NCBI RefSeq assembly: GCF_001437355.1
Contig: NZ_JQBM01000002.1
Span: 1 to 64,000, forward strand
DNA: 64,000 bases
Reading direction: 5' to 3'
Origin: Weissella viridescens
Lineage (GTDB): Bacteria; Bacillota; Bacilli; Lactobacillales; Lactobacillaceae
Shown: piece by piece, positions 1 through 64,000 of the stretch
Layout: the number at the start of each line of letters is the position of its first letter
How positions within the stretch are numbered: the first letter of the stretch is position 1
Notes under the pieces: generated by a model
What the model was told of the DNA's origin: nothing
Seen by the model: only the letters and a program-made list of their open reading frames with translations
The model's database searches: none
Position numbers and translations under genes: made by a program

Positions 1-94
1 GTGACCCTACACATTTGTTTATATCGAAACGATATTCAGTTTTCAATGATCTACTTTTTCGTTAGACAAGAGGCATTACCTCTTACGACCCAAC

Positions 95-130
95 TTGATT
101 AAGTTTACTGTATTTAGTAATCAAAGTCAA
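95..130 (-). promoter_or_regulatory. rRNA operon promoter P2 and leader
   Basis: A second leftward promoter has -35 TTGACT (125-130), a 17-base spacer and -10 TAAACT (102-107). The leader beyond it (about 60 to 1) contains, on the minus strand, ATTGAAAACTGAATA, which resembles the antitermination/processing leader found before rRNA genes in Lactobacillales. The tandem arrangement is typical of rrn operons. The rRNA itself is not in the window, so the assignment is inferred. Confidence 0.7.
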
Positions 131-181
131 CAACTTTTTAATTTAAATTATCGTGTGACTTTTATCGCTCAAGTAGAGAAC

Positions 182-217
182 TCAAACTATATTACAGAAC
201 CAGCGGGTCTTTGTCAA
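182..217 (-). promoter_or_regulatory. rRNA operon promoter P1
   Basis: Reading leftward, a perfect -35 TTGACA (212-217) is followed after exactly 17 bases by -10 TAATAT (189-194). It starts within the tail of the upstream terminator and fires away from it. Together with P2 and the rRNA-type leader at 1-60 it looks like the distal promoter of an rRNA operon whose 16S gene begins beyond the left edge. Confidence 0.75.
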
Positions 218-249
218 TAAAAAAAACAAACAATTTAAATTGTTTGTTT
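218..249 (-). terminator. Terminator after the mvaA operon
   Basis: A perfect 26-base palindrome (224-249) is followed, on the minus strand, by a run of T. It ends the MerR-mvaA-HExxH operon directly before the rRNA promoter P1, separating the two units. Confidence 0.8.
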
Positions 250-258
250 TCGTCTTTT

Positions 259-1227
259 TTAGTCACGCAAAGTATAGGGTTGTTTGATTTGATCGAATAG
301 CTCCGATACTGATAATTGATAGAGTTCTTTGAAGAATTCAGCTCGTTGTGTTTCTTCTTCTGGAGCTGAAATAGCAAAACTATTTTGACCATCTTGTTTT
401 GTTACACCAATATATGCCGTTTGGTTTGTTGTCTCATCCAATAAATCAACATGCTTAATATTGAAAATTTGATTAACCGTCAAACGCAATTGGCGTTCTG
501 AAAGCACTGGCGTTAGGGTAGCAAACTCCTTCGCATTCAAAAGTGGCAATTGCATTTTTGCCATTTGTTCATCAAATGTTGTGAAGGCCGCGACAACAGC
601 ACGATGCAATCCTAAGGCATTGGTGATTTTTTCAGGCTGCATAGCTGCTAAAATCTCACTTGCGGCGGCCCAGGCCACTGGATACAAATCCATTAGCTCT
701 GTCTGCTTTGCCTTAATTTGATCATTATCAAGCACGCTAAACAATACCTGCGCATCTAATAGCAGCATAATCCGCAAAGCTGCCTGGCTTTGCTCATCAT
801 CTGATGTTTCAGGAGTCAATTCTGCTTCAACTCCCTTAACGTACCCGTTCAAGACATCATTTGTAATCAAACCATGTTGCTTTTGTTCTTTATAGATAAT
901 GGCGTGCAAAGCTGGGCGATACAAGTAAGTTGACATCACAATCATTTGTTCCGTCAAATCATCATTATCTGCCACCTTCAATTGGAAGAACACTTGTGGG
1001 AAACCACCAAGTCCCAACATCATATGTAGTAACTCATGTGTAGCTGTAAAATCTGGGGCAGTTGCATCAGTCACCTGAATGGCCAAACGTTCACCAAGCA
1101 CATCTGTTGTCACTTGTTCGTGATTAATAATGCCAGACGCATCCCCACTTCCATGTAACACAATTGAACCTGGATATAATTGATTAACTTGATCGAGTAA
1201 CTTTAATGTATCTGCTGAAAATTGCAT
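259..1227 (-). CDS. Uncharacterised HExxH protein downstream of mvaA
   Basis: A 322-residue protein of unknown function. The only clear motif is H64-E-L-L-H68, the zinc-ligand pair of zincin metallopeptidases, inside the segment THELLHMMLGLGG. There is no signal peptide or membrane segment, so it should be cytoplasmic. Similar proteins next to mvaA in lactic acid bacteria are, from memory, labelled IpaB/EvcA family, a name that says nothing about function. It is the last gene of a three-gene operon, 6 bases after mvaA, with SD GAGGT before its ATG. A peptidase role is only suggested by the motif. Confidence 0.7.
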   Translation of the reverse strand: MQFSADTLKLLDQVNQLYPGSIVLHGSGDASGIINHEQVTTDVLGERLAIQVTDATAPDFTATHELLHMMLGLGGFPQVFFQLKVADNDDLTEQMIVMSTYLYRPALHAIIYKEQKQHGLITNDVLNGYVKGVEAELTPETSDDEQSQAALRIMLLLDAQVLFSVLDNDQIKAKQTELMDLYPVAWAAASEILAAMQPEKITNALGLHRAVVAAFTTFDEQMAKMQLPLLNAKEFATLTPVLSERQLRLTVNQIFNIKHVDLLDETTNQTAYIGVTKQDGQNSFAISAPEEETQRAEFFKELYQLSVSELFDQIKQPYTLRD

Positions 1228-1233
1228 AGTAAT

Positions 1234-2496
1234 TTACCTCATCTCTTTTCTAATATCTTCTAACAAGGCCTGCGCTGAGGCTTGATTAATTTGTTTTGAT
1301 TTTGTCAAAGCTGCCACAAGTAGGGGAACTTCAGAAACCGTGGCGCCCACCTGTAGGGCAAGTGACTTCGCTTGAAGCGCCATATGACCAGCCTGAATAC
1401 CACTTGAAACTAATGCTCTTAAGGCCGCCAAGTTTTGTGCCAATGCAACACCCGCTACTATTGCGCTCAATGTCTGCGCGTCAGGATTCCCCATGATCTG
1501 CTGGTTTAACTGGACTGCTGGTACAATACCGATTGAACCACCAACCACTCCTAACATCAGTGGCATTTTAATATAGCCGTGTAAATAGTCGCCATCGTCA
1601 GAAACTAACCATTGAGCCAGTCCCTTATATTGTCCTGATTCAGCAGCGTAAGCATGCATTCCTGCGTTCACGGCACGCGTATCATTACCACTAGCGAGTA
1701 CAACGGCTTCAACGCCATTCATAATGCCTTTATTAGCAGTGACTGCACGATACGGTGTTAATTGTTCCATATGGCTGGCTTGCGCAATTTTCTCAGCAAC
1801 CTCCGCACCAGTCATGCCTTGCTTTGTTTTCAAAGCCACCACTGGTACCGTAACCTCAGCTTCGATCAGCGCTTCAGTTGCATAATTTGATAGAATACCC
1901 ATCAATATTTCAAATCCGGCTGAACGCAAGTCTTGTGCCACCGCCTCAGCCATTGTATTGACGACATTAGCGCCCATGGCTTCACATGGATCGACTAAAA
2001 TATCAACTGCAACCGTGTTTATATCCAACGGCTCAATTGTAATATCTTTTGCACCGCCACCACGGGCTAGCATACTTGGGTGTGCTTGATTGGCTACTGC
2101 TAATAACTCTGCCGTATGTTGCTCTACATAATCCTGAAACGCCTCAGCATCTTCCAAGTTAATCGCAATCACTTGTCCTCGAATCAACCGTTGTTTAAAC
2201 GCTGCTCGAACTCCATCGCCTTGATTCAACATTCTGGCACCGTTGTTAGCGGCTGCAATGACGCTAGGCTCCTCAGTCGCCATCGGTACTGACTTATGTT
2301 CACCATTAACCTTAATATCCGTCAATAACCCCGTTGGCACTCCGAAATTATATAGATAGTTTTCTACCAGCTGATCACCAACCGGGTTATAGTTCTCAGT
2401 TATCAGTTCTGCCTGATTCCCATCAATCAAATGATGGTCAACTAAATATTGTACCCGATCTTGCCAATCTAATTTATAGTAACCTGACCAATTCAT
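1234..2496 (-). CDS. mvaA: Hydroxymethylglutaryl-CoA reductase, class II
   Basis: Interconverts HMG-CoA and mevalonate with NAD(P)H, a step of the mevalonate route to isoprenoids in Gram-positive cocci and lactobacilli. The 420-residue protein carries the family landmarks: EEPSVIAA with the catalytic Glu near residue 76, TANKGIMNG with Lys256, GNDTR with Asp272, and a C-terminal His in QAGHMALQ near residue 371. CEAMGANVVNTMAE is the usual class II signature. It starts immediately after the stop codon of the MerR gene, so the two are translationally coupled. Confidence 0.95.
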   Translation of the reverse strand: MNWSGYYKLDWQDRVQYLVDHHLIDGNQAELITENYNPVGDQLVENYLYNFGVPTGLLTDIKVNGEHKSVPMATEEPSVIAAANNGARMLNQGDGVRAAFKQRLIRGQVIAINLEDAEAFQDYVEQHTAELLAVANQAHPSMLARGGGAKDITIEPLDINTVAVDILVDPCEAMGANVVNTMAEAVAQDLRSAGFEILMGILSNYATEALIEAEVTVPVVALKTKQGMTGAEVAEKIAQASHMEQLTPYRAVTANKGIMNGVEAVVLASGNDTRAVNAGMHAYAAESGQYKGLAQWLVSDDGDYLHGYIKMPLMLGVVGGSIGIVPAVQLNQQIMGNPDAQTLSAIVAGVALAQNLAALRALVSSGIQAGHMALQAKSLALQVGATVSEVPLLVAALTKSKQINQASAQALLEDIRKEMR

Positions 2497-2949
2497 TTAT
2501 TCACCCTCTGCGCGCACATGATAATGAACTTTTTCATTTTCATCAATTGAAGCCCATAGCCGTGTTTGCGCTTTCTCGTCAAAAATTCCTAGATCCACCA
2601 TCATTTCACCATCCACTTCTTCGATGCCACGAACAGCATGCCCGATAATGGTATGAATCTTTCCAAACATCTCTAAAATTTCATCCGTCTTGGCGACGGC
2701 TGCTTTTAACGTATAGCCTTCATCCAAAAAGTATTTAATTGATTGAACTTTATGAAACGCTTCATAGTTATAGACCCGGGCATCTTGATCACCTTCCCGT
2801 GGTAACGGATTGATAATCGCCTTGCTTTCCCAGTAACGTAACTGACGGGTTGACACGCCTGTCATTTTCGATAGCTCCCCAATTCTAAATTTAAAGAGAT
2901 CAGGTTTAAATATGCTTTCAATCACTTCTCTTTTATCTAAATATGCCAT
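2497..2949 (-). CDS. MerR-family transcriptional regulator
   Basis: A 150-residue regulator with an N-terminal MerR winged helix (RIGELSKMTGVSTRQLRYWESKAI, residues about 21-44) and a short helical C-terminus without the cysteines of metal sensors. ATG 2949 is preferred over the in-frame TTG one codon upstream because it sits at good distance from GGGTG. As first gene of the mvaA operon it may regulate that operon, but no operator was identified. It resembles the GlnR/short MerR type; ligand unknown. Confidence 0.88.
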   Translation of the reverse strand: MAYLDKREVIESIFKPDLFKFRIGELSKMTGVSTRQLRYWESKAIINPLPREGDQDARVYNYEAFHKVQSIKYFLDEGYTLKAAVAKTDEILEMFGKIHTIIGHAVRGIEEVDGEMMVDLGIFDEKAQTRLWASIDENEKVHYHVRAEGE

Positions 2950-3042
2950 CAATTCACACCCGTTATTTCAAATAATTTTACTTACCAAGATTGTTAACCT
3001 ATTTAACAGACATGTTCAATTTTACTAAATTCCCATAAAAAA

Positions 3043-3069
3043 AGCCAACCGACAAAATATCGGCTGACT
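3043..3069 (-). terminator. Terminator after ltaS
   Basis: A 10-base-pair stem (AGTCAGCCGA paired with TCGGTTGGCT, some G-T pairs) followed on the minus strand by seven T residues. Confidence 0.8.
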
Positions 3070-3082
3070 GGTAGTTCTGTGC

Positions 3083-5257
3083 TTATGGATTAGGCTTATC
3101 ATTTCCGCCATCCGTGGCATCCCCTTGATCAGGGTTTATTTGCTGAATCCGCGAAGTATTTAATCGTGGCTGATCCTTTTCAGGCGCATCCGTCTTGTAC
3201 AATGGTTGCGTTGATTTGTTTCCATGAATGGTAAACAAGTCACGTGAACTTGATTTACGTTGTTTCTCAAGATTTTTCAACTTTTCCAAACCGTTCGAAT
3301 AATTGTATTCCTTAGCATCCACTGGTTTAAAGCCCTTTGGCGTGTAGAAACGCAACAAATCCTTTTGATTAATTGCATCCGATACGCGTAATTGTTCATG
3401 CGCGGCATCAGTCGCTTTCTTTGCCTGAGCAAGTTGTGCTTCGGTTGGATTTTCTATCGGCTGGTCAGTCTTATTATCGTACATCACTGAATTAATGTAA
3501 CTGTACTGTGGTGTAATCACATCACCGTCACGCATAGCTACCACTTGTTGACGTTTGTCACTCAACAAGTCTTGTCCTAATTCAACATATTTCTTGGTAT
3601 CCGTCACACCTAACAAATGTAACAATGTTGGCATTACATCAATCTCACCACCATACGTATGGTTGATGAATCCACCCTTATAACCTGGAATATGAATCAT
3701 AAATGGGACACGTTGCAACTGAGCATTATCATTAGCATTCCACTTATCTGGATCCTTCCCTAAAATAGGCGCCAAAGCCTTATTTTCGGAATTAGAAATA
3801 CCATAATGATCCCCATACATCACGATAATGGAATTATCGTATAACCCTGAACTCTTCAAATAATCAAAGAATTCATGAATAGATTGATCCATGTAGTGAT
3901 TCGTTTCAAAATAACCGTCGACTACCTTCGATCCACTATCCGTCGTTTGGAAGTTCGGATCTTTATCCTCACTATCCAAACTATATGGGAAGTGATTTGT
4001 CACCGTGATGTACTTTGCATAGAACGGTTGTTGAAGACGCTCTAAATATGGAATTGAATCATAAAATAGAAGCTTATCCTTCAATCCATAGCCTGTTGCT
4101 TTATCCCCAGATGTATCATAATAACTCGCATCAAAGAAATACTGGTATCCCATGTTCTTGTACACGTTATTTCGATTCCAGAAACTTGCTGTATTTCCAT
4201 GGAAAACTGCTGAAGAGTATCCCTGTGTCTGCTTCAAGATACTTGGCATAGCCTGGAACGTATGATCACTTCCCTGCGTAGCAAATAATGATCCTTGCGG
4301 CAACCCAAAAGTTGAGGTCTCCAGCATGTTTTCTGCATCAGAAGTTTTTCCTTGTCCTACCTGGTTGAAGAAGTTATCAAAACCAATGGTACTCTTTGAA
4401 TGATAAATACTATTCAAGAAAGGGGTCACTTCTTGGCCATTAACTTTTAAATCAAGTGAGAATTGCTGGGTTGATTCAAGGTGAATCACAAATACATTAC
4501 GTCCCTTTGCAATTCCTGCATACTTAGCATTCGCTGGCACATTATGGTCGCGAATGTATTTCTGTACTTTTTCGATATCTGATTTCTTAGCGCTACTCTT
4601 CATTTCAGAAACTTTTTGTGCGCGAATGGCATCAGAAAAAGTATAACTATCTAGCCCCAAATAACGGACCATCATTTTACTATCAAATTGACGGGTGATT
4701 AATTGTGGCCGATCCATTTCACTCAACATTAGCACAAGCATTGACCCTAAAATTGCAAAACTTGTAATACTGAAAGCTTTAAATTTTGCGACTGCAGGTG
4801 CTTTTAATCTGATTTTCCTAAAGACAACCAAGATTAACAGCACAATTAGATCGAGCCAAAAGAAAATATCATGTACATTACTTAAGGCAAATCCAGACGC
4901 GCCCAATCCTTGATTAACTTTATCGTATCCCAACATAACTAAGACTGACATGAAGTCAGAAAACTCACGATAATAGATAACATTTAACTGAACTAATGCG
5001 ATATTTGCAATATATATAATTAATGAAATCGGATAAAATAGTTTAGGTGATTTAAAATATAAAGCAAAACTTAGTAATAATAATGCAATTGGTATTGGAT
5101 TCACTAATAGAGTTATCCATTGAACCGGGCTAGCACCCTGATACAATTTAAAGTCCATTATGTTAGCCATCTGTGTTTTAGCCCAGAGTAAGGCAACTAA
5201 AATCACAATAAAGCCAATCCGTGATTTAAACCAATCAGAAAGACGACTCTGCTTCAT
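3083..5257 (-). CDS. ltaS: Lipoteichoic acid synthase (LtaS-type sulfatase-fold enzyme)
   Basis: Polymerises glycerol phosphate from phosphatidylglycerol onto the lipoteichoic acid anchor outside the membrane. The 724-residue protein has about five N-terminal membrane segments (to residue about 190) and an extracellular sulfatase-like domain. Visible active-site elements are HLEST (metal-binding Glu), VGQGKTSDAE with the catalytic Thr, and IVMYGDHYG with the metal-binding Asp-His pair. The C-terminal 100 residues are charged and low in complexity. It is monocistronic, with its own -10 TATAAT at 5296-5301 and its own terminator. An LTA primase paralogue cannot be excluded from sequence alone. 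Confidence 0.9.
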   Translation of the reverse strand: MKQSRLSDWFKSRIGFIVILVALLWAKTQMANIMDFKLYQGASPVQWITLLVNPIPIALLLLSFALYFKSPKLFYPISLIIYIANIALVQLNVIYYREFSDFMSVLVMLGYDKVNQGLGASGFALSNVHDIFFWLDLIVLLILVVFRKIRLKAPAVAKFKAFSITSFAILGSMLVLMLSEMDRPQLITRQFDSKMMVRYLGLDSYTFSDAIRAQKVSEMKSSAKKSDIEKVQKYIRDHNVPANAKYAGIAKGRNVFVIHLESTQQFSLDLKVNGQEVTPFLNSIYHSKSTIGFDNFFNQVGQGKTSDAENMLETSTFGLPQGSLFATQGSDHTFQAMPSILKQTQGYSSAVFHGNTASFWNRNNVYKNMGYQYFFDASYYDTSGDKATGYGLKDKLLFYDSIPYLERLQQPFYAKYITVTNHFPYSLDSEDKDPNFQTTDSGSKVVDGYFETNHYMDQSIHEFFDYLKSSGLYDNSIIVMYGDHYGISNSENKALAPILGKDPDKWNANDNAQLQRVPFMIHIPGYKGGFINHTYGGEIDVMPTLLHLLGVTDTKKYVELGQDLLSDKRQQVVAMRDGDVITPQYSYINSVMYDNKTDQPIENPTEAQLAQAKKATDAAHEQLRVSDAINQKDLLRFYTPKGFKPVDAKEYNYSNGLEKLKNLEKQRKSSSRDLFTIHGNKSTQPLYKTDAPEKDQPRLNTSRIQQINPDQGDATDGGNDKPNP

Positions 5258-5589
5258 AGATTATTGGTTCCTTTGTTTTTTTTTAACTATTCTCCATTAT
5301 ACGATAAATTCTGACAATTGTGTCCATCGTATAGTGTATACATCATATTAAAAGTAATTTAAACCAGCCATAAGGCGTTCCCTACGTCTCAAATTATGTC
5401 ACTATCCTTTATGAACATGGATTTTCAGATGTTTACATTGGTGCTTTTGAAATTTGCCAAGTCGTTTTCATAAGCTGATAAAATATCACGCGCGCAGAGC
5501 AGTTTGACTCACTTGATGCTCTGGTTTCTACATCACGCTGATTACTTCAATGTCATCCTCATACTCACATGATTAAAACCAACCCATAA
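5258..5589. other. Intergenic region between ltaS and gyrA
   Basis: About 330 bases hold the ltaS promoter (extended -10 TATAAT on the minus strand at 5296-5301, weak -35) and then roughly 230 bases with no open frame that looks real. Short frames on the plus strand are broken by stops; I see no repeat, RNA or recognisable gene remnant. Confidence 0.5.
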
Positions 5590-5628
5590 AAAAAGCTTAT
5601 CCAGTTACGCAAACTGGATAAGCTTTTT
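5590..5628 (-). terminator. Terminator after gyrA
   Basis: A 17-base-pair perfect inverted repeat (5590-5606 and 5612-5628) with A/T runs on both sides, lying just past the gyrA stop codon; it could work in both directions. Confidence 0.9.
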
Positions 5629-5632
5629 AATT

Positions 5633-8206
5633 TTACTCTGAGTCATCTTCAGCACGGTCAAGCAAGGCTTCTACTTGTTCAGTCTGAGAATTAACTGCTT
5701 CAGCTGGTTCATCTACGACATCAACCACAACAGTTTCAATCTCCTCATCTACCGCTGCATCAGCATCGGGATCCGGATCAACTGTGGTAAATGTTGCAAC
5801 CTTTGAATCACCATCCAAGCGAATCAAACGAACTCCTTGAGTTGCACGGCCTGTTTCAGAAACAGCATCTACGCTGAATCGAATCATGACCCCCATATTA
5901 GTTGTTAACATGATGTCTTCATCATTATCAACAACAGCAATTCCAGCAACTGGGCCATTCTTCTCAGTGATTTGGGCTGTTTTAATACCCTTACCACCAC
6001 GACCCTTAATTGGATATTCGCTAACTGGGGTCTTTTTACCATAACCATTTTCAGTAATAACTAAGACATACTTATCATCTTCAAGCGCTTGGGCTCCGAT
6101 GACATAATCGTCATCCCGCAAATTAATTCCACGAACTCCGGCTGCAGTTCGTCCCATTGAACGGACAGCAGTGGAGTTGAATGAAACGGCATAACCATTG
6201 TGCGTACCAATTAGAATATTACTTGCACCATTGGCAACTAACACATTAATTAATTCATCTTCATCCCGCAGATTAATCGCACGCAAGCCACTTGTTCGAA
6301 TATTTCCAAAGTCAGAGACTGGTGTCCGCTTCACAACCCCTTGACGAGTAGTAAAGAAGAGGTAGTCTTCACTTTCAGAAGCATCTCCTTGGACACTAAT
6401 CACCGTTTGAATAGATTCATCAGAATCAAGTCCCAAAAGATTAACGACTGGAATTCCCTTAGCCGTTCGGCTATATTCAGGAACTTCATAACCCTTCAAA
6501 CGGTAAACGCGACCAGTATTAGTAAAGAAGAGCAATGTATCATGTGTTGATGATGAGACCATTTGGTCAATAAAGTCATCGTCATGCACACCCATACCTT
6601 GGACGCCTCGACCTCCACGGTTTTGTGAACGGAATTCACTTTGGGCCATACGCTTGATATAGCCACCACGCGTTAGTGACACAATGACATCTTCTTCTTC
6701 AATCAAATCTTCATCTTCAATTGATGTAACATCACCAACTTGCAATTCAGTTCGACGTTCGTCACCAAATTTATCTTGAATCTCCAACAATTCTTGATAA
6801 ATAATTGCATCAATTCGTTCAGGCTTTGCCAAAATATCCTTGAAGTCAGCAATTTTTGCAACTAATTCTTGGTATTCATCTTCAACCTTATCGCGTTCCA
6901 AACCAGTCAAACGAACCAAACGCATATCCAAGATAGCTTGGGCTTGCTTATCTGATAAGGCATAATCTGCCATCAATTGTGTTTTGGCAATCTCAGCAGT
7001 TTTTGATCCACGAATAATCGTAATAATCGCATCGATATGGTCCAAAGCAATCCGCAATCCTTCAAGGATATGCGCACGTGCTTCGGCCTTTTTCAAATCA
7101 AATTCAGTACGACGACGAATTACTTCTTGTTGGTGTTCAAGATAAGCAACTAAAATTTCTTTTAAGCCAAAGAGCTTTGGCGCTCCATTTTGAACGGCCA
7201 ACATGTTGAAACTAAAGTTAGTTTGCAACAATGTCTGCTTATACAAGTTATTCAAAACCACAGAAGCTGACACGTCACGACGAACATCAATTGCAATTCG
7301 GTAACCTTCCTTGTCGGATTCATCGTTAACACCGGTGATTCCTTCAATTCGCTTATCACGACCTAAGTCGGCAATTCGTTCAATCAAACGTGCCTTGTTG
7401 ACCATAAATGGTAATTCAGTCACGATAATGCGTTCGTGTCCAGATTTATCAGTCTCAATATCAACCTTGGCACGTACCGTAATATGACCTTTTCCAGTTT
7501 CATAAGCCTTACGAATTCCAGCTTTTCCCATCACGATTCCACCAGTTGGGAAATCAGGACCTGGGACAGCCTCCATTAATTCAGCGGTCGTCACATCAGG
7601 ATTATCCATCAACATGTGAATGGCTGATATAACTTCACCCAAATTGTGTGGTGGAATGTTAGTTGCCATTCCAACCGCAATTCCATTCGTTCCATTAACC
7701 AGCAAGTTTGGGAAACGTGCTGGCAAGACTTCAGGTTCGTGATCAGTACCATCATAATTATCGATGAAATTAACGGTATCCTTATTGATATCACGTAACA
7801 TTTCAACTGAAATCTTACTCAAACGTGCTTCGGTATAACGCATCGCGGCAGCTGAGTCTCCGTCAATTGAACCGAAGTTTCCATGACCGTCAACCAACAT
7901 GTAACGATAACTAAAGTCTTGCGCCATACGAACCATCGATTCGTAAATCGCTGAGTCTCCGTGAGGGTGATACTTACCCATGACATCCCCAACAATACGG
8001 GCTGATTTTTTATGTGGCTTATCTGGCGTCACACCAAGTTCGTTCATGCCAAATAAGATTCGACGATGCACAGGCTTCAGTCCATCACGGACGTCAGGTA
8101 ATGCTCGTGCCACGATAACTGACATTGCATAGTCCAAAAAGGACGTCTGCATCTGTTCGCCAACATTGGCATTTGTTATCCGACTATCATATTGTTCTTC
8201 AGACAT
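5633..8206 (-). CDS. gyrA: DNA gyrase subunit A
   Basis: The breakage-reunion subunit of gyrase; with GyrB it introduces negative supercoils. The 857 residues are of normal length. The catalytic tyrosine lies in AAAMRYTE (residue about 123), the quinolone-determining region reads HGDSAIYES, and the C-terminal beta-propeller includes the gyrase box [10 protein letters not shown]. An acidic tail of about 50 residues ends the protein. It follows gyrB with a 42-base gap and SD AAAGG before the ATG. Confidence 0.98.
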
Positions 8207-8248
8207 TCTTGACCCTTTCTATATCTTTTGGAAATACGTCTATACGAA

Positions 8249-10192
8249 CTAAATATCTAATTCAGCGTATTGCGCATTCTGTTCAATGAATTCACGACGT
8301 GGTTCAACCTTGTCACCCATCAACATTGAGAAAATACGATCTGCTTCAACCCCATCATCTAATTGCACACGCAATAGGCGACGATTTTCAGGATCCATTG
8401 TTGTTTCCCAAAGTTGACTCGCATCCATTTCACCAAGTCCCTTATATCGTTGAATTGCAGGCTTCGGTGAAGCATTTAGCGTTGGCAATAAGCGATTAAG
8501 TTCTTCTTCTGAATCCAAGTACTGCACAAATTTCCCTTGACGCACTTGATAAAGAGGTGGTTGCGCAATATAAACGTATCCCTTTTCAAGAAGAGGACGC
8601 ATGTAACGATAAATTAGCGTCAATAGCAATGTTCGAATGTGGGCACCGTCGACATCGGCATCAGTCATGATAATCAACTTGTGATACTTAGCCTTGGTAA
8701 CATCAAATTCATCACCAAAACCAGTTCCCATAGCCGTAAAGAGTGACCGAATTTCTTCGTTACCCAAAATCTTATCAATGCTTGCCTTTTCAACGTTCAA
8801 AATTTTTCCACGAATTGGCAAAATAGCTTGTGTCAAACGTTCACGACCTTGTTTAGCTGAACCACCGGCTGAGTCTCCCTCAACAATAAATAGTTCAGAA
8901 ATTTCAGGGTCTTTTGACGTATTATCCGCCAACTTACCTGGCAAATTAGAAATTTCAAGCCCGCTCTTCTTACGTGTCGCTTCACGTGCACGCTTTGCAG
9001 CTTTACGAGCTTTATTCGCCAACATTCCCTTTTCAACAATCTCACGCGCCGTTGCTGGGTTTTCCAACATAAATCGTGAGAATGTTTCTGAAAACATGCG
9101 ATCAACAGCAGTTCGTGCATCAGAATTTCCAAGTTTAGTCTTTGTTTGACCTTCAAACTGTGGATCTGGGTGCTTAACTGATACAATCGCTGTCAAACCT
9201 TCACGCACATCTTCACCAGAAAGAGATTCATCCCCATCCTTTAAGATGCTGTTCTTACGTGCATAGTCATTGATAACACGTGTCAAAGCTGACTTGAATC
9301 CCGTCTCATGGGTTCCACCTTCATAAGTGTGAATATTGTTAGCAAATGACATCATGTTTGAATGGAAATCATCCGTATACTGCAAAGACACTTCAACAGC
9401 AATGCCATTTTCAGTTCCTTCAACATAAACTGGATCTTCAAACAAAACATCTTTATTAACATCAAGGTATTCAACATACTCTTTGATTCCACCTTCATAG
9501 TGGAATGATTCTGTAACGGGTTCTGCTGGACGATTATCTGTAATTGAAATTCGCAATCCCTTATTCAAGAAAGCCAATTCACGGACACGGTTTGTCAAAG
9601 TCTTGATATCAAATTCCGTTGTTTCTTGGAAAATATCAGGATCTGGCGTGAAATGAACAATTGTTCCACGTGAAACAGCAAGTCCTTCAGGGCTCACTTC
9701 ATGGATACTATCCTTCACATGCCCGCGTTCAAAGTCCATATCGTAGGCTTTATCATCACGAACGACAATCACATCTAATTCAGTTGATAATGCATTAACA
9801 ACTGAGGCTCCAACACCGTGAAGTCCCCCAGAAACTTTATAACCACCACCGCCGAATTTTCCTCCAGCGTGAAGTACAGTAAAGACTGTTTCAAGGGCAG
9901 ACTTACCTGTCTTAGCTTGAACGTCAATTGGAATACCACGACCGTTGTCAGTCACAGTTATTGAATTATCTTTTTCAACTGTCACAGTGATGTGATCCGC
10001 AAAGCCAGCAAGGGCCTCATCGATTCCATTGTCGACAATTTCCCACACTAAATGATGTAGACCTTGACTCGTTGTTGTTCCGATATACATTCCTGGACGC
10101 TTACGCACCGCCTCAAGTCCTTCAAGAACTTGAATCTGGCTGGCATCATAATCATCCGCTTGTGTATGCATTTGTGTATCTTCTTCAGCCAT
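8249..10192 (-). CDS. gyrB: DNA gyrase subunit B
   Basis: The ATPase subunit of gyrase. An N-terminal GHKL ATPase domain shows [10 protein letters not shown] and VTDNGRGIP; the TOPRIM domain shows EGDSAGGSA and [11 protein letters not shown]; the C-terminus has QRYKGLGEM. At 647 residues it is the usual Gram-positive length. It sits 19 bases after recF in the dnaA-proximal operon, with SD GAAGGG. Confidence 0.98.
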
Positions 10193-10211
10193 TATTTTTC
10201 CCTTCTAACAT

Positions 10212-11330
10212 TCATTCATTTTCTTTAAGTGTTCCATCTTGGACATTAAAAATCTTTGGGTCCTCAATCAATTGTTTAGCAACATCACTCAAAGAAGGTG
10301 TCGTGATAAACGTTTGCACCTTATTTTGCATTGCTTTTAACAAATGCGTTTGGCGACTTGCATCTAATTCAGATAAGACATCGTCTAGCAATAATACTGG
10401 ATATTCTCCTGTTTGCTGTTTCATTAGATCAATTTCAGCAAGTTTAACGGCTAATGCCGTTGTTCTTTGCTGACCTTGTGAACCAAAGGTTGCCACATCA
10501 AATCCATTAACTAAAAAACGTAAATCATCTCGATGAGGTCCAACCTTCGTAACCCCTTCCGCAATTTCACGCTTTTGCACACGCTCAAACTCTTTGGTTA
10601 AAGTTTGCTGTAATTCTGTTTGGTCCAACTCTTCAACATTTTTAATTTGTGAAATATAGTCAATTTCAAGTTTTTCTTGATTTTGCGTAATCGCTTCATG
10701 AATTGGTTGTGCAGCTTGGTTAAGATCTTTCAAGAGCTTAATCCGCCGTTCAATTAATTCCGAAGCAAAAATAACAAGTCGCTCGGTCAGAACTTCTAAA
10801 AATAACTTGTCGGATTGTTTTTGCATTTGTAGTTGTTTTAAATATTGATTGCGCTGTTTTAGCGTGGCCCGATATTGATTGGCCACATACAGATATTTGG
10901 GGCTCATCTGACTAAATTCACGATCAATAAAACTACGTCGAACAGAAGGTGCACCTTTAACTAACTCTAAATCTTCAGGAGCGAACAAAATAACATTCAG
11001 ATTCCCAATATAGTTGGCTAATTTCGGCTGATTCAAATGATTCACCCGTGCCTTCTTGCCTTTATTTGTAAACGTTAATGAAAGTGGTACCTTCCCAGAA
11101 TTTTTTTCTACGACGCCGGCTACGCGGGCTTCACTTTCTCCCATCATAATCAATTCTTTATCAGAATGGGTTCGATGTGAGCGCGTCAAAGCCAGCACAT
11201 AAATTGCCTCCAGTAAGTTCGTTTTACCTTGGGCATTTGCACCTAAAAAAACATTTACACCTGGTGAAAATGTGACGTCTAAATCTTGATAATTCCGGAA
11301 ATTTTTTAACGTTAATTCCGTCAAATACAT
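10212..11330 (-). CDS. recF: DNA replication and repair protein RecF
   Basis: An SMC-like ATPase that helps load RecA at single-strand gaps. Walker A is GANAQGKTN (about residues 31-39), and a C-terminal Walker B and signature are in [14 protein letters not shown]. At 372 residues it is normal. Its ATG overlaps the stop codon of yaaA by one base (TAATG), which implies translational coupling. Confidence 0.97.
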
Positions 11331-11560
11331 TAATCCGTTGCGCCCATCCCATTAATAACGAATCGTTCACCAGATGGTACCGCAACAATATCACCAGGAT
11401 AAAGCTTACGGCCACGGCGATCATCGGGTTCTTGATTTACCAAGACTGTATTTTCACGTAGATACCATTTTGCTTGTCCACCAGTTTCTGTTACGTTGGC
11501 CTGCTTTAATAATTGCCCCAGTGTAATGTATGGTGTTTGAATATTGATTTCTTCAGCCAA
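11330..11560 (-). CDS. yaaA: S4-domain protein YaaA
   Basis: A 76-residue RNA-binding S4-domain protein always found between dnaN and recF in Firmicutes; its role is thought to lie in ribosome function. The S4 core is [24 protein letters not shown] chose TTG at 11560 as start (product begins MAEEINIQ) because AGGAGG lies 7 bases upstream; an in-frame TTG at 11584 would place that SD inside the coding region. A strong promoter lies upstream at 11606-11634. Confidence 0.88.
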
Positions 11561-11605
11561 TTGAACCCCTCCTATTTGAAACAAAGTGTCATTTCTCTAC
11601 TTTCT

Positions 11606-11634
11606 ATTATACGCTTTCATAGGACTTTTCACAA
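11606..11634 (-). promoter_or_regulatory. Promoter for yaaA-recF-gyrBA
   Basis: On the minus strand, -35 TTGTGA (11629-11634), 17-base spacer, consensus -10 TATAAT (11606-11611). Placed after the dnaN terminator, it makes yaaA-recF-gyrB-gyrA a unit separable from dnaA-dnaN. Confidence 0.75.
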
Positions 11635-11684
11635 TCTTAAAAAGCCGATATACGCATTCTGAACAATTTATGTCAAATGTGACA

Positions 11685-11735
11685 AAAAAGCCGAAAACCC
11701 CTTCTGAATTCTTAAAAGGCAATTTTCGGCTTTTT
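11685..11735 (-). terminator. Terminator after dnaN
   Basis: Complementary 13-base arms (11685-11697 and 11723-11735) enclose a 25-base loop, with A/T runs at the ends, directly past the dnaN stop codon. Confidence 0.75.
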
Positions 11736-11736
11736 A

Positions 11737-12867
11737 TTAGTATGTGCGTACTGGCGTAATTAATTGAATGAAGTTAGTTTCATTGTTCGTTGGTACTAAC
11801 GTGAAGGGATCCAAAGGTGTTTTGAACCCAATTTGGATTTCTTCATCACCAAACGACTTCAATGCTTCCCGCATATAATCTGGGTTAAATGAAATCGTTA
11901 ATTCATCCCCTGAAGTTTGTGCAGCAAAAATTTCTTCTTCAACACGTCCAACTTCAGGTGAATTTGATGAAATCGTTGAACGACTATCACTCACCATAAA
12001 TTGGATTACGTTTGAGCGACCTTCGTGACTAAGTAAAGCTGCACGTTCAATCGTTTGCAACAAGTCACGCGCATTAATCGTTAGTGTTGTTCGCTTTTCT
12101 GTTGGAATCAAACGTGATGCATCTGGATAGTTTCCTTCTAGCAAACGTGAATAGAACACTGTGTTTTCACCAAGTTGGAAAATCACTTGATTTTCAGCAA
12201 CCCGAACATCAACTGTTTCAACATCATCAAGCATGGCTTGGAGTTGTGTCAATGAAGGCCCTGGAATGATGATATCAGCGTTGACATCAGATTCACCGAA
12301 GGTTACTGTGCGCTGTGCTAAACGGTGTCGATCAGTCGCAACAGCTGTTAAATTCCCACCAGCGATGATGAAGTGAACCCCTGTTAAGATTGGTTGACTT
12401 AATTGTTTTGAAACTGCAATCACCGTTTGGCTAATCACTTCAGTCAATGTGGCTGCTGGCAAAATTAAATGGTTAGTGACTTCAATTTCTGGCAAGTGCG
12501 GATAACTTTGCGCATCTTGTCCATTAATATCAAATTCAGCACTTTCAGATGTTATTTTGGCTTGTAAACCATCATTGTTAGTCAAAGTGAAAGTTTCACC
12601 AGGTAGACGTTTTACGATATTAGCAAAAAATGATGCTGGTAAAACAAGTGCTCCTGGTTGGGTTTGTTCTAATTTAGCTTGATCATCACTGAATGGGATT
12701 TTCGTTTCAATCGAAATATCTGTATTAGATCCGGTTAAAGTTAACCCTGTCTCATCTAATTCTAATTTAACACCTGTCAAAATTGGCATTGATGTACGTG
12801 AAGAAATAGCACGACTGACATGATTCATTGCTTTAATAAATTCTGAACGATTAATTGTAAATTGCAT
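11737..12867 (-). CDS. dnaN: DNA polymerase III sliding clamp (beta subunit)
   Basis: The ring-shaped processivity clamp. The 376-residue product begins MQFTINRSEF and ends with LITPVRTY, both typical of the family. The frame extends 14 codons further upstream, but the internal ATG at 12867 has GAGGAG at correct spacing and matches family starts. It follows dnaA on the same strand, separated by a DnaA-box-containing spacer. Confidence 0.97.
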   Translation of the reverse strand: MQFTINRSEFIKAMNHVSRAISSRTSMPILTGVKLELDETGLTLTGSNTDISIETKIPFSDDQAKLEQTQPGALVLPASFFANIVKRLPGETFTLTNNDGLQAKITSESAEFDINGQDAQSYPHLPEIEVTNHLILPAATLTEVISQTVIAVSKQLSQPILTGVHFIIAGGNLTAVATDRHRLAQRTVTFGESDVNADIIIPGPSLTQLQAMLDDVETVDVRVAENQVIFQLGENTVFYSRLLEGNYPDASRLIPTEKRTTLTINARDLLQTIERAALLSHEGRSNVIQFMVSDSRSTISSNSPEVGRVEEEIFAAQTSGDELTISFNPDYMREALKSFGDEEIQIGFKTPLDPFTLVPTNNETNFIQLITPVRTY

Positions 12868-12904
12868 TTGACTCTCCTCATGAACATGTATCAAGCGTTG
12901 CTTA

Positions 12905-13060
12905 TGCATGATTTATTTATAAATATAAAAAATAGTAATAGTAATAAGGGGTGTGGATACTGTGGATAACTCTAATACAGTTGATTATACCAATAATTGG
13001 TCTATGTGGATGACTGTGTGGATAACTTTTTTCAAACTTTCGACTTATCCACAGGCAGGA
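12905..13060. other. oriC element between dnaA and dnaN (DnaA boxes)
   Basis: The spacer holds three exact DnaA boxes, TGTGGATAA at 12961-12969 and 13017-13025 and TTATCCACA at 13045-13053, plus near matches such as TGTGGATAC and TGTGGATGA. It is the second half of the bipartite origin typical of Firmicutes. Confidence 0.8.
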
Positions 13061-13065
13061 TTGTG

Positions 13066-14481
13066 TTAATCGCTTAGCTTCTCGCGAATTTCTTCAACCT
13101 GACGTTGTAGTTGTTCATCTTCTGCAATCTTCTTTTCAATTTTTTCTGTAGAATGCATCACAGTTGTGTGATCCTTACCACCAAAGGTACGTCCGATTTG
13201 AGGTAAAGAATCTTGAGTTAGTTCACGAGCCAAATACATTGCTATTTGACGTGGTACCACAATTTCTTTATTACGCTTTTTACCATTCAAGTCATCAATC
13301 GTGACATCGAAGTAAGTTGCCACAGTATCTTGAATAATAGGTACAGTGATGGCACGCTGACGCTTAAAGCTCATCTTTTCCAAGATTGAACGTGCTGTTT
13401 CTACAGTGACATCGGCTTTACTAAACTTCATCTTACCAACAACTTGATTGAAGACACCTTCCAAGTCACGGACGTTCGTATCAACGGCTGCCGCGATTTC
13501 ATCAATCACATCATTTGGAATGTTGAGATTTTCTTGATCGGACTTATTCCGTAAAATGGCAACTCGTGTAGGTAAATCTGGTTTGGTGATGTTTGCTGAG
13601 TAACCTTGTCCGAAACGAGTGACTAAACGCATCTCTAACCCGGGGATTTCTTTAGGTAGTTTATCTGAAGTTAAAACGATCTGGTTATTTTCACGGGTAA
13701 TGGCATTAAATGTATTGAAGAATTCTTCTTGAATTTTTTCCTTACCGGCCAAGAATTGAACATCGTCAACCATTAGTAAATCAGTACTACGATACTCGCG
13801 CTTAAAGGCTTCGGTAGCTTTAGGTCCACGGCGCAACGCTTCAGTAAAGTCATTGATGAAATCTTCAGTGGTGATGAATTTTACCTTAGCTTCAGGGGTG
13901 CGTTCTAAAACAGCATTTCCAATGGACTGCATTAAGTGGGTTTTGCCAAGTCCAACGCCTCCGTAAATTAACAATGGGTTCCATTGTGTTCCAGGATTGT
14001 CAGCCACAGCTTGCGCAACTGAATAAGCCTCTCGATTTTCGTCAGACGAAACAAATGTGTCAAAACGGAATTCGGGGTTTAGGGTCGCTTTTGTGATGAA
14101 GTTTGAAGCCAAGACAGTTGAATCACCATCGTCAGATTCGACAGGGTCATTTGTAGACGAGTCGGCTGGATTCAAATCCAATTGGGTTGGTTTTGGTTCT
14201 ATATATGTAACGGACGGCATAACATAAGTTGGCTGTCCGTTGAGAGACATGGTTGCCATCATTGCGGATTGGACGAAAGATTGCGTGTAAGCATTACCGT
14301 CAGTTTGCCATTCATCAGCAACATTTTCATGATTACTGGTCAATTGCAAAGTAACAGAATTATTATCATTTTCAATGATAGCGACCGGAGTCAAACTATC
14401 AATATAAGTTGCATATGAAAATTCATTGGTTTTCTTTCTCAAATCTTCTTTGATGGCATTCCAAAGTTGGATAGGATCCAT
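13066..14481 (-). CDS. dnaA: Chromosomal replication initiator DnaA
   Basis: Binds DnaA boxes and melts oriC. The 471-residue protein shows domain I (start MDPIQLWNAI), an acidic linker near residues 105-120, AAA+ Walker A GGVGLGKTH (about 175-183), Walker B LLMVDDVQF, and the C-terminal DNA-binding signature GRTFGGKDHTTVMHS. AGGAGG lies 9 bases before the ATG. The gene is surrounded by DnaA boxes, consistent with autoregulation. Confidence 0.98.
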   Translation of the reverse strand: MDPIQLWNAIKEDLRKKTNEFSYATYIDSLTPVAIIENDNNSVTLQLTSNHENVADEWQTDGNAYTQSFVQSAMMATMSLNGQPTYVMPSVTYIEPKPTQLDLNPADSSTNDPVESDDGDSTVLASNFITKATLNPEFRFDTFVSSDENREAYSVAQAVADNPGTQWNPLLIYGGVGLGKTHLMQSIGNAVLERTPEAKVKFITTEDFINDFTEALRRGPKATEAFKREYRSTDLLMVDDVQFLAGKEKIQEEFFNTFNAITRENNQIVLTSDKLPKEIPGLEMRLVTRFGQGYSANITKPDLPTRVAILRNKSDQENLNIPNDVIDEIAAAVDTNVRDLEGVFNQVVGKMKFSKADVTVETARSILEKMSFKRQRAITVPIIQDTVATYFDVTIDDLNGKKRNKEIVVPRQIAMYLARELTQDSLPQIGRTFGGKDHTTVMHSTEKIEKKIAEDEQLQRQVEEIREKLSD

Positions 14482-14522
14482 TTTGGACGACCTCCTAAAA
14501 AGAATTAACTGGTGCAGAATAG

Positions 14523-14942
14523 TTATCCACAGAGCAAACTGTGAATAAATCTTATCACGTCACTCATTGTAACAGGGATATATTGAGTTTTCCACAGCTA
14601 AAAACGCGCTAGATAGGGAATCTAAACCACTATAAATAACAAAAAGAGATATTCACAGGCTGTGGAAAAAGTTATTCGACTTCCCACAGGGGTGTGATTA
14701 AAAAAAATAGGAAATTGTGGATATCTGTGGATAACTAACTGAAAATTGAGTTATCCATAACTAATTGTGGATAAGCGGATGTTACCATAGCAGTATTCAA
14801 CAGACTTATCCACATATTCACAGGGGTAACCAAATTTATTTATACACCGCTGTGGATAATGTGGATAAACTGTGGAAATTGTGGAAAAACTACATAACAG
14901 AGTGTTAGGTGGGGTGTGGTTATCCACATAACAGAGCGTTAG
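14523..14942. other. oriC: Chromosomal origin oriC, main DnaA-box cluster
   Basis: Seven exact DnaA boxes lie at 14523, 14726, 14766, 14806, 14851, 14860 and 14920, four of them in minus orientation, with several one-mismatch boxes between them. The 17-base segment at 14892-14908 is repeated at 14926-14942 with one change. An AT-rich stretch at 14950-14985 could serve as unwinding element. Gene orientation diverges here: dnaA leftward, rpmH rightward. Confidence 0.9.
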
Positions 14943-15076
14943 ATTTGGGATAACTTTTTTATTTTGAAATATTCAAATTAACCGGCCTGTTTTAAGTTTT
15001 TGAAGTCATACATTTGGTATAATAGGTAGCAACATTCAATAAAGAATCTTTTTTTGGATGCAAAAGTTCGTTTTGC

Positions 15077-15147
15077 TTGAATTGTATTTCGACAAATGGT
15101 ATTATGGAAAACGAATTGTGGTTTGGCCTCGCCAACCGCAGGCCAAA
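15077..15147 (+). promoter_or_regulatory. rpmH promoter and leader hairpin
   Basis: -35 TTGAAT (15077-15082), 17 bases, -10 TATTAT (15100-15105). The leader then forms a perfect 8-base-pair hairpin, TTTGGCCT (15122-15129) with AGGCCAAA (15140-15147), ending some 14 bases before the SD GAGAGGTG of rpmH. The hairpin could be an autoregulatory or stability element. Confidence 0.7.
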
Positions 15148-15175
15148 TCTAACTACGAATGAGAGGTGTTTTCAC

Positions 15176-15310
15176 ATGAAGCGTACATATCAACCTAAGA
15201 AGCGCCATCGCTCACGTGTGCATGGTTTTCGTAAGCGCATGAGCACTAGCAACGGACGTAAGGTATTAGCCCGTCGCCGTCAAAAGGGCCGTAAGGCATT
15301 GTCAGCCTAA
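15176..15310 (+). CDS. rpmH: 50S ribosomal protein L34
   Basis: A 44-residue, highly basic ribosomal protein starting [18 protein letters not shown], the family hallmark. The ATG at 15176 follows GAGAGGTG; the frame is open further upstream but the longer version would include promoter and hairpin. First gene of the rpmH-rnpA-yidC unit on the plus side of oriC. Confidence 0.98.
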
Positions 15311-15349
15311 GTAGGTCATACCTTCTATAGGAATTACTGATGAATGATG

Positions 15350-15394
15350 CGCGTGATGCGGCCAGGAATGGTTGCATGGCGCGTTTTCTTTTTG
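15350..15394 (+). terminator. Partial terminator between rpmH and rnpA
   Basis: A 14-position stem (15350-15363 with 15370-15383, one mismatch) followed by TTTTCTTTTT. It lies inside the rpmH-rnpA spacer and probably lowers transcription into rnpA, giving more L34 than RNase P protein. Confidence 0.7.
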
Positions 15395-15410
15395 TCTTAA
15401 TGGAGAAAAA

Positions 15411-15797
15411 ATGAGAAAAAGTTATCGAGTTAAATCAGAAGCTGACTTTCAAAAGGTTTTCGATCAGCATCACTCGGTCGCAAATAAAATGTTTATTGTT
15501 TACACGATGCAACGTGATCAACCTACCCACTTTCGTTTAGGAATATCAATTTCTAAAAAAGTTGGGTTGCGTGGTCACGAGCGCGTTTGGGTAAAACGTC
15601 GGATTCGACAAAGTGTTTTAGAATTTAAACCACGATTACGTCAGGATATGGATATTTTAGTCATTGCGCGTCCAAGTGCACACGATCAAGACATGGCGAC
15701 CATTAAGAAAAATCTAGAGCACGTCTTTAATTTAGCGCATTTATTTGTTGATACAGATGAACAAACGCATGACGCTAGTTCAACGGAGAAGAATTAA
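15411..15797 (+). CDS. rnpA: Ribonuclease P protein component
   Basis: Protein subunit of RNase P, which trims tRNA 5' ends. The 128-residue product starts [17 protein letters not shown] and has the family motif near [14 protein letters not shown]. The in-frame ATG at 15372 lies within the terminator hairpin, so the ATG at 15411 preceded by GGAG is preferred. One base separates it from yidC. Confidence 0.96.
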
Positions 15798-15798
15798 T

Positions 15799-16635
15799 AT
15801 GAAAGATACCCTAAAGAAGTTTTTGTATATGCGTTCTTTCCCAGTCGCTATTATCGCGTTAATTATTATGGTAATTGCTGGCGTTACCTACAATGGGCCG
15901 GTTGGTTCAGGTTCAGGATTGTGGAGCGGAGTCATTGTTGGCGCTGTTTCGCGTTCTATTTTAGGTGTGTCGGCATGGTTGGGGAATAATTATGGTTTAG
16001 GAATTATTGCCTTCACCATTTTGATTCGACTATTGATTTTGCCATTGATGGTACATCAAACCGAATCTACCATTAAGATGCAAGAAATTTCACCTCAACT
16101 GCAAGCTTTGCAAAAGAAGTATAAGTCAAAGGATCAAGATTCTATGATGGCTTTGCAAGCAGAGCAAAAAGCATTGTACAAAGAAGCGGGTGTAAATCCA
16201 TTTGCAAGTTTTATTCCATTGATTGTGCAATTACCAATTTTGATGGCGCTATATTCAGCCATTCAAACAACAAAGGTCTTGCAACACGGAACATTCTTGT
16301 GGGTACAATTGGGTGAACGTGATCCATACTTCATCTTGCCTATCTTAGCGGCTGCCTTTACTTTCCTATCTTCATACATTGTGATGATGGGACAGCCAGA
16401 GCGAAACACGATGACAACGACAATGACCTTTATGATGCCAGTGATGATTTTCATCTTTGCGATTAATGTGCCATCTGTTTTGTCACTTTACTGGGTAGTT
16501 TCCAATGCGTTCCAAGTGGCTCAAACTTGGACATTGCAAAACCCAATTAAGTTACGTGAACAACGTGAGGCAAAGAAAGCGGCTGAAAAAGCACGTGAAC
16601 GGGCTATTAAAAAGGCCAAGCGATCAAAGAAATAA
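15799..16635 (+). CDS. yidC: Membrane protein insertase YidC/OxaA
   Basis: Inserts membrane proteins with or without SecYEG. The 278-residue protein has an N-terminal hydrophobic segment, five membrane segments in the YidC core (YGLGIIAFTILIRLLILPLM with the conserved Arg, then INVPSVLSLYWVVSNAF), and a basic Lys-rich tail. Unlike many Gram-positive homologues, the N-terminal segment (IALIIMVIAGVTYNG) has no lipobox cysteine. The jag gene that often follows is absent; lepB is next. Confidence 0.93.
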   Translation: MKDTLKKFLYMRSFPVAIIALIIMVIAGVTYNGPVGSGSGLWSGVIVGAVSRSILGVSAWLGNNYGLGIIAFTILIRLLILPLMVHQTESTIKMQEISPQLQALQKKYKSKDQDSMMALQAEQKALYKEAGVNPFASFIPLIVQLPILMALYSAIQTTKVLQHGTFLWVQLGERDPYFILPILAAAFTFLSSYIVMMGQPERNTMTTTMTFMMPVMIFIFAINVPSVLSLYWVVSNAFQVAQTWTLQNPIKLREQREAKKAAEKARERAIKKAKRSKK

Positions 16636-16648
16636 GCATCAATTAGTT

Positions 16649-16687
16649 AAAAAAAGGACTGGTTTTTAAAAAACTAGTCCTTTTTTT
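16649..16687 (+). terminator. Terminator after yidC
   Basis: An A-run, a GGACT(G)GTTTTT stem paired with AAAAAC(T)AGTCC, and seven T residues; symmetric enough to act both ways. Confidence 0.85.
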
Positions 16688-16751
16688 AAGGTCTAAAACA
16701 GTTAATCGGTCTATTATGTTAAAATGAAGTGATGTAAAGAAGGAGTCACAT

Positions 16752-17372
16752 ATGAAAATCATTAAAAGTATTTTATCTTGGATCATTCCGATTGCAGTTG
16801 GTTTGCTGATTGCATGGGGTGTTACGCACTTCATCGTGAGCTTTGTACGTGTTGATGGAACGTCAATGGCACCAAACCTTTCAAACAATGAACGTGTTGT
16901 TCAATTTGTGAATGGTAAAGTTCGACGTGGTAGCGTCATTGTTTTTGATGCGCAGGGTGAAGATCCCTCAGTTACCGAAAGCAAGAAGTACGTGAAGCGT
17001 GTTATTGGTGTTCCTGGCGACACAATTAGCGCAACGAATGGCGAAATTAAGGTCAACGGTAAGAAAATTAACCAAGACTATATTTCTGAGAGCCAACAAT
17101 ATGCAACAAACAATCCGGGGCCAGTTAATATTGGTAACTGGAGTAGCTTGAAGCAATTGGGAACACGCATGGAATGGCAACAAGCTAAGCCAGTCAAGGT
17201 TCCTGCAGGCAAGTACTTTGTGCTTGGTGATCATCGCTCTGTCTCAAATGATTCTCGTTACTGGGGATTTGTGGATGGAAGCAAGGTTTCAGGTGTGGTC
17301 AAGGTTCCATTCTGGGATAATAGCGACAAAAAGACCGCTATTAATGAGCAATGGAAACATTTTTTTGAATAA
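16752..17372 (+). CDS. lepB: Signal peptidase I
   Basis: Cleaves signal peptides of secreted proteins on the outer face of the membrane. One N-terminal membrane anchor (residues about 7-30) is followed by the catalytic Ser in DGTSMAPNL, the catalytic Lys in KKYVKRVIGVPGD, and box E GDHRSVSNDSRYWG. At 206 residues it is the usual Gram-positive type. AGGAG lies 7 bases before the ATG; it is monocistronic. Confidence 0.95.
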   Translation: MKIIKSILSWIIPIAVGLLIAWGVTHFIVSFVRVDGTSMAPNLSNNERVVQFVNGKVRRGSVIVFDAQGEDPSVTESKKYVKRVIGVPGDTISATNGEIKVNGKKINQDYISESQQYATNNPGPVNIGNWSSLKQLGTRMEWQQAKPVKVPAGKYFVLGDHRSVSNDSRYWGFVDGSKVSGVVKVPFWDNSDKKTAINEQWKHFFE

Positions 17373-17384
17373 TGGTCATTAAAT

Positions 17385-17418
17385 AAGACCCACGGTTTTA
17401 AACCGTGGGTCTTTTTTT
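17385..17418 (+). terminator. Terminator after lepB
   Basis: Inverted repeat AAGACCCACGG / CCGTGGGTCTT around a short AT loop, followed by seven T. Confidence 0.9.
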
Positions 17419-17442
17419 GGCAGATTTTAAAAAAAGTTGAAC

Positions 17443-17463
17443 AAAAAAAACGCCAGTTGGCGT
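17443..17463 (-). terminator. Terminator after the heme-uptake operon
   Basis: On the minus strand a 6-base-pair stem (ACGCCA / TGGCGT) followed by eight T, overlapping the end of the ATPase gene region. Short but well placed, back to back with the lepB terminator. Confidence 0.7.
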
Positions 17464-17468
17464 CTTTT

Positions 17469-18155
17469 TTAAAGTTCAGGAATAATTAAACGTTGCCCAG
17501 CATGTTCCACAATTGAAAGTGGTAACTTAAACGTCTCTGACAGTAAAGTTTCGTCCATTAATTCAGTGACACTTCCCGTAATCAGTTGTTTATTGGCATC
17601 AATTAACCAAATATTTTGGCTGTTACTAAAAGCCTGTGTTAAATCATGTAAAATCATGAGCACTGTGAAGCCACGTTGGGCTTGTAAAGTTGTCAGTGCC
17701 TTTAGGAAAATTTGCTGGTAGTACAAATCTAAGTAAGTTGTTGGTTCGTCTAATAGAAGTAAATCAGGTTCTTGGTGTAAAACATACCCTAACCAGACCA
17801 GTTGACGTTGCCCACCAGAAAGTTTTTCAATTGGTCGATCCAAAAGTTGTTTGAGTTGTAAGAGATTCAAGACTTCTTCATCAAGTGTGTCACGTTGAAT
17901 GGTTAATAATGCACGTACAGCCAACGGTTCAAACAATTCATTTTTCTGTGCTAATAGTGCAATTTTATCGGGGATGCCAATAATCTGGCCACTCTCGGGC
18001 TGAATTGATTGTGTAATTAGATTAAATAGCGTTGATTTTCCGATGCCATTAGGGCCGATTAAACAAGTAATCTCATGATCAATTAGTTCAGCACTCGCAT
18101 CGTTGAAAATTGTTTTGTTGCCAATGGCGTAAGAAATGTGATCTAAAGTCAACAT
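17469..18155 (-). CDS. Heme/iron ABC transporter ATP-binding protein
   Basis: ATPase of a FecCDE/Isd-type importer, last gene of the NEAT operon. Walker A GPNGIGKST (about residues 34-42), signature LSGGQRQ, Walker B LLLLDEPT and H-loop LHDLTQAF are intact. The 228 residues are slightly short for the family. It starts one base after the permease stop, implying coupling. Its substrate is inferred from the NEAT neighbours. Confidence 0.88.
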   Translation of the reverse strand: MLTLDHISYAIGNKTIFNDASAELIDHEITCLIGPNGIGKSTLFNLITQSIQPESGQIIGIPDKIALLAQKNELFEPLAVRALLTIQRDTLDEEVLNLLQLKQLLDRPIEKLSGGQRQLVWLGYVLHQEPDLLLLDEPTTYLDLYYQQIFLKALTTLQAQRGFTVLMILHDLTQAFSNSQNIWLIDANKQLITGSVTELMDETLLSETFKLPLSIVEHAGQRLIIPEL

Positions 18156-18156
18156 G

Positions 18157-19086
18157 TTAACGGCCTCCCTTAATTAAAAGCAAAATGAAGAGTGGGCCAC
18201 TGATAGCAAGTAAGACCGCACTAGCTGGCAGTTCAGTCGGCGCAACCACTGTTCGCGCAATGGTATCGGCATTTAGCAACAAGAGACTCCCCCACAAACT
18301 AGTTGGGAGGAAGAGTGCTTGTGCTTTTGCCTGTGGGGCCATTAAACGAGAGATTTGGGGTAAGACTGCCCCTAAGAAGAAAATCACGCCTAGTAGACCA
18401 GTAACGGCCCCAGACCAGAGCCCAACAATCGCTAAGACGAGGTAAAGCATGCGTGATTCCGGGACCTTCAGTAAGCGTAATTGCTCTGAATTTAGTGCGA
18501 AATACTTTAAGTTGGGCCAGACTAGAATTAACAGCATGATTCCGATGACCAACATAACGAGCAGTTGCCAGGTTTGGGACCAGGTAACAGTGCTTAATGA
18601 GGGCAACGGAACGCCGAAACCAGTAGTCGTTAATTGTGTTAGTGACTGAAAAGTCATGGCTGTGGCGATTCCAACCAAGATAAGTTGCATTGTTGAGCGT
18701 TGCTTCAGAATGCATAGACGCCAAATGAGAAGTAAAATAACCCCACAAATTCCAGCAATTATAACATTGGCATTCGTCAAAAATGGTAGCATCACAATAA
18801 TACATAAAGTTAAAAACTGTGAACCATTCATAATGCCTAAAATTGAAGCATCAACTAAGTGATTGCGTAGCACAAGTTGCAATAAGATGCCACTCATCCC
18901 AATCATGGCGCCACCAACGACAGCGACAATAATGCGTGGAAAACGGTAGTTAATGGCAAGTTGCCAAGCATCAGAATGACCTTGTAGCAAAGCCGTGAGT
19001 GATAAGTGCGTGCTTCCTAACAGCAAAGCCGCCCCAATACTGATGATAAGGGCGGCTGCTAGGATCACGTTGTATGCTTTATGCAT
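18157..19086 (-). CDS. Heme/iron ABC transporter permease, FecCD family
   Basis: A 309-residue integral membrane protein of the BtuC/FecCD family with about 9 membrane segments and the typical PRIIVAVVGGAMIGMSGILLQ start of the core and GPLFILLLIKGGR-type C-terminus. AAGGAGACC precedes its ATG, 15 bases from the upstream binding-protein gene. With the downstream ATPase it forms the channel of the putative heme importer. Confidence 0.88.
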   Translation of the reverse strand: MHKAYNVILAAALIISIGAALLLGSTHLSLTALLQGHSDAWQLAINYRFPRIIVAVVGGAMIGMSGILLQLVLRNHLVDASILGIMNGSQFLTLCIIVMLPFLTNANVIIAGICGVILLLIWRLCILKQRSTMQLILVGIATAMTFQSLTQLTTTGFGVPLPSLSTVTWSQTWQLLVMLVIGIMLLILVWPNLKYFALNSEQLRLLKVPESRMLYLVLAIVGLWSGAVTGLLGVIFFLGAVLPQISRLMAPQAKAQALFLPTSLWGSLLLLNADTIARTVVAPTELPASAVLLAISGPLFILLLIKGGR

Positions 19087-19101
19087 AACGTGGTCTCCTT
19101 T

Positions 19102-19995
19102 TTAATTTTTGTCTGCATCAGCAAGCCAAGTTTGAATTTGCTTAAAGGCTTTTGGAGCATTCATGTTGGCAGTCATGCTGAAGGTTGGTTCTTTAGCTTG
19201 GTAGACATGGTTCTCCTTAACAGCCTTGATGTTTTTCCAACTGTCAGACTTGAACTCTGTCTTGAAACTATCAAAAACACTTTGATCCATGGCGTGCGCC
19301 ATTGTGATAATCACATCAGGTTGTTCCTTAGCAATTTGTTCAGTGTTTGGTTGAACATAGTCACTCTTAGAACTGCTTGTTGTGACAACTTTTCCGCCAG
19401 CACGCTCAATTAAATCACCAACATAGCTGTACTTGGTTCCAGCTAGGAATGACCCACCAGGCATCCCCATCAAAAGCAAAACCTTAGGATGCTTCTTCGT
19501 AGAAGTATCCTTCAAATCAAGCTTATGCTTCAATTCAGCAGCCTTGACAGGCTTATTGTAGGTCTTACCAAGACTAGTAATGCTGTTTTGTAAATCAGCA
19601 ACTGTTTTGAAATTTAAAATTTCAGTGTGAATGTTGTCGCTTGATAACTTCTTTTGATAATCATCAACTAACGCTTGATCGACATAAACAGCATCTGGCT
19701 TTAATGAAACGATTTTTTCAATATTTGGTGAGACGTGATTACCCACCTGAGGTAAGTCCTTATAGCGTTTTGGCACACTTTGCTTTTCACCTGGCGTGGC
19801 AACACCGACAACCTGCTTAATCCCCAATTGATCAAAGACCTGGGTTTGCGCATTGGTTGTGGTAACGACACGCTTATATGACTTTGCATTATCACTGGCA
19901 TTGCTTTGGCTAAAGGCTAGCCATAACCAGCCCCCAGCTAAAATAAGCAAAAGGACAAAACAAAGTGACAAGAGACGAATTTGTTTTTTTGACAT
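19102..19995 (-). CDS. IsdE-like heme/iron substrate-binding protein
   Basis: A 297-residue periplasmic-binding-type protein (FepB/IsdE fold: VVGVATPGE, IEKIVSLKPDAVYVD, QPDVIITMAHAM). It has an N-terminal membrane segment but no lipobox cysteine, so it appears held by an uncleaved anchor rather than a lipid. ATG 19995 (MSKKQIRLL) is chosen over an upstream frame extension because AGGAAG precedes it. It lies one base beyond the stop of the small NEAT gene. Heme specificity is inferred from the operon. Confidence 0.85.
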   Translation of the reverse strand: MSKKQIRLLSLCFVLLLILAGGWLWLAFSQSNASDNAKSYKRVVTTTNAQTQVFDQLGIKQVVGVATPGEKQSVPKRYKDLPQVGNHVSPNIEKIVSLKPDAVYVDQALVDDYQKKLSSDNIHTEILNFKTVADLQNSITSLGKTYNKPVKAAELKHKLDLKDTSTKKHPKVLLLMGMPGGSFLAGTKYSYVGDLIERAGGKVVTTSSSKSDYVQPNTEQIAKEQPDVIITMAHAMDQSVFDSFKTEFKSDSWKNIKAVKENHVYQAKEPTFSMTANMNAPKAFKQIQTWLADADKN

Positions 19996-19996
19996 G

Positions 19997-20704
19997 TTAT
20001 TTCTTCCTTGTGGTATACCAGATTGTACCAATAGCAGCTAAGATACCAATGCCTAAGCCCCCAGCAACGACAGCCCCCACTTGTTTGAACATGTGGGATT
20101 TATCATCTGTGTTGTCGTCACTTGAGCTAGACACATCAGGTTGACTAGACTTGCTTGACTGGCTTGATTGTTGTTCTGAAGAACTGCTAGTTTCACTACT
20201 TTCACCAGCACTTGAACTACTGCTATCCGCTTGTGATGATGCGGATGAAGATTTTGCAGGTTCATCTTGTTTGATGGAACTTGCATCTAATTGCAAACCA
20301 ACATTGTAAGTATGGTGGTAGTTAATGTTGTTCACATCGACTTTAATGACCGCGGCGTGACGTTCACTCAAATCTTTTGTTTGATATGAGTAGGTAATTG
20401 TTTGTGAATCACCGTTGTCCGCCCTGCTAACGTTGGCTGGAGCCCCATCAATACTAAGAATCTGTACCGGATAATCCCCGAGCTTTTTACTGGTTGTCAC
20501 AGTTGAAGTAATGGTATAAATACCGTTATCGTCAGAAGTGACGTTCGCCGAATGCGCAAAATATGATGCGGCATATGACGTATCGTTTGTACCATCTTTA
20601 AGCACAGCTAATGGCACTGTTTGCGTATCCGCATTCACAGATATGGGTAATGCGAAGAGCGCAATAAATGCCAGAGCGAGGCTGATGATTAATTTTTTAT
20701 GCAT
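19997..20704 (-). CDS. Single-NEAT surface protein (IsdC-like)
   Basis: A 235-residue exported protein: signal peptide to about residue 26 (ends VNA), one NEAT domain (about 40-145), a Ser-rich spacer, a C-terminal membrane segment and the tail TTRKK. The NEAT domain carries the canonical heme hairpin, NYHHTYNVGL, with the YxxxY pair. No LPxTG-type sortase motif is present before the membrane segment. Either GTG 20716, abutting the upstream stop, or ATG 20704 could start it; I prefer the ATG, 8 bases after AGGTGG. It probably passes heme to the downstream ABC importer. Confidence 0.85.
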   Translation of the reverse strand: MHKKLIISLALAFIALFALPISVNADTQTVPLAVLKDGTNDTSYAASYFAHSANVTSDDNGIYTITSTVTTSKKLGDYPVQILSIDGAPANVSRADNGDSQTITYSYQTKDLSERHAAVIKVDVNNINYHHTYNVGLQLDASSIKQDEPAKSSSASSQADSSSSSAGESSETSSSSEQQSSQSSKSSQPDVSSSSDDNTDDKSHMFKQVGAVVAGGLGIGILAAIGTIWYTTRKK

Positions 20705-20716
20705 TTGTGTAGCCAC

Positions 20717-22558
20717 CTATCCTCTAAAGATATTCCAACCAAGGGTTGTACCAATGTAGCCTAAGACGGCTGAGATAATCCCACCAATTGAAAGGAAGGT
20801 CTTGTTCATGTCTGACTTTTCTTTATCTTTATCTTGGGCCGTTGCATCAGGATTTTTGATGTTATCACCGTTTTTGGCGCCATTCTTTTTAGCATTATCA
20901 GCGGCCTTCTTTGCTGCAGCAAGACTATTAGCATTGGCTGCATTCAAGTTTGAGGCTGATCCCATTGGGAACGCATTACCGCCCATTGCGCCTTCGGCTG
21001 AAGAACTATCACCACCAGCAGATGGCGTACCACTGAATCCAGGTGTTAGACGAAGTGAGAATGGTTGTGATTCATGGATGACACCAGGAACATCGACGTC
21101 CACATGTCCAGCAATGACTGATTCAAGTTCAGACTTAGGCAAAGTGACCGTGTAACCATTACCTGAACGACTAGCAGTCTGACCACCAAGGGTCATGTGC
21201 GTAATCATGTTGGCTGAACTAGCACTATTGGCAAAGACTGTAATTATGGCATTGTTACCCTTGATTTCAACGTGAGCAGCGTTAAGCATATAGTTAGCCA
21301 TGACAGAACTCTCACTAGTTCCTTGCTTTAGGAAGTGGGCAGAGTAATTGTAGTAACTGTTTTTGGCGACAGCGACACTACCGCCAGATGCTCCATTGCT
21401 TTTGTTGGTATTAGCTGATGGAACTGGCTTTCCAATTGAACCGGAACCGGTACGCAACGAAGAAGCATCCCTCTTACGGATTTTTGGATTAGTCAAAGTC
21501 AACGTGAATTCAGGGTTCTCAGTAAATTTTTCGCCACTTGATAACCGAGTTGAAACACTAACTTTTCCATCGAATGTAACGCTGCCACGTTTTGAAATTT
21601 CTTTCGTACCTAGGTTAAAGTAAAATTCATTGCCACTTTTCTTGAAATAGCCATGACCGTTTAATTTCATATCTTTAATCATATTAGCAGAAGCGGGACT
21701 ATTTGCACTGATCACAATGTATTGATGTCCACCTTTGTAATACATTGTGGCTTTAGTTGACATGAATTTAGCCATGGTAGATCGTTTACCAGTAGTTTTG
21801 TTTTTGTAGTTGGCTGTGTAATCGACGATATCCTGTTTATTAGCGGGATTACCAGACTTACGATCTTGTTCTCGTTCCTGTGCTCTTTTTCGATCGTCAG
21901 CTTTTTGTTGTTGTTCCTTACGACGATTTTCAGACTCTCGTTCAGCTTGTTGTTTCTTTTCTTCCTGCTTTTGTTGTTCCTTACGACGATTTTCAGACTC
22001 TTGTTCGGCCTTTTTTTGTTGGTCAGTTTTAGGATTTTCAGGTTTAGGCGCCTCGGCCTTTTTAATGCTACTTGTATTGATTTGGATATCAACGGGTTGC
22101 TTCTCTTGGAATGGTTCGTCTTCACCTATGTCCGCCACAATTCCAACATAACCCTTAAGAACGCCGTTGATTGAAGTTGATGGCACAATTACTTCAAAAG
22201 CGTTTCCCTTTCGGACCGTTGGCTTACCGTTAACTGTAAACTTTTTTACCATATCTGCACTGGACTTACTCTTAGCAGGGAAAGAAAGAGTTGCGTTGGC
22301 GCCATCGATGGTAACAGTTGCTTCAGGCTTCATGAACTGAGCCATGGTTGAAGTCAATTGTGTGCCAGATTTGTAGTAATTCACAGGCGTGTTAGGGTAA
22401 ACACCATTAGCGTAAGGTGCGCTTTGATTTACAGCTGCTGGTTGAGCGGCAACCGTTTCAGCTGAGATAGTTGATGTATTTTGGGGGATTGCGATTGCGA
22501 GTGTTGAACCTAAAACAGCACTTGAAAATAGCAAAAATAATTTATTTCTTTGTTTCAT
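20717..22558 (-). CDS. Three-NEAT surface heme-binding-like protein
   Basis: A 613-residue exported protein, first in the operon. After a signal peptide come NEAT 1 (about 50-160), a charged coiled-coil linker with the decapeptide ESENRRKEQQ repeated, NEAT 2 (about 245-365), NEAT 3 (about 400-505), a Ser/Ala/Gly linker and a C-terminal membrane segment (FLSIGGIISAVLGYIG). There is no sortase motif. None of the three domains has the YxxxY pair; the hairpin positions read FQEKQPVDI, FTENPEFTL and IHESQPFSL. Each keeps the upstream S-T-M or S-V-M segment. Its role in capturing heme or host hemoproteins is inferred from the operon. Confidence 0.85.
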   Translation of the reverse strand: MKQRNKLFLLFSSAVLGSTLAIAIPQNTSTISAETVAAQPAAVNQSAPYANGVYPNTPVNYYKSGTQLTSTMAQFMKPEATVTIDGANATLSFPAKSKSSADMVKKFTVNGKPTVRKGNAFEVIVPSTSINGVLKGYVGIVADIGEDEPFQEKQPVDIQINTSSIKKAEAPKPENPKTDQQKKAEQESENRRKEQQKQEEKKQQAERESENRRKEQQQKADDRKRAQEREQDRKSGNPANKQDIVDYTANYKNKTTGKRSTMAKFMSTKATMYYKGGHQYIVISANSPASANMIKDMKLNGHGYFKKSGNEFYFNLGTKEISKRGSVTFDGKVSVSTRLSSGEKFTENPEFTLTLTNPKIRKRDASSLRTGSGSIGKPVPSANTNKSNGASGGSVAVAKNSYYNYSAHFLKQGTSESSVMANYMLNAAHVEIKGNNAIITVFANSASSANMITHMTLGGQTASRSGNGYTVTLPKSELESVIAGHVDVDVPGVIHESQPFSLRLTPGFSGTPSAGGDSSSAEGAMGGNAFPMGSASNLNAANANSLAAAKKAADNAKKNGAKNGDNIKNPDATAQDKDKEKSDMNKTFLSIGGIISAVLGYIGTTLGWNIFRG

Positions 22559-22626
22559 GGTTCGTCTTCTACTCCTTGGATGATATATTTATAAAATTGA
22601 ACATATTCATTAATTTGTCATTTATT

Positions 22627-22632
22627 ATTATA
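22627..22632 (-). promoter_or_regulatory. -10 element of the NEAT operon
   Basis: A consensus TATAAT on the minus strand about 70 bases before the ATG of the three-NEAT gene; the -35 is weak. No convincing Fur box was found nearby. Confidence 0.5.
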
Positions 22633-22788
22633 TGCCAAAAAAGTCCAAAATAACAGCGATTTAAGGTGCAATTAAGGCAATGGAATATGTTTTTTGAATT
22701 GATTCTGGCAGGATTCTATTAATTTGCGTTTTTCAAACCAGGTTGGTGTTAAAATAAGATAACGTAATTGAAGGTTAAGGAGAAAGCT

Positions 22789-23457
22789 ATGCAACAGACA
22801 TATGCCATTATTGGCTTGGGACGTTTCGGAAGTTCGTTATTAGAAGCATTAATCAACGCCAATCAAGAAGTACTGGCGATTGATAAAGATCCCGAGCGAG
22901 TTGAGGACTACATGGAAGTCGCAACACACGCCGTGATTGCTGACGCGCAAGAAGAAGAAGCGCTCGTTGAATTGGATTTGACGAGTTTTGATCACGTGGT
23001 GGTATGTATCGGGCACAATCAACAGGCTTCAATTTTGACGACGATTTTGCTTAAGGATTTGGGCGTGCACAATGTGATTGCCAAAGCCGAAAACAAATTG
23101 CATGCGCGTGTGCTTGATAAGGTTGGTGCAGATCAAGTCGTGCGCCCTGAGACCGAAATGGCGCAACGTTTGGCGGAACAATTGATTTCACCAAACGTGT
23201 TGAGTTTCGTTGATTTGGGGGATGCGACGGCCTTTGCTGAAATTAAGGTAGCTAACTTGAAGTTTTCTAACCAGACCATTGCTGAGTTGGATATTCAAGG
23301 AAAATATGGTTTGACAGTGGTTTCAATCAAGTCACAGGGCGATATTACAATATCCCCAGAAGTCGATACAACCGTACAAATCGGTGACATTATCACGGTG
23401 ATTGGTAAGCATAGCGATGTCCAAAGGTTGGATGAGGCATTGGATAAGACGAAGTAG
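22789..23457 (+). CDS. ktrA: Potassium uptake regulatory protein KtrA
   Basis: Cytosolic RCK-ring subunit that gates a KtrB potassium channel. The 222-residue protein has an N-terminal Rossmann fold (AIIGLGRFGSS, Asp in AIDKD) and a C-terminal TrkA_C domain from about residue 135. ATG 22789 follows AAGGAGA; an upstream in-frame start lacks an SD. Its partner KtrB is encoded 4.7 kb away (28173-29516), an unlinked arrangement. Confidence 0.92.
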   Translation: MQQTYAIIGLGRFGSSLLEALINANQEVLAIDKDPERVEDYMEVATHAVIADAQEEEALVELDLTSFDHVVVCIGHNQQASILTTILLKDLGVHNVIAKAENKLHARVLDKVGADQVVRPETEMAQRLAEQLISPNVLSFVDLGDATAFAEIKVANLKFSNQTIAELDIQGKYGLTVVSIKSQGDITISPEVDTTVQIGDIITVIGKHSDVQRLDEALDKTK

Positions 23458-23463
23458 TCTGTA

Positions 23464-23729
23464 TTGACTTTGTCATGTTTTGCTGATAATATAAATTTTT
23501 ATTGTGAATAGTCAGTGAACAAAGCAGATTAGTCTCTATTTAATTTAAAAGAATAGGCAGAGAGCTCGGATGGTGGAAAAGAGCAAATTAAAGGACTAAG
23601 TGGAACTTTGGGAGATCAAGACAATAATCTTGGAATTAAGTTGCTCAACCTAGGTTGAGAAATAGGGTGGAACCGCGTTAATTAACGTCCCTATGTCAAA
23701 TTCAAAATTTGGCATAGGGGCTTTTTTTG
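23464..23729 (+). promoter_or_regulatory. T-box riboswitch leader of an amino-acid permease
   Basis: Promoter TTGACT (23464-23469), 17 bases, TAATAT (23487-23492). The leader contains stem I with a GCTC-GGATGGTGG-GAGC distal arm, the T-box AGGGTGGAACCGCG (23664-23677) and a terminator stem ending in seven T (23689-23728). This reads uncharged tRNA and opens permease transcription when the cognate amino acid is scarce. The specifier codon is not certain: GAAC-TTT-G near 23615-23622 would mean Phe, but alternative pairings exist. Confidence 0.92.
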
Positions 23730-23751
23730 TCCTTATGCATACGGAGGTATT

Positions 23752-25116
23752 ATGATGGAGCAACAGGAAGAAAAACGTGAGTTATCACGCGGCTTAACAT
23801 CCCGCCATGTGCAGATGATTGCCATAGGTGGGGCAATTGGAACGGGACTGTTCTTAGGATCAGGAGAGGCCATTCGGACGGCGGGGCCAGCGCTAATTCT
23901 AGCGTATGCTGTGACTGGTTTCTTTGCTTACTTAATGATGCGAGCAGTCGGGGAACTACTATTATCAAATACAAAACTACGTTCATTCATTGATTTCGTG
24001 CGTGAGTATCTCGGAGAACGCTGGGAATTTGCGATTGGATGGGCATATTGGTTAAGTTGGGCCAGTCTGGCGATGGCAGACTTAACCGCGACCGGAATAT
24101 ACATGCGGTTTTGGTTCCCACAGCTACCGCAATGGGTGACGCCACTGATTGTGGTGGGGATTTTAATCCTGGCCAATCTGATTAACGTTGGATTGTTCGG
24201 GGAGCTCGAATCGGCTTTTGCGAGTGTGAAAATATTTGCGATTTTGGCGCTAATTGTGGTGGGACTCTGGATGATTGCGACTGGCTTCCAAACACACGGA
24301 ACAACGGCATCATTTAGCAACTTAGTTAGTCATGGCGGATTCTTTGCGACTGGCTGGGGTGGATTTATCTTGGCCTTTCCAATGGTTATCTTTGCCTTTA
24401 CTGGAATTGAAATGGTGGGGCTAACAGCTGGTGAGACAAAGCACCCTGAAGTTGACTTGCCAAAGGCAATTCACGCTGTGCCTGTTCGAATTGCGTTGTT
24501 CTATGTCGGATCAATGATTGTTATCATGTCGATCTTCCCATGGAACCAATTGAACCCAAGCCAATCACCATTTGTGCAAGTCTTTGCTGGAATCGGTTTG
24601 CCTGCAGCAGCGGATTTCGTTAACTTTGTGGTTTTGACGTCTGCGATGTCAGCAGCCAACTCAGCCATCTTCTCAACGTCACGAACTTTGTACATTCTGG
24701 GTGAGAACAAGCAAGCACCAAAGATGTTTGCCAAGTTGTCAAAGCAAGATGTACCTGTGAACGGTATGCTTGCCTCTGCTGGAATTTTCTTAGCAGTCGT
24801 TATCTTGAATTTCTTCTTCCCATCTAAGATTTTCGTCTTAATTACGGGAGTTGCCACGATGAGCTTTATCTTTGTTTGGATCATTATTATGGTTACGCAC
24901 ATTAAGTACCGTAAGACCAAGGATAGTGCTAAGTCATCGTACAAGATGCCATTCTTCCCACTTTCAAGTTATGCCACGATCTTATTCTTCGTCGCTGTCT
25001 TGGTGGTTATGGTGTTCAACAAATCAACACAGATTTCTGTGATTGCAACGATTATCTACTTTGCTTTGATGCTGTTCGGTTATACCGTTTGGCAGAAGCG
25101 CAAAGCTAAAAATTAA
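23752..25116 (+). CDS. Amino-acid permease, AAT family, T-box controlled
   Basis: A 12-segment APC-superfamily symporter of 454 residues. The family start GLTSRHVQMIAIGGAIGTGLFLGSG and the motif GIEMVGLTAGETKHPEVDLPKAI are typical of the LysP/AnsP/AroP group. Two adjacent ATGs (23752, 23755) share the SD GGAGG; the second has better spacing. The T-box upstream shows regulation by a tRNA, so its substrate should be the amino acid read by the specifier. It ends in its own terminator. Confidence 0.9.
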   Translation: MMEQQEEKRELSRGLTSRHVQMIAIGGAIGTGLFLGSGEAIRTAGPALILAYAVTGFFAYLMMRAVGELLLSNTKLRSFIDFVREYLGERWEFAIGWAYWLSWASLAMADLTATGIYMRFWFPQLPQWVTPLIVVGILILANLINVGLFGELESAFASVKIFAILALIVVGLWMIATGFQTHGTTASFSNLVSHGGFFATGWGGFILAFPMVIFAFTGIEMVGLTAGETKHPEVDLPKAIHAVPVRIALFYVGSMIVIMSIFPWNQLNPSQSPFVQVFAGIGLPAAADFVNFVVLTSAMSAANSAIFSTSRTLYILGENKQAPKMFAKLSKQDVPVNGMLASAGIFLAVVILNFFFPSKIFVLITGVATMSFIFVWIIIMVTHIKYRKTKDSAKSSYKMPFFPLSSYATILFFVAVLVVMVFNKSTQISVIATIIYFALMLFGYTVWQKRKAKN

Positions 25117-25121
25117 TAATG

Positions 25122-25159
25122 AAAAACCGGAAGCTCCATTGTGGGGCTTCCGGTTTTTT
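25122..25159 (+). terminator. Terminator after the T-box permease
   Basis: Stem AACCGGAAGC(TCC) / GGGCTTCCGGTT with flanking A and T runs. Confidence 0.9.
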
Positions 25160-25187
25160 GGTTGTTAGCATGAAATGGTTAACTTTC

Positions 25188-25314
25188 TTGACATTTTTTA
25201 AGGGATATTGTTATACTCCTCGTTACTTTAGTAAAGAGAAGAGGGTGATGAGAGTGCAAGCTCAACAGGCTTCTTTTATTTTGTTTAATGTTGTATCGCA
25301 AGCAAAATAAAGGA
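25188..25314 (+). promoter_or_regulatory. Promoter and translation-attenuator leader of the FusB-like gene
   Basis: Promoter TTGACA (25188-25193), 18 bases, TATACT (25212-25217). Downstream, 25272-25286 pairs over all 15 positions (two G-T pairs) with 25300-25314. The 3' arm contains the SD AAAGGA (25309-25314) of the EF-G-binding protein, and the 5' arm lies inside a short upstream frame. Ribosome stalling on that frame would open the hairpin and expose the SD, the logic of inducible resistance genes such as erm and cat. The structure is seen; the induction is inferred. Confidence 0.75.
25248..25310 (+). CDS. Candidate leader peptide of the FusB-like gene
   Basis: A 20-codon frame, MRVQAQQASFILFNVVSQAK, preceded by GAGAAGAGGG; GTG at 25254 is an alternative start with better SD spacing (18 residues). 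Its codons run through the 5' arm and loop of the SD-sequestering hairpin and its stop is in the 3' arm, 10 bases before the main ATG. That placement, rather than its sequence, supports a regulatory role. Confidence 0.6.
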   Translation: MRVQAQQASFILFNVVSQAK

Positions 25315-25320
25315 CAAAAA

Positions 25321-25962
25321 ATGATTAAACCAAATGAATATGTAAATTTAAAAAATAAAATTCACGAATTAATAAGTGTATACAAGTCAGTTAATGATAA
25401 AAATGTAGTGACCACTATTAAAAATGATACGTTCGCCTTAGGCGTTCAATATGGAATTGAACAGACTGATGAATGGAAGCATTTAGTCCAGGCAGTTGAT
25501 GAGATATCGTGTTCGCATCAAAAAGCTGATAAGTTCCTATTAGGAATCGAAACGCTAGTCGTGCCTTTTGCTATGCCTAGTACAAAACAAATTGGCAAGT
25601 TATTTAAGAAATATAAAAAAGTACCTGATTTTGAGCAAAGTGAATTTGATTTATACGAAACCTCATATCTAGGTGTCAATGATACAGGGAATGCAAAAAA
25701 GTTTTTAATTTTACCCAATTCTGAAGGTCAATTATTTGGTGTTATTGGTGACTTTGATGTACAAGTAGTTAATGGTTTGTGTGCTGTTTGTCATACCATT
25801 GGGAATGTATCGTTGTTTTCTACGAAGGTTAAGCAGCGTGGGGCTAATGGTAACTACGTAAAACGTGGCAATTATATTTGTCGTCATTCGGAAAACTGTA
25901 ATCATCAGTTAGTTGATTTGGAAAATTTATACAATTTTACTGATTCTGTTGTTAAGTATTAG
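25321..25962 (+). CDS. FusB/FusC-family EF-G-binding protein
   Basis: A 213-residue two-domain protein: helical N-terminal half and a C-terminal four-cysteine zinc finger (LCAVCHTIG, then ICRHSENCNHQL). Proteins of this family bind elongation factor G and release it from fusidic-acid-stalled ribosomes; chromosomal homologues may act as general EF-G rescue factors. Base composition is more AT-rich than that of neighbours. ATG 25321 with AAAGGA 6 bases upstream is chosen; an upstream in-frame start would lie inside the hairpin. Resistance in this organism is not demonstrated. Confidence 0.82.
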   Translation: MIKPNEYVNLKNKIHELISVYKSVNDKNVVTTIKNDTFALGVQYGIEQTDEWKHLVQAVDEISCSHQKADKFLLGIETLVVPFAMPSTKQIGKLFKKYKKVPDFEQSEFDLYETSYLGVNDTGNAKKFLILPNSEGQLFGVIGDFDVQVVNGLCAVCHTIGNVSLFSTKVKQRGANGNYVKRGNYICRHSENCNHQLVDLENLYNFTDSVVKY

Positions 25963-26042
25963 TCGTGGTACTAGATAAGTTGAGGGTTTAGAAGATTTAA
26001 CGGCTCAATTAACTCTAAATTAGACTTTTAATCGATAGATCG

Positions 26043-26078
26043 AAAACCCCACCCAAAAATCAAATGGGTGGGGTTTTT
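26043..26078. terminator. Bidirectional terminator
   Basis: AAAACCCCACCC paired with GGGTGGGGTTTTT around an 11-base loop, between the convergent FusB-like and Pycsar-effector-like genes. Confidence 0.9.
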
Positions 26079-26104
26079 CTTGTTCAATTTTATGAGAATA
26101 GGTG

Positions 26105-26704
26105 CTATTTCATTTTAAGCATAACCAAACCAATTACAAAGAGAATAATTAGGCTGAGAATGCTAGTAAATGAAATGAAAATTCCTCGCTTCAAAAAATG
26201 ATACTTCTGAGAGGCAATCTCAGAGTTAATATAGAGTTGTTTTTCTATTTGTAGAATTTGTTTTTGTGAGTCATCTATTGTTGATTTATACAACTTGGTG
26301 AAATCATTAAATGCCATATTGCTTACTGAATCGAAAAAATAAATTGAGTCATCACCAGAGGAGGTTTCTTCTGTGTACTTTTTATTTAGTCTGGGAATTA
26401 ATGTGGTAATTAAGTAAGTGAGCCCAATAAAAAGTCCTAGTATTGCAGCAAGGGATATAAGTAAATATAATATATTCCAAAATGAACGGGTTTCTAAATT
26501 ATGTTTGACTATTTTCTTGGCTATCTTAATAAAACTATCTCGAAAGATAATTCCAAATATAATACTTAACGCAGTAATCATGATTGACGCTTTAGTATCC
26601 GAACGTTCTATTAGTTTAGTTGTTCGCTCCAAACTGAGGTTTAGGTCTGAAATAAGTTTATCCGTATTGTTATCTGAGTTACTTTGTGCGTTTTCTGTTT
26701 CCAT
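26105..26704 (-). CDS. Pycsar-effector-like membrane protein (DUF5706-like)
   Basis: A 199-residue AT-rich gene product. An acidic, Asn-rich N-terminus leads into TTKLIERSDTKASIMITAL, the helix-plus-membrane pattern (SDTKA core) typical of Pycsar effector transmembrane proteins. About three membrane segments follow (near 42-58, 75-105 and 175-197). In Pycsar systems such proteins damage the membrane on sensing cCMP or cUMP, but no nucleotide cyclase is encoded nearby, so it is an orphan or has another role. Assignment is by pattern recall only. Confidence 0.55.
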   Translation of the reverse strand: METENAQSNSDNNTDKLISDLNLSLERTTKLIERSDTKASIMITALSIIFGIIFRDSFIKIAKKIVKHNLETRSFWNILYLLISLAAILGLFIGLTYLITTLIPRLNKKYTEETSSGDDSIYFFDSVSNMAFNDFTKLYKSTIDDSQKQILQIEKQLYINSEIASQKYHFLKRGIFISFTSILSLIILFVIGLVMLKMK

Positions 26705-26925
26705 TAATTTTCACCTGTTCAATATATGTATTCGATACATATAAATATAACATTTATAAAAATTGATTCAAATAGTATCACTAAGAGCTTTTGTTATTAA
26801 TTTTGACGTTTACAATATTAAAAAGGATACTATTACACAAATATATGATGTTCTGTGAGAAACTCACAAGTAATTATTTTACTATTGATTTCTGTTTATA
26901 AAGAGCCAAGCAAAGCCTAAAAATT

Positions 26926-26964
26926 AAAAAAGAGTGAAACATCTTAGATGTTTCACTCTTTTTT
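26926..26964 (-). terminator. Terminator after rlmH
   Basis: Palindrome AAAGAGTGAAACATC / GATGTTTCACTCTTT around TTA with A and T runs on both sides; works for the leftward rlmH. Confidence 0.9.
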
Positions 26965-27442
26965 ACTTATGATAGGGTGATCCTTCATTAATCATGAAGG
27001 CACGGTAAATTTGTTCAGTCAGCACCAAGCGCATCAATTGGTGCGGCAGTGTAAAGCGTCCAAAACTAATTTGCGTGTTCGCACGCTTCAAGACTGCTGG
27101 GGCTAGTCCAAGAGACCCACCAATGACGAATGTAATGTCAGAGGTACCGTGAACCGCTAAATCAGCGATTTCGGATGCAAGGTCTTCACTAGTGCGTTCT
27201 TTACCAAGGATAGCGAGGGCAAAGACATACTCACGATCCTTGATTTTGCTCAAGATACGTTCGCCTTCCTTTTCCATAACCTGATCCATTTGTGCTTGCG
27301 ACAATTGTTCGGGCGCTTTTTCGTCTGGAACTTCTACGATTTCAAATTTTCCGAACTTTTGTAAGCGTTTGGCGTATTCATCGATACCCGCTTTCAAATA
27401 TTTCTCTTTTAACTTTCCAACACATACAATTTTGATATTCAT
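26963..27442 (-). CDS. rlmH: 23S rRNA pseudouridine-1915 N3-methyltransferase
   Basis: A SPOUT-class methyltransferase acting on the 70S ribosome. The 159-residue protein starts [16 protein letters not shown] and shows the knot motif [14 protein letters not shown] and C-terminal [19 protein letters not shown]. The frame is open 32 codons upstream, but GAGGG before ATG 27442 fits. The gene commonly sits near oriC in Firmicutes. Confidence 0.97.
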
Positions 27443-28124
27443 TTCGGCCCTCGTCTTATAAAAATCTTTATATTTTTTTTGCTTTGTTAATAAATGTGGA
27501 TAACTTGTTAATAATTGTGATTTAAACACGTTTTCCACACGAACAAATGCTTGTCATAAATCGTAACAATCGGCTATATGTCAGTGTTTATCGTGTTCGC
27601 CTGTGTGTATATCTATGAGTTATACACAATTACATTGTAACCTGTGGATAAACTGGTGAAAAGTGATTAAATACGTACTTATAGCTTATCATAATTTAGG
27701 TAGTTGCCAACAAGTTTTCCACTTATCAACAGTTTTCCACAGTATAATTTTGCTAGGCAGAAGTTAACACCAAAAATGGATCAACTTTTATCATCGAACG
27801 TTCGCTTATTGTGGTTAAAAAACGATGTTCAGTATGCAAAAAAGAATAAAATCACTATAAAACCGAACATATTGTGCTTGTTTTCTCAGAAAACAGATTT
27901 ATACACAAATTATGTTAGTTTTAAGCTAATTAACTAAAATCAAAGCCGATACTGCGGGCTTTTTGCAAAGTACAAGTGTTTCCCCAGACTTATCCACAGC
28001 TAACTTTTCCCCATCTTTGAACGGATTAGGGGTATAACTCACTTAGTTATCAACAAGTTATCCACAGGTAGAAGTTGTGAAATTTACTTTTCCACAAGTT
28101 TTCCCCAAATCGTGTGTATAACTT
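27443..28124. other. Second DnaA-box cluster between rlmH and ktrB
   Basis: Nearly 680 bases without a credible gene. Exact TTATNCACA boxes occur on either strand at 27495, 27620, 27643, 27899, 27990, 28058 and 28114, and one-mismatch boxes at 27531, 27723, 27733, 28047 and 28089. The density rivals oriC itself, 13 kb away. It may titrate DnaA or modulate initiation. A 77-codon frame at 27704-27937 has no SD and runs through the boxes. Confidence 0.75.
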
Positions 28125-28172
28125 TTGGAAAACTTCGGTATAATGTATGAAGAAGTGGGGACTAACTTAATT

Positions 28173-29516
28173 ATGAAAAAATTTCTTGATCGACTTACAC
28201 CGCCTCAGATTTTAACCTTCGGATTTTTGGTAATTATTGCCACTGGGACGCTTTTGTTAATGACACCTATGGCACACCAACATGGTATTCGTGTGTCTTT
28301 TATTGATGCTTTATTCACAGCCGTTTCAGCAACGGCTATTACAGGTCTGACAACTTTGAACACCGCCAATACATGGTCCTACTTTGGTCAAATTGTGATT
28401 TTATTGATGATTGAAGTGGGGGCGTTGGGGTTCATGACCTTCACCGTGTTGCTTTTAACGATTACACGGCAAAAAATTGATTTAAAAGCGCGGCTACTCA
28501 TGCAAGATGCACTGAATCTGCGAAACTTAGCTGATGTTAAAGTTATGCTGACATATGTGTTCTCGCTATCGGCAATTATTCAGGTTGCCGGAGCCTTGCT
28601 CTTATCCTTTGACTTTATTCCAAGATTTGGAGTGGGCAAAGGAATTTATTTTAGTGTTGCGCACTCAATTTCTGCCTTTGGAAATGCGGGTTTCACATTT
28701 TTCGCGCAACCAGTGTCCATGTTTAAAAATGATGCTTACGTTCTTATTGTATGGATGTTATTAATTTTGGCAGGTTCGCTCGGCTTCCTAGTTTGGCGTG
28801 ACCTCTTGTCATATGGTAAACATCATCGTCGCTTGAGTCTGCATACCCGACTATCTTTGGTCACGTCGGGCTGGTTAATTTTGTTTGGTTTTATCGGCTT
28901 TATGATTACTGAACGCTGTTTGAATCATCTGACCGGCGTTAACCTCTGGGATCGGATTTTAGACACGTTGTTCCTTTCGATCGTGCCACGCACGGCCGGA
29001 TTTGAAGTTATCCCAATGTCGACAATATCAACAGGAGGGCTCCTTATCTTGATGGTGCTCATGTTTATTGGTGGGACACCAGGTTCAACGTCTGGTGGAA
29101 TTAAGACAACAACTCTGGGAATTCTATGGTTGCAATCGGTGGCTACATTACGTGGTCAAGACCATGTGAACTTCCGTGATCGCCAAATTAGTCAAAAAAA
29201 CGTGATTAAAGCATTGATGTTAGCAGTTGTTTCAATTGGCTTCGTTCTCTTTGCAACACTAATTTTGACGCAAACAGAAACAATCCCACATGGATTTGGA
29301 ATAGAATATATCACCTTTGAAGTAATTGCGGCGTTCTCAACGGCCGGCTTCTCGCTTGGACTTACACCGCATTTAACAGTCATCGGTAAAATCGTGATTA
29401 TGTTTGTTATGTTCATTGGTCGTGTTGGAATCTACACGGTTATGTTCTCGGTACTAAACATTCATCAACAGCCAATGCATCACCAATATCCAACTGAAGA
29501 AATTATGATTGGATAA
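28173..29516 (+). CDS. ktrB: Potassium channel subunit KtrB (TrkH family)
   Basis: Membrane subunit of the Ktr potassium uptake system, partner of KtrA. The 447-residue product has four pore-loop repeats: TAVSATAITGLTT, SAFGNAGFTF, VPRTAGFEV and AFSTAGFSLG, the TGF/AGF glycine being the selectivity filter. The frame extends to 28125, but a TATAAT box at 28137-28142 lies inside that extension, so the ATG at 28173 is preferred. The SD (GTGGGG) is 12 bases away, which is loose. Confidence 0.9.
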   Translation: MKKFLDRLTPPQILTFGFLVIIATGTLLLMTPMAHQHGIRVSFIDALFTAVSATAITGLTTLNTANTWSYFGQIVILLMIEVGALGFMTFTVLLLTITRQKIDLKARLLMQDALNLRNLADVKVMLTYVFSLSAIIQVAGALLLSFDFIPRFGVGKGIYFSVAHSISAFGNAGFTFFAQPVSMFKNDAYVLIVWMLLILAGSLGFLVWRDLLSYGKHHRRLSLHTRLSLVTSGWLILFGFIGFMITERCLNHLTGVNLWDRILDTLFLSIVPRTAGFEVIPMSTISTGGLLILMVLMFIGGTPGSTSGGIKTTTLGILWLQSVATLRGQDHVNFRDRQISQKNVIKALMLAVVSIGFVLFATLILTQTETIPHGFGIEYITFEVIAAFSTAGFSLGLTPHLTVIGKIVIMFVMFIGRVGIYTVMFSVLNIHQQPMHHQYPTEEIMIG

Positions 29517-29529
29517 ACTTAATAAAATA

Positions 29530-29562
29530 AACCCTGGTCCATTGTGATTAGGGTCTTTTTTT
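29530..29562 (+). terminator. Weak terminator after ktrB
   Basis: Short stem ACCCT / AGGGT with a wide loop followed by eight T. The remaining bases up to the rnhA terminator hold nothing recognisable. Confidence 0.5.
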
Positions 29563-29704
29563 AATGAATATGTTTTGTTTTTCACAAAGTGTGGTGGCTA
29601 AAAGTTAAGCAGGCTTAGTTTTTTGTTCGCCTCCAAAAAATATTGATTTACATAACCACTAGTGACGCGACAAGGTCTGTATATTCATTCACAATCTATT
29701 CAAA

Positions 29705-29736
29705 ATAAAAGCCCCGTCATTAGACGGGGCTTTTTT
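29705..29736 (-). terminator. Terminator after rnhA
   Basis: GCCCCGTC ATTA GACGGGGC with an A-run on the left, giving a T-run on the minus strand. Confidence 0.9.
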
Positions 29737-29742
29737 ACAATT

Positions 29743-30426
29743 TTAGAGTGCATCCATAGCTTCGTTAAGTAATTGGTCTACTAAAATGTTACCTTGACTG
29801 GTAGCGTGACCTTTTACCCAAATGAACGCTAGACGATTGCCTAGTTGTTGAACCAATTCGTAGATTTGTTGCCAGGCAGTGAGGTTGGCAATCTCACCGC
29901 TCTGCTTTTTCCATCCGCTAGCTTGCCAATTGTACATCCAGTTGGTAACACCATCTAAGACGTACTTCGAGTCACTGACAATTGTAACTGGGGTTTCAGT
30001 TCTTTGTGCTTGTAATAATGCGTTAATCAGGGCTAGAAGTTCCATCTCGTTGTTGGTACGTCCTAAGTATCCCTTAGCATCTGTGTAAACGGCCTTGGTT
30101 AAATTAGCACCGGAATAGATGGCAATCGCCCAAGCCGCCTTATCGCTTGCCTTAACATGACCACCAGCGTGATTACCGGTGTTACGGTTACCTCCATCAG
30201 TAAAGATGTAGAACCGATTCGGATCTGCTTTGAAACTACCATCATAGGCGGTGTCATATTGGCGGTTGGTTTGACGTTGGGCATCTAACCAAGCCTGTGC
30301 TTCTTGTTTTGTGGTAAACCCTTTGAACTTAGGGGCGGGCTTAGTTTTCGTTAATGGTTGAACTTTTGACCATGGCTCAGTGTATAAGCCTTCGTTTTTA
30401 TTTCCATAAATGGCGTATGTTTTCAT
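29743..30426 (-). CDS. rnhA: Ribonuclease HI with N-terminal hybrid-binding domain
   Basis: Degrades RNA in RNA-DNA hybrids. A viroplasmin/hybrid-binding domain (MKTYAIYGNKNEGLYTEPW to about residue 50) precedes the catalytic domain with the acidic residues in FTDGGN, NNEMEL, SDSKYV and LVDQLLNEA. At 227 residues the two-domain form is standard for eukaryote-like and Firmicute RNase HI. Monocistronic or read from the upstream gene past a terminator. Confidence 0.93.
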   Translation of the reverse strand: MKTYAIYGNKNEGLYTEPWSKVQPLTKTKPAPKFKGFTTKQEAQAWLDAQRQTNRQYDTAYDGSFKADPNRFYIFTDGGNRNTGNHAGGHVKASDKAAWAIAIYSGANLTKAVYTDAKGYLGRTNNEMELLALINALLQAQRTETPVTIVSDSKYVLDGVTNWMYNWQASGWKKQSGEIANLTAWQQIYELVQQLGNRLAFIWVKGHATSQGNILVDQLLNEAMDAL

Positions 30427-30446
30427 ATTTGACTCCTTTGAGCAAT

Positions 30447-30474
30447 AAAAAAGAATCCATCGTTAAACGGATTC
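30447..30474 (-). terminator. Terminator between the YczE-like gene and rnhA
   Basis: GAATCC / GGATTC around a 10-base loop, followed on the minus strand by six T. Confidence 0.7.
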
Positions 30475-30483
30475 AGTAACACA

Positions 30484-31158
30484 TTACAATTCCTTCCGGT
30501 GCACAAGATGCGGAATCAGTAGCTTATCAGCACGTGAAATCACAAAGCCTTGGCAGAAGAATGAGAATAGGGTTCCGATGTTAACGGCAACTAGCTTGTG
30601 CGTAAAGAGCCAGATTAATAATGAGATGGTCATCGGAATTGCAAAGTTTAGTGTCTGTGCGATAACGACATTACCATGGAAGTACTTGAAACGTGTGACG
30701 TTGGTCAAGTCATCTAATGGATGCAAAAACTTAGCCAAACGTTGTGTGACTGAAATACCCATTCCAATCATGGTGATACCTAAGATATCGAGAATTAAAC
30801 GAGGCCAGTAGTGTAGGTGGCCAACGCCAATAGACTTGAATCCAGTGGCTGTCGCGCCAATCACGACACTGAAGATGAACACAAAGGCTAAGTTTCTAAA
30901 GAAACGGCCTGCATCAAAATCGTGTAAAATAAAGATAACAGCCACAGCAGCGATAAATCCGAAGCCGAATAAGAAGATATCAATTGGTAGTTGGGTAACG
31001 TTCGCTAGATTGGCCGCAGCTGCGGTCCATGGAGCAGATCCCATATTTGTGGCCACGGTTAGTCCGTTTCCAATCGCATTTAATAGTAAACCTGCTAGTA
31101 AGAATGTAATACTCTGAATACTTGTTAATTCTACGGTTTTTCCGTTGTCATTGTACAT
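30484..31158 (-). CDS. YczE/YitT-like integral membrane protein
   Basis: A 224-residue protein with five membrane segments, beginning with SITFLLAGLLLNAIGNGLTV and the conserved MGSAPWTA turn typical of the YczE/YyaS group. Its biochemical role is unknown. AGGAG lies before the ATG. A perfect inverted repeat overlaps its promoter region (31178-31197), hinting at an operator. Confidence 0.75.
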   Translation of the reverse strand: MYNDNGKTVELTSIQSITFLLAGLLLNAIGNGLTVATNMGSAPWTAAAANLANVTQLPIDIFLFGFGFIAAVAVIFILHDFDAGRFFRNLAFVFIFSVVIGATATGFKSIGVGHLHYWPRLILDILGITMIGMGISVTQRLAKFLHPLDDLTNVTRFKYFHGNVVIAQTLNFAIPMTISLLIWLFTHKLVAVNIGTLFSFFCQGFVISRADKLLIPHLVHRKEL

Positions 31159-31177
31159 ATATTATTTCTCCTAATCT

Positions 31178-31197
31178 CTATATTTTAACAAATATAG
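31178..31197 (-). promoter_or_regulatory. Inverted repeat upstream of the YczE-like gene
   Basis: CTATATTT-TTAA(C)-AAATATAG: an exact 8-base inverted repeat with a 4-base spacer, about 20 bases before the start codon. It could be a repressor operator or an mRNA 5' hairpin. Confidence 0.4.
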
Positions 31198-31288
31198 AAC
31201 AGCTTGTTAGGTTGAATTTCACAAAGTGTTGTCTTTTATGATTATTTAAAGATTAAATGATGATACTCAACATATGATAGGGGGCGAA

Positions 31289-31885
31289 ATGATGACCTTA
31301 AAAACAAAGCGTCGAATTATTAATTATATTTCATATGCAGGATTGCTTGTGATGGTCGTTCTTGCTATTTGGCTATATCGTATCGGTGCGTTCACAGACC
31401 CTAAAGTGTTAAGGCGTCTGGTCGAAAGTTGTGGGATTTGGGCGCCAATTGTTTTTGTTTTCATCCAAATTATTCAAGTGGTAATCCCAATTATACCTGG
31501 CTGAATTTCACTAGCAGTCGGCGTCGTTATTTTTGGTCCGCTGTGGGGATTTATCTATAACTATGTCGGAATTGTTGTTGGATCATTAATTTTGTTTGGC
31601 CTTGGTCGACGATATGGGCATAAAATCATTGATGTATTCGTGAGTGAAAAGACACTTGATAAGTATATGGATAAACTTGATGGTCGAGGCTGGCACATTA
31701 CGTTTGCGCTACTTATCTTGGCACCTGCGGCCCCTGACGATGCCCTAGTTCTATTAACGAGTCTAACAAAGATGACTTGGCGTGAGTTTACGTTAATCAT
31801 CCTACTTTGTAAACCAGCAACTATCATTGCTTATAGTGCAGCATTAGTTTATGGTGCCGACTGGTTAACGAAATTCTTATCATAA
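31289..31885 (+). pseudogene. VTT-domain (TVP38/TMEM64-DedA-like) membrane protein, interrupted by TGA
   Basis: The frame is continuous from 31289 to 31885 (about 198 codons) except for one TGA at 31502-31504. It stands in the motif IIPG-stop-ISLAVGVVIFGPLWG, where family members have a second Gly, so GGA to TGA explains it. Sequence after the stop stays well conserved (LGRRYG, DALVLLTSLTKMTWREF), so the lesion is recent, a sequencing error or a strain polymorphism. SD AGGGGG precedes ATG 31289/31292. An intact product would be a small integral membrane protein, possibly a lipid scramblase-type VTT protein. Confidence 0.8.
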
Positions 31886-31898
31886 TAAATCAAACAAT

Positions 31899-31930
31899 AA
31901 AACCCATGTGTCCCAGACACATGGGTTTTT
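31899..31930. terminator. Bidirectional terminator
   Basis: AAAACCCATGTGTC / GACACATGGGTTTT with a 3-base loop, between the convergent VTT gene and ppk. Confidence 0.92.
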
Positions 31931-31953
31931 AAGTGCTTACTTAGTCAGTTTTT

Positions 31954-34161
31954 TTATTTAAAGATAAGTAGCAGTAACAGTGCTAGTACGAGCAAAGCTA
32001 ATGCCATGTTCAAAATACGAGCATACTTTAATTGTGCGGATAATGATTTAGGTGATGTACTTGAAGAAATTGTTTCACGTGGAACAGGAGCATTCACAGG
32101 TGAATGTTCATCAGTAATCTCACGGATAAATGTTTGCTGTGCGGATTTACCATTTGGAACGTCATGCTTAAAGTAGCGTCCATCTAGGTTTAAGAACGAT
32201 CCATCGACGTCATCTTGGCTGTAAACTTCAATGATATTAAGTAACTGTTGGCGAATTGTTGCATCCAGAATTGGCGCAGCTAATTCGACACGGTTATCCA
32301 TGTTTCTTGTCATTAAGTCAGCTGATGAGATCCACAAACTTGGTTCTTCATCTGAAAAGAACGCATAAATACGATTGTGTTCCAACAATTCACCAATGAT
32401 ACTTGTAACAGTGATGTCTTCCTTATCACCACAGACGCCCAACTTCAAACAACAAGCACCTCTAACGATGATACGGAATGGAACGCCTACCTTTGCCGCG
32501 TCATAAATTGCCTCAATCACTTCTTGGTCAGTTAAGGCATTCGTTTTTAAGAAAACATGGCCTTGACCGGTGGCTTGATAACGTTCGGTGACATGCTTAA
32601 TATTTTGAATAACCATATCTTCAATTCGGTGAGGGGATGCAGCCACGGTTTCATAGTGCGGTGGTTGTGCGTCATCCGTTTCAAGATAGTTGAAGAATCG
32701 AGATAGATCTTTGACATAGGCCGGGTTACTTGAAAAGAGATTCAAATCAACGAATTGGTTAGCGGTCTTTTCATTATAGTTACCGGTACCGATATGCACA
32801 TAACCGGTGGGATGTGATCCGTCGTTTTTTAAAACAAGACATGTCTTGCTATGCACCTTCATATGCTCCTTACCGAAGTATACGAAACAACCAGCATCTT
32901 CAAGTTCCTCTACGATGTCGAGGTTGTGTTCCTCATCAAAACGGGCCCGTAACTCAACGATGACGGAAACATGAATACCTTTAGCTGCCGCTTCTTTTAA
33001 GAGCTCAACAACCTTGGAGTTATCGGCAACACGGTAAATGGTTTGTTTAATCGTAACAGTATGAGGATCATTTACCGCCTCTTGAAGGAAAGTGAGAAAT
33101 TGATCGAAATTATCATAAGGATATTGAAGTAGCAAGTCTTGGTGATTAAGGTAATCAAGCATAGGCTTGTTTTGGGTCCATTCACGCCCGGCAAACGGGG
33201 TGTAAGTTAACTCAGGATGTTTTTTTCCATAGATTTTTTCAAATTGGAATAGGAAAGTTAAATCCAAAGGGCCGGGAATGTTATAGATTCCTGTCTCACG
33301 GACGTGTGTGAGCTTCACTAATTGTTGGAATAGTTGAGCTTGAGGACTTGCTTCATGGGCTTCAATTTCGACTCGGGTCGTGTTACCACGTTCACGGGCG
33401 GCTAAGTAGCGTTCCATATTAGCGATGGTACCTTCTGAATTTTCATCATCCATATCAATTTCCATATCGACATCTTTATCGCGTGTAATACGGAAAGTCA
33501 ATGATTCCTCAATTTCATGGTCCGGGAAAATTTCCGAGAAATTGTGCCGAATCAAGTCTTCAAGTAAGACAAATTGGTCCAATTCGGTATGTTGAAGACG
33601 GACTAACCGACTGAGCTTTGGCGGAATAGGAATCAGACGAATCGCATTTGGCGCTGTATCCGCCAAGCGGACCGCAATAATCAACGTACCATCTTTAATT
33701 TCAGGACGACTATGTAAATTATCATAGGTAACAACATTTAAGAAGGGTAAAATGCGTTGATGGAAATAATGATTCGCAGTCTCTTGCTCATCTGTACTTA
33801 ATTGATCGTATGGATTTAAACTAAATAGTTTGTGTTCATTAAAAATTGAAAGAATCTGATATAAACTATCATATTGTTGTGAAATGTTTTTACTGTTTCG
33901 AACGTGAATTTGGGTCAATAACTCTTGTGGTGTTAAGCCAGACTTAGGATCAATGCCATCGCGACCTAAGCTAATCTGATCTTCAATGCTGGGGATGCGG
34001 ACATTGTAGAACTCATCCAAATTATTTGAACCAATGGCTAGAAAATTAAGTCTTTCAAGCAAAGGGGTGTCAGGATTGGTTGATAGATTAATCACACGAC
34101 GATTAAAAAGCAGCCAACTTAAATCACGGTTATAAAATTCGCCTGCATAAATATCTTTCAT
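31954..34161 (-). CDS. ppk1: Polyphosphate kinase 1 with C-terminal membrane tail
   Basis: Reversibly makes polyphosphate from ATP. The 735-residue protein has all PPK1 parts: N-terminal helical domain (NRDLSWLLFNRRV), head domain, and two phospholipase-D-like C domains with the phosphorylated His in MKVHSKTCLV, HIGTGNYNEKTA and EHNRIYAFF. Beyond the usual C-terminus is a Ser-rich linker and a hydrophobic stretch (ARILNMALALLVLALLLLLIFK without a full domain), suggesting a membrane anchor. It follows a DUF2252 gene by three bases. A parS-like site lies within its 3' part (32071-32086). Confidence 0.94.
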   Translation of the reverse strand: MKDIYAGEFYNRDLSWLLFNRRVINLSTNPDTPLLERLNFLAIGSNNLDEFYNVRIPSIEDQISLGRDGIDPKSGLTPQELLTQIHVRNSKNISQQYDSLYQILSIFNEHKLFSLNPYDQLSTDEQETANHYFHQRILPFLNVVTYDNLHSRPEIKDGTLIIAVRLADTAPNAIRLIPIPPKLSRLVRLQHTELDQFVLLEDLIRHNFSEIFPDHEIEESLTFRITRDKDVDMEIDMDDENSEGTIANMERYLAARERGNTTRVEIEAHEASPQAQLFQQLVKLTHVRETGIYNIPGPLDLTFLFQFEKIYGKKHPELTYTPFAGREWTQNKPMLDYLNHQDLLLQYPYDNFDQFLTFLQEAVNDPHTVTIKQTIYRVADNSKVVELLKEAAAKGIHVSVIVELRARFDEEHNLDIVEELEDAGCFVYFGKEHMKVHSKTCLVLKNDGSHPTGYVHIGTGNYNEKTANQFVDLNLFSSNPAYVKDLSRFFNYLETDDAQPPHYETVAASPHRIEDMVIQNIKHVTERYQATGQGHVFLKTNALTDQEVIEAIYDAAKVGVPFRIIVRGACCLKLGVCGDKEDITVTSIIGELLEHNRIYAFFSDEEPSLWISSADLMTRNMDNRVELAAPILDATIRQQLLNIIEVYSQDDVDGSFLNLDGRYFKHDVPNGKSAQQTFIREITDEHSPVNAPVPRETISSSTSPKSLSAQLKYARILNMALALLVLALLLLLIFK
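32071..32086 (-). other. parS: parS centromere site (inside ppk1)
   Basis: TGTTTCACGTGGAACA; its complement TGTTCCACGTGAAACA is an exact fit to the ParB-binding consensus TGTTNCACGTGAAACA. It lies about 17 kb from oriC, in coding sequence. Confidence 0.85.
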
Positions 34162-34164
34162 AAG

Positions 34165-35535
34165 CTACTCCTCAGTAAATGTTTCATAATCATATTCGAC
34201 TTGTTGGAGATAATTATTAGCAAAATCAACGAAGGACTTACTCATCCAGTCATGACTTTGTAGATAACCAATAATCATAGGGAAAGTGGGAGATTGGCTG
34301 TGGGCACGCGCCAATAAGATGACACAAATCAAGATGTAGTCCTGATAGGCGGACCAATCGAGCTTTTCCAGGTTGATTGACCCTTTCATATCCTTAAATT
34401 GACGGACATAAAAACTATGTTCGTCGGTATCAAAGTAACCTAGGAACGTATCCGAGGCACTTTGTAGAATCAACTGACTATCGACGATGTTTTCACCTTG
34501 CGTATGATGATGACTTCGATAGATATTCGAGTCTTGATAAATAGGGAGTGCTTGCTTAATTTGAAGTACTAAATGATTGTTGTCAGCATCTTCGAGCAGC
34601 ATTAAGTAACATAGTGTACCTACGCTACCAACACCAACACTGTGTCGTACAATGTCGATAATATGGAAATCTTCCAAGAAGAGACGGACATCACTGCGAG
34701 AGTTCGAGCGATAATTTAAATAGCCATCGGTAATTTTCTGATAATCGGCCGAATTAATATGGATGGTCACGGGTGCATTTTCAATAAAACGACGTGTACC
34801 ATCATCACGGATTTCAGTGTATTTTTTGACAGCGTAGTTAGAATCACTACGCAAAGCCTTTTTAACACTCTTTTGGACCAATTTATCAAACGATGCTTCA
34901 AAGCTCTCAGAAGACTCTTCTAACTTACCGAAAATTTGGGTTAAGTTATCCAACGTACTTGGTAAATAAAATTTTTGAAGTGCTGGTAGCTCAGACATGT
35001 GGATCAAAGTATCACGGTACGTATCAACGACTTTAATGAGAAACTTGTTTACTTTCTTCATCTCCAGGTCTTGTTGCTTTGCCACGAGCAGGCAACTAAC
35101 AAGGAACCGTTTCAGATCGTATTCCCAAAAGCCCATTCGTGATTCATCAAAATCATTCATATCGAAAAGTAATTGTCCTTCGGGAGATCCGTAGAACCCG
35201 AAATTACCCAAGTGTGCATCACCACCAATCAGAACATGAATATTACTGTTTGGATGTTTATCCAAGTCATAATTCATAATATCTACGGTACCACGGAAAA
35301 ATGCAAAGTCGGATTTCGACATGCGTTCACGTTTTGTTTGCAGTAGATCCTTTATGAGAAGAGAGTTGCGGACATCCATAATCTGCTTGACGTCTCGCTT
35401 TTCAGCAGGGAAACCACTAATGTCGGTTTTAGATACGTTCGTACCCATATTTTTTCCAATTTGAATTAAACTGTCATTATCAACAGCTACATCGGTATTT
35501 TTAAAGTTATAAGGTGAATTTGGTTTGCGTGCCAT
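34165..35535 (-). CDS. DUF2252 family protein, kinase-like fold
   Basis: A 456-residue cytoplasmic protein. The segment VLIGGDAHLGNFGFYGS followed by LLFDMNDFDES resembles the HxGN and D-x-D elements of aminoglycoside-phosphotransferase-type kinases, which places it in DUF2252; no reaction is established. It is co-transcribed directly upstream of ppk1 (three-base gap), so a role in phosphate or polyphosphate metabolism is suggested by context only. Confidence 0.82.
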   Translation of the reverse strand: MARKPNSPYNFKNTDVAVDNDSLIQIGKNMGTNVSKTDISGFPAEKRDVKQIMDVRNSLLIKDLLQTKRERMSKSDFAFFRGTVDIMNYDLDKHPNSNIHVLIGGDAHLGNFGFYGSPEGQLLFDMNDFDESRMGFWEYDLKRFLVSCLLVAKQQDLEMKKVNKFLIKVVDTYRDTLIHMSELPALQKFYLPSTLDNLTQIFGKLEESSESFEASFDKLVQKSVKKALRSDSNYAVKKYTEIRDDGTRRFIENAPVTIHINSADYQKITDGYLNYRSNSRSDVRLFLEDFHIIDIVRHSVGVGSVGTLCYLMLLEDADNNHLVLQIKQALPIYQDSNIYRSHHHTQGENIVDSQLILQSASDTFLGYFDTDEHSFYVRQFKDMKGSINLEKLDWSAYQDYILICVILLARAHSQSPTFPMIIGYLQSHDWMSKSFVDFANNYLQQVEYDYETFTEE

Positions 35536-35643
35536 TATTGGGTCCTTTCACGATACACATTACTGAAATTGTACTATATTATAATAGATATGTATTCAAA
35601 TCCTAGCGCTTTTAACCCGTAACTTAAGGAAAGAAGGTTGAAA

Positions 35644-36144
35644 ATGACTCCAAAATTATACTATGACCAAGTTGTTTTTGAATCACAGACCTATTTAGTT
35701 GCGTCTACTGATGACGGCTTGGCATTTGTGGGTTCGCCAAATGCAGGCCTCGAAGAACTGCAGCGCTTCTATCCAACAGCTGACTTGGTCTTAGATCAAC
35801 ATAAAAACCGAACGGTTATGTGTCAACTTAAGCACTATCTTGAAGGAAATGGAGATTTATCGGCAGTAAAACTTGATATTACGGGGACTCCATTTCAAGA
35901 AGCCGTCTGGGACGTGTTACGTGGCATTCCTTTTGGAAGTGTTGTCACGTATCAGGATATTGCAGATAAGCTTGGCCGCCCGCGTGCAGCTCAAGCTGTG
36001 GGTAATGCAGTGGGGAAAAATCCAGTTCTGATTGTTGTGCCATGTCATCGTGTGGTCTCAAAAAGCAAGCAAGGCTCAGGTTATCGTGGAGGAATGCTCA
36101 TGAAAGAATGGTTGATTGCACATGAACAAAATGTAGCTAAGTAA
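35644..36144 (+). CDS. ogt: Methylated-DNA--protein-cysteine methyltransferase
   Basis: Repairs O6-methylguanine by irreversible transfer of the alkyl group to its own cysteine. The 166-residue protein carries the acceptor motif VPCHRVVS and the helix-turn-helix with RPRAAQAVGNAVGKNP (arginine finger). ATG 35644 with AAGAAGG upstream is preferred over TTG 35638. Divergent from the DUF2252 gene. Confidence 0.95.
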   Translation: MTPKLYYDQVVFESQTYLVASTDDGLAFVGSPNAGLEELQRFYPTADLVLDQHKNRTVMCQLKHYLEGNGDLSAVKLDITGTPFQEAVWDVLRGIPFGSVVTYQDIADKLGRPRAAQAVGNAVGKNPVLIVVPCHRVVSKSKQGSGYRGGMLMKEWLIAHEQNVAK

Positions 36145-36670
36145 TAAAATAATAGCTATAGATAGACTTCTAGTGGAGTCGAAATGAATTTGTTGAACTA
36201 AAAATGAAAAGTTTCTTCTATATAAAGGGGAAATATGACACTCATTAAAAAAGCTAAATGATGTTGTTTTTTTGGCATGATTATAACTTTTAAGTGGAAA
36301 GTGTTAAATATAGGCCAAATAAGTTAATAAAACAGTATATTTATAACGTAACGCTGTTGCGCTGTTGTAATTAAAATTGTAAAAAAAGTCGAATATAACC
36401 AAAAACAAATCTTTTTTCAAAATGATTTGTTTTTTTTTAGTCAAATTCCCTGATTTATATTACAGGCGCTAAGTGTACATATAAACACGTTTTGAAACGT
36501 TTTACTCGTTTTATATGTCGTAACTATGCAACATTTGTAACGAAACGTTATATGTATGATATTCTACAGAGCTTTAATCACGGTATAGTATTCCTTGTCG
36601 TTAAGAGCGACCAACAAAAACTAAAAAATATAAATTATAAACGTATAAAACACAGAGGAGATTTATTTCG
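36145..36670. other. Intergenic region before the LysM gene
   Basis: About 525 AT-rich bases. An AAACAAATC / GATTTGTTT hairpin with eight T (36403-36438) is a clear plus-strand terminator, 260 bases past ogt. Before it, AAAGGGGA is followed by an 8-codon frame (MTLIKKAK, 36235-36261) of unknown meaning. After it lies the LysM promoter region with several TGTAAC/GTTATA-type words, near 36533-36560, that could bind a regulator such as WalR but do not fit its box exactly. Confidence 0.5.
36403..36438 (+). terminator. Terminator in the ogt-LysM spacer
   Basis: Nine-base-pair stem with a T-rich loop and an eight-T tail; it may end read-through from ogt or an unannotated transcript in the spacer. 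Confidence 0.75.
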
Positions 36671-37324
36671 ATGAATATCAAACAAACAATCATTATGACA
36701 ACTGCTGCTGCTGCCGGATTATTGGGTGCTACTGGAATTGCTTCTGCTGATCAAGTTACTGTTAAGTCAGGTGACACACTTGCTGCAATCGCACAAGCTC
36801 ACAACACAACTGTTGAAAACTTGGCCTCAATCAACGACATCAAGAACATCCACATGATCTATGCTGGTGATGTTCTTGAAACTGAAGGACAAGCAACTGC
36901 TGTTGCCGCTGCTCCAGCACAAGCTGCTGTTCAAGCACCTGTACAACAAGCTGCTGCCCCAGTTGCACCTGCTGTACAACAAGCACCTGCACAAGTTGCT
37001 GCTCCTAAGCAAGCCGCTGCACCTGCTGTTGCCGCTGCTCCAGCACAACAAGCTGCTGCTCCAGCCGCTTCAGGTTCAACTTACGCACAATTCATCGCCA
37101 ATGGTGGAACTGATGCAATGTGGAACACAATCGTTCGCCCAGAATCAGGTGGAAACCCTAGCGCCGTTTCACCAAACGGTTACCGTGGATTAGGTCAAAC
37201 TAAGGAAGGTTGGGGAACTGGTTCAGTTGCACAACAAACTAAGGGTATGGTTAACTACGCAACTTCACGTTACGGTTCAGTTTCAAACGCCATCTCATTC
37301 CGTCAAGCTAACGGTTGGTGGTAA
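36671..37324 (+). CDS. Secreted LysM peptidoglycan-binding protein, Apf-like
   Basis: A 217-residue secreted wall protein: signal peptide ending GIASA, one LysM (about 27-70, QVTVKSGDTLAAIAQAHNTTVENLASIND), a long Ala/Pro/Gln linker (about 75-135), and a C-terminal domain of the aggregation-promoting-factor type (MWNTIVRPESGGNPSAVSPNGYRGLGQ) with the ESGG start of lysozyme-like transglycosylases. GAGGAG precedes the ATG after a long leader. Codon choice (GCT, CAA) suggests high expression. Its own terminator follows. Confidence 0.9.
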   Translation: MNIKQTIIMTTAAAAGLLGATGIASADQVTVKSGDTLAAIAQAHNTTVENLASINDIKNIHMIYAGDVLETEGQATAVAAAPAQAAVQAPVQQAAAPVAPAVQQAPAQVAAPKQAAAPAVAAAPAQQAAAPAASGSTYAQFIANGGTDAMWNTIVRPESGGNPSAVSPNGYRGLGQTKEGWGTGSVAQQTKGMVNYATSRYGSVSNAISFRQANGWW

Positions 37325-37345
37325 GATTTAATCTTATATAAAATA

Positions 37346-37380
37346 AAAGCTGTTTCCGATTTTTCGGGAACAGCTTTTTT
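37346..37380 (+). terminator. Terminator after the LysM gene
   Basis: AAAGCTGTT(T)CCGA / TCGGGAACAGCTTT stem followed by a T-run. Confidence 0.9.
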
Positions 37381-37554
37381 GTGTTCTCATCGATTACGAA
37401 TAGAGATGGGCTTAAAAATAATCAAATAATTATAGTAGCGTAGCTGATAATTGTATTCAGTACCCTTTAGAGGAAATTATTGACTTTGTTTATTGAGCAT
37501 TTAGTTTTTGAAAAAAATTAAAAATGCTATAATAATTCGAAAAGAGGTATTAGA

Positions 37555-38409
37555 ATGGTTGATTCAGCGTTTTCAATAGAACAAAATGAAGAAATTTCAG
37601 CAAGATGTGCACAAGAAAAGTCACACCTTGGTCAATTGACCGATAAGCGTAAGTTTTTGTGCAATGGTTGTGGAGTTAAACTAACTTGTATTAATTGGGG
37701 AAAGAACCCCTCAAATATCAAACGATGTTATTTTACCCCTACGGATAGAAACGTACTACACTACTTAGATTGTCCAAAAATTGATAGTGTTGAACGAAAA
37801 TCTCAGATAAAAAAAGAATCAGATATGGCTACAAATTTGATCCAAACTGGAAATGAAATTAATATGTGTGTATCTAAAGAAAAGGCAATTTCAAATATTA
37901 TTGATGAGAGTATTAATTCATCAATGATGAATGTCACTAGAAGTAAAAACACACAGATAAATTCGCCAACTAAAACTTCAAAGAAAGCAAATTTATATTC
38001 ATTAGCAAGCTTTGTTGAACTATATGATAATCCAAAAATACAAAATGAAAGTACAATTATTAATGCTAGTGGAGAAAAAATGACTCTTAATGAACTATTT
38101 AAAGAGGCAAACGATTTAAATAATTCAAGTTCAAAAAGCATACATATTTTTTATGGAACTGGTAAGTTGGAAAAAATGTCAAAGAATAATGAAATACTGA
38201 TGATTAAATCTGATGACTTTCCGAAAACTATATTTGCTAATTTAAAATTGGTGGAGAGATTGAATGCTAATCTGATTAAGAAGTATCTTGGTACAGGAGA
38301 GAGAGTAAATGTTTATTTTAGAGGGCGGTATGACATGAATGATGAACATCCATATAAACCATTTCACGATGGAAAGGTCTATATGGATGTTTACTTTACA
38401 AATATGTGA
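37555..38409 (+). CDS. Zinc-ribbon protein of unknown function, paired with an Abi_C gene
   Basis: A 284-residue protein I do not recognise as a whole. The N-terminal 75 residues hold a probable zinc ribbon (FLCNGCGVKLTC, then HYLDCP) that recalls the N-terminus of CoiA-like proteins. The middle is Ser/Asn/Lys-rich; the C-terminal part (about 150-284) has alternating strands and helices with no known motif. The gene is clearly AT-richer than guaA and the LysM gene around it, an indication of transfer. It is followed after 31 bases by the Abi_C gene with no terminator between. Confidence 0.6.
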   Translation: MVDSAFSIEQNEEISARCAQEKSHLGQLTDKRKFLCNGCGVKLTCINWGKNPSNIKRCYFTPTDRNVLHYLDCPKIDSVERKSQIKKESDMATNLIQTGNEINMCVSKEKAISNIIDESINSSMMNVTRSKNTQINSPTKTSKKANLYSLASFVELYDNPKIQNESTIINASGEKMTLNELFKEANDLNNSSSKSIHIFYGTGKLEKMSKNNEILMIKSDDFPKTIFANLKLVERLNANLIKKYLGTGERVNVYFRGRYDMNDEHPYKPFHDGKVYMDVYFTNM

Positions 38410-38440
38410 CTAAAAATGATGTGGGAGTGGGGCCATTGTT

Positions 38441-39316
38441 GTGGGAGAAAAAAATTTTGACTTACTACAAACAAAAGAGATTGAAGAAATACTAAATGGG
38501 GATAGAGGGACCTTTCCGTATTTATCAGGACAGTCAATCCTTGGTAAAGGTAAAAAGTTTGGGGCAGTTATGCCGAAAGAAGTTGGGATGAAATCAAGAT
38601 GGCAGTTGATGGAGAAACTTCTACAAGAGATGGCTCGTCTCGATAAAACAGAGGTGTTTCTTGCTGATTTAGTTTCAAAAGTTGCTTTGAAAGATAGAAT
38701 AGAAAATGCAAAAGATGCAAATTTTGAAATTAACCCTTATGAAAAAATGTCGACGGAACAAATTTATAGATCATTAAGACATGATGCATTGGCGGATTTA
38801 AATAATCAACTATTCTTTTCGGGTTATAAGCTATTCGATCATGGGAGTTTTATTGAAATTATCTACCTAACTGAGACACCCAAAATTGAAGTACCAAAAA
38901 ATATAATTACTAATGATTTTGTTCAGAATGTTTTGGATAACGGTGAAAAGGATTTAAAAAATGGGGATTTTGCTAGTGTAGTAACAAAATCAAAGACAAT
39001 ATTAGAATCAATTTTTCGGCAAATATTAGATGGTGCTGGTAAAAGCTATTCTAAAAGTCCAAATTTGAAGGAATATCAAAGTAAGGTGTCGGAATTATTA
39101 AATATGAAATATTCTGACGACTGGAATTCAAGAGTTAGAAATATGGTGTCTTCGTTAAATAAGTTAGTGGATAGTATTAGTGAATTAAGAAATAAGGATA
39201 GTGATGCACATGGTAGAACTAAGATAGTAAATATTGATGCAGCTGAAGCTGAGTTATTATTAAATACATCAATTTCGTTGGCCATATATTATCTGCGAGT
39301 AGCAGATAGAAAATAA
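38441..39316 (+). CDS. Abortive-infection C-terminal-domain (Abi_C) protein
   Basis: A 291-residue protein. The C-terminal 110 residues match the Abi_C pattern: SVVTKSKTILESIFRQIL, SSLNKLVDSISELRNK and SDAHGR, then a helical end. Such domains occur in phage-defence proteins and are HEPN-like, which would suggest ribonuclease activity. The N-terminal 150 residues are unassigned. It starts with GTG 38441 after GGGAGTGGGG. It probably forms an operon with the upstream zinc-ribbon gene; both are AT-rich. Confidence 0.75.
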   Translation: MGEKNFDLLQTKEIEEILNGDRGTFPYLSGQSILGKGKKFGAVMPKEVGMKSRWQLMEKLLQEMARLDKTEVFLADLVSKVALKDRIENAKDANFEINPYEKMSTEQIYRSLRHDALADLNNQLFFSGYKLFDHGSFIEIIYLTETPKIEVPKNIITNDFVQNVLDNGEKDLKNGDFASVVTKSKTILESIFRQILDGAGKSYSKSPNLKEYQSKVSELLNMKYSDDWNSRVRNMVSSLNKLVDSISELRNKDSDAHGRTKIVNIDAAEAELLLNTSISLAIYYLRVADRK

Positions 39317-39347
39317 AAAGCGCAGGGCCTCAGACCTTGCGCTTTTT
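39315..39347. terminator. Bidirectional terminator
   Basis: AAAAAGCGCAGGG / CCTTGCGCTTTTT stem between the convergent Abi_C and guaA genes. Confidence 0.88.
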
Positions 39348-39352
39348 ATTTA

Positions 39353-40906
39353 TTATTCCCACTCAACGGTTGCTGGTGGCTTAGCTGTAATATCGTAGAC
39401 GACGCGGTTAATGTGGTCGACTTCGTTGACGATTCGACGAGAAATCTCGTTCAAGATGTCCCATGGAATGCGTGCAAATTCAGCAGTCATACCGTCAACA
39501 GATGTGATGGCACGAATAGCAATTGTGTAATCGTAAGTACGGATATCACCCATGACACCAACTGAACGAACGCCAGTTAGCACCGTGAAGTATTGCCAGA
39601 TTTCGTCTTCAAGACCATGCTTGGCAACTTCTTCGCGCAAGATGGCATCAGATTCACGGACAATTTCTAGCTTGTCTTCTGTGATGTCACCAAGGACACG
39701 AATACCAAGTCCAGGACCTGGGAATGGTTGACGCCAAACAAGTTCATGAGGAATGCCAAGCTTCTCACCAAGTTCACGCACTTCATCCTTGAAGAGTGTG
39801 TTCAATGGTTCGATTAGTTGGAATTGCATGTCTTCAGGCAATCCACCAACGTTGTGGTGTGACTTGATTGTTTGAGCAGTGTCAGTACCTGATTCGATAA
39901 CATCAGTGTACAAAGTACCTTGAGCCAAGAAATCAATACCATCAAGCTTAGTAGCTTCTTCATCGAAAACTTGGATGAATTCGTTACCGATAATCTTACG
40001 CTTCTCTTCAGGATCAGAAACGCCAGCTAACTTGTCAAGGAAACGATCTTGGGCGTCGACCTTAATGATATTAAGACCAAACTTACCTCCAAGGGCTTCC
40101 ATAACTTCGTTAGCTTCGTTTTTACGGAGCAAACCGTGATCAACGAAGATTGAAACTAATTGGTCACCAATGGCGCGTTGTAACAAAACACCAACGACAG
40201 ATGAGTCAACTCCACCTGAAAGACCTAGAAGGACCTTCTTGTCGCCAACCTTATCACGGATTGCTTGAAGTTGTTCTTCGATGAAGTCATCCATTGACCA
40301 TGTACGATCAGCATGGACAGCGTTATCGATGAAGTTTTCAAGAATCTTCATACCGTTTTCAGTTTGGCGGACTTCAGGGTGGAATTGTACACCGTAAAAG
40401 TTATGCTCACGGTCTTCCATAGCAGCAAATGGCGTTTGCTCAGAAGTGGCCGCGACCTTAAAGCCATCGGGAATTGCTTCGATCTTGTCACCGTGTGACA
40501 TCAAAACAGTTTGTTCCTCAGGTGTGTCGGCAAAGAGCAAAGTCTCAGGATCGGTTACCTTAATGGTTGTTTCACCATATTCAGCAGTGTTGTCTGCCGC
40601 GATAACTTTACCACCTGGAAGCATGTGGGCCATTAATTGCATACCATAACATACCCCTAGAATTGGTAATCCAAGATTAAAAATCTCAGGGTCGATGGTG
40701 AAGGCATCTTCAGCGTAAACTGAGTTCGGTCCACCAGAGAAAATAATCCCCTTAGGATTGATTTCTTTGATTTGTTCCGCAGTCAAAGTATGTGGCTTAA
40801 GTTCTGAATACACACCCAATTCACGAATGCGTCGTGAAATGAGTTGGTTGTATTGTGAACCAAAATCCAATACGAGAATGGTGTCGTGTTGTTGTTCGTT
40901 CGCCAT
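39353..40906 (-). CDS. guaA: GMP synthase (glutamine-hydrolysing)
   Basis: Aminates XMP to GMP. The class I amidotransferase domain has the catalytic Cys in GVCYGMQLM and VQFHPEV; the ATP pyrophosphatase domain has the P-loop [10 protein letters not shown]; the C-terminal dimer domain ends [18 protein letters not shown]. The 517-residue product starts at ATG 40906 after AAGGAGG; the frame is open 16 codons further without an SD. The promoter TTGATT-16-TATAAT (40935-40962) is close; no purine riboswitch is visible. Confidence 0.97.
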
Positions 40907-41121
40907 GGTGGCCTCCTTTTTAATAATTGTCTTTATTATACGGGAATGACGCAAATAATCAATGTTGATTTTTGCGATAGTTCGGCGGTTTATCGCAATT
41001 TTGTTTTAAGTTTGTCTTGGTTTTAATATAATGAATGATGATAGCGAATTACTGATGAATTGAATTATGATTTTTATCACCCGTTGTCCATTAATTTGTA
41101 AAAACGAAAAGAGGAAACACA

Positions 41122-41631
41122 ATGTTAGGTGTTGAACGGCAACAAGCCATTAAAACAGAATTAATTGCAGCTGAAACGCCCATTAGCGCGAACACATTTG
41201 CCAAAAAATTCGGCGTATCACGACAAACAATTGTGGGAGATATTGCGTTGTTGCGCGCCGCAGGTGAAGAAATTGTTTCAACGACGCAAGGGTACCGTTA
41301 TCAACCAGGATATGCTTACAGCCAAATTGTAGTTGTTCAACATAATGCAGAGCAAATGGAAGCTGAATTGATGGCTTTAGTAGATGTGGGTGTCACTATA
41401 CAAGACGTCCAAGTTGAACATCCACTGTATGGTTTACTCAAAGGGGAGTTAGCGCTTGACTCACGCGAAACGGTGGAACATTTTTTGAAACAATACCACA
41501 CCAGTCAAGGCGCCTTGTTATCTTCTTTGACGAGTGGGTTGCATATGCACACGCTAAAATACGATCAACCAGAACAATTAGTCCAAGCCAAGGCTAAGTT
41601 GGCAGAATTAGGGATACTCTACGAAAACTAG
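41122..41631 (+). CDS. niaR: Niacin-responsive repressor NiaR
   Basis: A 169-residue repressor with an N-terminal winged helix (ANTFAKKFGVSRQTIVGDIALLR) and a 3H domain whose histidines lie in VEHPLYG, VEHFLKQYH and LHMHTLKY. The family binds nicotinate together with a metal and shuts off NAD-precursor uptake. It sits directly upstream of the nicotinate transporter gene, with an inverted-repeat operator between them. SD GAGGAAA. Confidence 0.9.
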   Translation: MLGVERQQAIKTELIAAETPISANTFAKKFGVSRQTIVGDIALLRAAGEEIVSTTQGYRYQPGYAYSQIVVVQHNAEQMEAELMALVDVGVTIQDVQVEHPLYGLLKGELALDSRETVEHFLKQYHTSQGALLSSLTSGLHMHTLKYDQPEQLVQAKAKLAELGILYEN

Positions 41632-41632
41632 G

Positions 41633-41686
41633 TTGACAAGACACCCCTGTACTTGCTATTATTTTTCCTGTTGTTAGGGTGTCTTG
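41633..41686 (+). promoter_or_regulatory. niaP promoter with NiaR operator
   Basis: -35 TTGACA (41633-41638), 18 bases, -10 TATTAT (41657-41662). The exact inverted repeat CAAGACACCC (41637-41646) / GGGTGTCTTG (41677-41686) brackets the -10 and overlaps the -35, ideal for repression. The half-site GACACC-type sequence fits known NiaR sites. Confidence 0.8.
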
Positions 41687-41722
41687 ACACCTAAAAATGG
41701 GAGCTATTTTAGGAGTAGGGTA

Positions 41723-42919
41723 ATGAATAAAAGAATTGGGAAACTGCTGTCGGTGACTGGCTGTGCTTGGTTATTTGATGCAATGGATGTGGGATTGCTA
41801 TCATTTATTCTAGTAGCGGTTCAAAAAGATTGGGGCTTGTCCCAAGTGCAAGTTGGGTGGATTGGTTCGGTCAATTCAATTGGATTGGCAATTGGGGCAG
41901 TCGTTTTCGGCGCTTTGGCCGATACAAAAGGGCGTAAGTTGATGTTAATGGTGACATTGCTGACATTCTCAATTGCGACTGGGTTGTCGGCGTTTGCGAC
42001 CGGCTACATCATGTTTATGATCTTACGTTTCTTTGTTGGCTTAGGACCTGGTGGAGAGTTGCCAGTTGCATCAACTTTGGTAGCGGAACGCGTACCGAAT
42101 AATATTCGTGGACGTGTGATTGTGTTGCTTGAAAGTTTTTGGGCTGTGGGTTGGTTAGTAGCTAGCTTACTAGCGTACTTCGTGATTCCCAAGTATGGTT
42201 GGCGAATTACGTTGATTATTGCATCGTTGACCGCCTTTTATGTCTTAGTTTTGCGCCGTCATTTGCCAGATGATGAAGATAGCGTTAAAGAAACGACGCA
42301 TGCAGACAGTATTAGTATTGCACAACGTTTTAAAATGTTATTCCAAGGAGCATATCGCAAACAAACCATTATGTTGTGGATTGTTTGGTTCATGATTATG
42401 TTCTCATATTATGGCATCTTCCTTTGGCTACCAAATGTTTTGATTGGTAAAGGGTTCAGCATGGTGAATAGCTTCGGTTATGTTGTTATTATGACGCTGG
42501 CCCAATTACCAGGATACTTTACAGCAGCTTGGTTGGTCGAGAAGTGGGGGCGTAAGTCAGTTTTGGCCTTGTTCCTAACAGGAACTGCCATTAGTGCTTT
42601 TGCCTTTGGATTTGCGACAACGTTGCCAATGGTCCTAATTTCAGGAATGCTATTGTCATTCTTTAATTTGGGCGCTTGGGGTGTCTTGTATGCTTACACG
42701 CCAGAACTTTATCCTGCTTCAGTTCGTGCAACTGCAAATGGAGCAGCAGAAGGGTTCGGTCGCCTAGGAGGTATTCTCGGACCACTCGCAATTGGGGTGT
42801 TTTTGAGTCACAGTATGTCATTTGTTGGTATCTTTAGTGTCTTTAGTATCGCCATTGTGATTGCTGTGATTGCCATTCTAACCTTGGGACACGAAACGCG
42901 TGGTGTTGAACTCGAATAA
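41723..42919 (+). CDS. niaP: Nicotinate transporter, MFS family
   Basis: A 12-segment major facilitator of 398 residues. The loop GALADTKGRKLM (segments 2-3) and GLGPGGELPVASTLVAERVP (segment 4-5 region) match the NiaP group. It lies after NiaR with a NiaR-type operator, which supports niacin as substrate. ATG 41723 follows AGGAG; an in-frame upstream start lies within the operator. Confidence 0.88.
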   Translation: MNKRIGKLLSVTGCAWLFDAMDVGLLSFILVAVQKDWGLSQVQVGWIGSVNSIGLAIGAVVFGALADTKGRKLMLMVTLLTFSIATGLSAFATGYIMFMILRFFVGLGPGGELPVASTLVAERVPNNIRGRVIVLLESFWAVGWLVASLLAYFVIPKYGWRITLIIASLTAFYVLVLRRHLPDDEDSVKETTHADSISIAQRFKMLFQGAYRKQTIMLWIVWFMIMFSYYGIFLWLPNVLIGKGFSMVNSFGYVVIMTLAQLPGYFTAAWLVEKWGRKSVLALFLTGTAISAFAFGFATTLPMVLISGMLLSFFNLGAWGVLYAYTPELYPASVRATANGAAEGFGRLGGILGPLAIGVFLSHSMSFVGIFSVFSIAIVIAVIAILTLGHETRGVELE

Positions 42920-42922
42920 AAT

Positions 42923-42962
42923 AAAAAAGCAGATACGTCCAGTCGGTACGTACCTGCTTTTT
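42923..42962. terminator. Bidirectional terminator
   Basis: Imperfect stem AAAAAGCAG(A)TACGT / ACGTA(CC)TGCTTTTT between convergent niaP and the transglycosylase gene. Confidence 0.8.
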
Positions 42963-42970
42963 ATTCGCCT

Positions 42971-43711
42971 TTAACTTGGTTGAACGAGGCCATGCTTGAT
43001 ATCAACTTTAGTCGCTTGCTTGTATTGACTTTCTGAAATCTCACCATTATTAAACATCGAAAGTAAGACAATATCACGACGTTCTTTAACTGTTTTTGGA
43101 CTTGTATACAAATTGTAGACAGATGGACTCTGGCCCAGCCCAGCGATGGTGGATTGCTGATCTAGACTTAAAGCTTTAAGTGGTTTTTGGTAATAGAACT
43201 GTGAGATGGTTTCAGCACCATACTTGTTGTAACCTTCATAAATCTTATTCACATAAAATTCAAAAATTTGATTCTTAGAGTAGACCTTGTTGAGATGATA
43301 AGCTAAATAAAGTTCTTGGATTTTACGTTTTGGTGTGGGTTCAGCGTCGTTTTTGAACGCCGTTAATTTAACTAGCTGCTGGGTGATTGAGGAACCACCA
43401 CGACCAACACCATGACCAAATAGTGCTTTAATGTTACTCTCAACCAATGCTTTTACACCGTCGGAATTGATACCATTGTTTGTCTCGAAGGTAGCATCTT
43501 CGGTTGAAACCACAGCTTGGCGGTAACGGTCAGGAATGTCGGCTGATTTAATATAGGTTTGTTCACCTTCAGGATTAGCTTTTGCTTTTAGTTCAGCAGT
43601 TGTAATGGTGGGTGCATCATCGATGGTGATCCAAACGTAGATTCCGCCTGCGACGGCGGCTAAAACGAAAAGTAAGATGAATAATTTAAATAGTCGTTTA
43701 ATAATCCGCAT
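42971..43711 (-). CDS. Monofunctional peptidoglycan glycosyltransferase (GT51)
   Basis: A 246-residue membrane-anchored enzyme that polymerises lipid II. One N-terminal membrane segment is followed by the GT51 motifs STEDATFETNNG, GGSSITQQLVK, PKRKIQELYLA, and YVNKIYEGYNKYG. Motif 1 is usually EDxxFxxHxG; here Asn replaces His. The ATG at 43711 follows AAGAGG; an ATG five codons upstream has no SD. Confidence 0.9.
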   Translation of the reverse strand: MRIIKRLFKLFILLFVLAAVAGGIYVWITIDDAPTITTAELKAKANPEGEQTYIKSADIPDRYRQAVVSTEDATFETNNGINSDGVKALVESNIKALFGHGVGRGGSSITQQLVKLTAFKNDAEPTPKRKIQELYLAYHLNKVYSKNQIFEFYVNKIYEGYNKYGAETISQFYYQKPLKALSLDQQSTIAGLGQSPSVYNLYTSPKTVKERRDIVLLSMFNNGEISESQYKQATKVDIKHGLVQPS

Positions 43712-43846
43712 GGGAAACCTCTTCATATTTTATCGTTAATTTGCTTACAATTTATCATAACTTTTTTGATCGATATTTTAAAGGGAAAACCTGTGTTAGA
43801 ATAGGACTTAACAAATACGTAAGAAAGTGAATTTTTTGTAGAACGA

Positions 43847-45277
43847 ATGCCAGATTATAAGAAAAAAACGTACAACCAAAATCAACGTAATGCTAAGTCA
43901 AATCAAAAGCAAAATCAAGATGTCCAAGTGGAGGTGGGTGATAAGTTATTAATCACCATCAAACGACTTGGTATCAACGGAGAAGGAATCGGATACTATA
44001 AGCGTAAGATTACGTTTATTCCGAATGCTTTGCCTGGTGAGGTTGTCGATGTCGTTGTGACTGCTGTAAATCCAAAGTTTATTGAAGCTAGGATTCGAAA
44101 GTTTAAGCAAAAGTCACCTGATCGAATCGAACCACTAGATAATCAAGAAGTGGGCGGAACTGAGCTGGGTCACTTGCGTTATGAAAAACAGCTAGAATTT
44201 AAGCAAGATGTTATCCGACAAGCGTTGGAGAAATATCGTCCACGCGGTTATGAGGACTACGATTTGCGTCCAACGATTGGTATGGATGATCCAACTGGGT
44301 ACCGTAATAAAGCGCAATTCCCAATTCGTAAGCAAGGTGATCATCTAGCTGTAGGAATGTATAAGCCAAACTCACACGAGTTAGTCGATTTACCTGAGAT
44401 TTCAACACAGCATCCGGCTACTTTAAAAGTGGTACGGACAGTGCGTGATATCTTAGAAGAGCTAGAAGTACCCATCTACGATGAAAAGCAAAATTCTGGA
44501 ATCGTAAAAACTTTAATTGCGCGTGTTTCTGAATCCACAGGGGATGTCCAATTAACACTCGTGACAAACTCTCCAAAGTTGCCGAAGGCGCGTCAAATTA
44601 TTGAGCGTATCAATGCAGATTTACCTGAAGTTGTTTCAATTGATCAAAATATCAATAAGGGAAAGACATCATTAGTTTGGGGTGAAGAAACAAAGCATTT
44701 GTGGGGAACAGACTATATTACCGAGACAATCAATGGTAAGCAGTTTATGTTATCACCACGAGCCTTTTTGCAATTAAATCCTAAGCAAACCGAACGCTTG
44801 TATCAAGAAGCAATTAAGGCGCTTGATTTAACCCATGCAGATAAATTAGTTGATGCATATTCAGGAGTTGGAACAATCGGTTTGTCATTGGCTGATCAAG
44901 CTGGAGAAGTGCGGGGAATGGATACCGTTGCTGATGCAGTTTACGATGCGAATGAAAATGCTGAAGCTAATGAGATTGAAAATGCTGATTATTTCGTTGG
45001 TGAAGCGGAAGTCTTGATTCCAGAATGGGCTGACCAGGGTTGGGTCGCTGATGCAATGGTGGTTGACCCACCACGTACTGGACTTGGTGAAGCATTACGT
45101 GACACGATTTTGGATACTGAGCCAGAGAAGTTAGTCTATATCTCATGTAATGCCTCGACTTTGGCACGTGATTTAGAAGATTTGACTGAAGTGTATGATG
45201 TTGACTATATCCAGTCAATTGATATGTTCCCCCAAACAGCACGTTGGGAAGGGATTGTTAAGTTTACGCGTCGTTAA
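43847..45277 (+). CDS. rlmCD: 23S rRNA (uracil-5-)-methyltransferase RlmCD/RumA
   Basis: Methylates uracil in 23S rRNA; in Gram-positives one enzyme may do U747 and U1939. After a basic, Asn/Gln-rich tail comes a TRAM domain (about 30-90), then the SAM methyltransferase with VDAYSGVGTIGLSLA, VVDPPRTGLG and the catalytic Cys in YISCNASTLARD. The iron-sulfur cysteines of the E. coli enzyme are absent. 476 residues. Confidence 0.92.
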   Translation: MPDYKKKTYNQNQRNAKSNQKQNQDVQVEVGDKLLITIKRLGINGEGIGYYKRKITFIPNALPGEVVDVVVTAVNPKFIEARIRKFKQKSPDRIEPLDNQEVGGTELGHLRYEKQLEFKQDVIRQALEKYRPRGYEDYDLRPTIGMDDPTGYRNKAQFPIRKQGDHLAVGMYKPNSHELVDLPEISTQHPATLKVVRTVRDILEELEVPIYDEKQNSGIVKTLIARVSESTGDVQLTLVTNSPKLPKARQIIERINADLPEVVSIDQNINKGKTSLVWGEETKHLWGTDYITETINGKQFMLSPRAFLQLNPKQTERLYQEAIKALDLTHADKLVDAYSGVGTIGLSLADQAGEVRGMDTVADAVYDANENAEANEIENADYFVGEAEVLIPEWADQGWVADAMVVDPPRTGLGEALRDTILDTEPEKLVYISCNASTLARDLEDLTEVYDVDYIQSIDMFPQTARWEGIVKFTRR

Positions 45278-45293
45278 TGTTCCATGTGAAACA
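45278..45293. other. parS: parS-like site after rlmCD
   Basis: TGTTCCATGTGAAACA differs from the ParB consensus TGTTNCACGTGAAACA at one base. It starts at the rlmCD stop codon. Confidence 0.75.
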
Positions 45294-45332
45294 AAAACCG
45301 CCAACGTTATGCGTTAACGTTGGCGGTTTTTT
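45294..45332. terminator. Bidirectional terminator
   Basis: AAAACCGCCAACGTTA / TTAACGTTGGCGGTTTT around a short loop, between convergent rlmCD and the sirtuin-like gene. Confidence 0.92.
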
Positions 45333-45338
45333 ATTGTG

Positions 45339-46025
45339 TTAATTTTGAAGCCAATCACTTATATCAGTTGTGATTTGAGTGACGGGTACGTTATTTTGCA
45401 GCGGGTGTACGGGCTCCTGATTGACAACGAAAATATGTTCTAGTTTTTTTGCCCACAGGGTAAGTTGATTAACTGGAGCAACATTGAGTCGTGTCCCAAC
45501 AATGACGACATTTTTAGCTGTCTGCATCCAAGATAACGCTTGGTCCATCCCTTTGACGTTCTCACCATAAAAAACAATGTCAGGCAGAATCATTAGGTTA
45601 TCCTCTGTGTGTGGCAAATATTGATATTCTGTTTCGGACATCGAAACGGGTTGCCCATTTCGATCAATAAAATGGTCAATTGAACCGTGAATCTTTAACA
45701 GGTTATCGGCATTAATATGGGCTTGTTCCAATAAATTGTCGATATTTTGGCTGATGACTTTAATCCCTTGATGATGACTTAGGTCAGCAATCCACTGATG
45801 TCCTATGTTAGGCTGCGCAGTTTGATTCATTAAATACTTCACCATGAAGTCATGTTGTTCCCAATAGTGTTGGTAGTAAGCTTCGCGACTAAGTAAAGCT
45901 GATGTATCGAAATTTGCTTGGAGACTAGCAAAATCTTGAATGCCTGAGGCAGTTGATAACCCTGCTCCAATGATAAAAACAGTAGGACTTTTGGTAATGA
46001 TTTTTTCCATTTCTGAACGGTGCAT
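45339..46025 (-). CDS. Sir2-family protein without zinc cysteines
   Basis: A 228-residue sirtuin-like protein with the NAD-binding motifs FIIGAGLSTASGIQDF, VISQNIDNLL and the catalytic His in KIHGS. It contains no cysteine at all, so the four-Cys zinc site of canonical sirtuins is missing, and GI-DFR reads GIQDFA. An NAD-dependent deacylase or ADP-ribosyltransferase role is possible; no lipoate or macrodomain partner is adjacent. ATG 46025 (MHRSEMEK) with GGAAGG is preferred to a longer frame without SD. Confidence 0.8.
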   Translation of the reverse strand: MHRSEMEKIITKSPTVFIIGAGLSTASGIQDFASLQANFDTSALLSREAYYQHYWEQHDFMVKYLMNQTAQPNIGHQWIADLSHHQGIKVISQNIDNLLEQAHINADNLLKIHGSIDHFIDRNGQPVSMSETEYQYLPHTEDNLMILPDIVFYGENVKGMDQALSWMQTAKNVVIVGTRLNVAPVNQLTLWAKKLEHIFVVNQEPVHPLQNNVPVTQITTDISDWLQN

Positions 46026-46210
46026 TAGTGAACCTTCCTTTTCAATTGTTTTAGTGTGAATTTCTTCACGAGTGATGTTGAATTTTATTATATTCAGCGT
46101 TAACATAGTATTTGTAATTGATAATATTTTCACAATATCAGAAGAGAAATGAATTTATTCATGTTCACGCTTTAAATTAATCATATCACTAAAAATAGGA
46201 GGATTGGAAA

Positions 46211-47092
46211 ATGACATATCAAAAAGTAACAGTAGTTGGTGGTGGAACGCTTGGTTCACAGATTGCCTTCATGGCAGCTTTTTCTGGTAAGGATACCACA
46301 ATTTGGGGTCGTTCCGAAGGGTCACTTGAACGTGCTAAGGCACGGGTTGATCGTTGGGAAAATGAAGTGAAGGCTTACTATGATGCTGCAGATGCTGATA
46401 TTGAATCTGCTCGTGATCATCTCAACTATACGACGTCATTAGAAGATGCCTTAGCTGGAGCTGATTTAGTCATTGAAGCGTTGCCTGAAAATGTCGAAAC
46501 TAAGACCGACTTTTACGAGAAATTTGATAAGTTAGCCGATCCTGAAACCGTGGTAGTGACGAATTCATCAACGATGATGCCATCACAATTTGCCGAAACG
46601 ACAGGTCGTCCTGAGAAGTTCTTGGGATATCACTTCGCCAATGAAATCTGGAAGAATAACACAGCTGAAATCATGTCAGGTCCAGAGACTGACGCTACCC
46701 TTCCAGAAACATTGGAAGAGTTTTCTCGTGAGATTAAGATGGTTCCAATTATGGTTAAGAAAGAACAACCTGGTTATGTGTTGAATTCATTACTTGTGCC
46801 ATTCTTAGATGCCGGAACTGATCTCTGGGTTAGGGATGTAGCTGACCCAGAAACAGTTGATAAGACTTGGATGATTGGAACAGGTGCGCCCGTGGGACCA
46901 TTCGGTATCATGGATCTGGTCGGATTAAATACGGTATATGAAATTAATAAGGGTCGCCCAGATGAGAAGAGTCAGCATGCTGCTGAGAAGATTAAGGAGC
47001 GCATGGACCAAGGGCTAATTGGGCAAGAAACGGGGCAAGGATTCTACACGTATCCAAATCCGGCTTACCTTGAGGATGACTTTTTGAGCTAA
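46211..47092 (+). CDS. 3-hydroxyacyl-CoA dehydrogenase
   Basis: A 293-residue NAD-dependent dehydrogenase: Rossmann fold VTVVGGGTLGSQIA, substrate Ser in TNSSTMMPS, catalytic His/Glu in GYHFANEIWKNNTAEI, and C-terminal domain GAPVGPFGIMDLVGL. The nearest functions are 3-hydroxybutyryl-CoA or related hydroxyacid oxidation. No fatty-acid oxidation partners are nearby. AGGAGGattgg precedes the ATG. Confidence 0.88.
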   Translation: MTYQKVTVVGGGTLGSQIAFMAAFSGKDTTIWGRSEGSLERAKARVDRWENEVKAYYDAADADIESARDHLNYTTSLEDALAGADLVIEALPENVETKTDFYEKFDKLADPETVVVTNSSTMMPSQFAETTGRPEKFLGYHFANEIWKNNTAEIMSGPETDATLPETLEEFSREIKMVPIMVKKEQPGYVLNSLLVPFLDAGTDLWVRDVADPETVDKTWMIGTGAPVGPFGIMDLVGLNTVYEINKGRPDEKSQHAAEKIKERMDQGLIGQETGQGFYTYPNPAYLEDDFLS

Positions 47093-47102
47093 TAAAGAAA
47101 AG

Positions 47103-47140
47103 AAAGTTGAAATAACCGTTAGTGTTGTTTCAGCTTTTTT
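47103..47140 (+). terminator. Terminator after the dehydrogenase gene
   Basis: Stem AAAG(T)TGAAA / TTTCA(G)CTTT with a T tail. Confidence 0.75.
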
Positions 47141-47220
47141 TATGCTATTATATTGGTTGGGAGCATAGTTATCTATTTCTGTTAATATTTAATTGTATAA
47201 AAACGGGGTGTTTTTAGTAT

Positions 47221-47793
47221 ATGTCCAAAGTGAATCAGGCACAGATTTTTCAAGCAGCACGTGAAGTGTTAGATGAAAAAGGGTATGAAAAAGCGCGCTT
47301 GGCGGATGTCGCACGTAAGTTAGATATTTCGTCGGCCGCGTTGTACAAACATTTTAAAAATAAGGAAGATTTGTTTGAAGGAACCTTGGTTGATTGGTTG
47401 AATATGATTGATGAACCGCTGTTTGCTGCAAATGAACGCGCAAAGCCAGCTGATCGTGATCGAGCCCTCCATGACTGGATGTGGTTATTGTCATCACGAC
47501 GACAGGAATTCTTTTTGGAGGAGCCGGAGCTTACCAAATTGTATAAAGAAGTATTAGAGCGTAATCACGAGTTACTGAATCCACGCTTAGTTGCCTTCTC
47601 TGAAGTTGTTGAGAACATTATGGCTTGGGACACTTTCCGTCATCAACGTGGTGCAACAATCATGCAAACTTTTGCCATGTTTTATCATCCATATTTTGTG
47701 AATATGTGGAAAGATCCATTGCTAAAGACGTTATTTGAGTCAACTTGGTTAGAAATTAATCCAATTCTGGCAGATGCGCAAACTGAAGGATAA
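47221..47793 (+). CDS. TetR-family transcriptional regulator
   Basis: A 190-residue regulator with the N-terminal TetR helix-turn-helix (ARLADVARKLDISSAALYKHFKNKEDLF, residues about 21-48) and a variable ligand domain with PELTKLYKEVLERNHELL. It is transcribed alone, downstream of the hydroxyacyl-CoA dehydrogenase, and may regulate it or itself; no palindromic operator was resolved. Confidence 0.9.
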   Translation: MSKVNQAQIFQAAREVLDEKGYEKARLADVARKLDISSAALYKHFKNKEDLFEGTLVDWLNMIDEPLFAANERAKPADRDRALHDWMWLLSSRRQEFFLEEPELTKLYKEVLERNHELLNPRLVAFSEVVENIMAWDTFRHQRGATIMQTFAMFYHPYFVNMWKDPLLKTLFESTWLEINPILADAQTEG

Positions 47794-47795
47794 GT

Positions 47796-47828
47796 AAAAC
47801 CGGCGTCAGGAAAATTGACGCCGGTTTT
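47796..47828 (+). terminator. Terminator after the TetR gene
   Basis: AAAACCGGCGTCA / TGACGCCGGTTTT around a 7-base loop. Confidence 0.9.
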
Positions 47829-47927
47829 TGTGTTAGAATAGGTTCGAAAGTTAGAAACATATTTTGCTGTGGTTTATGCTCGAACAAGTGTAGAAATACG
47901 ATAATATAACCAGAAGTGAGGGAAATA

Positions 47928-48521
47928 ATGACTAAACCAAAATTATTCTTAGATATGGACAATGTTCTTGTGGACACGTTACCTGTCTTAAATGCAAAAG
48001 ATATGCAGAAAGAAGACGTGGCTAAACCTGATCAAATTCCAGGTATTTTCAAAAACTTACCACCAGTTGCAGGTGCGATTGAAGCGGTGAATGTCTTATC
48101 CGAAGACTATGATATGTACATTTTATCAACTGCACCATGGCATAATCCAAGCGCTTGGCAGGACAAGTTGATTTGGCTGCAGAAATATTTTGGTGCGGAT
48201 GATTCAAATCCTTTTTATAAGCGTGTTGTTATGGCACACGATAAGGGCCTTGTGCATGGTACGGGTGGTATTCTAGTTGATGACCGACCATATCATGGTG
48301 CGAGCGCCTGGGATGATGCTAAAACTGATAGCTTTTGGATTCAATATGGTTTCGATGAAAAGCTAGTTTGGTCAAATGAATTAGTTGATTTTCTACAGGC
48401 TGTGGCACAGGCTTATGCTAACACGCATAATGTGCGTGCAGCAATCGATCAAGTGAATCAATCAGTGCATTATGAATTGCATGGTGATAAAGAGAAGTTT
48501 GAAAAAGCAAGTTGGGAGTAA
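47928..48521 (+). CDS. 5'(3')-deoxyribonucleotidase-like HAD phosphatase
   Basis: A 197-residue HAD-superfamily hydrolase of the NT5C group. Motif I is FLDMDNVLVD (nucleophile and acid/base Asp), motif II STAPW, and the C-terminal metal site ILVDDRPYHG. It probably dephosphorylates (deoxy)nucleoside monophosphates. ATG 47928 after GTGAGGG is preferred to one four codons upstream. Confidence 0.85.
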   Translation: MTKPKLFLDMDNVLVDTLPVLNAKDMQKEDVAKPDQIPGIFKNLPPVAGAIEAVNVLSEDYDMYILSTAPWHNPSAWQDKLIWLQKYFGADDSNPFYKRVVMAHDKGLVHGTGGILVDDRPYHGASAWDDAKTDSFWIQYGFDEKLVWSNELVDFLQAVAQAYANTHNVRAAIDQVNQSVHYELHGDKEKFEKASWE

Positions 48522-48531
48522 TGTCCCAATA

Positions 48532-48567
48532 AAAAAACCACTTATGAAGATTCATAAGTGGTTTTTT
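48532..48567 (+). terminator. Terminator after the nucleotidase gene
   Basis: AAAAAACCACTTATGAA / TTCATAAGTGGTTTTTT palindrome; may serve the opposing P-type ATPase gene too. Confidence 0.9.
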
Positions 48568-48575
48568 ATTGGTAA

Positions 48576-48591
48576 AGTTTCACGTGAAACT
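48576..48591. other. parS: parS-like site after the nucleotidase gene
   Basis: AGTTTCACGTGAAACT is a perfect 16-base palindrome that keeps the 14-base core GTTTCACGTGAAAC of parS; only the outermost pair differs. It lies between convergent genes. Confidence 0.8.
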
Positions 48592-48592
48592 T

Positions 48593-50476
48593 TTATTTTT
48601 GACGAAGTATGCGCATTGAATTCAAAACAGCTAGCGCGGTCACACCAACGTCAGCGAAGACAGCTTCCCACATATTAGCTAGGCCAAAGGCACCTAATAA
48701 TAGGAAGATAGTTTTGACAGAGAGTGCAAAAATAATATTTTGAAGCACAATTTTACGGGTATACTTGGCGATATTGATGGTCGTTGAAATACGACTAGGC
48801 TTATCATCCATAATAATCATATCTGCGGCTTCAACGGCAGCATCCGAACCAAGGGCCCCCATGGCCATTCCAACATCAGCTTTTACGAGGACGGGGGCAT
48901 CATTGATACCGTCACCAACAAAGGCAACTTTTTGAGGGTTCTCATTGTTAAATTGAAGCTCGGTAATTTGTGTTACCTTATCAGCAGGTAGTAAATTGGT
49001 AACAGCCTTATCGATACCTAATTCACTGGCAACAGTGGTTCCAACAGCATGATTATCACCAGTAAGCATGACGGTTTGCAAACCTAAGTCGTGAATTTGA
49101 CTGATAGCAGCTTTAGCATCCGCTTTAGGTTCATCGGCTACAATGATGCTACCCCAGAATTTACCATCAACAGCTACGAGAATGGTTGTTCCAGTTGGGT
49201 CAAGTTCGACATGATTAATATTTAAATCCGCCATCGCTTTTTCATTACCAATGCTGACCTTATGACCGTTAACAGTAGCTTGGATACCGCGACCAGAAGT
49301 CTCGGTACTCTCAGTAACCTGATATTGGTTCAAATCACCGGTGTAGCTGTTAACAATTGATCGAGCAATAGGATGAGTTGAGTTTTGTTCAACAGCAGCG
49401 GTATACCCGAGTAAATCATTCTCATTCACATCATTAGCTGGAATTAACTTGGTCACTGAGAAGCTACCCTTAGTCAAGGTACCTGTTTTATCAAAGACCA
49501 CAGTTGTCACATCGTTCAATGCTTCCAGATAGTTACTTCCCTTGATAAGGACACCATTCTTAGAAGTAGCGCCAAGACCAGCAAAGAAGGCGAGCGGCAC
49601 TGAAAGGACTAATGCACAGGGACATGAAATGACAAGGAAGACTAAGGCACGTTGGACCCAAGTACTCCATTCTTGACCAAAGAAGAGAGGCGGGATGATT
49701 GCAAGTAAGACCGCTACCAAAACAATGATAGGTGTGTAGATACGTGCAAACTTTGTAATAAACTTTTCTGTTTCAGCTTTGTGTGAGTCTGAATTTTCAA
49801 CCAAATCAAGAATTTTGGCAACCGTTGAATCCGTGTAAGCATTTGTTACTGCAACGGTTAATGTACCGTCGATATTAATTGATCCACTTAAGACATCATC
49901 ACCAGTGGCAACACGGCGTGGCAAAGACTCACCAGTTAGAGCAGCTGTGTTCAGGCTTGATTGGCCATCAGTCACAACAGCATCAACAGGAATTTTTTCA
50001 CCCGGTTTGATGAGTAAGGTGTCACCAACTTTAACTGCCTCAGGTGCCACTTGCTTGAAGTTATCACCATCTTTAACATTTGCATATTCTGGTTTAATTG
50101 CGACAAGATCACTAATAGAGCGCTTTGAACGGTCAACGGCAGTTTCCTCAATCAATTCACCGATTTCAAAGAATAGCATAACGGCAATTGCTTCAGGGTA
50201 TTGCCCTAAAATAAGTGCACCGATGGTGGCAATACTCATTAAGGTGTTTTCGTCGAAGAAGTCACCATGCGCGCAACTTTTAAGCGCATGCCAAAGAACA
50301 TTTCCACCAGCTAATAGGTAAGCTACGAGATAAAGGGTGAGTTGTAGATATCCTTCGGAGAGCATGTATGCCATCATGCCCAGAACGACACTGGCGCCTA
50401 AGAGTAAAGCTTTTTTCTTTTGCTCCTCAGTTAAGTGTAATGATGATTGAGGTTTAGTATTTTGTGTATTTTCCAT
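48593..50476 (-). CDS. cadA: Zinc/cadmium-exporting P-type ATPase
   Basis: A P1B-type heavy-metal pump of 627 residues. Membrane metal site SCPCALVLSVPLAFF, phosphorylation motif VFDKTGTLTKG, HP motif NSTHPIA, and hinge VGDGINDAPVL are intact. There is no N-terminal metal-binding HMA domain; the short His-poor tail leads straight to the membrane. The CPC motif and a CzrA-like repressor encoded divergently point to Zn, Cd or Co rather than Cu. ATG 50476 after AGAGGTG is chosen. Confidence 0.92.
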   Translation of the reverse strand: MENTQNTKPQSSLHLTEEQKKKALLLGASVVLGMMAYMLSEGYLQLTLYLVAYLLAGGNVLWHALKSCAHGDFFDENTLMSIATIGALILGQYPEAIAVMLFFEIGELIEETAVDRSKRSISDLVAIKPEYANVKDGDNFKQVAPEAVKVGDTLLIKPGEKIPVDAVVTDGQSSLNTAALTGESLPRRVATGDDVLSGSINIDGTLTVAVTNAYTDSTVAKILDLVENSDSHKAETEKFITKFARIYTPIIVLVAVLLAIIPPLFFGQEWSTWVQRALVFLVISCPCALVLSVPLAFFAGLGATSKNGVLIKGSNYLEALNDVTTVVFDKTGTLTKGSFSVTKLIPANDVNENDLLGYTAAVEQNSTHPIARSIVNSYTGDLNQYQVTESTETSGRGIQATVNGHKVSIGNEKAMADLNINHVELDPTGTTILVAVDGKFWGSIIVADEPKADAKAAISQIHDLGLQTVMLTGDNHAVGTTVASELGIDKAVTNLLPADKVTQITELQFNNENPQKVAFVGDGINDAPVLVKADVGMAMGALGSDAAVEAADMIIMDDKPSRISTTINIAKYTRKIVLQNIIFALSVKTIFLLLGAFGLANMWEAVFADVGVTALAVLNSMRILRQK

Positions 50477-50490
50477 AAAGGCACCTCTTT

Positions 50491-50535
50491 TATAATGATA
50501 GTTTATATATGAATATTTGTTCATGTGTAAAGCTT
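50491..50535 (-). promoter_or_regulatory. ArsR/CzrA-type operator in the cadA promoter
   Basis: ATGAA-N6-TTCAT (50509-50524) is the core of the CzrA/CadC-family operator. On the minus strand it fills the space between -35 TTTACA and a TATAAA -10 of cadA, so the divergently encoded repressor would block the promoter until metal binds. Confidence 0.75.
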
Positions 50536-50626
50536 ATCATGTGTTATAAGGCTTTGCAACACTGATTGTGCTAATCTTTTGTTAGTGTGTTAAGATAGAT
50601 TTATTGATTTTAAAAGGAGAAATGTG

Positions 50627-50965
50627 ATGCCAGAAGATGTTAATTTAATTCATGCCGCTGACCTAGATGCAGCCCATGACATTTTTAAATTGCTCAGTAA
50701 TCCAACGCGTTTACAAATTCTCTGCATATTAGAACAGCGCTCGTTGAATGTGAGCGAAATCGTGAATTTACTTGGGATGGAGCAGTCGGCGATATCACAT
50801 CAGCTAGCGCTCCTACGTGCGGGACATTTGATTCGAACAGAACGCTCTGGAAAGTCGATCTATTATCGATTAGATGATCCACACGTTTTGGATATTATTA
50901 ATGAAACCCTTGAACACGTTGGACATATTGCCAAAGGAGAACCTTGGCAGGCCGATGACGCATAG
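50627..50965 (+). CDS. czrA: ArsR-family zinc-sensing repressor, CzrA-like
   Basis: A 112-residue winged-helix repressor (NVSEIVNLLGMEQSAISHQLALLR). The C-terminal helix reads DPHVLDIINETLEHVGH, the Asp-x-His...His-x-x-His pattern of the alpha5 metal site that responds to Zn or Co. N-terminal cysteines of CadC-type sensors are absent. ATG 50627 has AAGGAGA 6 bases upstream; GTG 50624 is possible. Divergent from the metal ATPase it likely controls. Confidence 0.9.
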   Translation: MPEDVNLIHAADLDAAHDIFKLLSNPTRLQILCILEQRSLNVSEIVNLLGMEQSAISHQLALLRAGHLIRTERSGKSIYYRLDDPHVLDIINETLEHVGHIAKGEPWQADDA

Positions 50966-51000
50966 TAATATTAGCCGGGAGTCTTTCATTTTAAAACAAA

Positions 51001-51056
51001 AAAACTGTTAATTTGTGTTTAGCCAAGGCCGGCGAACAGCAAATTAACAGTTTTTT
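51001..51056. terminator. Long hairpin between convergent czrA and ABC genes
   Basis: Exact 15-base arms (51001-51015, 51040-51054) enclose a 24-base loop in which TGTT/AACA and GCC/GGC can extend the stem. It is flanked by A and T runs and serves as a terminator for both strands; it is unusually long. Confidence 0.8.
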
Positions 51057-51069
51057 CAATTTGTTTTCA

Positions 51070-51804
51070 TTAAATTTTATAAGCGTTCAAGAAACGATTG
51101 ATTCGGTCGGTCGGATGATTAAAGAATTCATCAGGTGTACCATCAAATTTAATAGCACCATCTTCAAGAAAAATCATACGGTCTGCTGCATTCTTGGCGA
51201 ACTCCATATTGTGCGTCACAATAATCATTGAGGCTTGTTGTTCAGCTAAGCGCTTTAGAATCCGCAGAATTTGTGCTTCGATTTCAGGGTCAAGGGCCGA
51301 TGTTGGTTCATCTAATAGCAGATAATCTGGATGCATCGCCAAGGCTCGGGCGATTGCAATACGTTGCGTTTGCCCACCAGAAAGCTGATAAGGGTAGCGG
51401 TCCGCCATTTCGTCAAGGCCAACTTGTTTAAGTAAGTCATGGGCGTTTGCTTTGGCATCAGTCTTACTTTGCTTGAGTACGTGTACAGGGGCTTCAATCA
51501 TATTGCCCATAACTGTTAAGTGATCGAACATACGAGGTTGTTGGAAAACCATCCCAGTTTTACGGCGAATCCACAATAATGTTTCTTTGGTAATGGGTTG
51601 GCTGAAGTCAATTTTACGATCATCAATGGTGTACGCACCTGTTTCAGGGTGTTCTAAAAGATTAAGCGAACGCAAGAGCGTTGATTTACCAGATCCAGAA
51701 GGTCCGACAATGACGGTAGTTTCCCCAGGGTTAAAGGTCACATTGATATCATCTAAGGCTTGGTGTTCAGTATAGGTTTTATTAACATTTTCAAGTTTTA
51801 ACAT
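51070..51804 (-). CDS. Amino-acid ABC transporter ATP-binding protein
   Basis: A 244-residue GlnQ/TcyC-type ATPase: Walker A GPSGSGKST, Q-loop VFQQ, signature LSGGQTQR, Walker B LLLDEPTSALDPE. ATG 51804 follows GTGAGG; it starts 12 bases after the permease stop. With the permease and the divergently encoded binding protein it forms a polar amino-acid importer; cystine is the best guess. Confidence 0.9.
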   Translation of the reverse strand: MLKLENVNKTYTEHQALDDINVTFNPGETTVIVGPSGSGKSTLLRSLNLLEHPETGAYTIDDRKIDFSQPITKETLLWIRRKTGMVFQQPRMFDHLTVMGNMIEAPVHVLKQSKTDAKANAHDLLKQVGLDEMADRYPYQLSGGQTQRIAIARALAMHPDYLLLDEPTSALDPEIEAQILRILKRLAEQQASMIIVTHNMEFAKNAADRMIFLEDGAIKFDGTPDEFFNHPTDRINRFLNAYKI

Positions 51805-51816
51805 GTGGAACCTCAC

Positions 51817-52509
51817 TTATTTGACGAAACGATCCGCCCAACGTTGGATGTAACGTTGTGGAATCGAAAGAATGGTAACAAAGATGGCGTAGATGGCAGC
51901 AACGAGTAAGTACATTTGTAGTGGCTCGAAAGTTGCTGCAGCCAACTGTTGTGATAGGTAGAACATTTCAACAATCGTTACGGTTGAAGCCAATGAGGTG
52001 TCTTTGATTAATGAAATGAATGAGTTAGCGAGTGTCGGAATAGAAATTCGGGCCGCTTGAGGCAAGATAATGCGTATGAACGTTTGGCTGTCCGTCATAC
52101 CTAATGCCTCGGCTGCTTCGCGTTGCGTGTCTGGAATGGAAGAAATTGCTGCACGAATTGCTTCACTGGCGTAGGCTCCAGAATTCAAAGACAAGACGGC
52201 GATGGCAGCAATCCATGCGGATGGTTGGAGCCAGGCAATCCCAAGCTTTGGCAAGCCGTAGAAGACAACGAAGAGTTGGACTAGCATGGGGGTTGAACGA
52301 AAGGCCCAAACGTAGAAGGCGAGCAATTGGTCAAGGGTGAACCAAAGGGCACGCTTAATGCCGGTGACCTGTGGCTTATATGAACGGAGCACACCAACGA
52401 AGGCGGCGAGGACTAGCGCAATCACGAAGGAGATTAACGCAAGCGGAATGGTGTATTTGATTCCAGCTATGATGAGCTGTGGGGCATAAGTTTTAATGAA
52501 TTCAAACAT
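51817..52509 (-). CDS. Amino-acid ABC transporter permease
   Basis: A 230-residue HisM/TcyB-type permease with about five membrane segments; RSTPMLVQLFVVFYGLP and the EAA loop EAAEALGMTDSQTFIRIILPQA are clear. ATG 52509 follows AAAGGAC. Transcription comes through a long leader with a hairpin and terminator (52543-52758). Confidence 0.92.
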   Translation of the reverse strand: MFEFIKTYAPQLIIAGIKYTIPLALISFVIALVLAAFVGVLRSYKPQVTGIKRALWFTLDQLLAFYVWAFRSTPMLVQLFVVFYGLPKLGIAWLQPSAWIAAIAVLSLNSGAYASEAIRAAISSIPDTQREAAEALGMTDSQTFIRIILPQAARISIPTLANSFISLIKDTSLASTVTIVEMFYLSQQLAAATFEPLQMYLLVAAIYAIFVTILSIPQRYIQRWADRFVK

Positions 52510-52542
52510 GAATAAGTCCTTTCGATGGTGCTTGAGCAAAAG

Positions 52543-52758
52543 AAAAAGCGCCTAAGAATCCGGATGCCGGTCTTAGCGCGCTTGTTACGTTATATCGAAT
52601 TGTTCACCAAAACAACCTAACGCAAGACGCGCGTTAGGCAGATGCAAGCAGCTTGATTGTTGATGTTTGTAGGTTTGTAGGCATCATCGTTTTGGATCTC
52701 CTTAGAAATTTAATAAATAAGTTGCCTTAATTATATTTAAATTACTAACGAAAAGCAA
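52543..52758 (-). promoter_or_regulatory. Attenuator leader of the amino-acid ABC operon
   Basis: On the minus strand: promoter TTGCTT (52753-52758), 17 bases, TATAAT (52730-52735); SD AAGGAG; a 17-codon frame; an exact 8-base-pair hairpin starting at its last codons (52616-52623 with 52631-52638); then a GC-rich terminator (52548-52579) with five T. The loop/arm GTCTTGCG can instead pair with CGC(T)AAGAC of the terminator, giving an antiterminator. This is the layout of translation-coupled attenuation. Confidence 0.75.
52634..52687 (-). CDS. Leader peptide of the amino-acid ABC operon
   Basis: A 17-residue frame, MMPTNLQTSTIKLLASA, with AAGGAG 10-13 bases upstream of its two ATGs. Its stop codon lies in the 3'-proximal side of the first leader hairpin. 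It is rich in Thr, Leu and Ala and has no Cys. Sensing by ribosome position is inferred. Confidence 0.55.
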   Translation of the reverse strand: MMPTNLQTSTIKLLASA

Positions 52759-52875
52759 GTGTAAACCAGCACAAATTATGCGGATGTAAAATTGTTAACT
52801 TTTTATTAGTGAGTTAAACCCTTGGTATGAGTGCGTTTTTGATGAATAGAAAACAAGTTAATCAAAATTAGGGGT

Positions 52876-52904
52876 TTGACAGGTTAAAAAAAGGTGGTTA
52901 TGAT
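52876..52904 (+). promoter_or_regulatory. Promoter of the amino-acid-binding protein gene
   Basis: Consensus TTGACA (52876-52881), 17 bases, TATGAT (52899-52904), with a leader of about 125 bases before the start codon. Confidence 0.8.
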
Positions 52905-52939
52905 TTGGGCATAATCTAAATTTGAAGCGAGAAAAAATC

Positions 52940-52966
52940 ATGAAAACTTTAATGAACCGATGTTGA
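52940..52966 (+). CDS. Possible 8-residue leader peptide ending in Cys
   Basis: Within the leader of the binding-protein gene, ATG at 52940 opens MKTLMNRC followed by TGA. The SD (AGCGAG) is weak and no strong terminator follows, so support is modest; the terminal Cys codon before a putative cystine-binding protein is what draws attention. Confidence 0.3.
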   Translation: MKTLMNRC

Positions 52967-53037
52967 TTTTCCATTCTAATTATATATTTCGTATTAAAAT
53001 AACGGCTTAATTTAGAAAAAGGAAAAGGTGTTAAATC

Positions 53038-53835
53038 ATGAATAAAGTATTGAAAGCATCAATGGCAATTGCGGCAACTGGTCTAGTCGGATTTGGTTTG
53101 GCAATGTCGAATGTATCGGCTGACTCATACAAGTCAGAACTTAAGCACAAGGGTGAATTAACTGTTGGGCTTGAAGGAACGTATGCACCATTTTCATACA
53201 AAGATAAGCATGGTAAATTGGTTGGATATGATGTTGAAGTCGCCAAGGCAGTTGCCAAGAAGCTTGATTTAAAGCCTGTTTTTGTTCAAACAAAGTTTGA
53301 TTCACTAGTTGCTGGTCTAGATTCAAATAAGTATGATGTCGTTTACAATGACATGGGACCAACTAAAGAACGTAAGCAACATTACACATTTGGTGGAACT
53401 TATTTGAATTCAAAGGCAGTTATTATCGTTAAGAAGGGTTCTGATATTAAGACTGTTAAGGACTTGAAGGGTAAGAAGGCGGCACAAACGACATCATCAA
53501 ATTATGGACAAGCGGCCCAAAAGGCCAAGGCACAGATTGTGAGTGCGCCTGGTTTTGCTGAAGCACTAGACTTAGTGAGCTCAGGTAAAGCTGATGCAAC
53601 ATTGAATGCTGATGATGCATGGAGTGTTTACAAGAAACAACATCCTAAAACAGATTTGAAGGCAATTCCAACTGATGATCTTGATGCATCTGGTGCAGCA
53701 CCAATGTTGAGTAAGAAAGATAAGAAGTTGGCAAAGAAGATTACTAAGGCCCAAAATGAGTTGAAGAAGGATGGTACTTTGACGAAGCTTTCAAAGGAAT
53801 ACTTTGGAAAAGATTTGTCAGGTAGCAAAAACTAA
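53038..53835 (+). CDS. Amino-acid-binding protein of an ABC transporter (cystine-type)
   Basis: A 265-residue SBP_bac_3 protein: signal peptide ending NVSA, ELTVGLEGTYAPFSYKDKHGKLVGYDVEVAKAVAKKL, and FGKDLSGSKN at the C-terminus. It has no lipobox cysteine, so membrane retention is unclear. It is divergent from the permease/ATPase genes 0.5 kb away and is their only candidate partner here. AAAAGG precedes the ATG. Substrate assignment to cystine or another polar amino acid is by similarity only. Confidence 0.88.
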   Translation: MNKVLKASMAIAATGLVGFGLAMSNVSADSYKSELKHKGELTVGLEGTYAPFSYKDKHGKLVGYDVEVAKAVAKKLDLKPVFVQTKFDSLVAGLDSNKYDVVYNDMGPTKERKQHYTFGGTYLNSKAVIIVKKGSDIKTVKDLKGKKAAQTTSSNYGQAAQKAKAQIVSAPGFAEALDLVSSGKADATLNADDAWSVYKKQHPKTDLKAIPTDDLDASGAAPMLSKKDKKLAKKITKAQNELKKDGTLTKLSKEYFGKDLSGSKN

Positions 53836-53853
53836 TTTATATAGATAAATATT

Positions 53854-53890
53854 AAAAAAGTCGACTTCAGTTGAAGTTGGCTTTTCTTTT
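53854..53890 (+). terminator. Terminator after the binding-protein gene
   Basis: AAAGTCGACTTCA / TGAAGTTGGCTTT stem followed by TCTTTT. Confidence 0.8.
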
Positions 53891-53990
53891 GTTTATAGCT
53901 TGAGCGAGTAGATAATACGAGACTTGTCACTGGTAGGGTAAGTAGTGCATAATTTGTAACGAAATCGATTTAGAAAGAGGATATGTAAAC

Positions 53991-54878
53991 GTGAAAAATT
54001 TATTGAAGCTTGTGGAAATCCAATCACTTGTGGCTAGTGCGTTACCCTTAATGTTGGGATATTTATATACGTTAAATGCGTATCATGATTTTAATTGGGT
54101 GAATGCCTTGGTGTTTGCGCTAATTGCATTTGCTTTGCAAATGGGCGTCAATGTTTGGAATAATTTGCAGGATTACAAAGTTGCTAGTACTGATACATGG
54201 AAAAACGGGGTCAACAACATTGTTGGGTCAGCGGGGTATACCCTCCGTCAAGTTTGGCTGGTACTGCTAAGTTTGGTTGGCTTTGCTGGCGTTCTAGGAT
54301 TATGGTTAGTGACGCAAACAGGTTGGCCTTTACTTGTGATGGGACTTATTGGGGTGTTTGTGGCTTATTGGTATGCGGGGACGCCGTTGCCACTTTCACG
54401 AACGCCCTTTGGTGAACTAGCTTCAGGGTTAACGATGGGCTATTTGATTTTTCTAGCAGCTGTTTATGTTAATGTGGCACCTTTAATGACGTGGACTTTG
54501 ATTTGGCATGCGATGGTTGCATCAGCAATTGCGTGGTTTGCGATTGCTGACATTATGTTAGCGAATAATATTGGCGACTATGAAGAAGACATGGCTGAAG
54601 GGCGACGTACGTTGGTAGCGGTTTTAGGTAAGCCCACTGCCTTGAAATTCTTTGGTGGTATCTACGTAGCCGGATATGTGGTGTTGGTTCTTGCAGTTAT
54701 TTTACGCATCTTACCTTGGCCTAGTGTCCTAGCATTGCTTTCTGCACCAATCGTCTTTAAAAATGTGAAGGCTTTTCAATCCGATCCCCAAAAGAAAAAT
54801 TTCATCTTGGCAATCAAAAATGTCGTTGTGATCTCAGTGACTTTAGCGATTGGTTTGATTATCGCCTTGTTTATATAG
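53991..54878 (+). CDS. menA: 1,4-dihydroxy-2-naphthoate polyprenyltransferase
   Basis: A UbiA-family integral membrane enzyme that prenylates DHNA in menaquinone synthesis. The 295-residue protein shows the two Asp-rich motifs NVWNNLQDYK and NNIGDYEEDMAEGRRT and about eight membrane segments. The start is GTG 53991 with AGAGG 10 bases upstream. No other men genes are in the window, so DHNA may be imported or made elsewhere. With the heme-uptake operon it hints at respiratory capacity. Confidence 0.88.
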   Translation: MKNLLKLVEIQSLVASALPLMLGYLYTLNAYHDFNWVNALVFALIAFALQMGVNVWNNLQDYKVASTDTWKNGVNNIVGSAGYTLRQVWLVLLSLVGFAGVLGLWLVTQTGWPLLVMGLIGVFVAYWYAGTPLPLSRTPFGELASGLTMGYLIFLAAVYVNVAPLMTWTLIWHAMVASAIAWFAIADIMLANNIGDYEEDMAEGRRTLVAVLGKPTALKFFGGIYVAGYVVLVLAVILRILPWPSVLALLSAPIVFKNVKAFQSDPQKKNFILAIKNVVVISVTLAIGLIIALFI

Positions 54879-54886
54879 TAAAATGA

Positions 54887-54925
54887 AATGTCTTAGTGCT
54901 AATATAGGCGCGAGGCATTTTTTTT
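54887..54925 (+). terminator. Terminator after menA
   Basis: Imperfect 12-base-pair stem AATGTCTT(A)GTGC / GCGCGAGGCATT with an eight-T tail. Confidence 0.7.
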
Positions 54926-54953
54926 ATGAAAAAAACATATCAAGGAGTAGGCT

Positions 54954-56093
54954 ATGGAACGTCTAAAGCAATCTAAGTTGCTATATTGGACATTAGAAGC
55001 ACTCGCAGTGGTTGTCTTAATCTGGGTTCTTTCACAATTAAGCTTTGTGTTGAAGCCAATTGGTCAATTTATTGGTGCTGTCTTTGTCCCACTAATTGTT
55101 TCTGGATTCTTATATTATTTAATGAATCCAGTTGTGAAATTTGTTAGTAAAATCAAAAGTGGGAAGCGTCACTTAGGTCGTGGTTTAAGTGTTGCTATTG
55201 TTATGATTTTATTCTTAGCTATTATTGTACTGGCTATCTTTACTTTTGTTCCTAACTTAGTGGAACAATTAACAAAGGTTGTCGCAAGCGCCCCTAAGAG
55301 TATTTCAGGGATGCAAGAATGGTTAAAAGGCCTTAGCAACAACGAATTGGTCCAACGGATCAGTAAGGAACTTGACCTAAGTAACCTGCAAAAGCACGTG
55401 CAAAAGTATGCCGAAGGCTTTTTGGTTGGAACTGCAAACGGACTTGGAGCAGTTGTTGGTACTTTGACTGGTGTCATCGTGACAGCAATTACGGTTCCGG
55501 TTATGACTATCTACATGTTATTAGATGGCGATAAGTTGGTACCATTCCTACAAAAGTTGTTTGTTCCAAAGAACAAGGAAAAGGTTGCTGATATCTTGCA
55601 TCGTCTGGATGAAACAATCTCTAACTATATTACCGGTCAAGCCATTGAAATGATTTTCGTTGGTGTCTTTACGACCGTTGGTTACTTTATGATTGGTCAA
55701 GAATATGCGCTCTTACTAGGAGTTGTAGCTGGATTAACAAATATGATTCCATATGTGGGACCATATATCGGCTATATTCCAGCTGTGATTGTAGCTCTAA
55801 TGCAAGGTGGCTTCAAACAAGCTGCGTTGGTAACGATTGTCGTGTTGGTTGTGCAACAGATTGATAGTAACTTGATCTACCCACGTATTATCGGAAATAC
55901 ATTAAATATTCACCCATTAACAATTATTGTGTTGTTGTTAGCAGCGGGAAATATTGCTGGAATTCCGGGAATGATTTTGGCTGTGCCAGCCTACGCTATC
56001 GTGCGGACAATTGTGATTTACGCCTGGCAATTGTGGCAGTTACGTAATACATCAACAACAACTGATGTTACAAATACTTCTCAAAACAACTAA
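54954..56093 (+). CDS. AI-2E/PerM-family membrane protein
   Basis: A 379-residue protein with eight membrane segments in the AI-2E exporter (UPF0118) arrangement; a soluble region with coiled-coil character lies at about 90-150. GLTNMIPYVGPYIGYIPAVIVAL and DSNLIYPRIIGNTLNIHPL are family signatures. Substrates proposed for relatives include AI-2 and Na+/H+; none can be deduced here. AAGGAG precedes the ATG. Confidence 0.88.
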   Translation: MERLKQSKLLYWTLEALAVVVLIWVLSQLSFVLKPIGQFIGAVFVPLIVSGFLYYLMNPVVKFVSKIKSGKRHLGRGLSVAIVMILFLAIIVLAIFTFVPNLVEQLTKVVASAPKSISGMQEWLKGLSNNELVQRISKELDLSNLQKHVQKYAEGFLVGTANGLGAVVGTLTGVIVTAITVPVMTIYMLLDGDKLVPFLQKLFVPKNKEKVADILHRLDETISNYITGQAIEMIFVGVFTTVGYFMIGQEYALLLGVVAGLTNMIPYVGPYIGYIPAVIVALMQGGFKQAALVTIVVLVVQQIDSNLIYPRIIGNTLNIHPLTIIVLLLAAGNIAGIPGMILAVPAYAIVRTIVIYAWQLWQLRNTSTTTDVTNTSQNN

Positions 56094-56099
56094 ATCTTG

Positions 56100-56130
56100 A
56101 AAAAAGAGTAGCAGTGGCTACTCTTTTTTT
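56100..56130 (+). terminator. Terminator after the PerM-like gene
   Basis: AAAAAGAGTAGC / GGCTACTCTTTTT stem with a 3-base loop. Confidence 0.9.
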
Positions 56131-56276
56131 GTTGGGACATTGTTAAAAAAGTATCAAAGTTACATAATCAGTGCGGGAAAATATTGCAAATTTTGGTGAG
56201 TAATTTATAATAACTAACTAACTGGCGTGCAATGTGCACGAACCAAAAATTGAATAGCGAAAGTGAGGCACAATTT

Positions 56277-57635
56277 ATGTCAACACAAAACGAAAGTGGC
56301 CCGCAAGAGTTTGAGCGTGGGTTATCTGGACGTCATGTTGAAATGATTGCCTTAGGTGGAACGATTGGAACTGGATTATTCCTGGGAGCAGGAAAATCAA
56401 TCAGTGCCGCGGGACCATCTATTTTATTGATTTACATCATTACTGGAATCTTTATGTTCTGGATGATGCGTGCATTAGGTGAACTTTTACTTACTGACAC
56501 GAATGAACCGACATTCGTTGGGTTTATTGAAAAGTATCTTGGATTACGAACTGGCTTTGTGATCGGGTGGACCTATTGGCTAGGATGGATTACGATTGCC
56601 ATGGCCGAATTAACGGCGGTGGGTACGTATATGAAGTACTGGTTCCCGAATATTCCGGTCTGGATTTGGGCCTTGGTATTCTTGGTTGCCCTTTACTTGA
56701 TTAACATCATTGCTGTGGGAGCCTTTGGAGAAACCGAATTTTGGTTCTCAATGATCAAAATCATCGCCATTTTGGCAATGATTGCCGCCGGTGTCATCAT
56801 GGTTTTGACACATACGCGTACGTCTGCTGGTGTGGCAAGTTTGTCTAACCTTTGGAAGTATGGCTTTGTAGCACATCATGGACATCAATTGTTAGCAGCG
56901 TTCCAAATAGTTTTCTTTGCCTTCCTTGGAATTGAATTCGTTGGAATTACCGCTGCTGAAGCTAAGAATCCTGAAAAAGTGATTCCAAAAGCAATCAATT
57001 CAATTATTGTGCGAATCTTGATTTTCTACGTAGGTGCTTTGATTGCGATTATGAGTATCCAACCTTGGACACACTATTCAGCAAACCAGTCACCTTTCGT
57101 GCAAGTGTTCTCAGGAATCGGTATTACTGCCGCCGCTGGAATTATTAATTTCGTGGTTTTGACAGCTGCTGCTTCATCTTTGAACAGTTCATTGTTTACA
57201 ACAGGACGGATGCTATATTCACTAACACCTGCAACGTCACGTTTCCACACATTGAATCACCACAAGTTGCCATTCAATGCCATCTCAATTTCAGCGCTTT
57301 TGATTGGATTTGCGGCAGTTATTAACTACATTTCACCTGATGGGGCCTTTGAGATTATCACGTCAATTGCTTCAGCTGCATTCGTGGTTATTTATGCCGT
57401 GCTTGTGTTGGCCCACTTGGCTTACCGCAAGAGCGCTGACTATAACAAGTTTGAACATAAGTTTACGATGCCTGGGGCACCGTACACTGACTACGCAACC
57501 ATTGCTTTCTTGGTTGGTATCTATATCATCTTGTTGACGACAGCCGATACACAATTAACAGCCATTCTTGCTTTGGTTTGGTTTGCAGTAATGATTCTAT
57601 TGAGTCTCCGAATCAAAAAAGACAAAAATAAGTAA
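56277..57635 (+). CDS. Amino-acid permease, AAT family
   Basis: A 452-residue, 12-segment symporter that is a paralogue of the 23752-25116 permease (GLSGRHVEMIALGGTIGTGLFLGAG; GIEFVGITAAEAKNPEKVIPKAI). No T-box is present; the leader has only the exact inverted repeat CGTGCA-ATG-TGCACG (56226-56240). ATG 56277 follows GTGAGG; an in-frame ATG 15 codons upstream overlaps that repeat. Substrate not determinable. Confidence 0.88.
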   Translation: MSTQNESGPQEFERGLSGRHVEMIALGGTIGTGLFLGAGKSISAAGPSILLIYIITGIFMFWMMRALGELLLTDTNEPTFVGFIEKYLGLRTGFVIGWTYWLGWITIAMAELTAVGTYMKYWFPNIPVWIWALVFLVALYLINIIAVGAFGETEFWFSMIKIIAILAMIAAGVIMVLTHTRTSAGVASLSNLWKYGFVAHHGHQLLAAFQIVFFAFLGIEFVGITAAEAKNPEKVIPKAINSIIVRILIFYVGALIAIMSIQPWTHYSANQSPFVQVFSGIGITAAAGIINFVVLTAAASSLNSSLFTTGRMLYSLTPATSRFHTLNHHKLPFNAISISALLIGFAAVINYISPDGAFEIITSIASAAFVVIYAVLVLAHLAYRKSADYNKFEHKFTMPGAPYTDYATIAFLVGIYIILLTTADTQLTAILALVWFAVMILLSLRIKKDKNK

Positions 57636-57640
57636 GATTT

Positions 57641-57672
57641 AAAGACTAACGTAAAGAGTTAGTCTTTTTTTT
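57641..57672 (+). terminator. Terminator after the permease gene
   Basis: AAAGACTAAC / GTTAGTCTTT with a 7-base loop and T tail. Confidence 0.9.
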
Positions 57673-57736
57673 ATCTAAATGTGAAACGGAAGTGGTAAAA
57701 TGGCTAGTGACAGAAAAAGGAAAGTGAGGGGAAATC

Positions 57737-58648
57737 ATGGCTGAACGATTTATTGATCGCGATTATCAAAGGACCTATGCCGAAGTCGCCGACATTAAAC
57801 GCAAATGGTTGGATGTGCCATATATGGATGGTGCAAGGCATACGTTGGATATTTATTTACCCAACGAAGAACGTGAGACATACCCAGTAATTATCGATAT
57901 TTTCGGTGGGGGACTGTGCTTCGGTGATAAAAGTTCGCATAAATTAGAACCTGCATTACGTTTACTCCGTAATAATGGATATGCGGTGGTCAGCATGGAT
58001 TATTCGCTCTTAGCTGACGCCCCTTTCCCAACTCAAATTTATGAAGTAAAAGCGGTTATTCGTTATGTCCGGGCTCATGCGACAAATTATCAACTGAACC
58101 CAGACGCAATTGCTTTAATGGGCGAATCTTCCGGCGCACAATTGGCCGTTACGACTGCCGCTACCCATGCGGTAGGTGCAATGGAGCGAGATGATTTTGG
58201 AGAAGATCCAGATGTTTCTGAAGACGTCCAAGCTGTGATTGCCATGTATGGACCATATGATTTTGATAAATTTGTGGAACAATTTGCTGAGGCGGGGATT
58301 ACTTCAAAATATCCTGAAACAGGTACTGCAGAATCATTCCAAGGACAATTGTTTGGGAAACAAGCGCCCAAAGATGTACCGGAATTAGTGAAGAAGGCTA
58401 ATCCGGCAACCTATTTCTCAGCAAAAATGCCGCCAATTTTGGCAATGGTTGGTCGTGCTGACCCCGTTGTACCATATCAACAAACGGTGAACATGATGGA
58501 AGCGGCTCGCAAGGCAATTGGTAAAGATAAGACACCTTATTATATTGTTGAAGATGGCGTGCATGGACCAGATGATTATATGGGAGCAACATTGACGCAA
58601 GTTAAAGCCGATTTTCTTGAAAAATGGCTAAAGGAGCAACATGTATAA
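57737..58648 (+). CDS. Alpha/beta hydrolase, esterase of the BD-FAE type
   Basis: A 303-residue cytoplasmic esterase. The oxyanion segment is IFGGGLCFGD, the nucleophile lies in MGESSGAQLA (Ser about 132), the acid in GRADPVVPY and the His in EDGVHG. Physiological ester unknown. GTGAGGGG precedes the ATG. The next gene starts 8 bases before its stop, so they are co-translated. Confidence 0.87.
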   Translation: MAERFIDRDYQRTYAEVADIKRKWLDVPYMDGARHTLDIYLPNEERETYPVIIDIFGGGLCFGDKSSHKLEPALRLLRNNGYAVVSMDYSLLADAPFPTQIYEVKAVIRYVRAHATNYQLNPDAIALMGESSGAQLAVTTAATHAVGAMERDDFGEDPDVSEDVQAVIAMYGPYDFDKFVEQFAEAGITSKYPETGTAESFQGQLFGKQAPKDVPELVKKANPATYFSAKMPPILAMVGRADPVVPYQQTVNMMEAARKAIGKDKTPYYIVEDGVHGPDDYMGATLTQVKADFLEKWLKEQHV

Positions 58649-58871
58649 CTCAATTCGTGGTAGTTTTTTTAGAGCAACACCGGCACAGTTATTTTATTCG
58701 TTAATTACGGATGCGCTACTGTATTTCTTTTTTACAGCTTTATTAGGTCCAATGGGACCAGGTTCAACATTGATTTACCTTATTTTCTTACCAGGCTTCG
58801 ATTTTCTCTGCCTGATTATTAGTTTTTATCACTATGTTACTGATCATTTCAAAAAAACACATAAAAAATAA
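58641..58871 (+). CDS. Small two-segment membrane protein
   Basis: A 76-residue protein with two hydrophobic segments (about 16-36 and 42-62) and a basic tail, HFKKTHKK. It overlaps the esterase gene by 8 bases and has AAGGAG 4 bases before the ATG, so it is very likely translated. I do not recognise the family. Confidence 0.75.
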   Translation: MYNSIRGSFFRATPAQLFYSLITDALLYFFFTALLGPMGPGSTLIYLIFLPGFDFLCLIISFYHYVTDHFKKTHKK

Positions 58872-58873
58872 AA

Positions 58874-58889
58874 TGTTTCATGTGAAACA
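58874..58889. other. parS: parS-like site before the YihY-family gene
   Basis: TGTTTCATGTGAAACA differs from parS TGTTTCACGTGAAACA by one base. It lies between the small membrane-protein gene and the SD of the next gene. Confidence 0.75.
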
Positions 58890-58901
58890 CAGGAGTTACG
58901 A

Positions 58902-59768
58902 ATGAAAAAATGGGTTGATAAGCTCACAAACAAAGCTGAACAGTGGCATATTCCACAACTATTAACATTTTGGAAGCGTGGTAATGCAGCCATGGTTGGA
59001 CCAACAATTGCATATTATACAATTGTTGCGCTAGTGCCATTAATTATGACGATTGGATCAATCGTGAGTTTACTGGGTGTTAATAAGGCTCAAATTCATG
59101 ACACTTTAAAAGTACAAATGCCCGCAGGTGTTGCTGACATTGTTATACCAATCGTTGATTCCGTGCTACGAGGTGGCTTTGGAACGCTGTCAATTTCCAT
59201 TTTAGTGGCGATTTGGAGTGCAAGTAGTATTCTGTCGACGATTCGTAAAGCCTTTAACGAAATTTACGGGTCGGATGTTGTTGAAAATGGACTTCTAACA
59301 CGTATTGTTAGCTTTCTCTGGATGTTGGTGCTATTGACCGCAGCTGTTGCTGTAATGATTGCTAATTCAGTCTTGCCCGCAATTGTGAAGGCTTTACCCT
59401 CAGCTCCCGGTATCTCGTTACTCAAGGATTTTGCTAGTCAAAGTTGGATTTATGCTTTCGTGGCGCTAATGGTACTCTTTTCATTGTTCAATTACCTCAT
59501 TCCTGCAGAAAAAATGCAATGGAAGCCCGTTATACTAGGCTCATTTATCGAAATTGTATTATTATTGTTGTTGAACTCAGGTTTCGGAATTTACAGTAAG
59601 TACGCTTTGAAAAATGCGAGTTTCTACCAATCCTTAGGGTCATTGTTAGTCTTGCTGATTTATTTGAACTTAGTAGCGATGGTCATGGTCGTCGCACAAA
59701 TTTTGATTGCTTGGTTTATGACTTTCTTGGACAAACCGGAAAAAAAGAAAATACTTGAAAGCAAATAA
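58902..59768 (+). CDS. YihY/BrkB-family membrane protein
   Basis: A 288-residue protein with six membrane segments and the family core GNAAMVGPTIAYYTIVALVPLIMT and KAFNEIYG, ending in a Lys-rich tail. Members were once called ribonuclease BN; real function unknown. AGGAG lies before the ATG. Confidence 0.9.
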   Translation: MKKWVDKLTNKAEQWHIPQLLTFWKRGNAAMVGPTIAYYTIVALVPLIMTIGSIVSLLGVNKAQIHDTLKVQMPAGVADIVIPIVDSVLRGGFGTLSISILVAIWSASSILSTIRKAFNEIYGSDVVENGLLTRIVSFLWMLVLLTAAVAVMIANSVLPAIVKALPSAPGISLLKDFASQSWIYAFVALMVLFSLFNYLIPAEKMQWKPVILGSFIEIVLLLLLNSGFGIYSKYALKNASFYQSLGSLLVLLIYLNLVAMVMVVAQILIAWFMTFLDKPEKKKILESK

Positions 59769-59805
59769 AAAAGCAACGATACAAGAATTGTATCGTTGCT
59801 TTTTT
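59767..59805. terminator. Bidirectional terminator
   Basis: AAAAAAGCAACGATACAA / TTGTATCGTTGCTTTTTT palindrome with a 3-base loop, between convergent yihY-like and dus genes. Confidence 0.92.
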
Positions 59806-59806
59806 G

Positions 59807-60868
59807 TTAATCATTTTGATGTTGTTCAGCCAATTCGGCTTGTTTAGCAGCCCATTGTTGATCAAATTCATCGAGAATGTTGCGTACTTCATCGGTCGTC
59901 TTCGTTTCCATAAGCGCAACTCGTAAATCTGAGGCGTATGAGAAACCGCGAACATAAATTTTGAAGAAACGCTTGAGCTTTTGGAAATTTGTTGGGCCAA
60001 ATTCAGCTTCGAATTCGTCATGCAAATCCAATTGATAACGCAATAGGTCTAATGAATCATCAAGTGTATGTTCAGTAGCGGTATCTTCAAAAGCGAATGG
60101 ACTTTCAAAAATGCCACGACCAATCATAATGCCATCAAGACCAGGGTGTTCCTTGGCAATTGCTAAACCTTGGGCACGGTCTTTGATGTCGCCATTAATT
60201 TGAATTAATGTATCTGGTGCGATTTCATCACGCATTTGCAAAATCTCATCAATTAATTCAAAGTGGGCTGGCACTTTTGACATCTCTTTACGTGTACGAA
60301 GATGGATGGTTAATACTTGAATGTCCTGGCGAAGTAAGAATGGAATCCATTCGCGGAAGGTGTCAAGTTTATTAAATCCAAGACGTGTCTTAACTGAAAT
60401 GGGTAGTCCACCAGTTTTAGCCGCAGCAATAAGTTCAGCAGCTTTATCGGGTTCTTTAATTAAACCAGAACCGGCACCGTTTTTAATGACCGTTGAATCA
60501 GGGCAACCCATGTTAATGTCGACGGCTTCAAAGCCACGATTTTTAACATCGGCGACACCAAGTTCAAAGTCAATTGGTCGATCGCCCCAAAGTTGTGCAA
60601 CTGGAATTTGCTCACTTGGGTCGAAAGACAAACGGCCTTGCACCGTAAATTTCGCTTTGGGATGTGAAATGCTACGGGCATTGGTGAATTCTGTATAAAA
60701 AGCATCAGGTGCGGCAGCTTTAGCAACAACACGACGGAAGACTGTATCAGTAACAGCTTCCATAGGGGCTAAAGTGAAAAAGGGTAACTTTTCCAAACCA
60801 TCAACCTGGGGATGCTGTTGGGCAGCATCCACAACGTTCTGCCAAAAGGCAGATTTTGGTTGTACCAT
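59807..60868 (-). CDS. dus: tRNA-dihydrouridine synthase
   Basis: An FMN enzyme that reduces uridine in tRNA D-loops. The 353-residue TIM-barrel protein has FFTLAPMEAVTDTVFR, the catalytic Cys in DINMGCPDSTV, ISVKTRLGF, and INGDIKDRAQ plus GIMIGRGIFESPF for phosphate binding. The C-terminal helical domain follows. AAAGGAC precedes the ATG. Confidence 0.93.
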   Translation of the reverse strand: MVQPKSAFWQNVVDAAQQHPQVDGLEKLPFFTLAPMEAVTDTVFRRVVAKAAAPDAFYTEFTNARSISHPKAKFTVQGRLSFDPSEQIPVAQLWGDRPIDFELGVADVKNRGFEAVDINMGCPDSTVIKNGAGSGLIKEPDKAAELIAAAKTGGLPISVKTRLGFNKLDTFREWIPFLLRQDIQVLTIHLRTRKEMSKVPAHFELIDEILQMRDEIAPDTLIQINGDIKDRAQGLAIAKEHPGLDGIMIGRGIFESPFAFEDTATEHTLDDSLDLLRYQLDLHDEFEAEFGPTNFQKLKRFFKIYVRGFSYASDLRVALMETKTTDEVRNILDEFDQQWAAKQAELAEQHQND

Positions 60869-61095
60869 AATATAGTCCTTTCAGGTATTTATATTTTTAA
60901 AATTTGCGGCTCGATCTTCCGCATCCGAACTGGGACATCTACTAATATAACTTACTGAATTGCGATGTCAATGGTCGAATCGGCGCCTGAGTCACGTTTA
61001 TGAATGATAAATGTGAGGACTGGTAGGTGGTGTTTCAAAACAAAGGCGAAAAGAATATAATTGAATGTGAAAATGAATCGGAAAGAAGTGAAAAC

Positions 61096-61248
61096 ATGCA
61101 AAAAGGCTGGGTGCTTATTTATCTTATAATCGGATTGATATTACTAAACTATGCTAATAAAAGTAAGTCCAGTCAGGGAAACCGGGTGATGTTTGGTGTC
61201 ATGGGAATGCTGTTTGTCTTTTTTGCGCTAATTTCATATACCGGATAA
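61096..61248 (+). CDS. Small membrane protein, 50 residues
   Basis: A short protein with two membrane segments (VLIYLIIGLILLNYA and FGVMGMLFVFFALI) and a Lys/Ser-rich loop. ATG 61096 has AAGAAGTGA upstream; the frame extends further left but without SD. No known family; probable real gene. Confidence 0.55.
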   Translation: MQKGWVLIYLIIGLILLNYANKSKSSQGNRVMFGVMGMLFVFFALISYTG

Positions 61249-61366
61249 GCGCTTTAAAAGCGTACGAACATGACACGAACATATTAACGAAAATTTAACT
61301 TACGAAAAAAATTTAAATTTGCTAACTTAGAGAAGTTGGTTAAATTAAATATTTTCGGAGGGGAAA

Positions 61367-61849
61367 ATGCCAAATAATAAACATGAAAGTCTTATTTTTA
61401 CAATTATGATGTGCTTCGTCATGGTTTTGGGGATGAGTCTATACAATGCCTACTTAATTCAGGGGCAAGTGTCAGCCGCCATGGTGAGCCAAGCCTGGTT
61501 GGGATTCCCATTTGCCTATATTGTCGCGATGGCCCTGGATGTGCTCGTTGTGTCCAAGAATGCTAAGACAGTTGCTTTTAAATATATTATTAAGCCGGAA
61601 CAGTCACAAGCAGTTAAAGGGATTACCATCTCAATCTGTATGGTGATTCCAATGGTGATTTGTATGTCAGGTTATGGTGCTGTCATAGGTGCGCTTCATA
61701 CCGGTATTTGGCAGGATCTGGTGGGACAGTGGATAAACAATATCGGGAAGAATGTACTTGTCGCATTGCCCTTACAATTGTTAATTGCTGGGCCGCTTGT
61801 ACGTAAGACTTTTAGACGTGTCTTTCCAGTTGGGGTCATCCAAGGCTAA
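61367..61849 (+). CDS. DUF2798-family membrane protein
   Basis: A 160-residue protein of two DUF2798-type repeats, each a pair of membrane segments (IFTIMMCFVMVLGMSLYNAYL and ISICMVIPMVICMSGYGAV start them; AWLGFPFAYIVAMALDVLVV and NVLVALPLQLLIAGPLVRK end them). Function unknown. GGAGG lies 7 bases before the ATG. Confidence 0.85.
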   Translation: MPNNKHESLIFTIMMCFVMVLGMSLYNAYLIQGQVSAAMVSQAWLGFPFAYIVAMALDVLVVSKNAKTVAFKYIIKPEQSQAVKGITISICMVIPMVICMSGYGAVIGALHTGIWQDLVGQWINNIGKNVLVALPLQLLIAGPLVRKTFRRVFPVGVIQG

Positions 61850-61930
61850 ATGAGATTTAGATGAGGATATTGACATATAATTATAAAATGCGTTAAACTT
61901 GTAAACATAAACTTTTAGGAGGTAGGATCA

Positions 61931-61936
61931 ATGTAA
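61931..61936 (+). other. Start-stop minimal ORF (ATG-TAA) with strong SD
   Basis: AGGAGG, 8-base spacer, ATG directly followed by TAA. The spacing is ideal, so ribosomes should initiate and terminate at once. It lies 54 bases before the first switch hairpin. Confidence 0.6.
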
Positions 61937-61942
61937 TATTCA

Positions 61943-61987
61943 ATGGTAACAGTTGAATCATTTAAGGGCTTTACGTTTTTTGGGTAA
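61943..61987 (+). CDS. Possible 14-residue leader peptide
   Basis: MVTVESFKGFTFFG, whose ATG is 7 bases after the start-stop TAA and whose stop codon is 2 bases before the first hairpin arm. It has no SD of its own and would need re-initiation after the start-stop pair. A ribosome at its stop would cover the first arm and favour termination. Confidence 0.4.
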   Translation: MVTVESFKGFTFFG

Positions 61988-62156
61988 CTATCCGAAATTT
62001 ATGTAAAGTCTGTTTACGTGAACTTTCGGATGTTGAATCCGGAAATGTTTACGTGCATTGAACTACTTTAAACAAGTAAGCCAACGTGAGTAAGTGTGCC
62101 GGATTCTAACGATTAATCCGTCGCACTTTTTTTATGATTATTTTAGGAGAATTTAT

Positions 62157-63560
62157 ATGGGTTTATTGAATCGGGTATTTAAAAAAGAATCGATTGCAAA
62201 TTACATGCAGTCAGATGAACACCTTACGAAAACATTGAGTGCAAAAGACTTGCTTGGTTTAGGCGTTGGGGCAGTTATTGGTACAGGAATCTTTATTCTG
62301 CCTGGAACGGTTGCTGCTACAACAGCTGGTCCCGCGGTTGTCATTAGTTTTATTATTGCCGCTTTGATTTCCGGATTAGTCGCAATGGCCTATTCTGAAA
62401 TGGCTTCAGCTTTACCTGTGGCGGGATCCGCTTATTCATATGGAAACATCATTTTTGGTGAAATTATCGGTTGGATTCTTGGCTGGGCTTTAATCTTGGA
62501 ATATTTCTTAGCAGTTGCCGCAGTGGCAACCAGTTGGTCGGCATACTTTGCTAATTTGGTAGCCCCAATTTTCAAAATGCCAAAGGCGATTTCGGGACCT
62601 TTTAATCCAGCTGGTGGAACGTATATTAATTTGATTGCCGTTGTGGTTCTCCTTGTTTTGGGGATTTTGCTGTATGGGGGCATGAAAGAATCAAAGCGTC
62701 TCCAAAATGGGATGGTCTTATTGAAAATTGCCATTATCCTATTGTCCATTGGTGTCGGTATTTTCTATATTAAATCTGGTAACTATCATCCCTTTGTACC
62801 AGCACGTTCAAATGGTGCCTTTGGAATTCATGGTATTTTGACTGGAGCCTCAATGGTATTCTTCGCCTTCCTTGGCTTTGATGCTTTGTCATCATCTGCC
62901 GCAGAAGTGAAGAATCCCAAGCGTAATATTCCAATTGGTATTTTTGGGACTTTGATTATCGCGGCTATCTTATACGCGTTAGTTGCTTTCGTTCTAACAG
63001 GGATGGTCAACTACAAGCAATTGAATGTTGCTGATCCTGTTGCCTTTGCTTTGCAAATGGTTGGAAAGAACGGTGTTGCCTTTGTGGTGACCATTGGTGC
63101 CTTGGTAGGTATGTTCACAATGATGTATACCATGTTATATGCGTCATCACGTTTGGTCTATGCGATTGGTCGTGATGGGTTGTTACCTGGTCATTTAGGT
63201 AAGTTGAACAAGAAGGGAGAACCAAGCCGTGCTTTGTTGATTGCCACAATTGTGGTAATGATTTTTGGTGGTTTGGTTCCATTAGATCGGTTGGTTGCCT
63301 TAGTGAATATTGGAACCTTATTGGCATTCATTGTTGTGTCACTAGGTATCATCCCACTACGTAAGCGTAAGGATTTGAATCATACTGGCTACAAAATGCC
63401 ATTCTATCCGGTACTACCACTTATCTCAGCTGGTTTCTCATTCTTCTTAATGACGCAACTACAAGTAGATACATTGGTTGCCGCCGCTGTTTGGTTTGCT
63501 ATTGGGATTGTGATTTATTTAGCCTACGGCGTTAAACATTCAAAATTAAATAAGCAATAA
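62157..63560 (+). CDS. APC-family amino-acid permease (YfnA/CAT-like)
   Basis: A 467-residue, 12-13-segment permease: KDLLGLGVGAVIGTGIFILPG, FFAFLGFDALSSSAAEVKNP and GALVGMFTMMYTMLYASSR are typical of the cationic-amino-acid/YfnA group. ATG 62157 follows AGGAGA; an in-frame ATG 21 codons upstream falls in the terminator. The elaborate leader upstream suggests response to an amino acid or to translation status. Confidence 0.9.
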   Translation: MGLLNRVFKKESIANYMQSDEHLTKTLSAKDLLGLGVGAVIGTGIFILPGTVAATTAGPAVVISFIIAALISGLVAMAYSEMASALPVAGSAYSYGNIIFGEIIGWILGWALILEYFLAVAAVATSWSAYFANLVAPIFKMPKAISGPFNPAGGTYINLIAVVVLLVLGILLYGGMKESKRLQNGMVLLKIAIILLSIGVGIFYIKSGNYHPFVPARSNGAFGIHGILTGASMVFFAFLGFDALSSSAAEVKNPKRNIPIGIFGTLIIAAILYALVAFVLTGMVNYKQLNVADPVAFALQMVGKNGVAFVVTIGALVGMFTMMYTMLYASSRLVYAIGRDGLLPGHLGKLNKKGEPSRALLIATIVVMIFGGLVPLDRLVALVNIGTLLAFIVVSLGIIPLRKRKDLNHTGYKMPFYPVLPLISAGFSFFLMTQLQVDTLVAAAVWFAIGIVIYLAYGVKHSKLNKQ

Positions 63561-63561
63561 T

Positions 63562-63594
63562 AAAAAGCACATGCAGCGATTGCATGTGCTTTTC
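63562..63594. terminator. Bidirectional terminator
   Basis: AAAAGCACATGCA / TTGCATGTGCTTTT around a short loop, between convergent genes. Confidence 0.92.
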
Positions 63595-64000
63595 TTATGC
63601 GTTAAAAATGGTTTCAGCGATGATTTCTGCATCACGGAGATTACGATCACCAACATTAGGACGTGGGGCAAAGGTCGTAAACCAGTGCCACTTTTCCGTT
63701 GGAAGTCCCCAAACATAGAGGTGCTGTTGTTGTCGTCCATTCGCATCAATGACTTGCTGTGTTTTACGGTTTGTATGCACAGCATCAATCTCAAAGATAC
63801 TATCGTCAGACCGCTTAAGTGCTACGGAGCTCACGATTCCCTTCGCAGCTAGTTCACTCAAGAGTGGGTCGGCAGTATGTTTAACTGTTGTTGCTGGTAA
63901 GCGCGCTTCAATTAATTGTGTGGCTGTCCAAGTATGTCCCTGTTCATCAGTTGCCTGATACCCATCCGTGGTGATGGTAACTTTAAACTTTGGTGCCGCC
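63595..64000 (-). CDS. FAD/NAD(P)-binding protein, C-terminal part
   Basis: The last 134 codons of a minus-strand gene that runs off the right edge; the frame is open to 63999. The end GLPTEKWHWFTTFAPRPNVGDRN followed by a short helix matches the C-terminus of the FAD-NAD(P)-binding family often called hydroxyacylglutathione-like oxidoreductases. The nucleotide-binding N-terminus lies outside. TTG or GTG codons inside the visible part should not be taken as starts. Confidence 0.65.
   Translation of the reverse strand, partial: AAPKFKVTITTDGYQATDEQGHTWTATQLIEARLPATTVKHTADPLLSELAAKGIVSSVALKRSDDSIFEIDAVHTNRKTQQVIDANGRQQQHLYVWGLPTEKWHWFTTFAPRPNVGDRNLRDAEIIAETIFNA

Follow-up and report, generated by a model that had tools for sequence, protein, structure and literature searches.

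A candidate aromatic leader-peptide attenuator of the his-operon type upstream of an amino-acid permease gene in Weissella viridescens

An ATG codon followed at once by TAA, placed at a good distance from a Shine-Dalgarno sequence, is an unusual way to open the leader of a transporter gene, and the question raised by this locus is what the pair does there and to what the leader behind it responds. The pair lies in a 64,000-nucleotide stretch of Weissella viridescens DNA (the window, meaning the whole stretch analysed), in a leader between a gene with a DUF2798 match and a gene for an amino-acid permease (Table 1). The original prediction took it for the entry element of a three-state RNA switch. 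Read directly, the sequence contains every element claimed: the Shine-Dalgarno sequence and the start-stop pair, a 14-codon frame ending two bases before the ATCCGAA with which hairpin A begins, and the RNA arms further downstream. What they most probably amount to is a ribosome-mediated transcription attenuator of the six-segment type known from the his operon, with an aromatic leader peptide, which would derepress genes for aromatic amino acids when charged phenylalanine or tyrosine (or tryptophan) tRNA is scarce. In this genome a nonsense codon may have broken that control.

Table 1. Positions of the leader elements, neighbouring genes and one related gene
Feature	Position	Strand	Remark
Upstream neighbour, 160-aa protein	61367-61849		DUF2798 match, 31 bits
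Candidate sigma-70-type promoter, TTGACA - 18 nt - TAAACT	61870-61899	+	10 of 12 consensus matches
Shine-Dalgarno sequence AGGAGG	61917-61922	+	8 nt 5' of ATG 61931
Leader-peptide ORF, ancestral frame	61931-61987	+	18 codons and stop; M-stop-Y-S-M-V-T-V-E-S-F-K-G-F-T-F-F-G-stop
Codon 2 nonsense TAA	61934-61936	+	Follows ATG 61931-61933
Remaining 14-codon leader frame	61943-61987	+	From in-frame AUG codon 5 to TAA 61985-61987
Segment 0, control codons (F-T-F-F-G, 61970-61984)	61966-61985	+	From minimum-energy folds; partner is segment 1 if untranslated
Segment 1 (ATCCGAA...)	61990-62007	+	5' arm of hairpin A; reachable by a ribosome at the stop codon
Segment 2	62013-62031	+	Arm common to hairpin A (1:2) and hairpin B (2:3)
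Segment 3	62037-62055	+	3' arm of hairpin B; antiterminator is 62032-62052 with segment 4
Segment 4	62090-62106	+	5' arm of terminator; alternative partner is segment 3
Segment 5	62115-62133	+	3' arm of terminator, and U-tract
APC-superfamily amino-acid permease (BcaP-like), 467 aa	62157-63560	+	Candidate regulated gene; from profile matches
D-2-hydroxyacid dehydrogenase behind FFWFF leader (genome G011)	L210, 75-1061	-	

The leader peptide and its second codon

Close orthologs of the permease (at least 67% identity) were found in 20 of 28 Weissella genomes. The leader stands before 16 of them, this genome included, and is absent from the other four (L011, L023, L024 and L025). A seventeenth leader was found in G004 before a permease cut to about 33 codons; the leader peptide there is intact (L041, around 1462-1900). 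Promoter-like sites were no more frequent than expected (2 found, against a shuffle mean of 2.0), and the TTGACA of the candidate promoter is present in the relatives G027 and G016 too. The sequence 5' of the leader in G016 differs from that of this genome. The Shine-Dalgarno sequence is AGGAGG in G027 and AGGGGG in G016.

The 14-codon frame and the ATG-TAA pair belong to one reading frame, which is open in both of these relatives: G027 encodes MQHSMVTIESFKGFTFFG-stop and G016 MQNSMMTIESFKGFTFFG-stop. Counted from the ATG of the pair, the ORF of the family has 18 codons with the pattern MQ...F-x-x-F-T-[FY]-F-G-stop. Codon 2 is CAA or CAG (glutamine) in 16 of the 17 permease leaders and TAA in this genome alone, which is also the only one in which the ORF is interrupted. 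Because of these glutamine codons the start-stop pair is, on the comparison of sequences, either a nonsense codon in second place of a leader peptide or a mistake in the assembly. The entry element that had been proposed is thus kept in one of 17 homologous leaders, and as a conserved element it is ruled out. Leader starts were picked by CA or TA at codon 2; a list of ORFs based on Shine-Dalgarno sequences, which makes no such assumption, agrees with them except in the W. confusa group, where an additional in-frame ATG lies three codons upstream. Codon 5, six nucleotides past the TAA, is methionine here and in G027, G016 and G026, and may serve this genome as a site at which translation of the leader restarts.

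The codons before the real stop are strongly aromatic. Over the last eight codons of 17 distinct leaders, a subset of the loci read from which G026 and others lacking the canonical stop were left out, 87 of 136 residues are aromatic (57 F, 26 Y and 4 W), against a background of 10.4% of 1218 residues in four proteins of the window. Since TTT, TTC, TAT, TAC and TGG are all in use, the aromatic run cannot be put down to a single U-rich motif in the RNA. The reading frame and the aromatic end are kept, and the N-terminal half of the peptide is variable. The best profile of the permease is that of a branched-chain permease (NF053761 BcaP, 534.6 bits, below the cut-off of 690; PF13520, 202 bits), whereas its leader has phenylalanine codons. 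A branched-chain attenuator, as the gene name would suggest, is ruled out by the near absence of the corresponding codons from the leader ends, with one valine and neither leucine nor isoleucine among the 136 residues. From these ends and from the candidate aromatic-pathway genes behind related leaders, the sensed signal is most likely charged aromatic tRNA, phenylalanyl-tRNA first in the case of the permease.

Three leaders have lost the stop two nucleotides before segment 1, namely those of the G026 permease (L009), the G003 aminotransferase (L203) and the G011 dehydrogenase (L210); each runs on for several codons and keeps its aromatic run.

Alternative pairings and the proposed switch

The leader is unusually stable as RNA. 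The fold of 61915-62156 reached -71.8 kcal/mol; 200 shuffles averaged -48.6 (sd 4.3), and none was as low (z -5.4). An intrinsic terminator before the permease gene was found by folding (stem 62093-62105/62115-62127 and U-tract), with hairpin energies of -14.7 to -30.6 across 16 leaders; a simple terminator scan did not list the terminator of this leader. When a ribosome was masked in the folds, hairpins A (61990-62007/62013-62031) and B (62015-62031/62037-62055) appeared with their common arm, and AATCCGG at 62036-62042 is complementary to CCGGATT in the 5' arm of the terminator, both as originally described.

That description lacked a further hairpin. In this one, 0:1, segment 1 pairs with the codons for Phe-Thr-Phe-Phe-Gly (UUUACG...UUYGG with CCGAA...CGUAAA), so that segment 0 consists of the last codons themselves. 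Hairpin 0:1, and not hairpin A, is the predicted default of the ribosome-free leader, which leaves B and the terminator; the full-length minimum is 0:1, 2:3 and 4:5. The leader accordingly has six segments, with 0:1, 2:3 and 4:5 (terminator) mutually exclusive with 1:2 and 3:4 (antiterminator). Segments 1, 3 and 5 bear ATCC-type blocks and segments 2 and 4 GGAT-type blocks. Segment 1 starts two nucleotides after the stop position in all 17 leaders, with the motif ATCCGAA, or TTCCGAA in G026, where the stop itself is lost. Automatic picks of segment 4 were wrong for G026 and G020, and the stop-to-segment-1 gap and the other segments were used.

Stage-wise ensembles were computed for the 16 leaders before a full-length permease. 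The ribosome was represented by masks that ran, in keeping with its footprint, up to about 15 nt beyond the first P-site base. When it stood on the aromatic codons, 1:2 formed before segment 3 was made, and 1:2 and 3:4 once segment 4 was made (16/16). With a ribosome at the stop codon, 2:3 formed before segment 4 was made, as did 0:1 and 2:3 with no ribosome (16/16 in each case). At equilibrium, with segment 4 made and segment 5 still missing, 3:4 outweighed 2:3 in eight of the 16 leaders when a ribosome stood at the stop and in 11 of the 16 when there was none, this leader being included both times. Termination in these two situations therefore needs 2:3 to form first and to last until segment 5 is made. 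In this model the terminating outcome is dependent on folding kinetics, and the equilibrium result speaks against a purely thermodynamic switch.

A stricter equilibrium score for joint switching was compared, leader by leader, with 60 dinucleotide shuffles of the spacer. This leader passed, and so did six others among 12 permease leaders (0/60 shuffles each) and one of six non-permease leaders (1/60 shuffles reaching it), the rest failing; in one of these six the terminator had been wrongly placed. The G004 leader is among those that passed, so the score is not specific, and it counts as modelled support for this leader and not for all leaders. The 2:3 helix found in related leaders is all but missing from G004 (0.4 expected pairs), which hints that its RNA may be decaying after loss of the permease, although segment 2 pairs there with other downstream sequence and the score is passed.

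From the ORF, the possible pairings, their conservation and the related gene set we infer a scheme of stalling, folding order, read-through, amino-acid specificity and re-initiation. A ribosome would translate the Phe/Tyr-rich ORF while RNA polymerase copies the leader. When charged phenylalanyl-tRNA is scarce (in relatives, also tyrosyl- and tryptophanyl-tRNA), the ribosome would stall on the aromatic codons and mask segment 0; 1:2 would then pair, segment 3 would capture terminator arm 4, and transcription would run on into the permease gene (state 1). When the aromatic tRNAs are charged, the ribosome would reach the stop and cover segments 0 and 1, so that 2:3 would form first and 4:5 after it (state 2). 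An untranslated leader would fold into 0:1, 2:3 and 4:5, and transcription would end (state 3). The permease would thus be made when aromatic amino acids are short. In this genome the TAA at codon 2 means that translation would have to restart at AUG codon 5, or the switch would be locked in state 3.

Conservation of the pairings in relatives supports two claims made for this leader from the beginning, that alternative RNA pairings control an intrinsic terminator before the permease and, at the level of the model, that a ribosome at the small stop codon covers hairpin A and so favours B and termination. Pairs were counted in an alignment of 12 leaders (11 distinct) of the other clade; the four leaders of the group of this genome (G000) had been misaligned by MAFFT in the 2:3 loop and did not enter the count. 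Of 495 cells, 97.0% can pair in the state 0:1/2:3/4:5, as can all 253 cells of the state 1:2/3:4; when slid by 1 to 3 columns they reached at most 46.3% and 47.6%, respectively. One site changes jointly in segments 2, 3, 4 and 5, from C-G-C-G to U-A-U-A, which is what importance of both sets of helices would predict; five of the 11 distinct sequences, all from the same clade, have the change, and it may have arisen only once. Six pairs of the terminator state are changed on both sides (3.7 in shuffles, the count being reached in 30 of 500), as is one pair of the antiterminator state (reached in 425 of 500 shuffles), in which 18 of 23 pairs are invariant. Further pair types showed no excess over shuffles in this alignment, and the covariation lends the pairings modest support.

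Constraint on the leader shows in the comparison of this genome (G000) with G027. Between their permeases 124 of 222 fourfold sites have changed, and 13 of 467 amino acids; between their leaders, 10 of 203 bases. Of these ten differences, three (including the one that makes the TAA) fall in the first half of the ORF, which encodes the N-terminal part, one in the 2:3 loop (62033), one in the spacer (62079) and five in the terminator loop; F-T-F-F-G and helices 0:1, 1:2, 2:3 and 4:5 are unchanged. Positions 62033 and 62109 fall in a 3-bp extension of 3:4 predicted for this genome. Judged by these sequences the leader has been under strong constraint, which does not date the TAA.

It is possible, if somewhat unlikely, that the attenuator is dead in this one genome, the codon-2 stop abolishing translation of the leader and leaving the permease always at its basal level. 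This is compatible with the attenuator proposed for the family, and has a precedent in the Salmonella his leader, in which, according to the excerpts of PMC4046918, the operon can no longer be induced once codon 5 is a nonsense codon. Against it are the AUG six nucleotides past the stop and the intact main stems, control codons and permease, although their intactness leaves the mutation undated. The TAA is a natural experiment on the effect of an early nonsense codon on an attenuator.

It is improbable that the codon-2 stop is itself functional, so that ribosomes would have to terminate on a one-codon ORF and re-initiate beyond it before the leader is read, and the switch would combine re-initiation with charging of phenylalanyl-tRNA as a joint input. 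If this were so, evolution would have changed the input of the switch, by way of release, ribosome recycling and initiator tRNA, and left its RNA part untouched.

Control by an arrest peptide is quite unlikely. Here, as in TnaC, which is arrested with tryptophan, the nascent F-x-F-F-[GR] end would bind a free aromatic amino acid and arrest the ribosome at the stop, covering segment 1 and causing termination. The peptide end does lie directly at the stop, its distance to segment 1 is constant, and the F and G/R residues show good conservation. However, other residues vary (T, W, K or G; and G, R or D at the end), ordinary release at the stop is sufficient for the geometry, and the G026, G003 and G011 leaders combine a lost stop with a retained aromatic run.

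Very unlikely is a switch that uses ATG-TAA as its entry and senses initiation, release or re-initiation, as was first supposed. It would account for the optimal spacing of the Shine-Dalgarno sequence and for the in-frame AUG six nucleotides past the stop, and the main stems are the same as in G027. Yet 16 of the 17 permease leaders have a glutamine codon at that place, and the codons just before the real stop stand largely for aromatic residues. Moreover, by the general footprint rule, the cover of a ribosome positioned at 61931-61936 would end near 61946, short of both segment 0 and segment 1.

Related leaders and the genes behind them

A covariance model was built from 17 of these leaders, which match it by construction. 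With these included, it gave 31 matches in 18 of the 28 Weissella genomes (E up to 0.1). Seventeen of these stand before the permease or what is left of it, seven before a class I aminotransferase, six before a PF13303 protein and one before a D-2-hydroxyacid dehydrogenase, identities that rest on a profile test of one protein of each kind and on the translations of the others. Leader ends are aromatic in all three further groups, for example SYYFWFFG before an aminotransferase, KYYFWFFR and YFTFGFFR before PF13303 proteins and SFFWFFR before the dehydrogenase (E 0.024). In the genome from which the window comes a single copy is convincing; the two other matches there have E values of 4.6 and 5.2.

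The aminotransferase tested is close to NF005588 (510 bits, cut-off 576), a model whose former name we take to have been 'aromatic amino acid aminotransferase'. PF13303 (PTS_EIIC_2) membrane proteins lie behind aromatic leader peptides at L005, L198-L202 and L204, in several Weissella. Their position suggests that they carry aromatic compounds, not sugars.

Among 397 genomes of the family the model matched nine more, all of one other genus (g17), which we infer to be Leuconostoc. At all eight loci of this genus that were read, an aminotransferase of this kind follows the leader, whose peptide ends, for example, in NFYFKYFG or QFYFWYFG. Among 395 genomes of the order, none outside the family matched (three genomes matched, all within it); both searches used stricter filters, and may have missed weak relatives. 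A pattern scan of the 397 genomes of the family, with two mismatches allowed, matched 20 genomes, six of them outside the genus. The reversed pattern gave eight matches in seven genomes, so these six are no more than chance would give; the five loci of them that were read all proved to be other sequence without the arms. A relaxed DNA pattern occurred in at least 116 stretches of the genome contigs. Of the 116 listed, 22 had a downstream GGAT arm, an upstream methionine and at least four aromatic residues among the last eight; all 22 were from Weissella, and some belong to genomes already included in the genus comparison.

Rfam 15 gave no match at gathering thresholds anywhere in the window, and at E up to 10 the leader drew only two unrelated ones (E 3.6 and 3.7). 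Membership of a T-box or of the Rfam leader families (His_leader, Phe_leader, Trp_leader, Leu_leader and others) is ruled out by the lack of a covariance-model match. A T-box or some other ligand- or protein-binding riboswitch with an incidental small ORF is thus hardly credible, even though histidine genes in this order, those of Weissella among them, are commonly preceded by His-specific T-boxes (excerpts of PMC9413887), as the ORF keeps its frame and aromatic end despite a variable N-terminal half.

In Lactobacillus, Weissella and Leuconostoc, phenylalanine is converted to phenyllactate via phenylpyruvate in two steps, by an aromatic aminotransferase and a lactate dehydrogenase (PMC8778586, in excerpt). 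The aminotransferase and the dehydrogenase behind the leaders fit this route from phenylalanine over phenylpyruvate to phenyllactate, and together may outline a candidate phenyllactate regulon. For Weissella and another genus of its family (presumably Leuconostoc), the leaders thereby suggest a candidate regulon for aromatic amino acids that would be controlled by leader-peptide attenuation, within an order in which T-boxes are the described rule for histidine genes. It would link the permease, the PF13303 membrane proteins, the aminotransferase and the 2-hydroxyacid dehydrogenase to phenylalanine and tyrosine, that is, to the formation of phenyllactate, which is relevant to food fermentation, and it offers substrate predictions for two families of transporters.

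Comparison with known attenuators

The leader has the features of a leader-peptide attenuator in its short ORF with a Shine-Dalgarno sequence 5' of a terminator (before 16 of the 20 close orthologs, with the codon-2 interruption here), in the run of aromatic codons next to the first hairpin and in its mutually exclusive helices, which the equilibrium tests bore out in part. No description of it was found in the open-licence literature, nor of any such leader for aromatic amino acids in Weissella or Leuconostoc. The pheA and trp leaders of E. coli have runs of phenylalanine or tryptophan codons, a four-segment layout and biosynthetic genes behind them; the codon runs are alike, and the Weissella leader is set apart from them by its layout and genes and by the absence of an Rfam match.

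In Gram-positive bacteria, leader-peptide attenuators of Firmicutes have been described for histidine and leucine (PMC2965389, PMC9413887 and PMC5794164, each in excerpt). The His-leader attenuators of the Bacillus cereus group and others resemble the present leader as Gram-positive attenuation where T-boxes are otherwise used (excerpts of PMC2965389 and PMC9413887), but differ from it in amino acid, lineage and gene set. The ilv-leu leader of Staphylococcus aureus, another Gram-positive attenuator of this sort, likewise combines a leader peptide rich in control codons with an intrinsic terminator; unlike the Weissella leader, it has leucine and isoleucine codons, an antiterminator that pairs with the U-tract and another set of genes (excerpts of PMC5794164). 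A stop inside its leucine-rich peptide arose under selection, and its authors predict relieved repression (same excerpts), whereas the codon-2 stop here is predicted to prevent induction unless translation restarts.

The nearest counterpart is the his leader of Salmonella and E. coli, and it removes the claim that no described class has this layout. In the parts of PMC4046918 that bear on it, the untranslated his leader forms A:B and terminates, a stalled ribosome gives B:C and D:E, a ribosome that has finished gives the terminator E:F, and a nonsense codon at position 5 leaves no induction. The six segments, the untranslated default that ends in a terminator, the two alternative hairpins given by a stalled ribosome and the control codons before segment B all have their predicted equivalents in Weissella. 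The differences are that the Weissella leader has aromatic instead of histidine codons and no covariance-model match, that the leaders precede single permease, aminotransferase or dehydrogenase genes and not a biosynthetic operon, and that they belong to Firmicutes and not to Proteobacteria. On this comparison of sequences the leaders appear to form a new family of an already known kind, the his-type attenuator.
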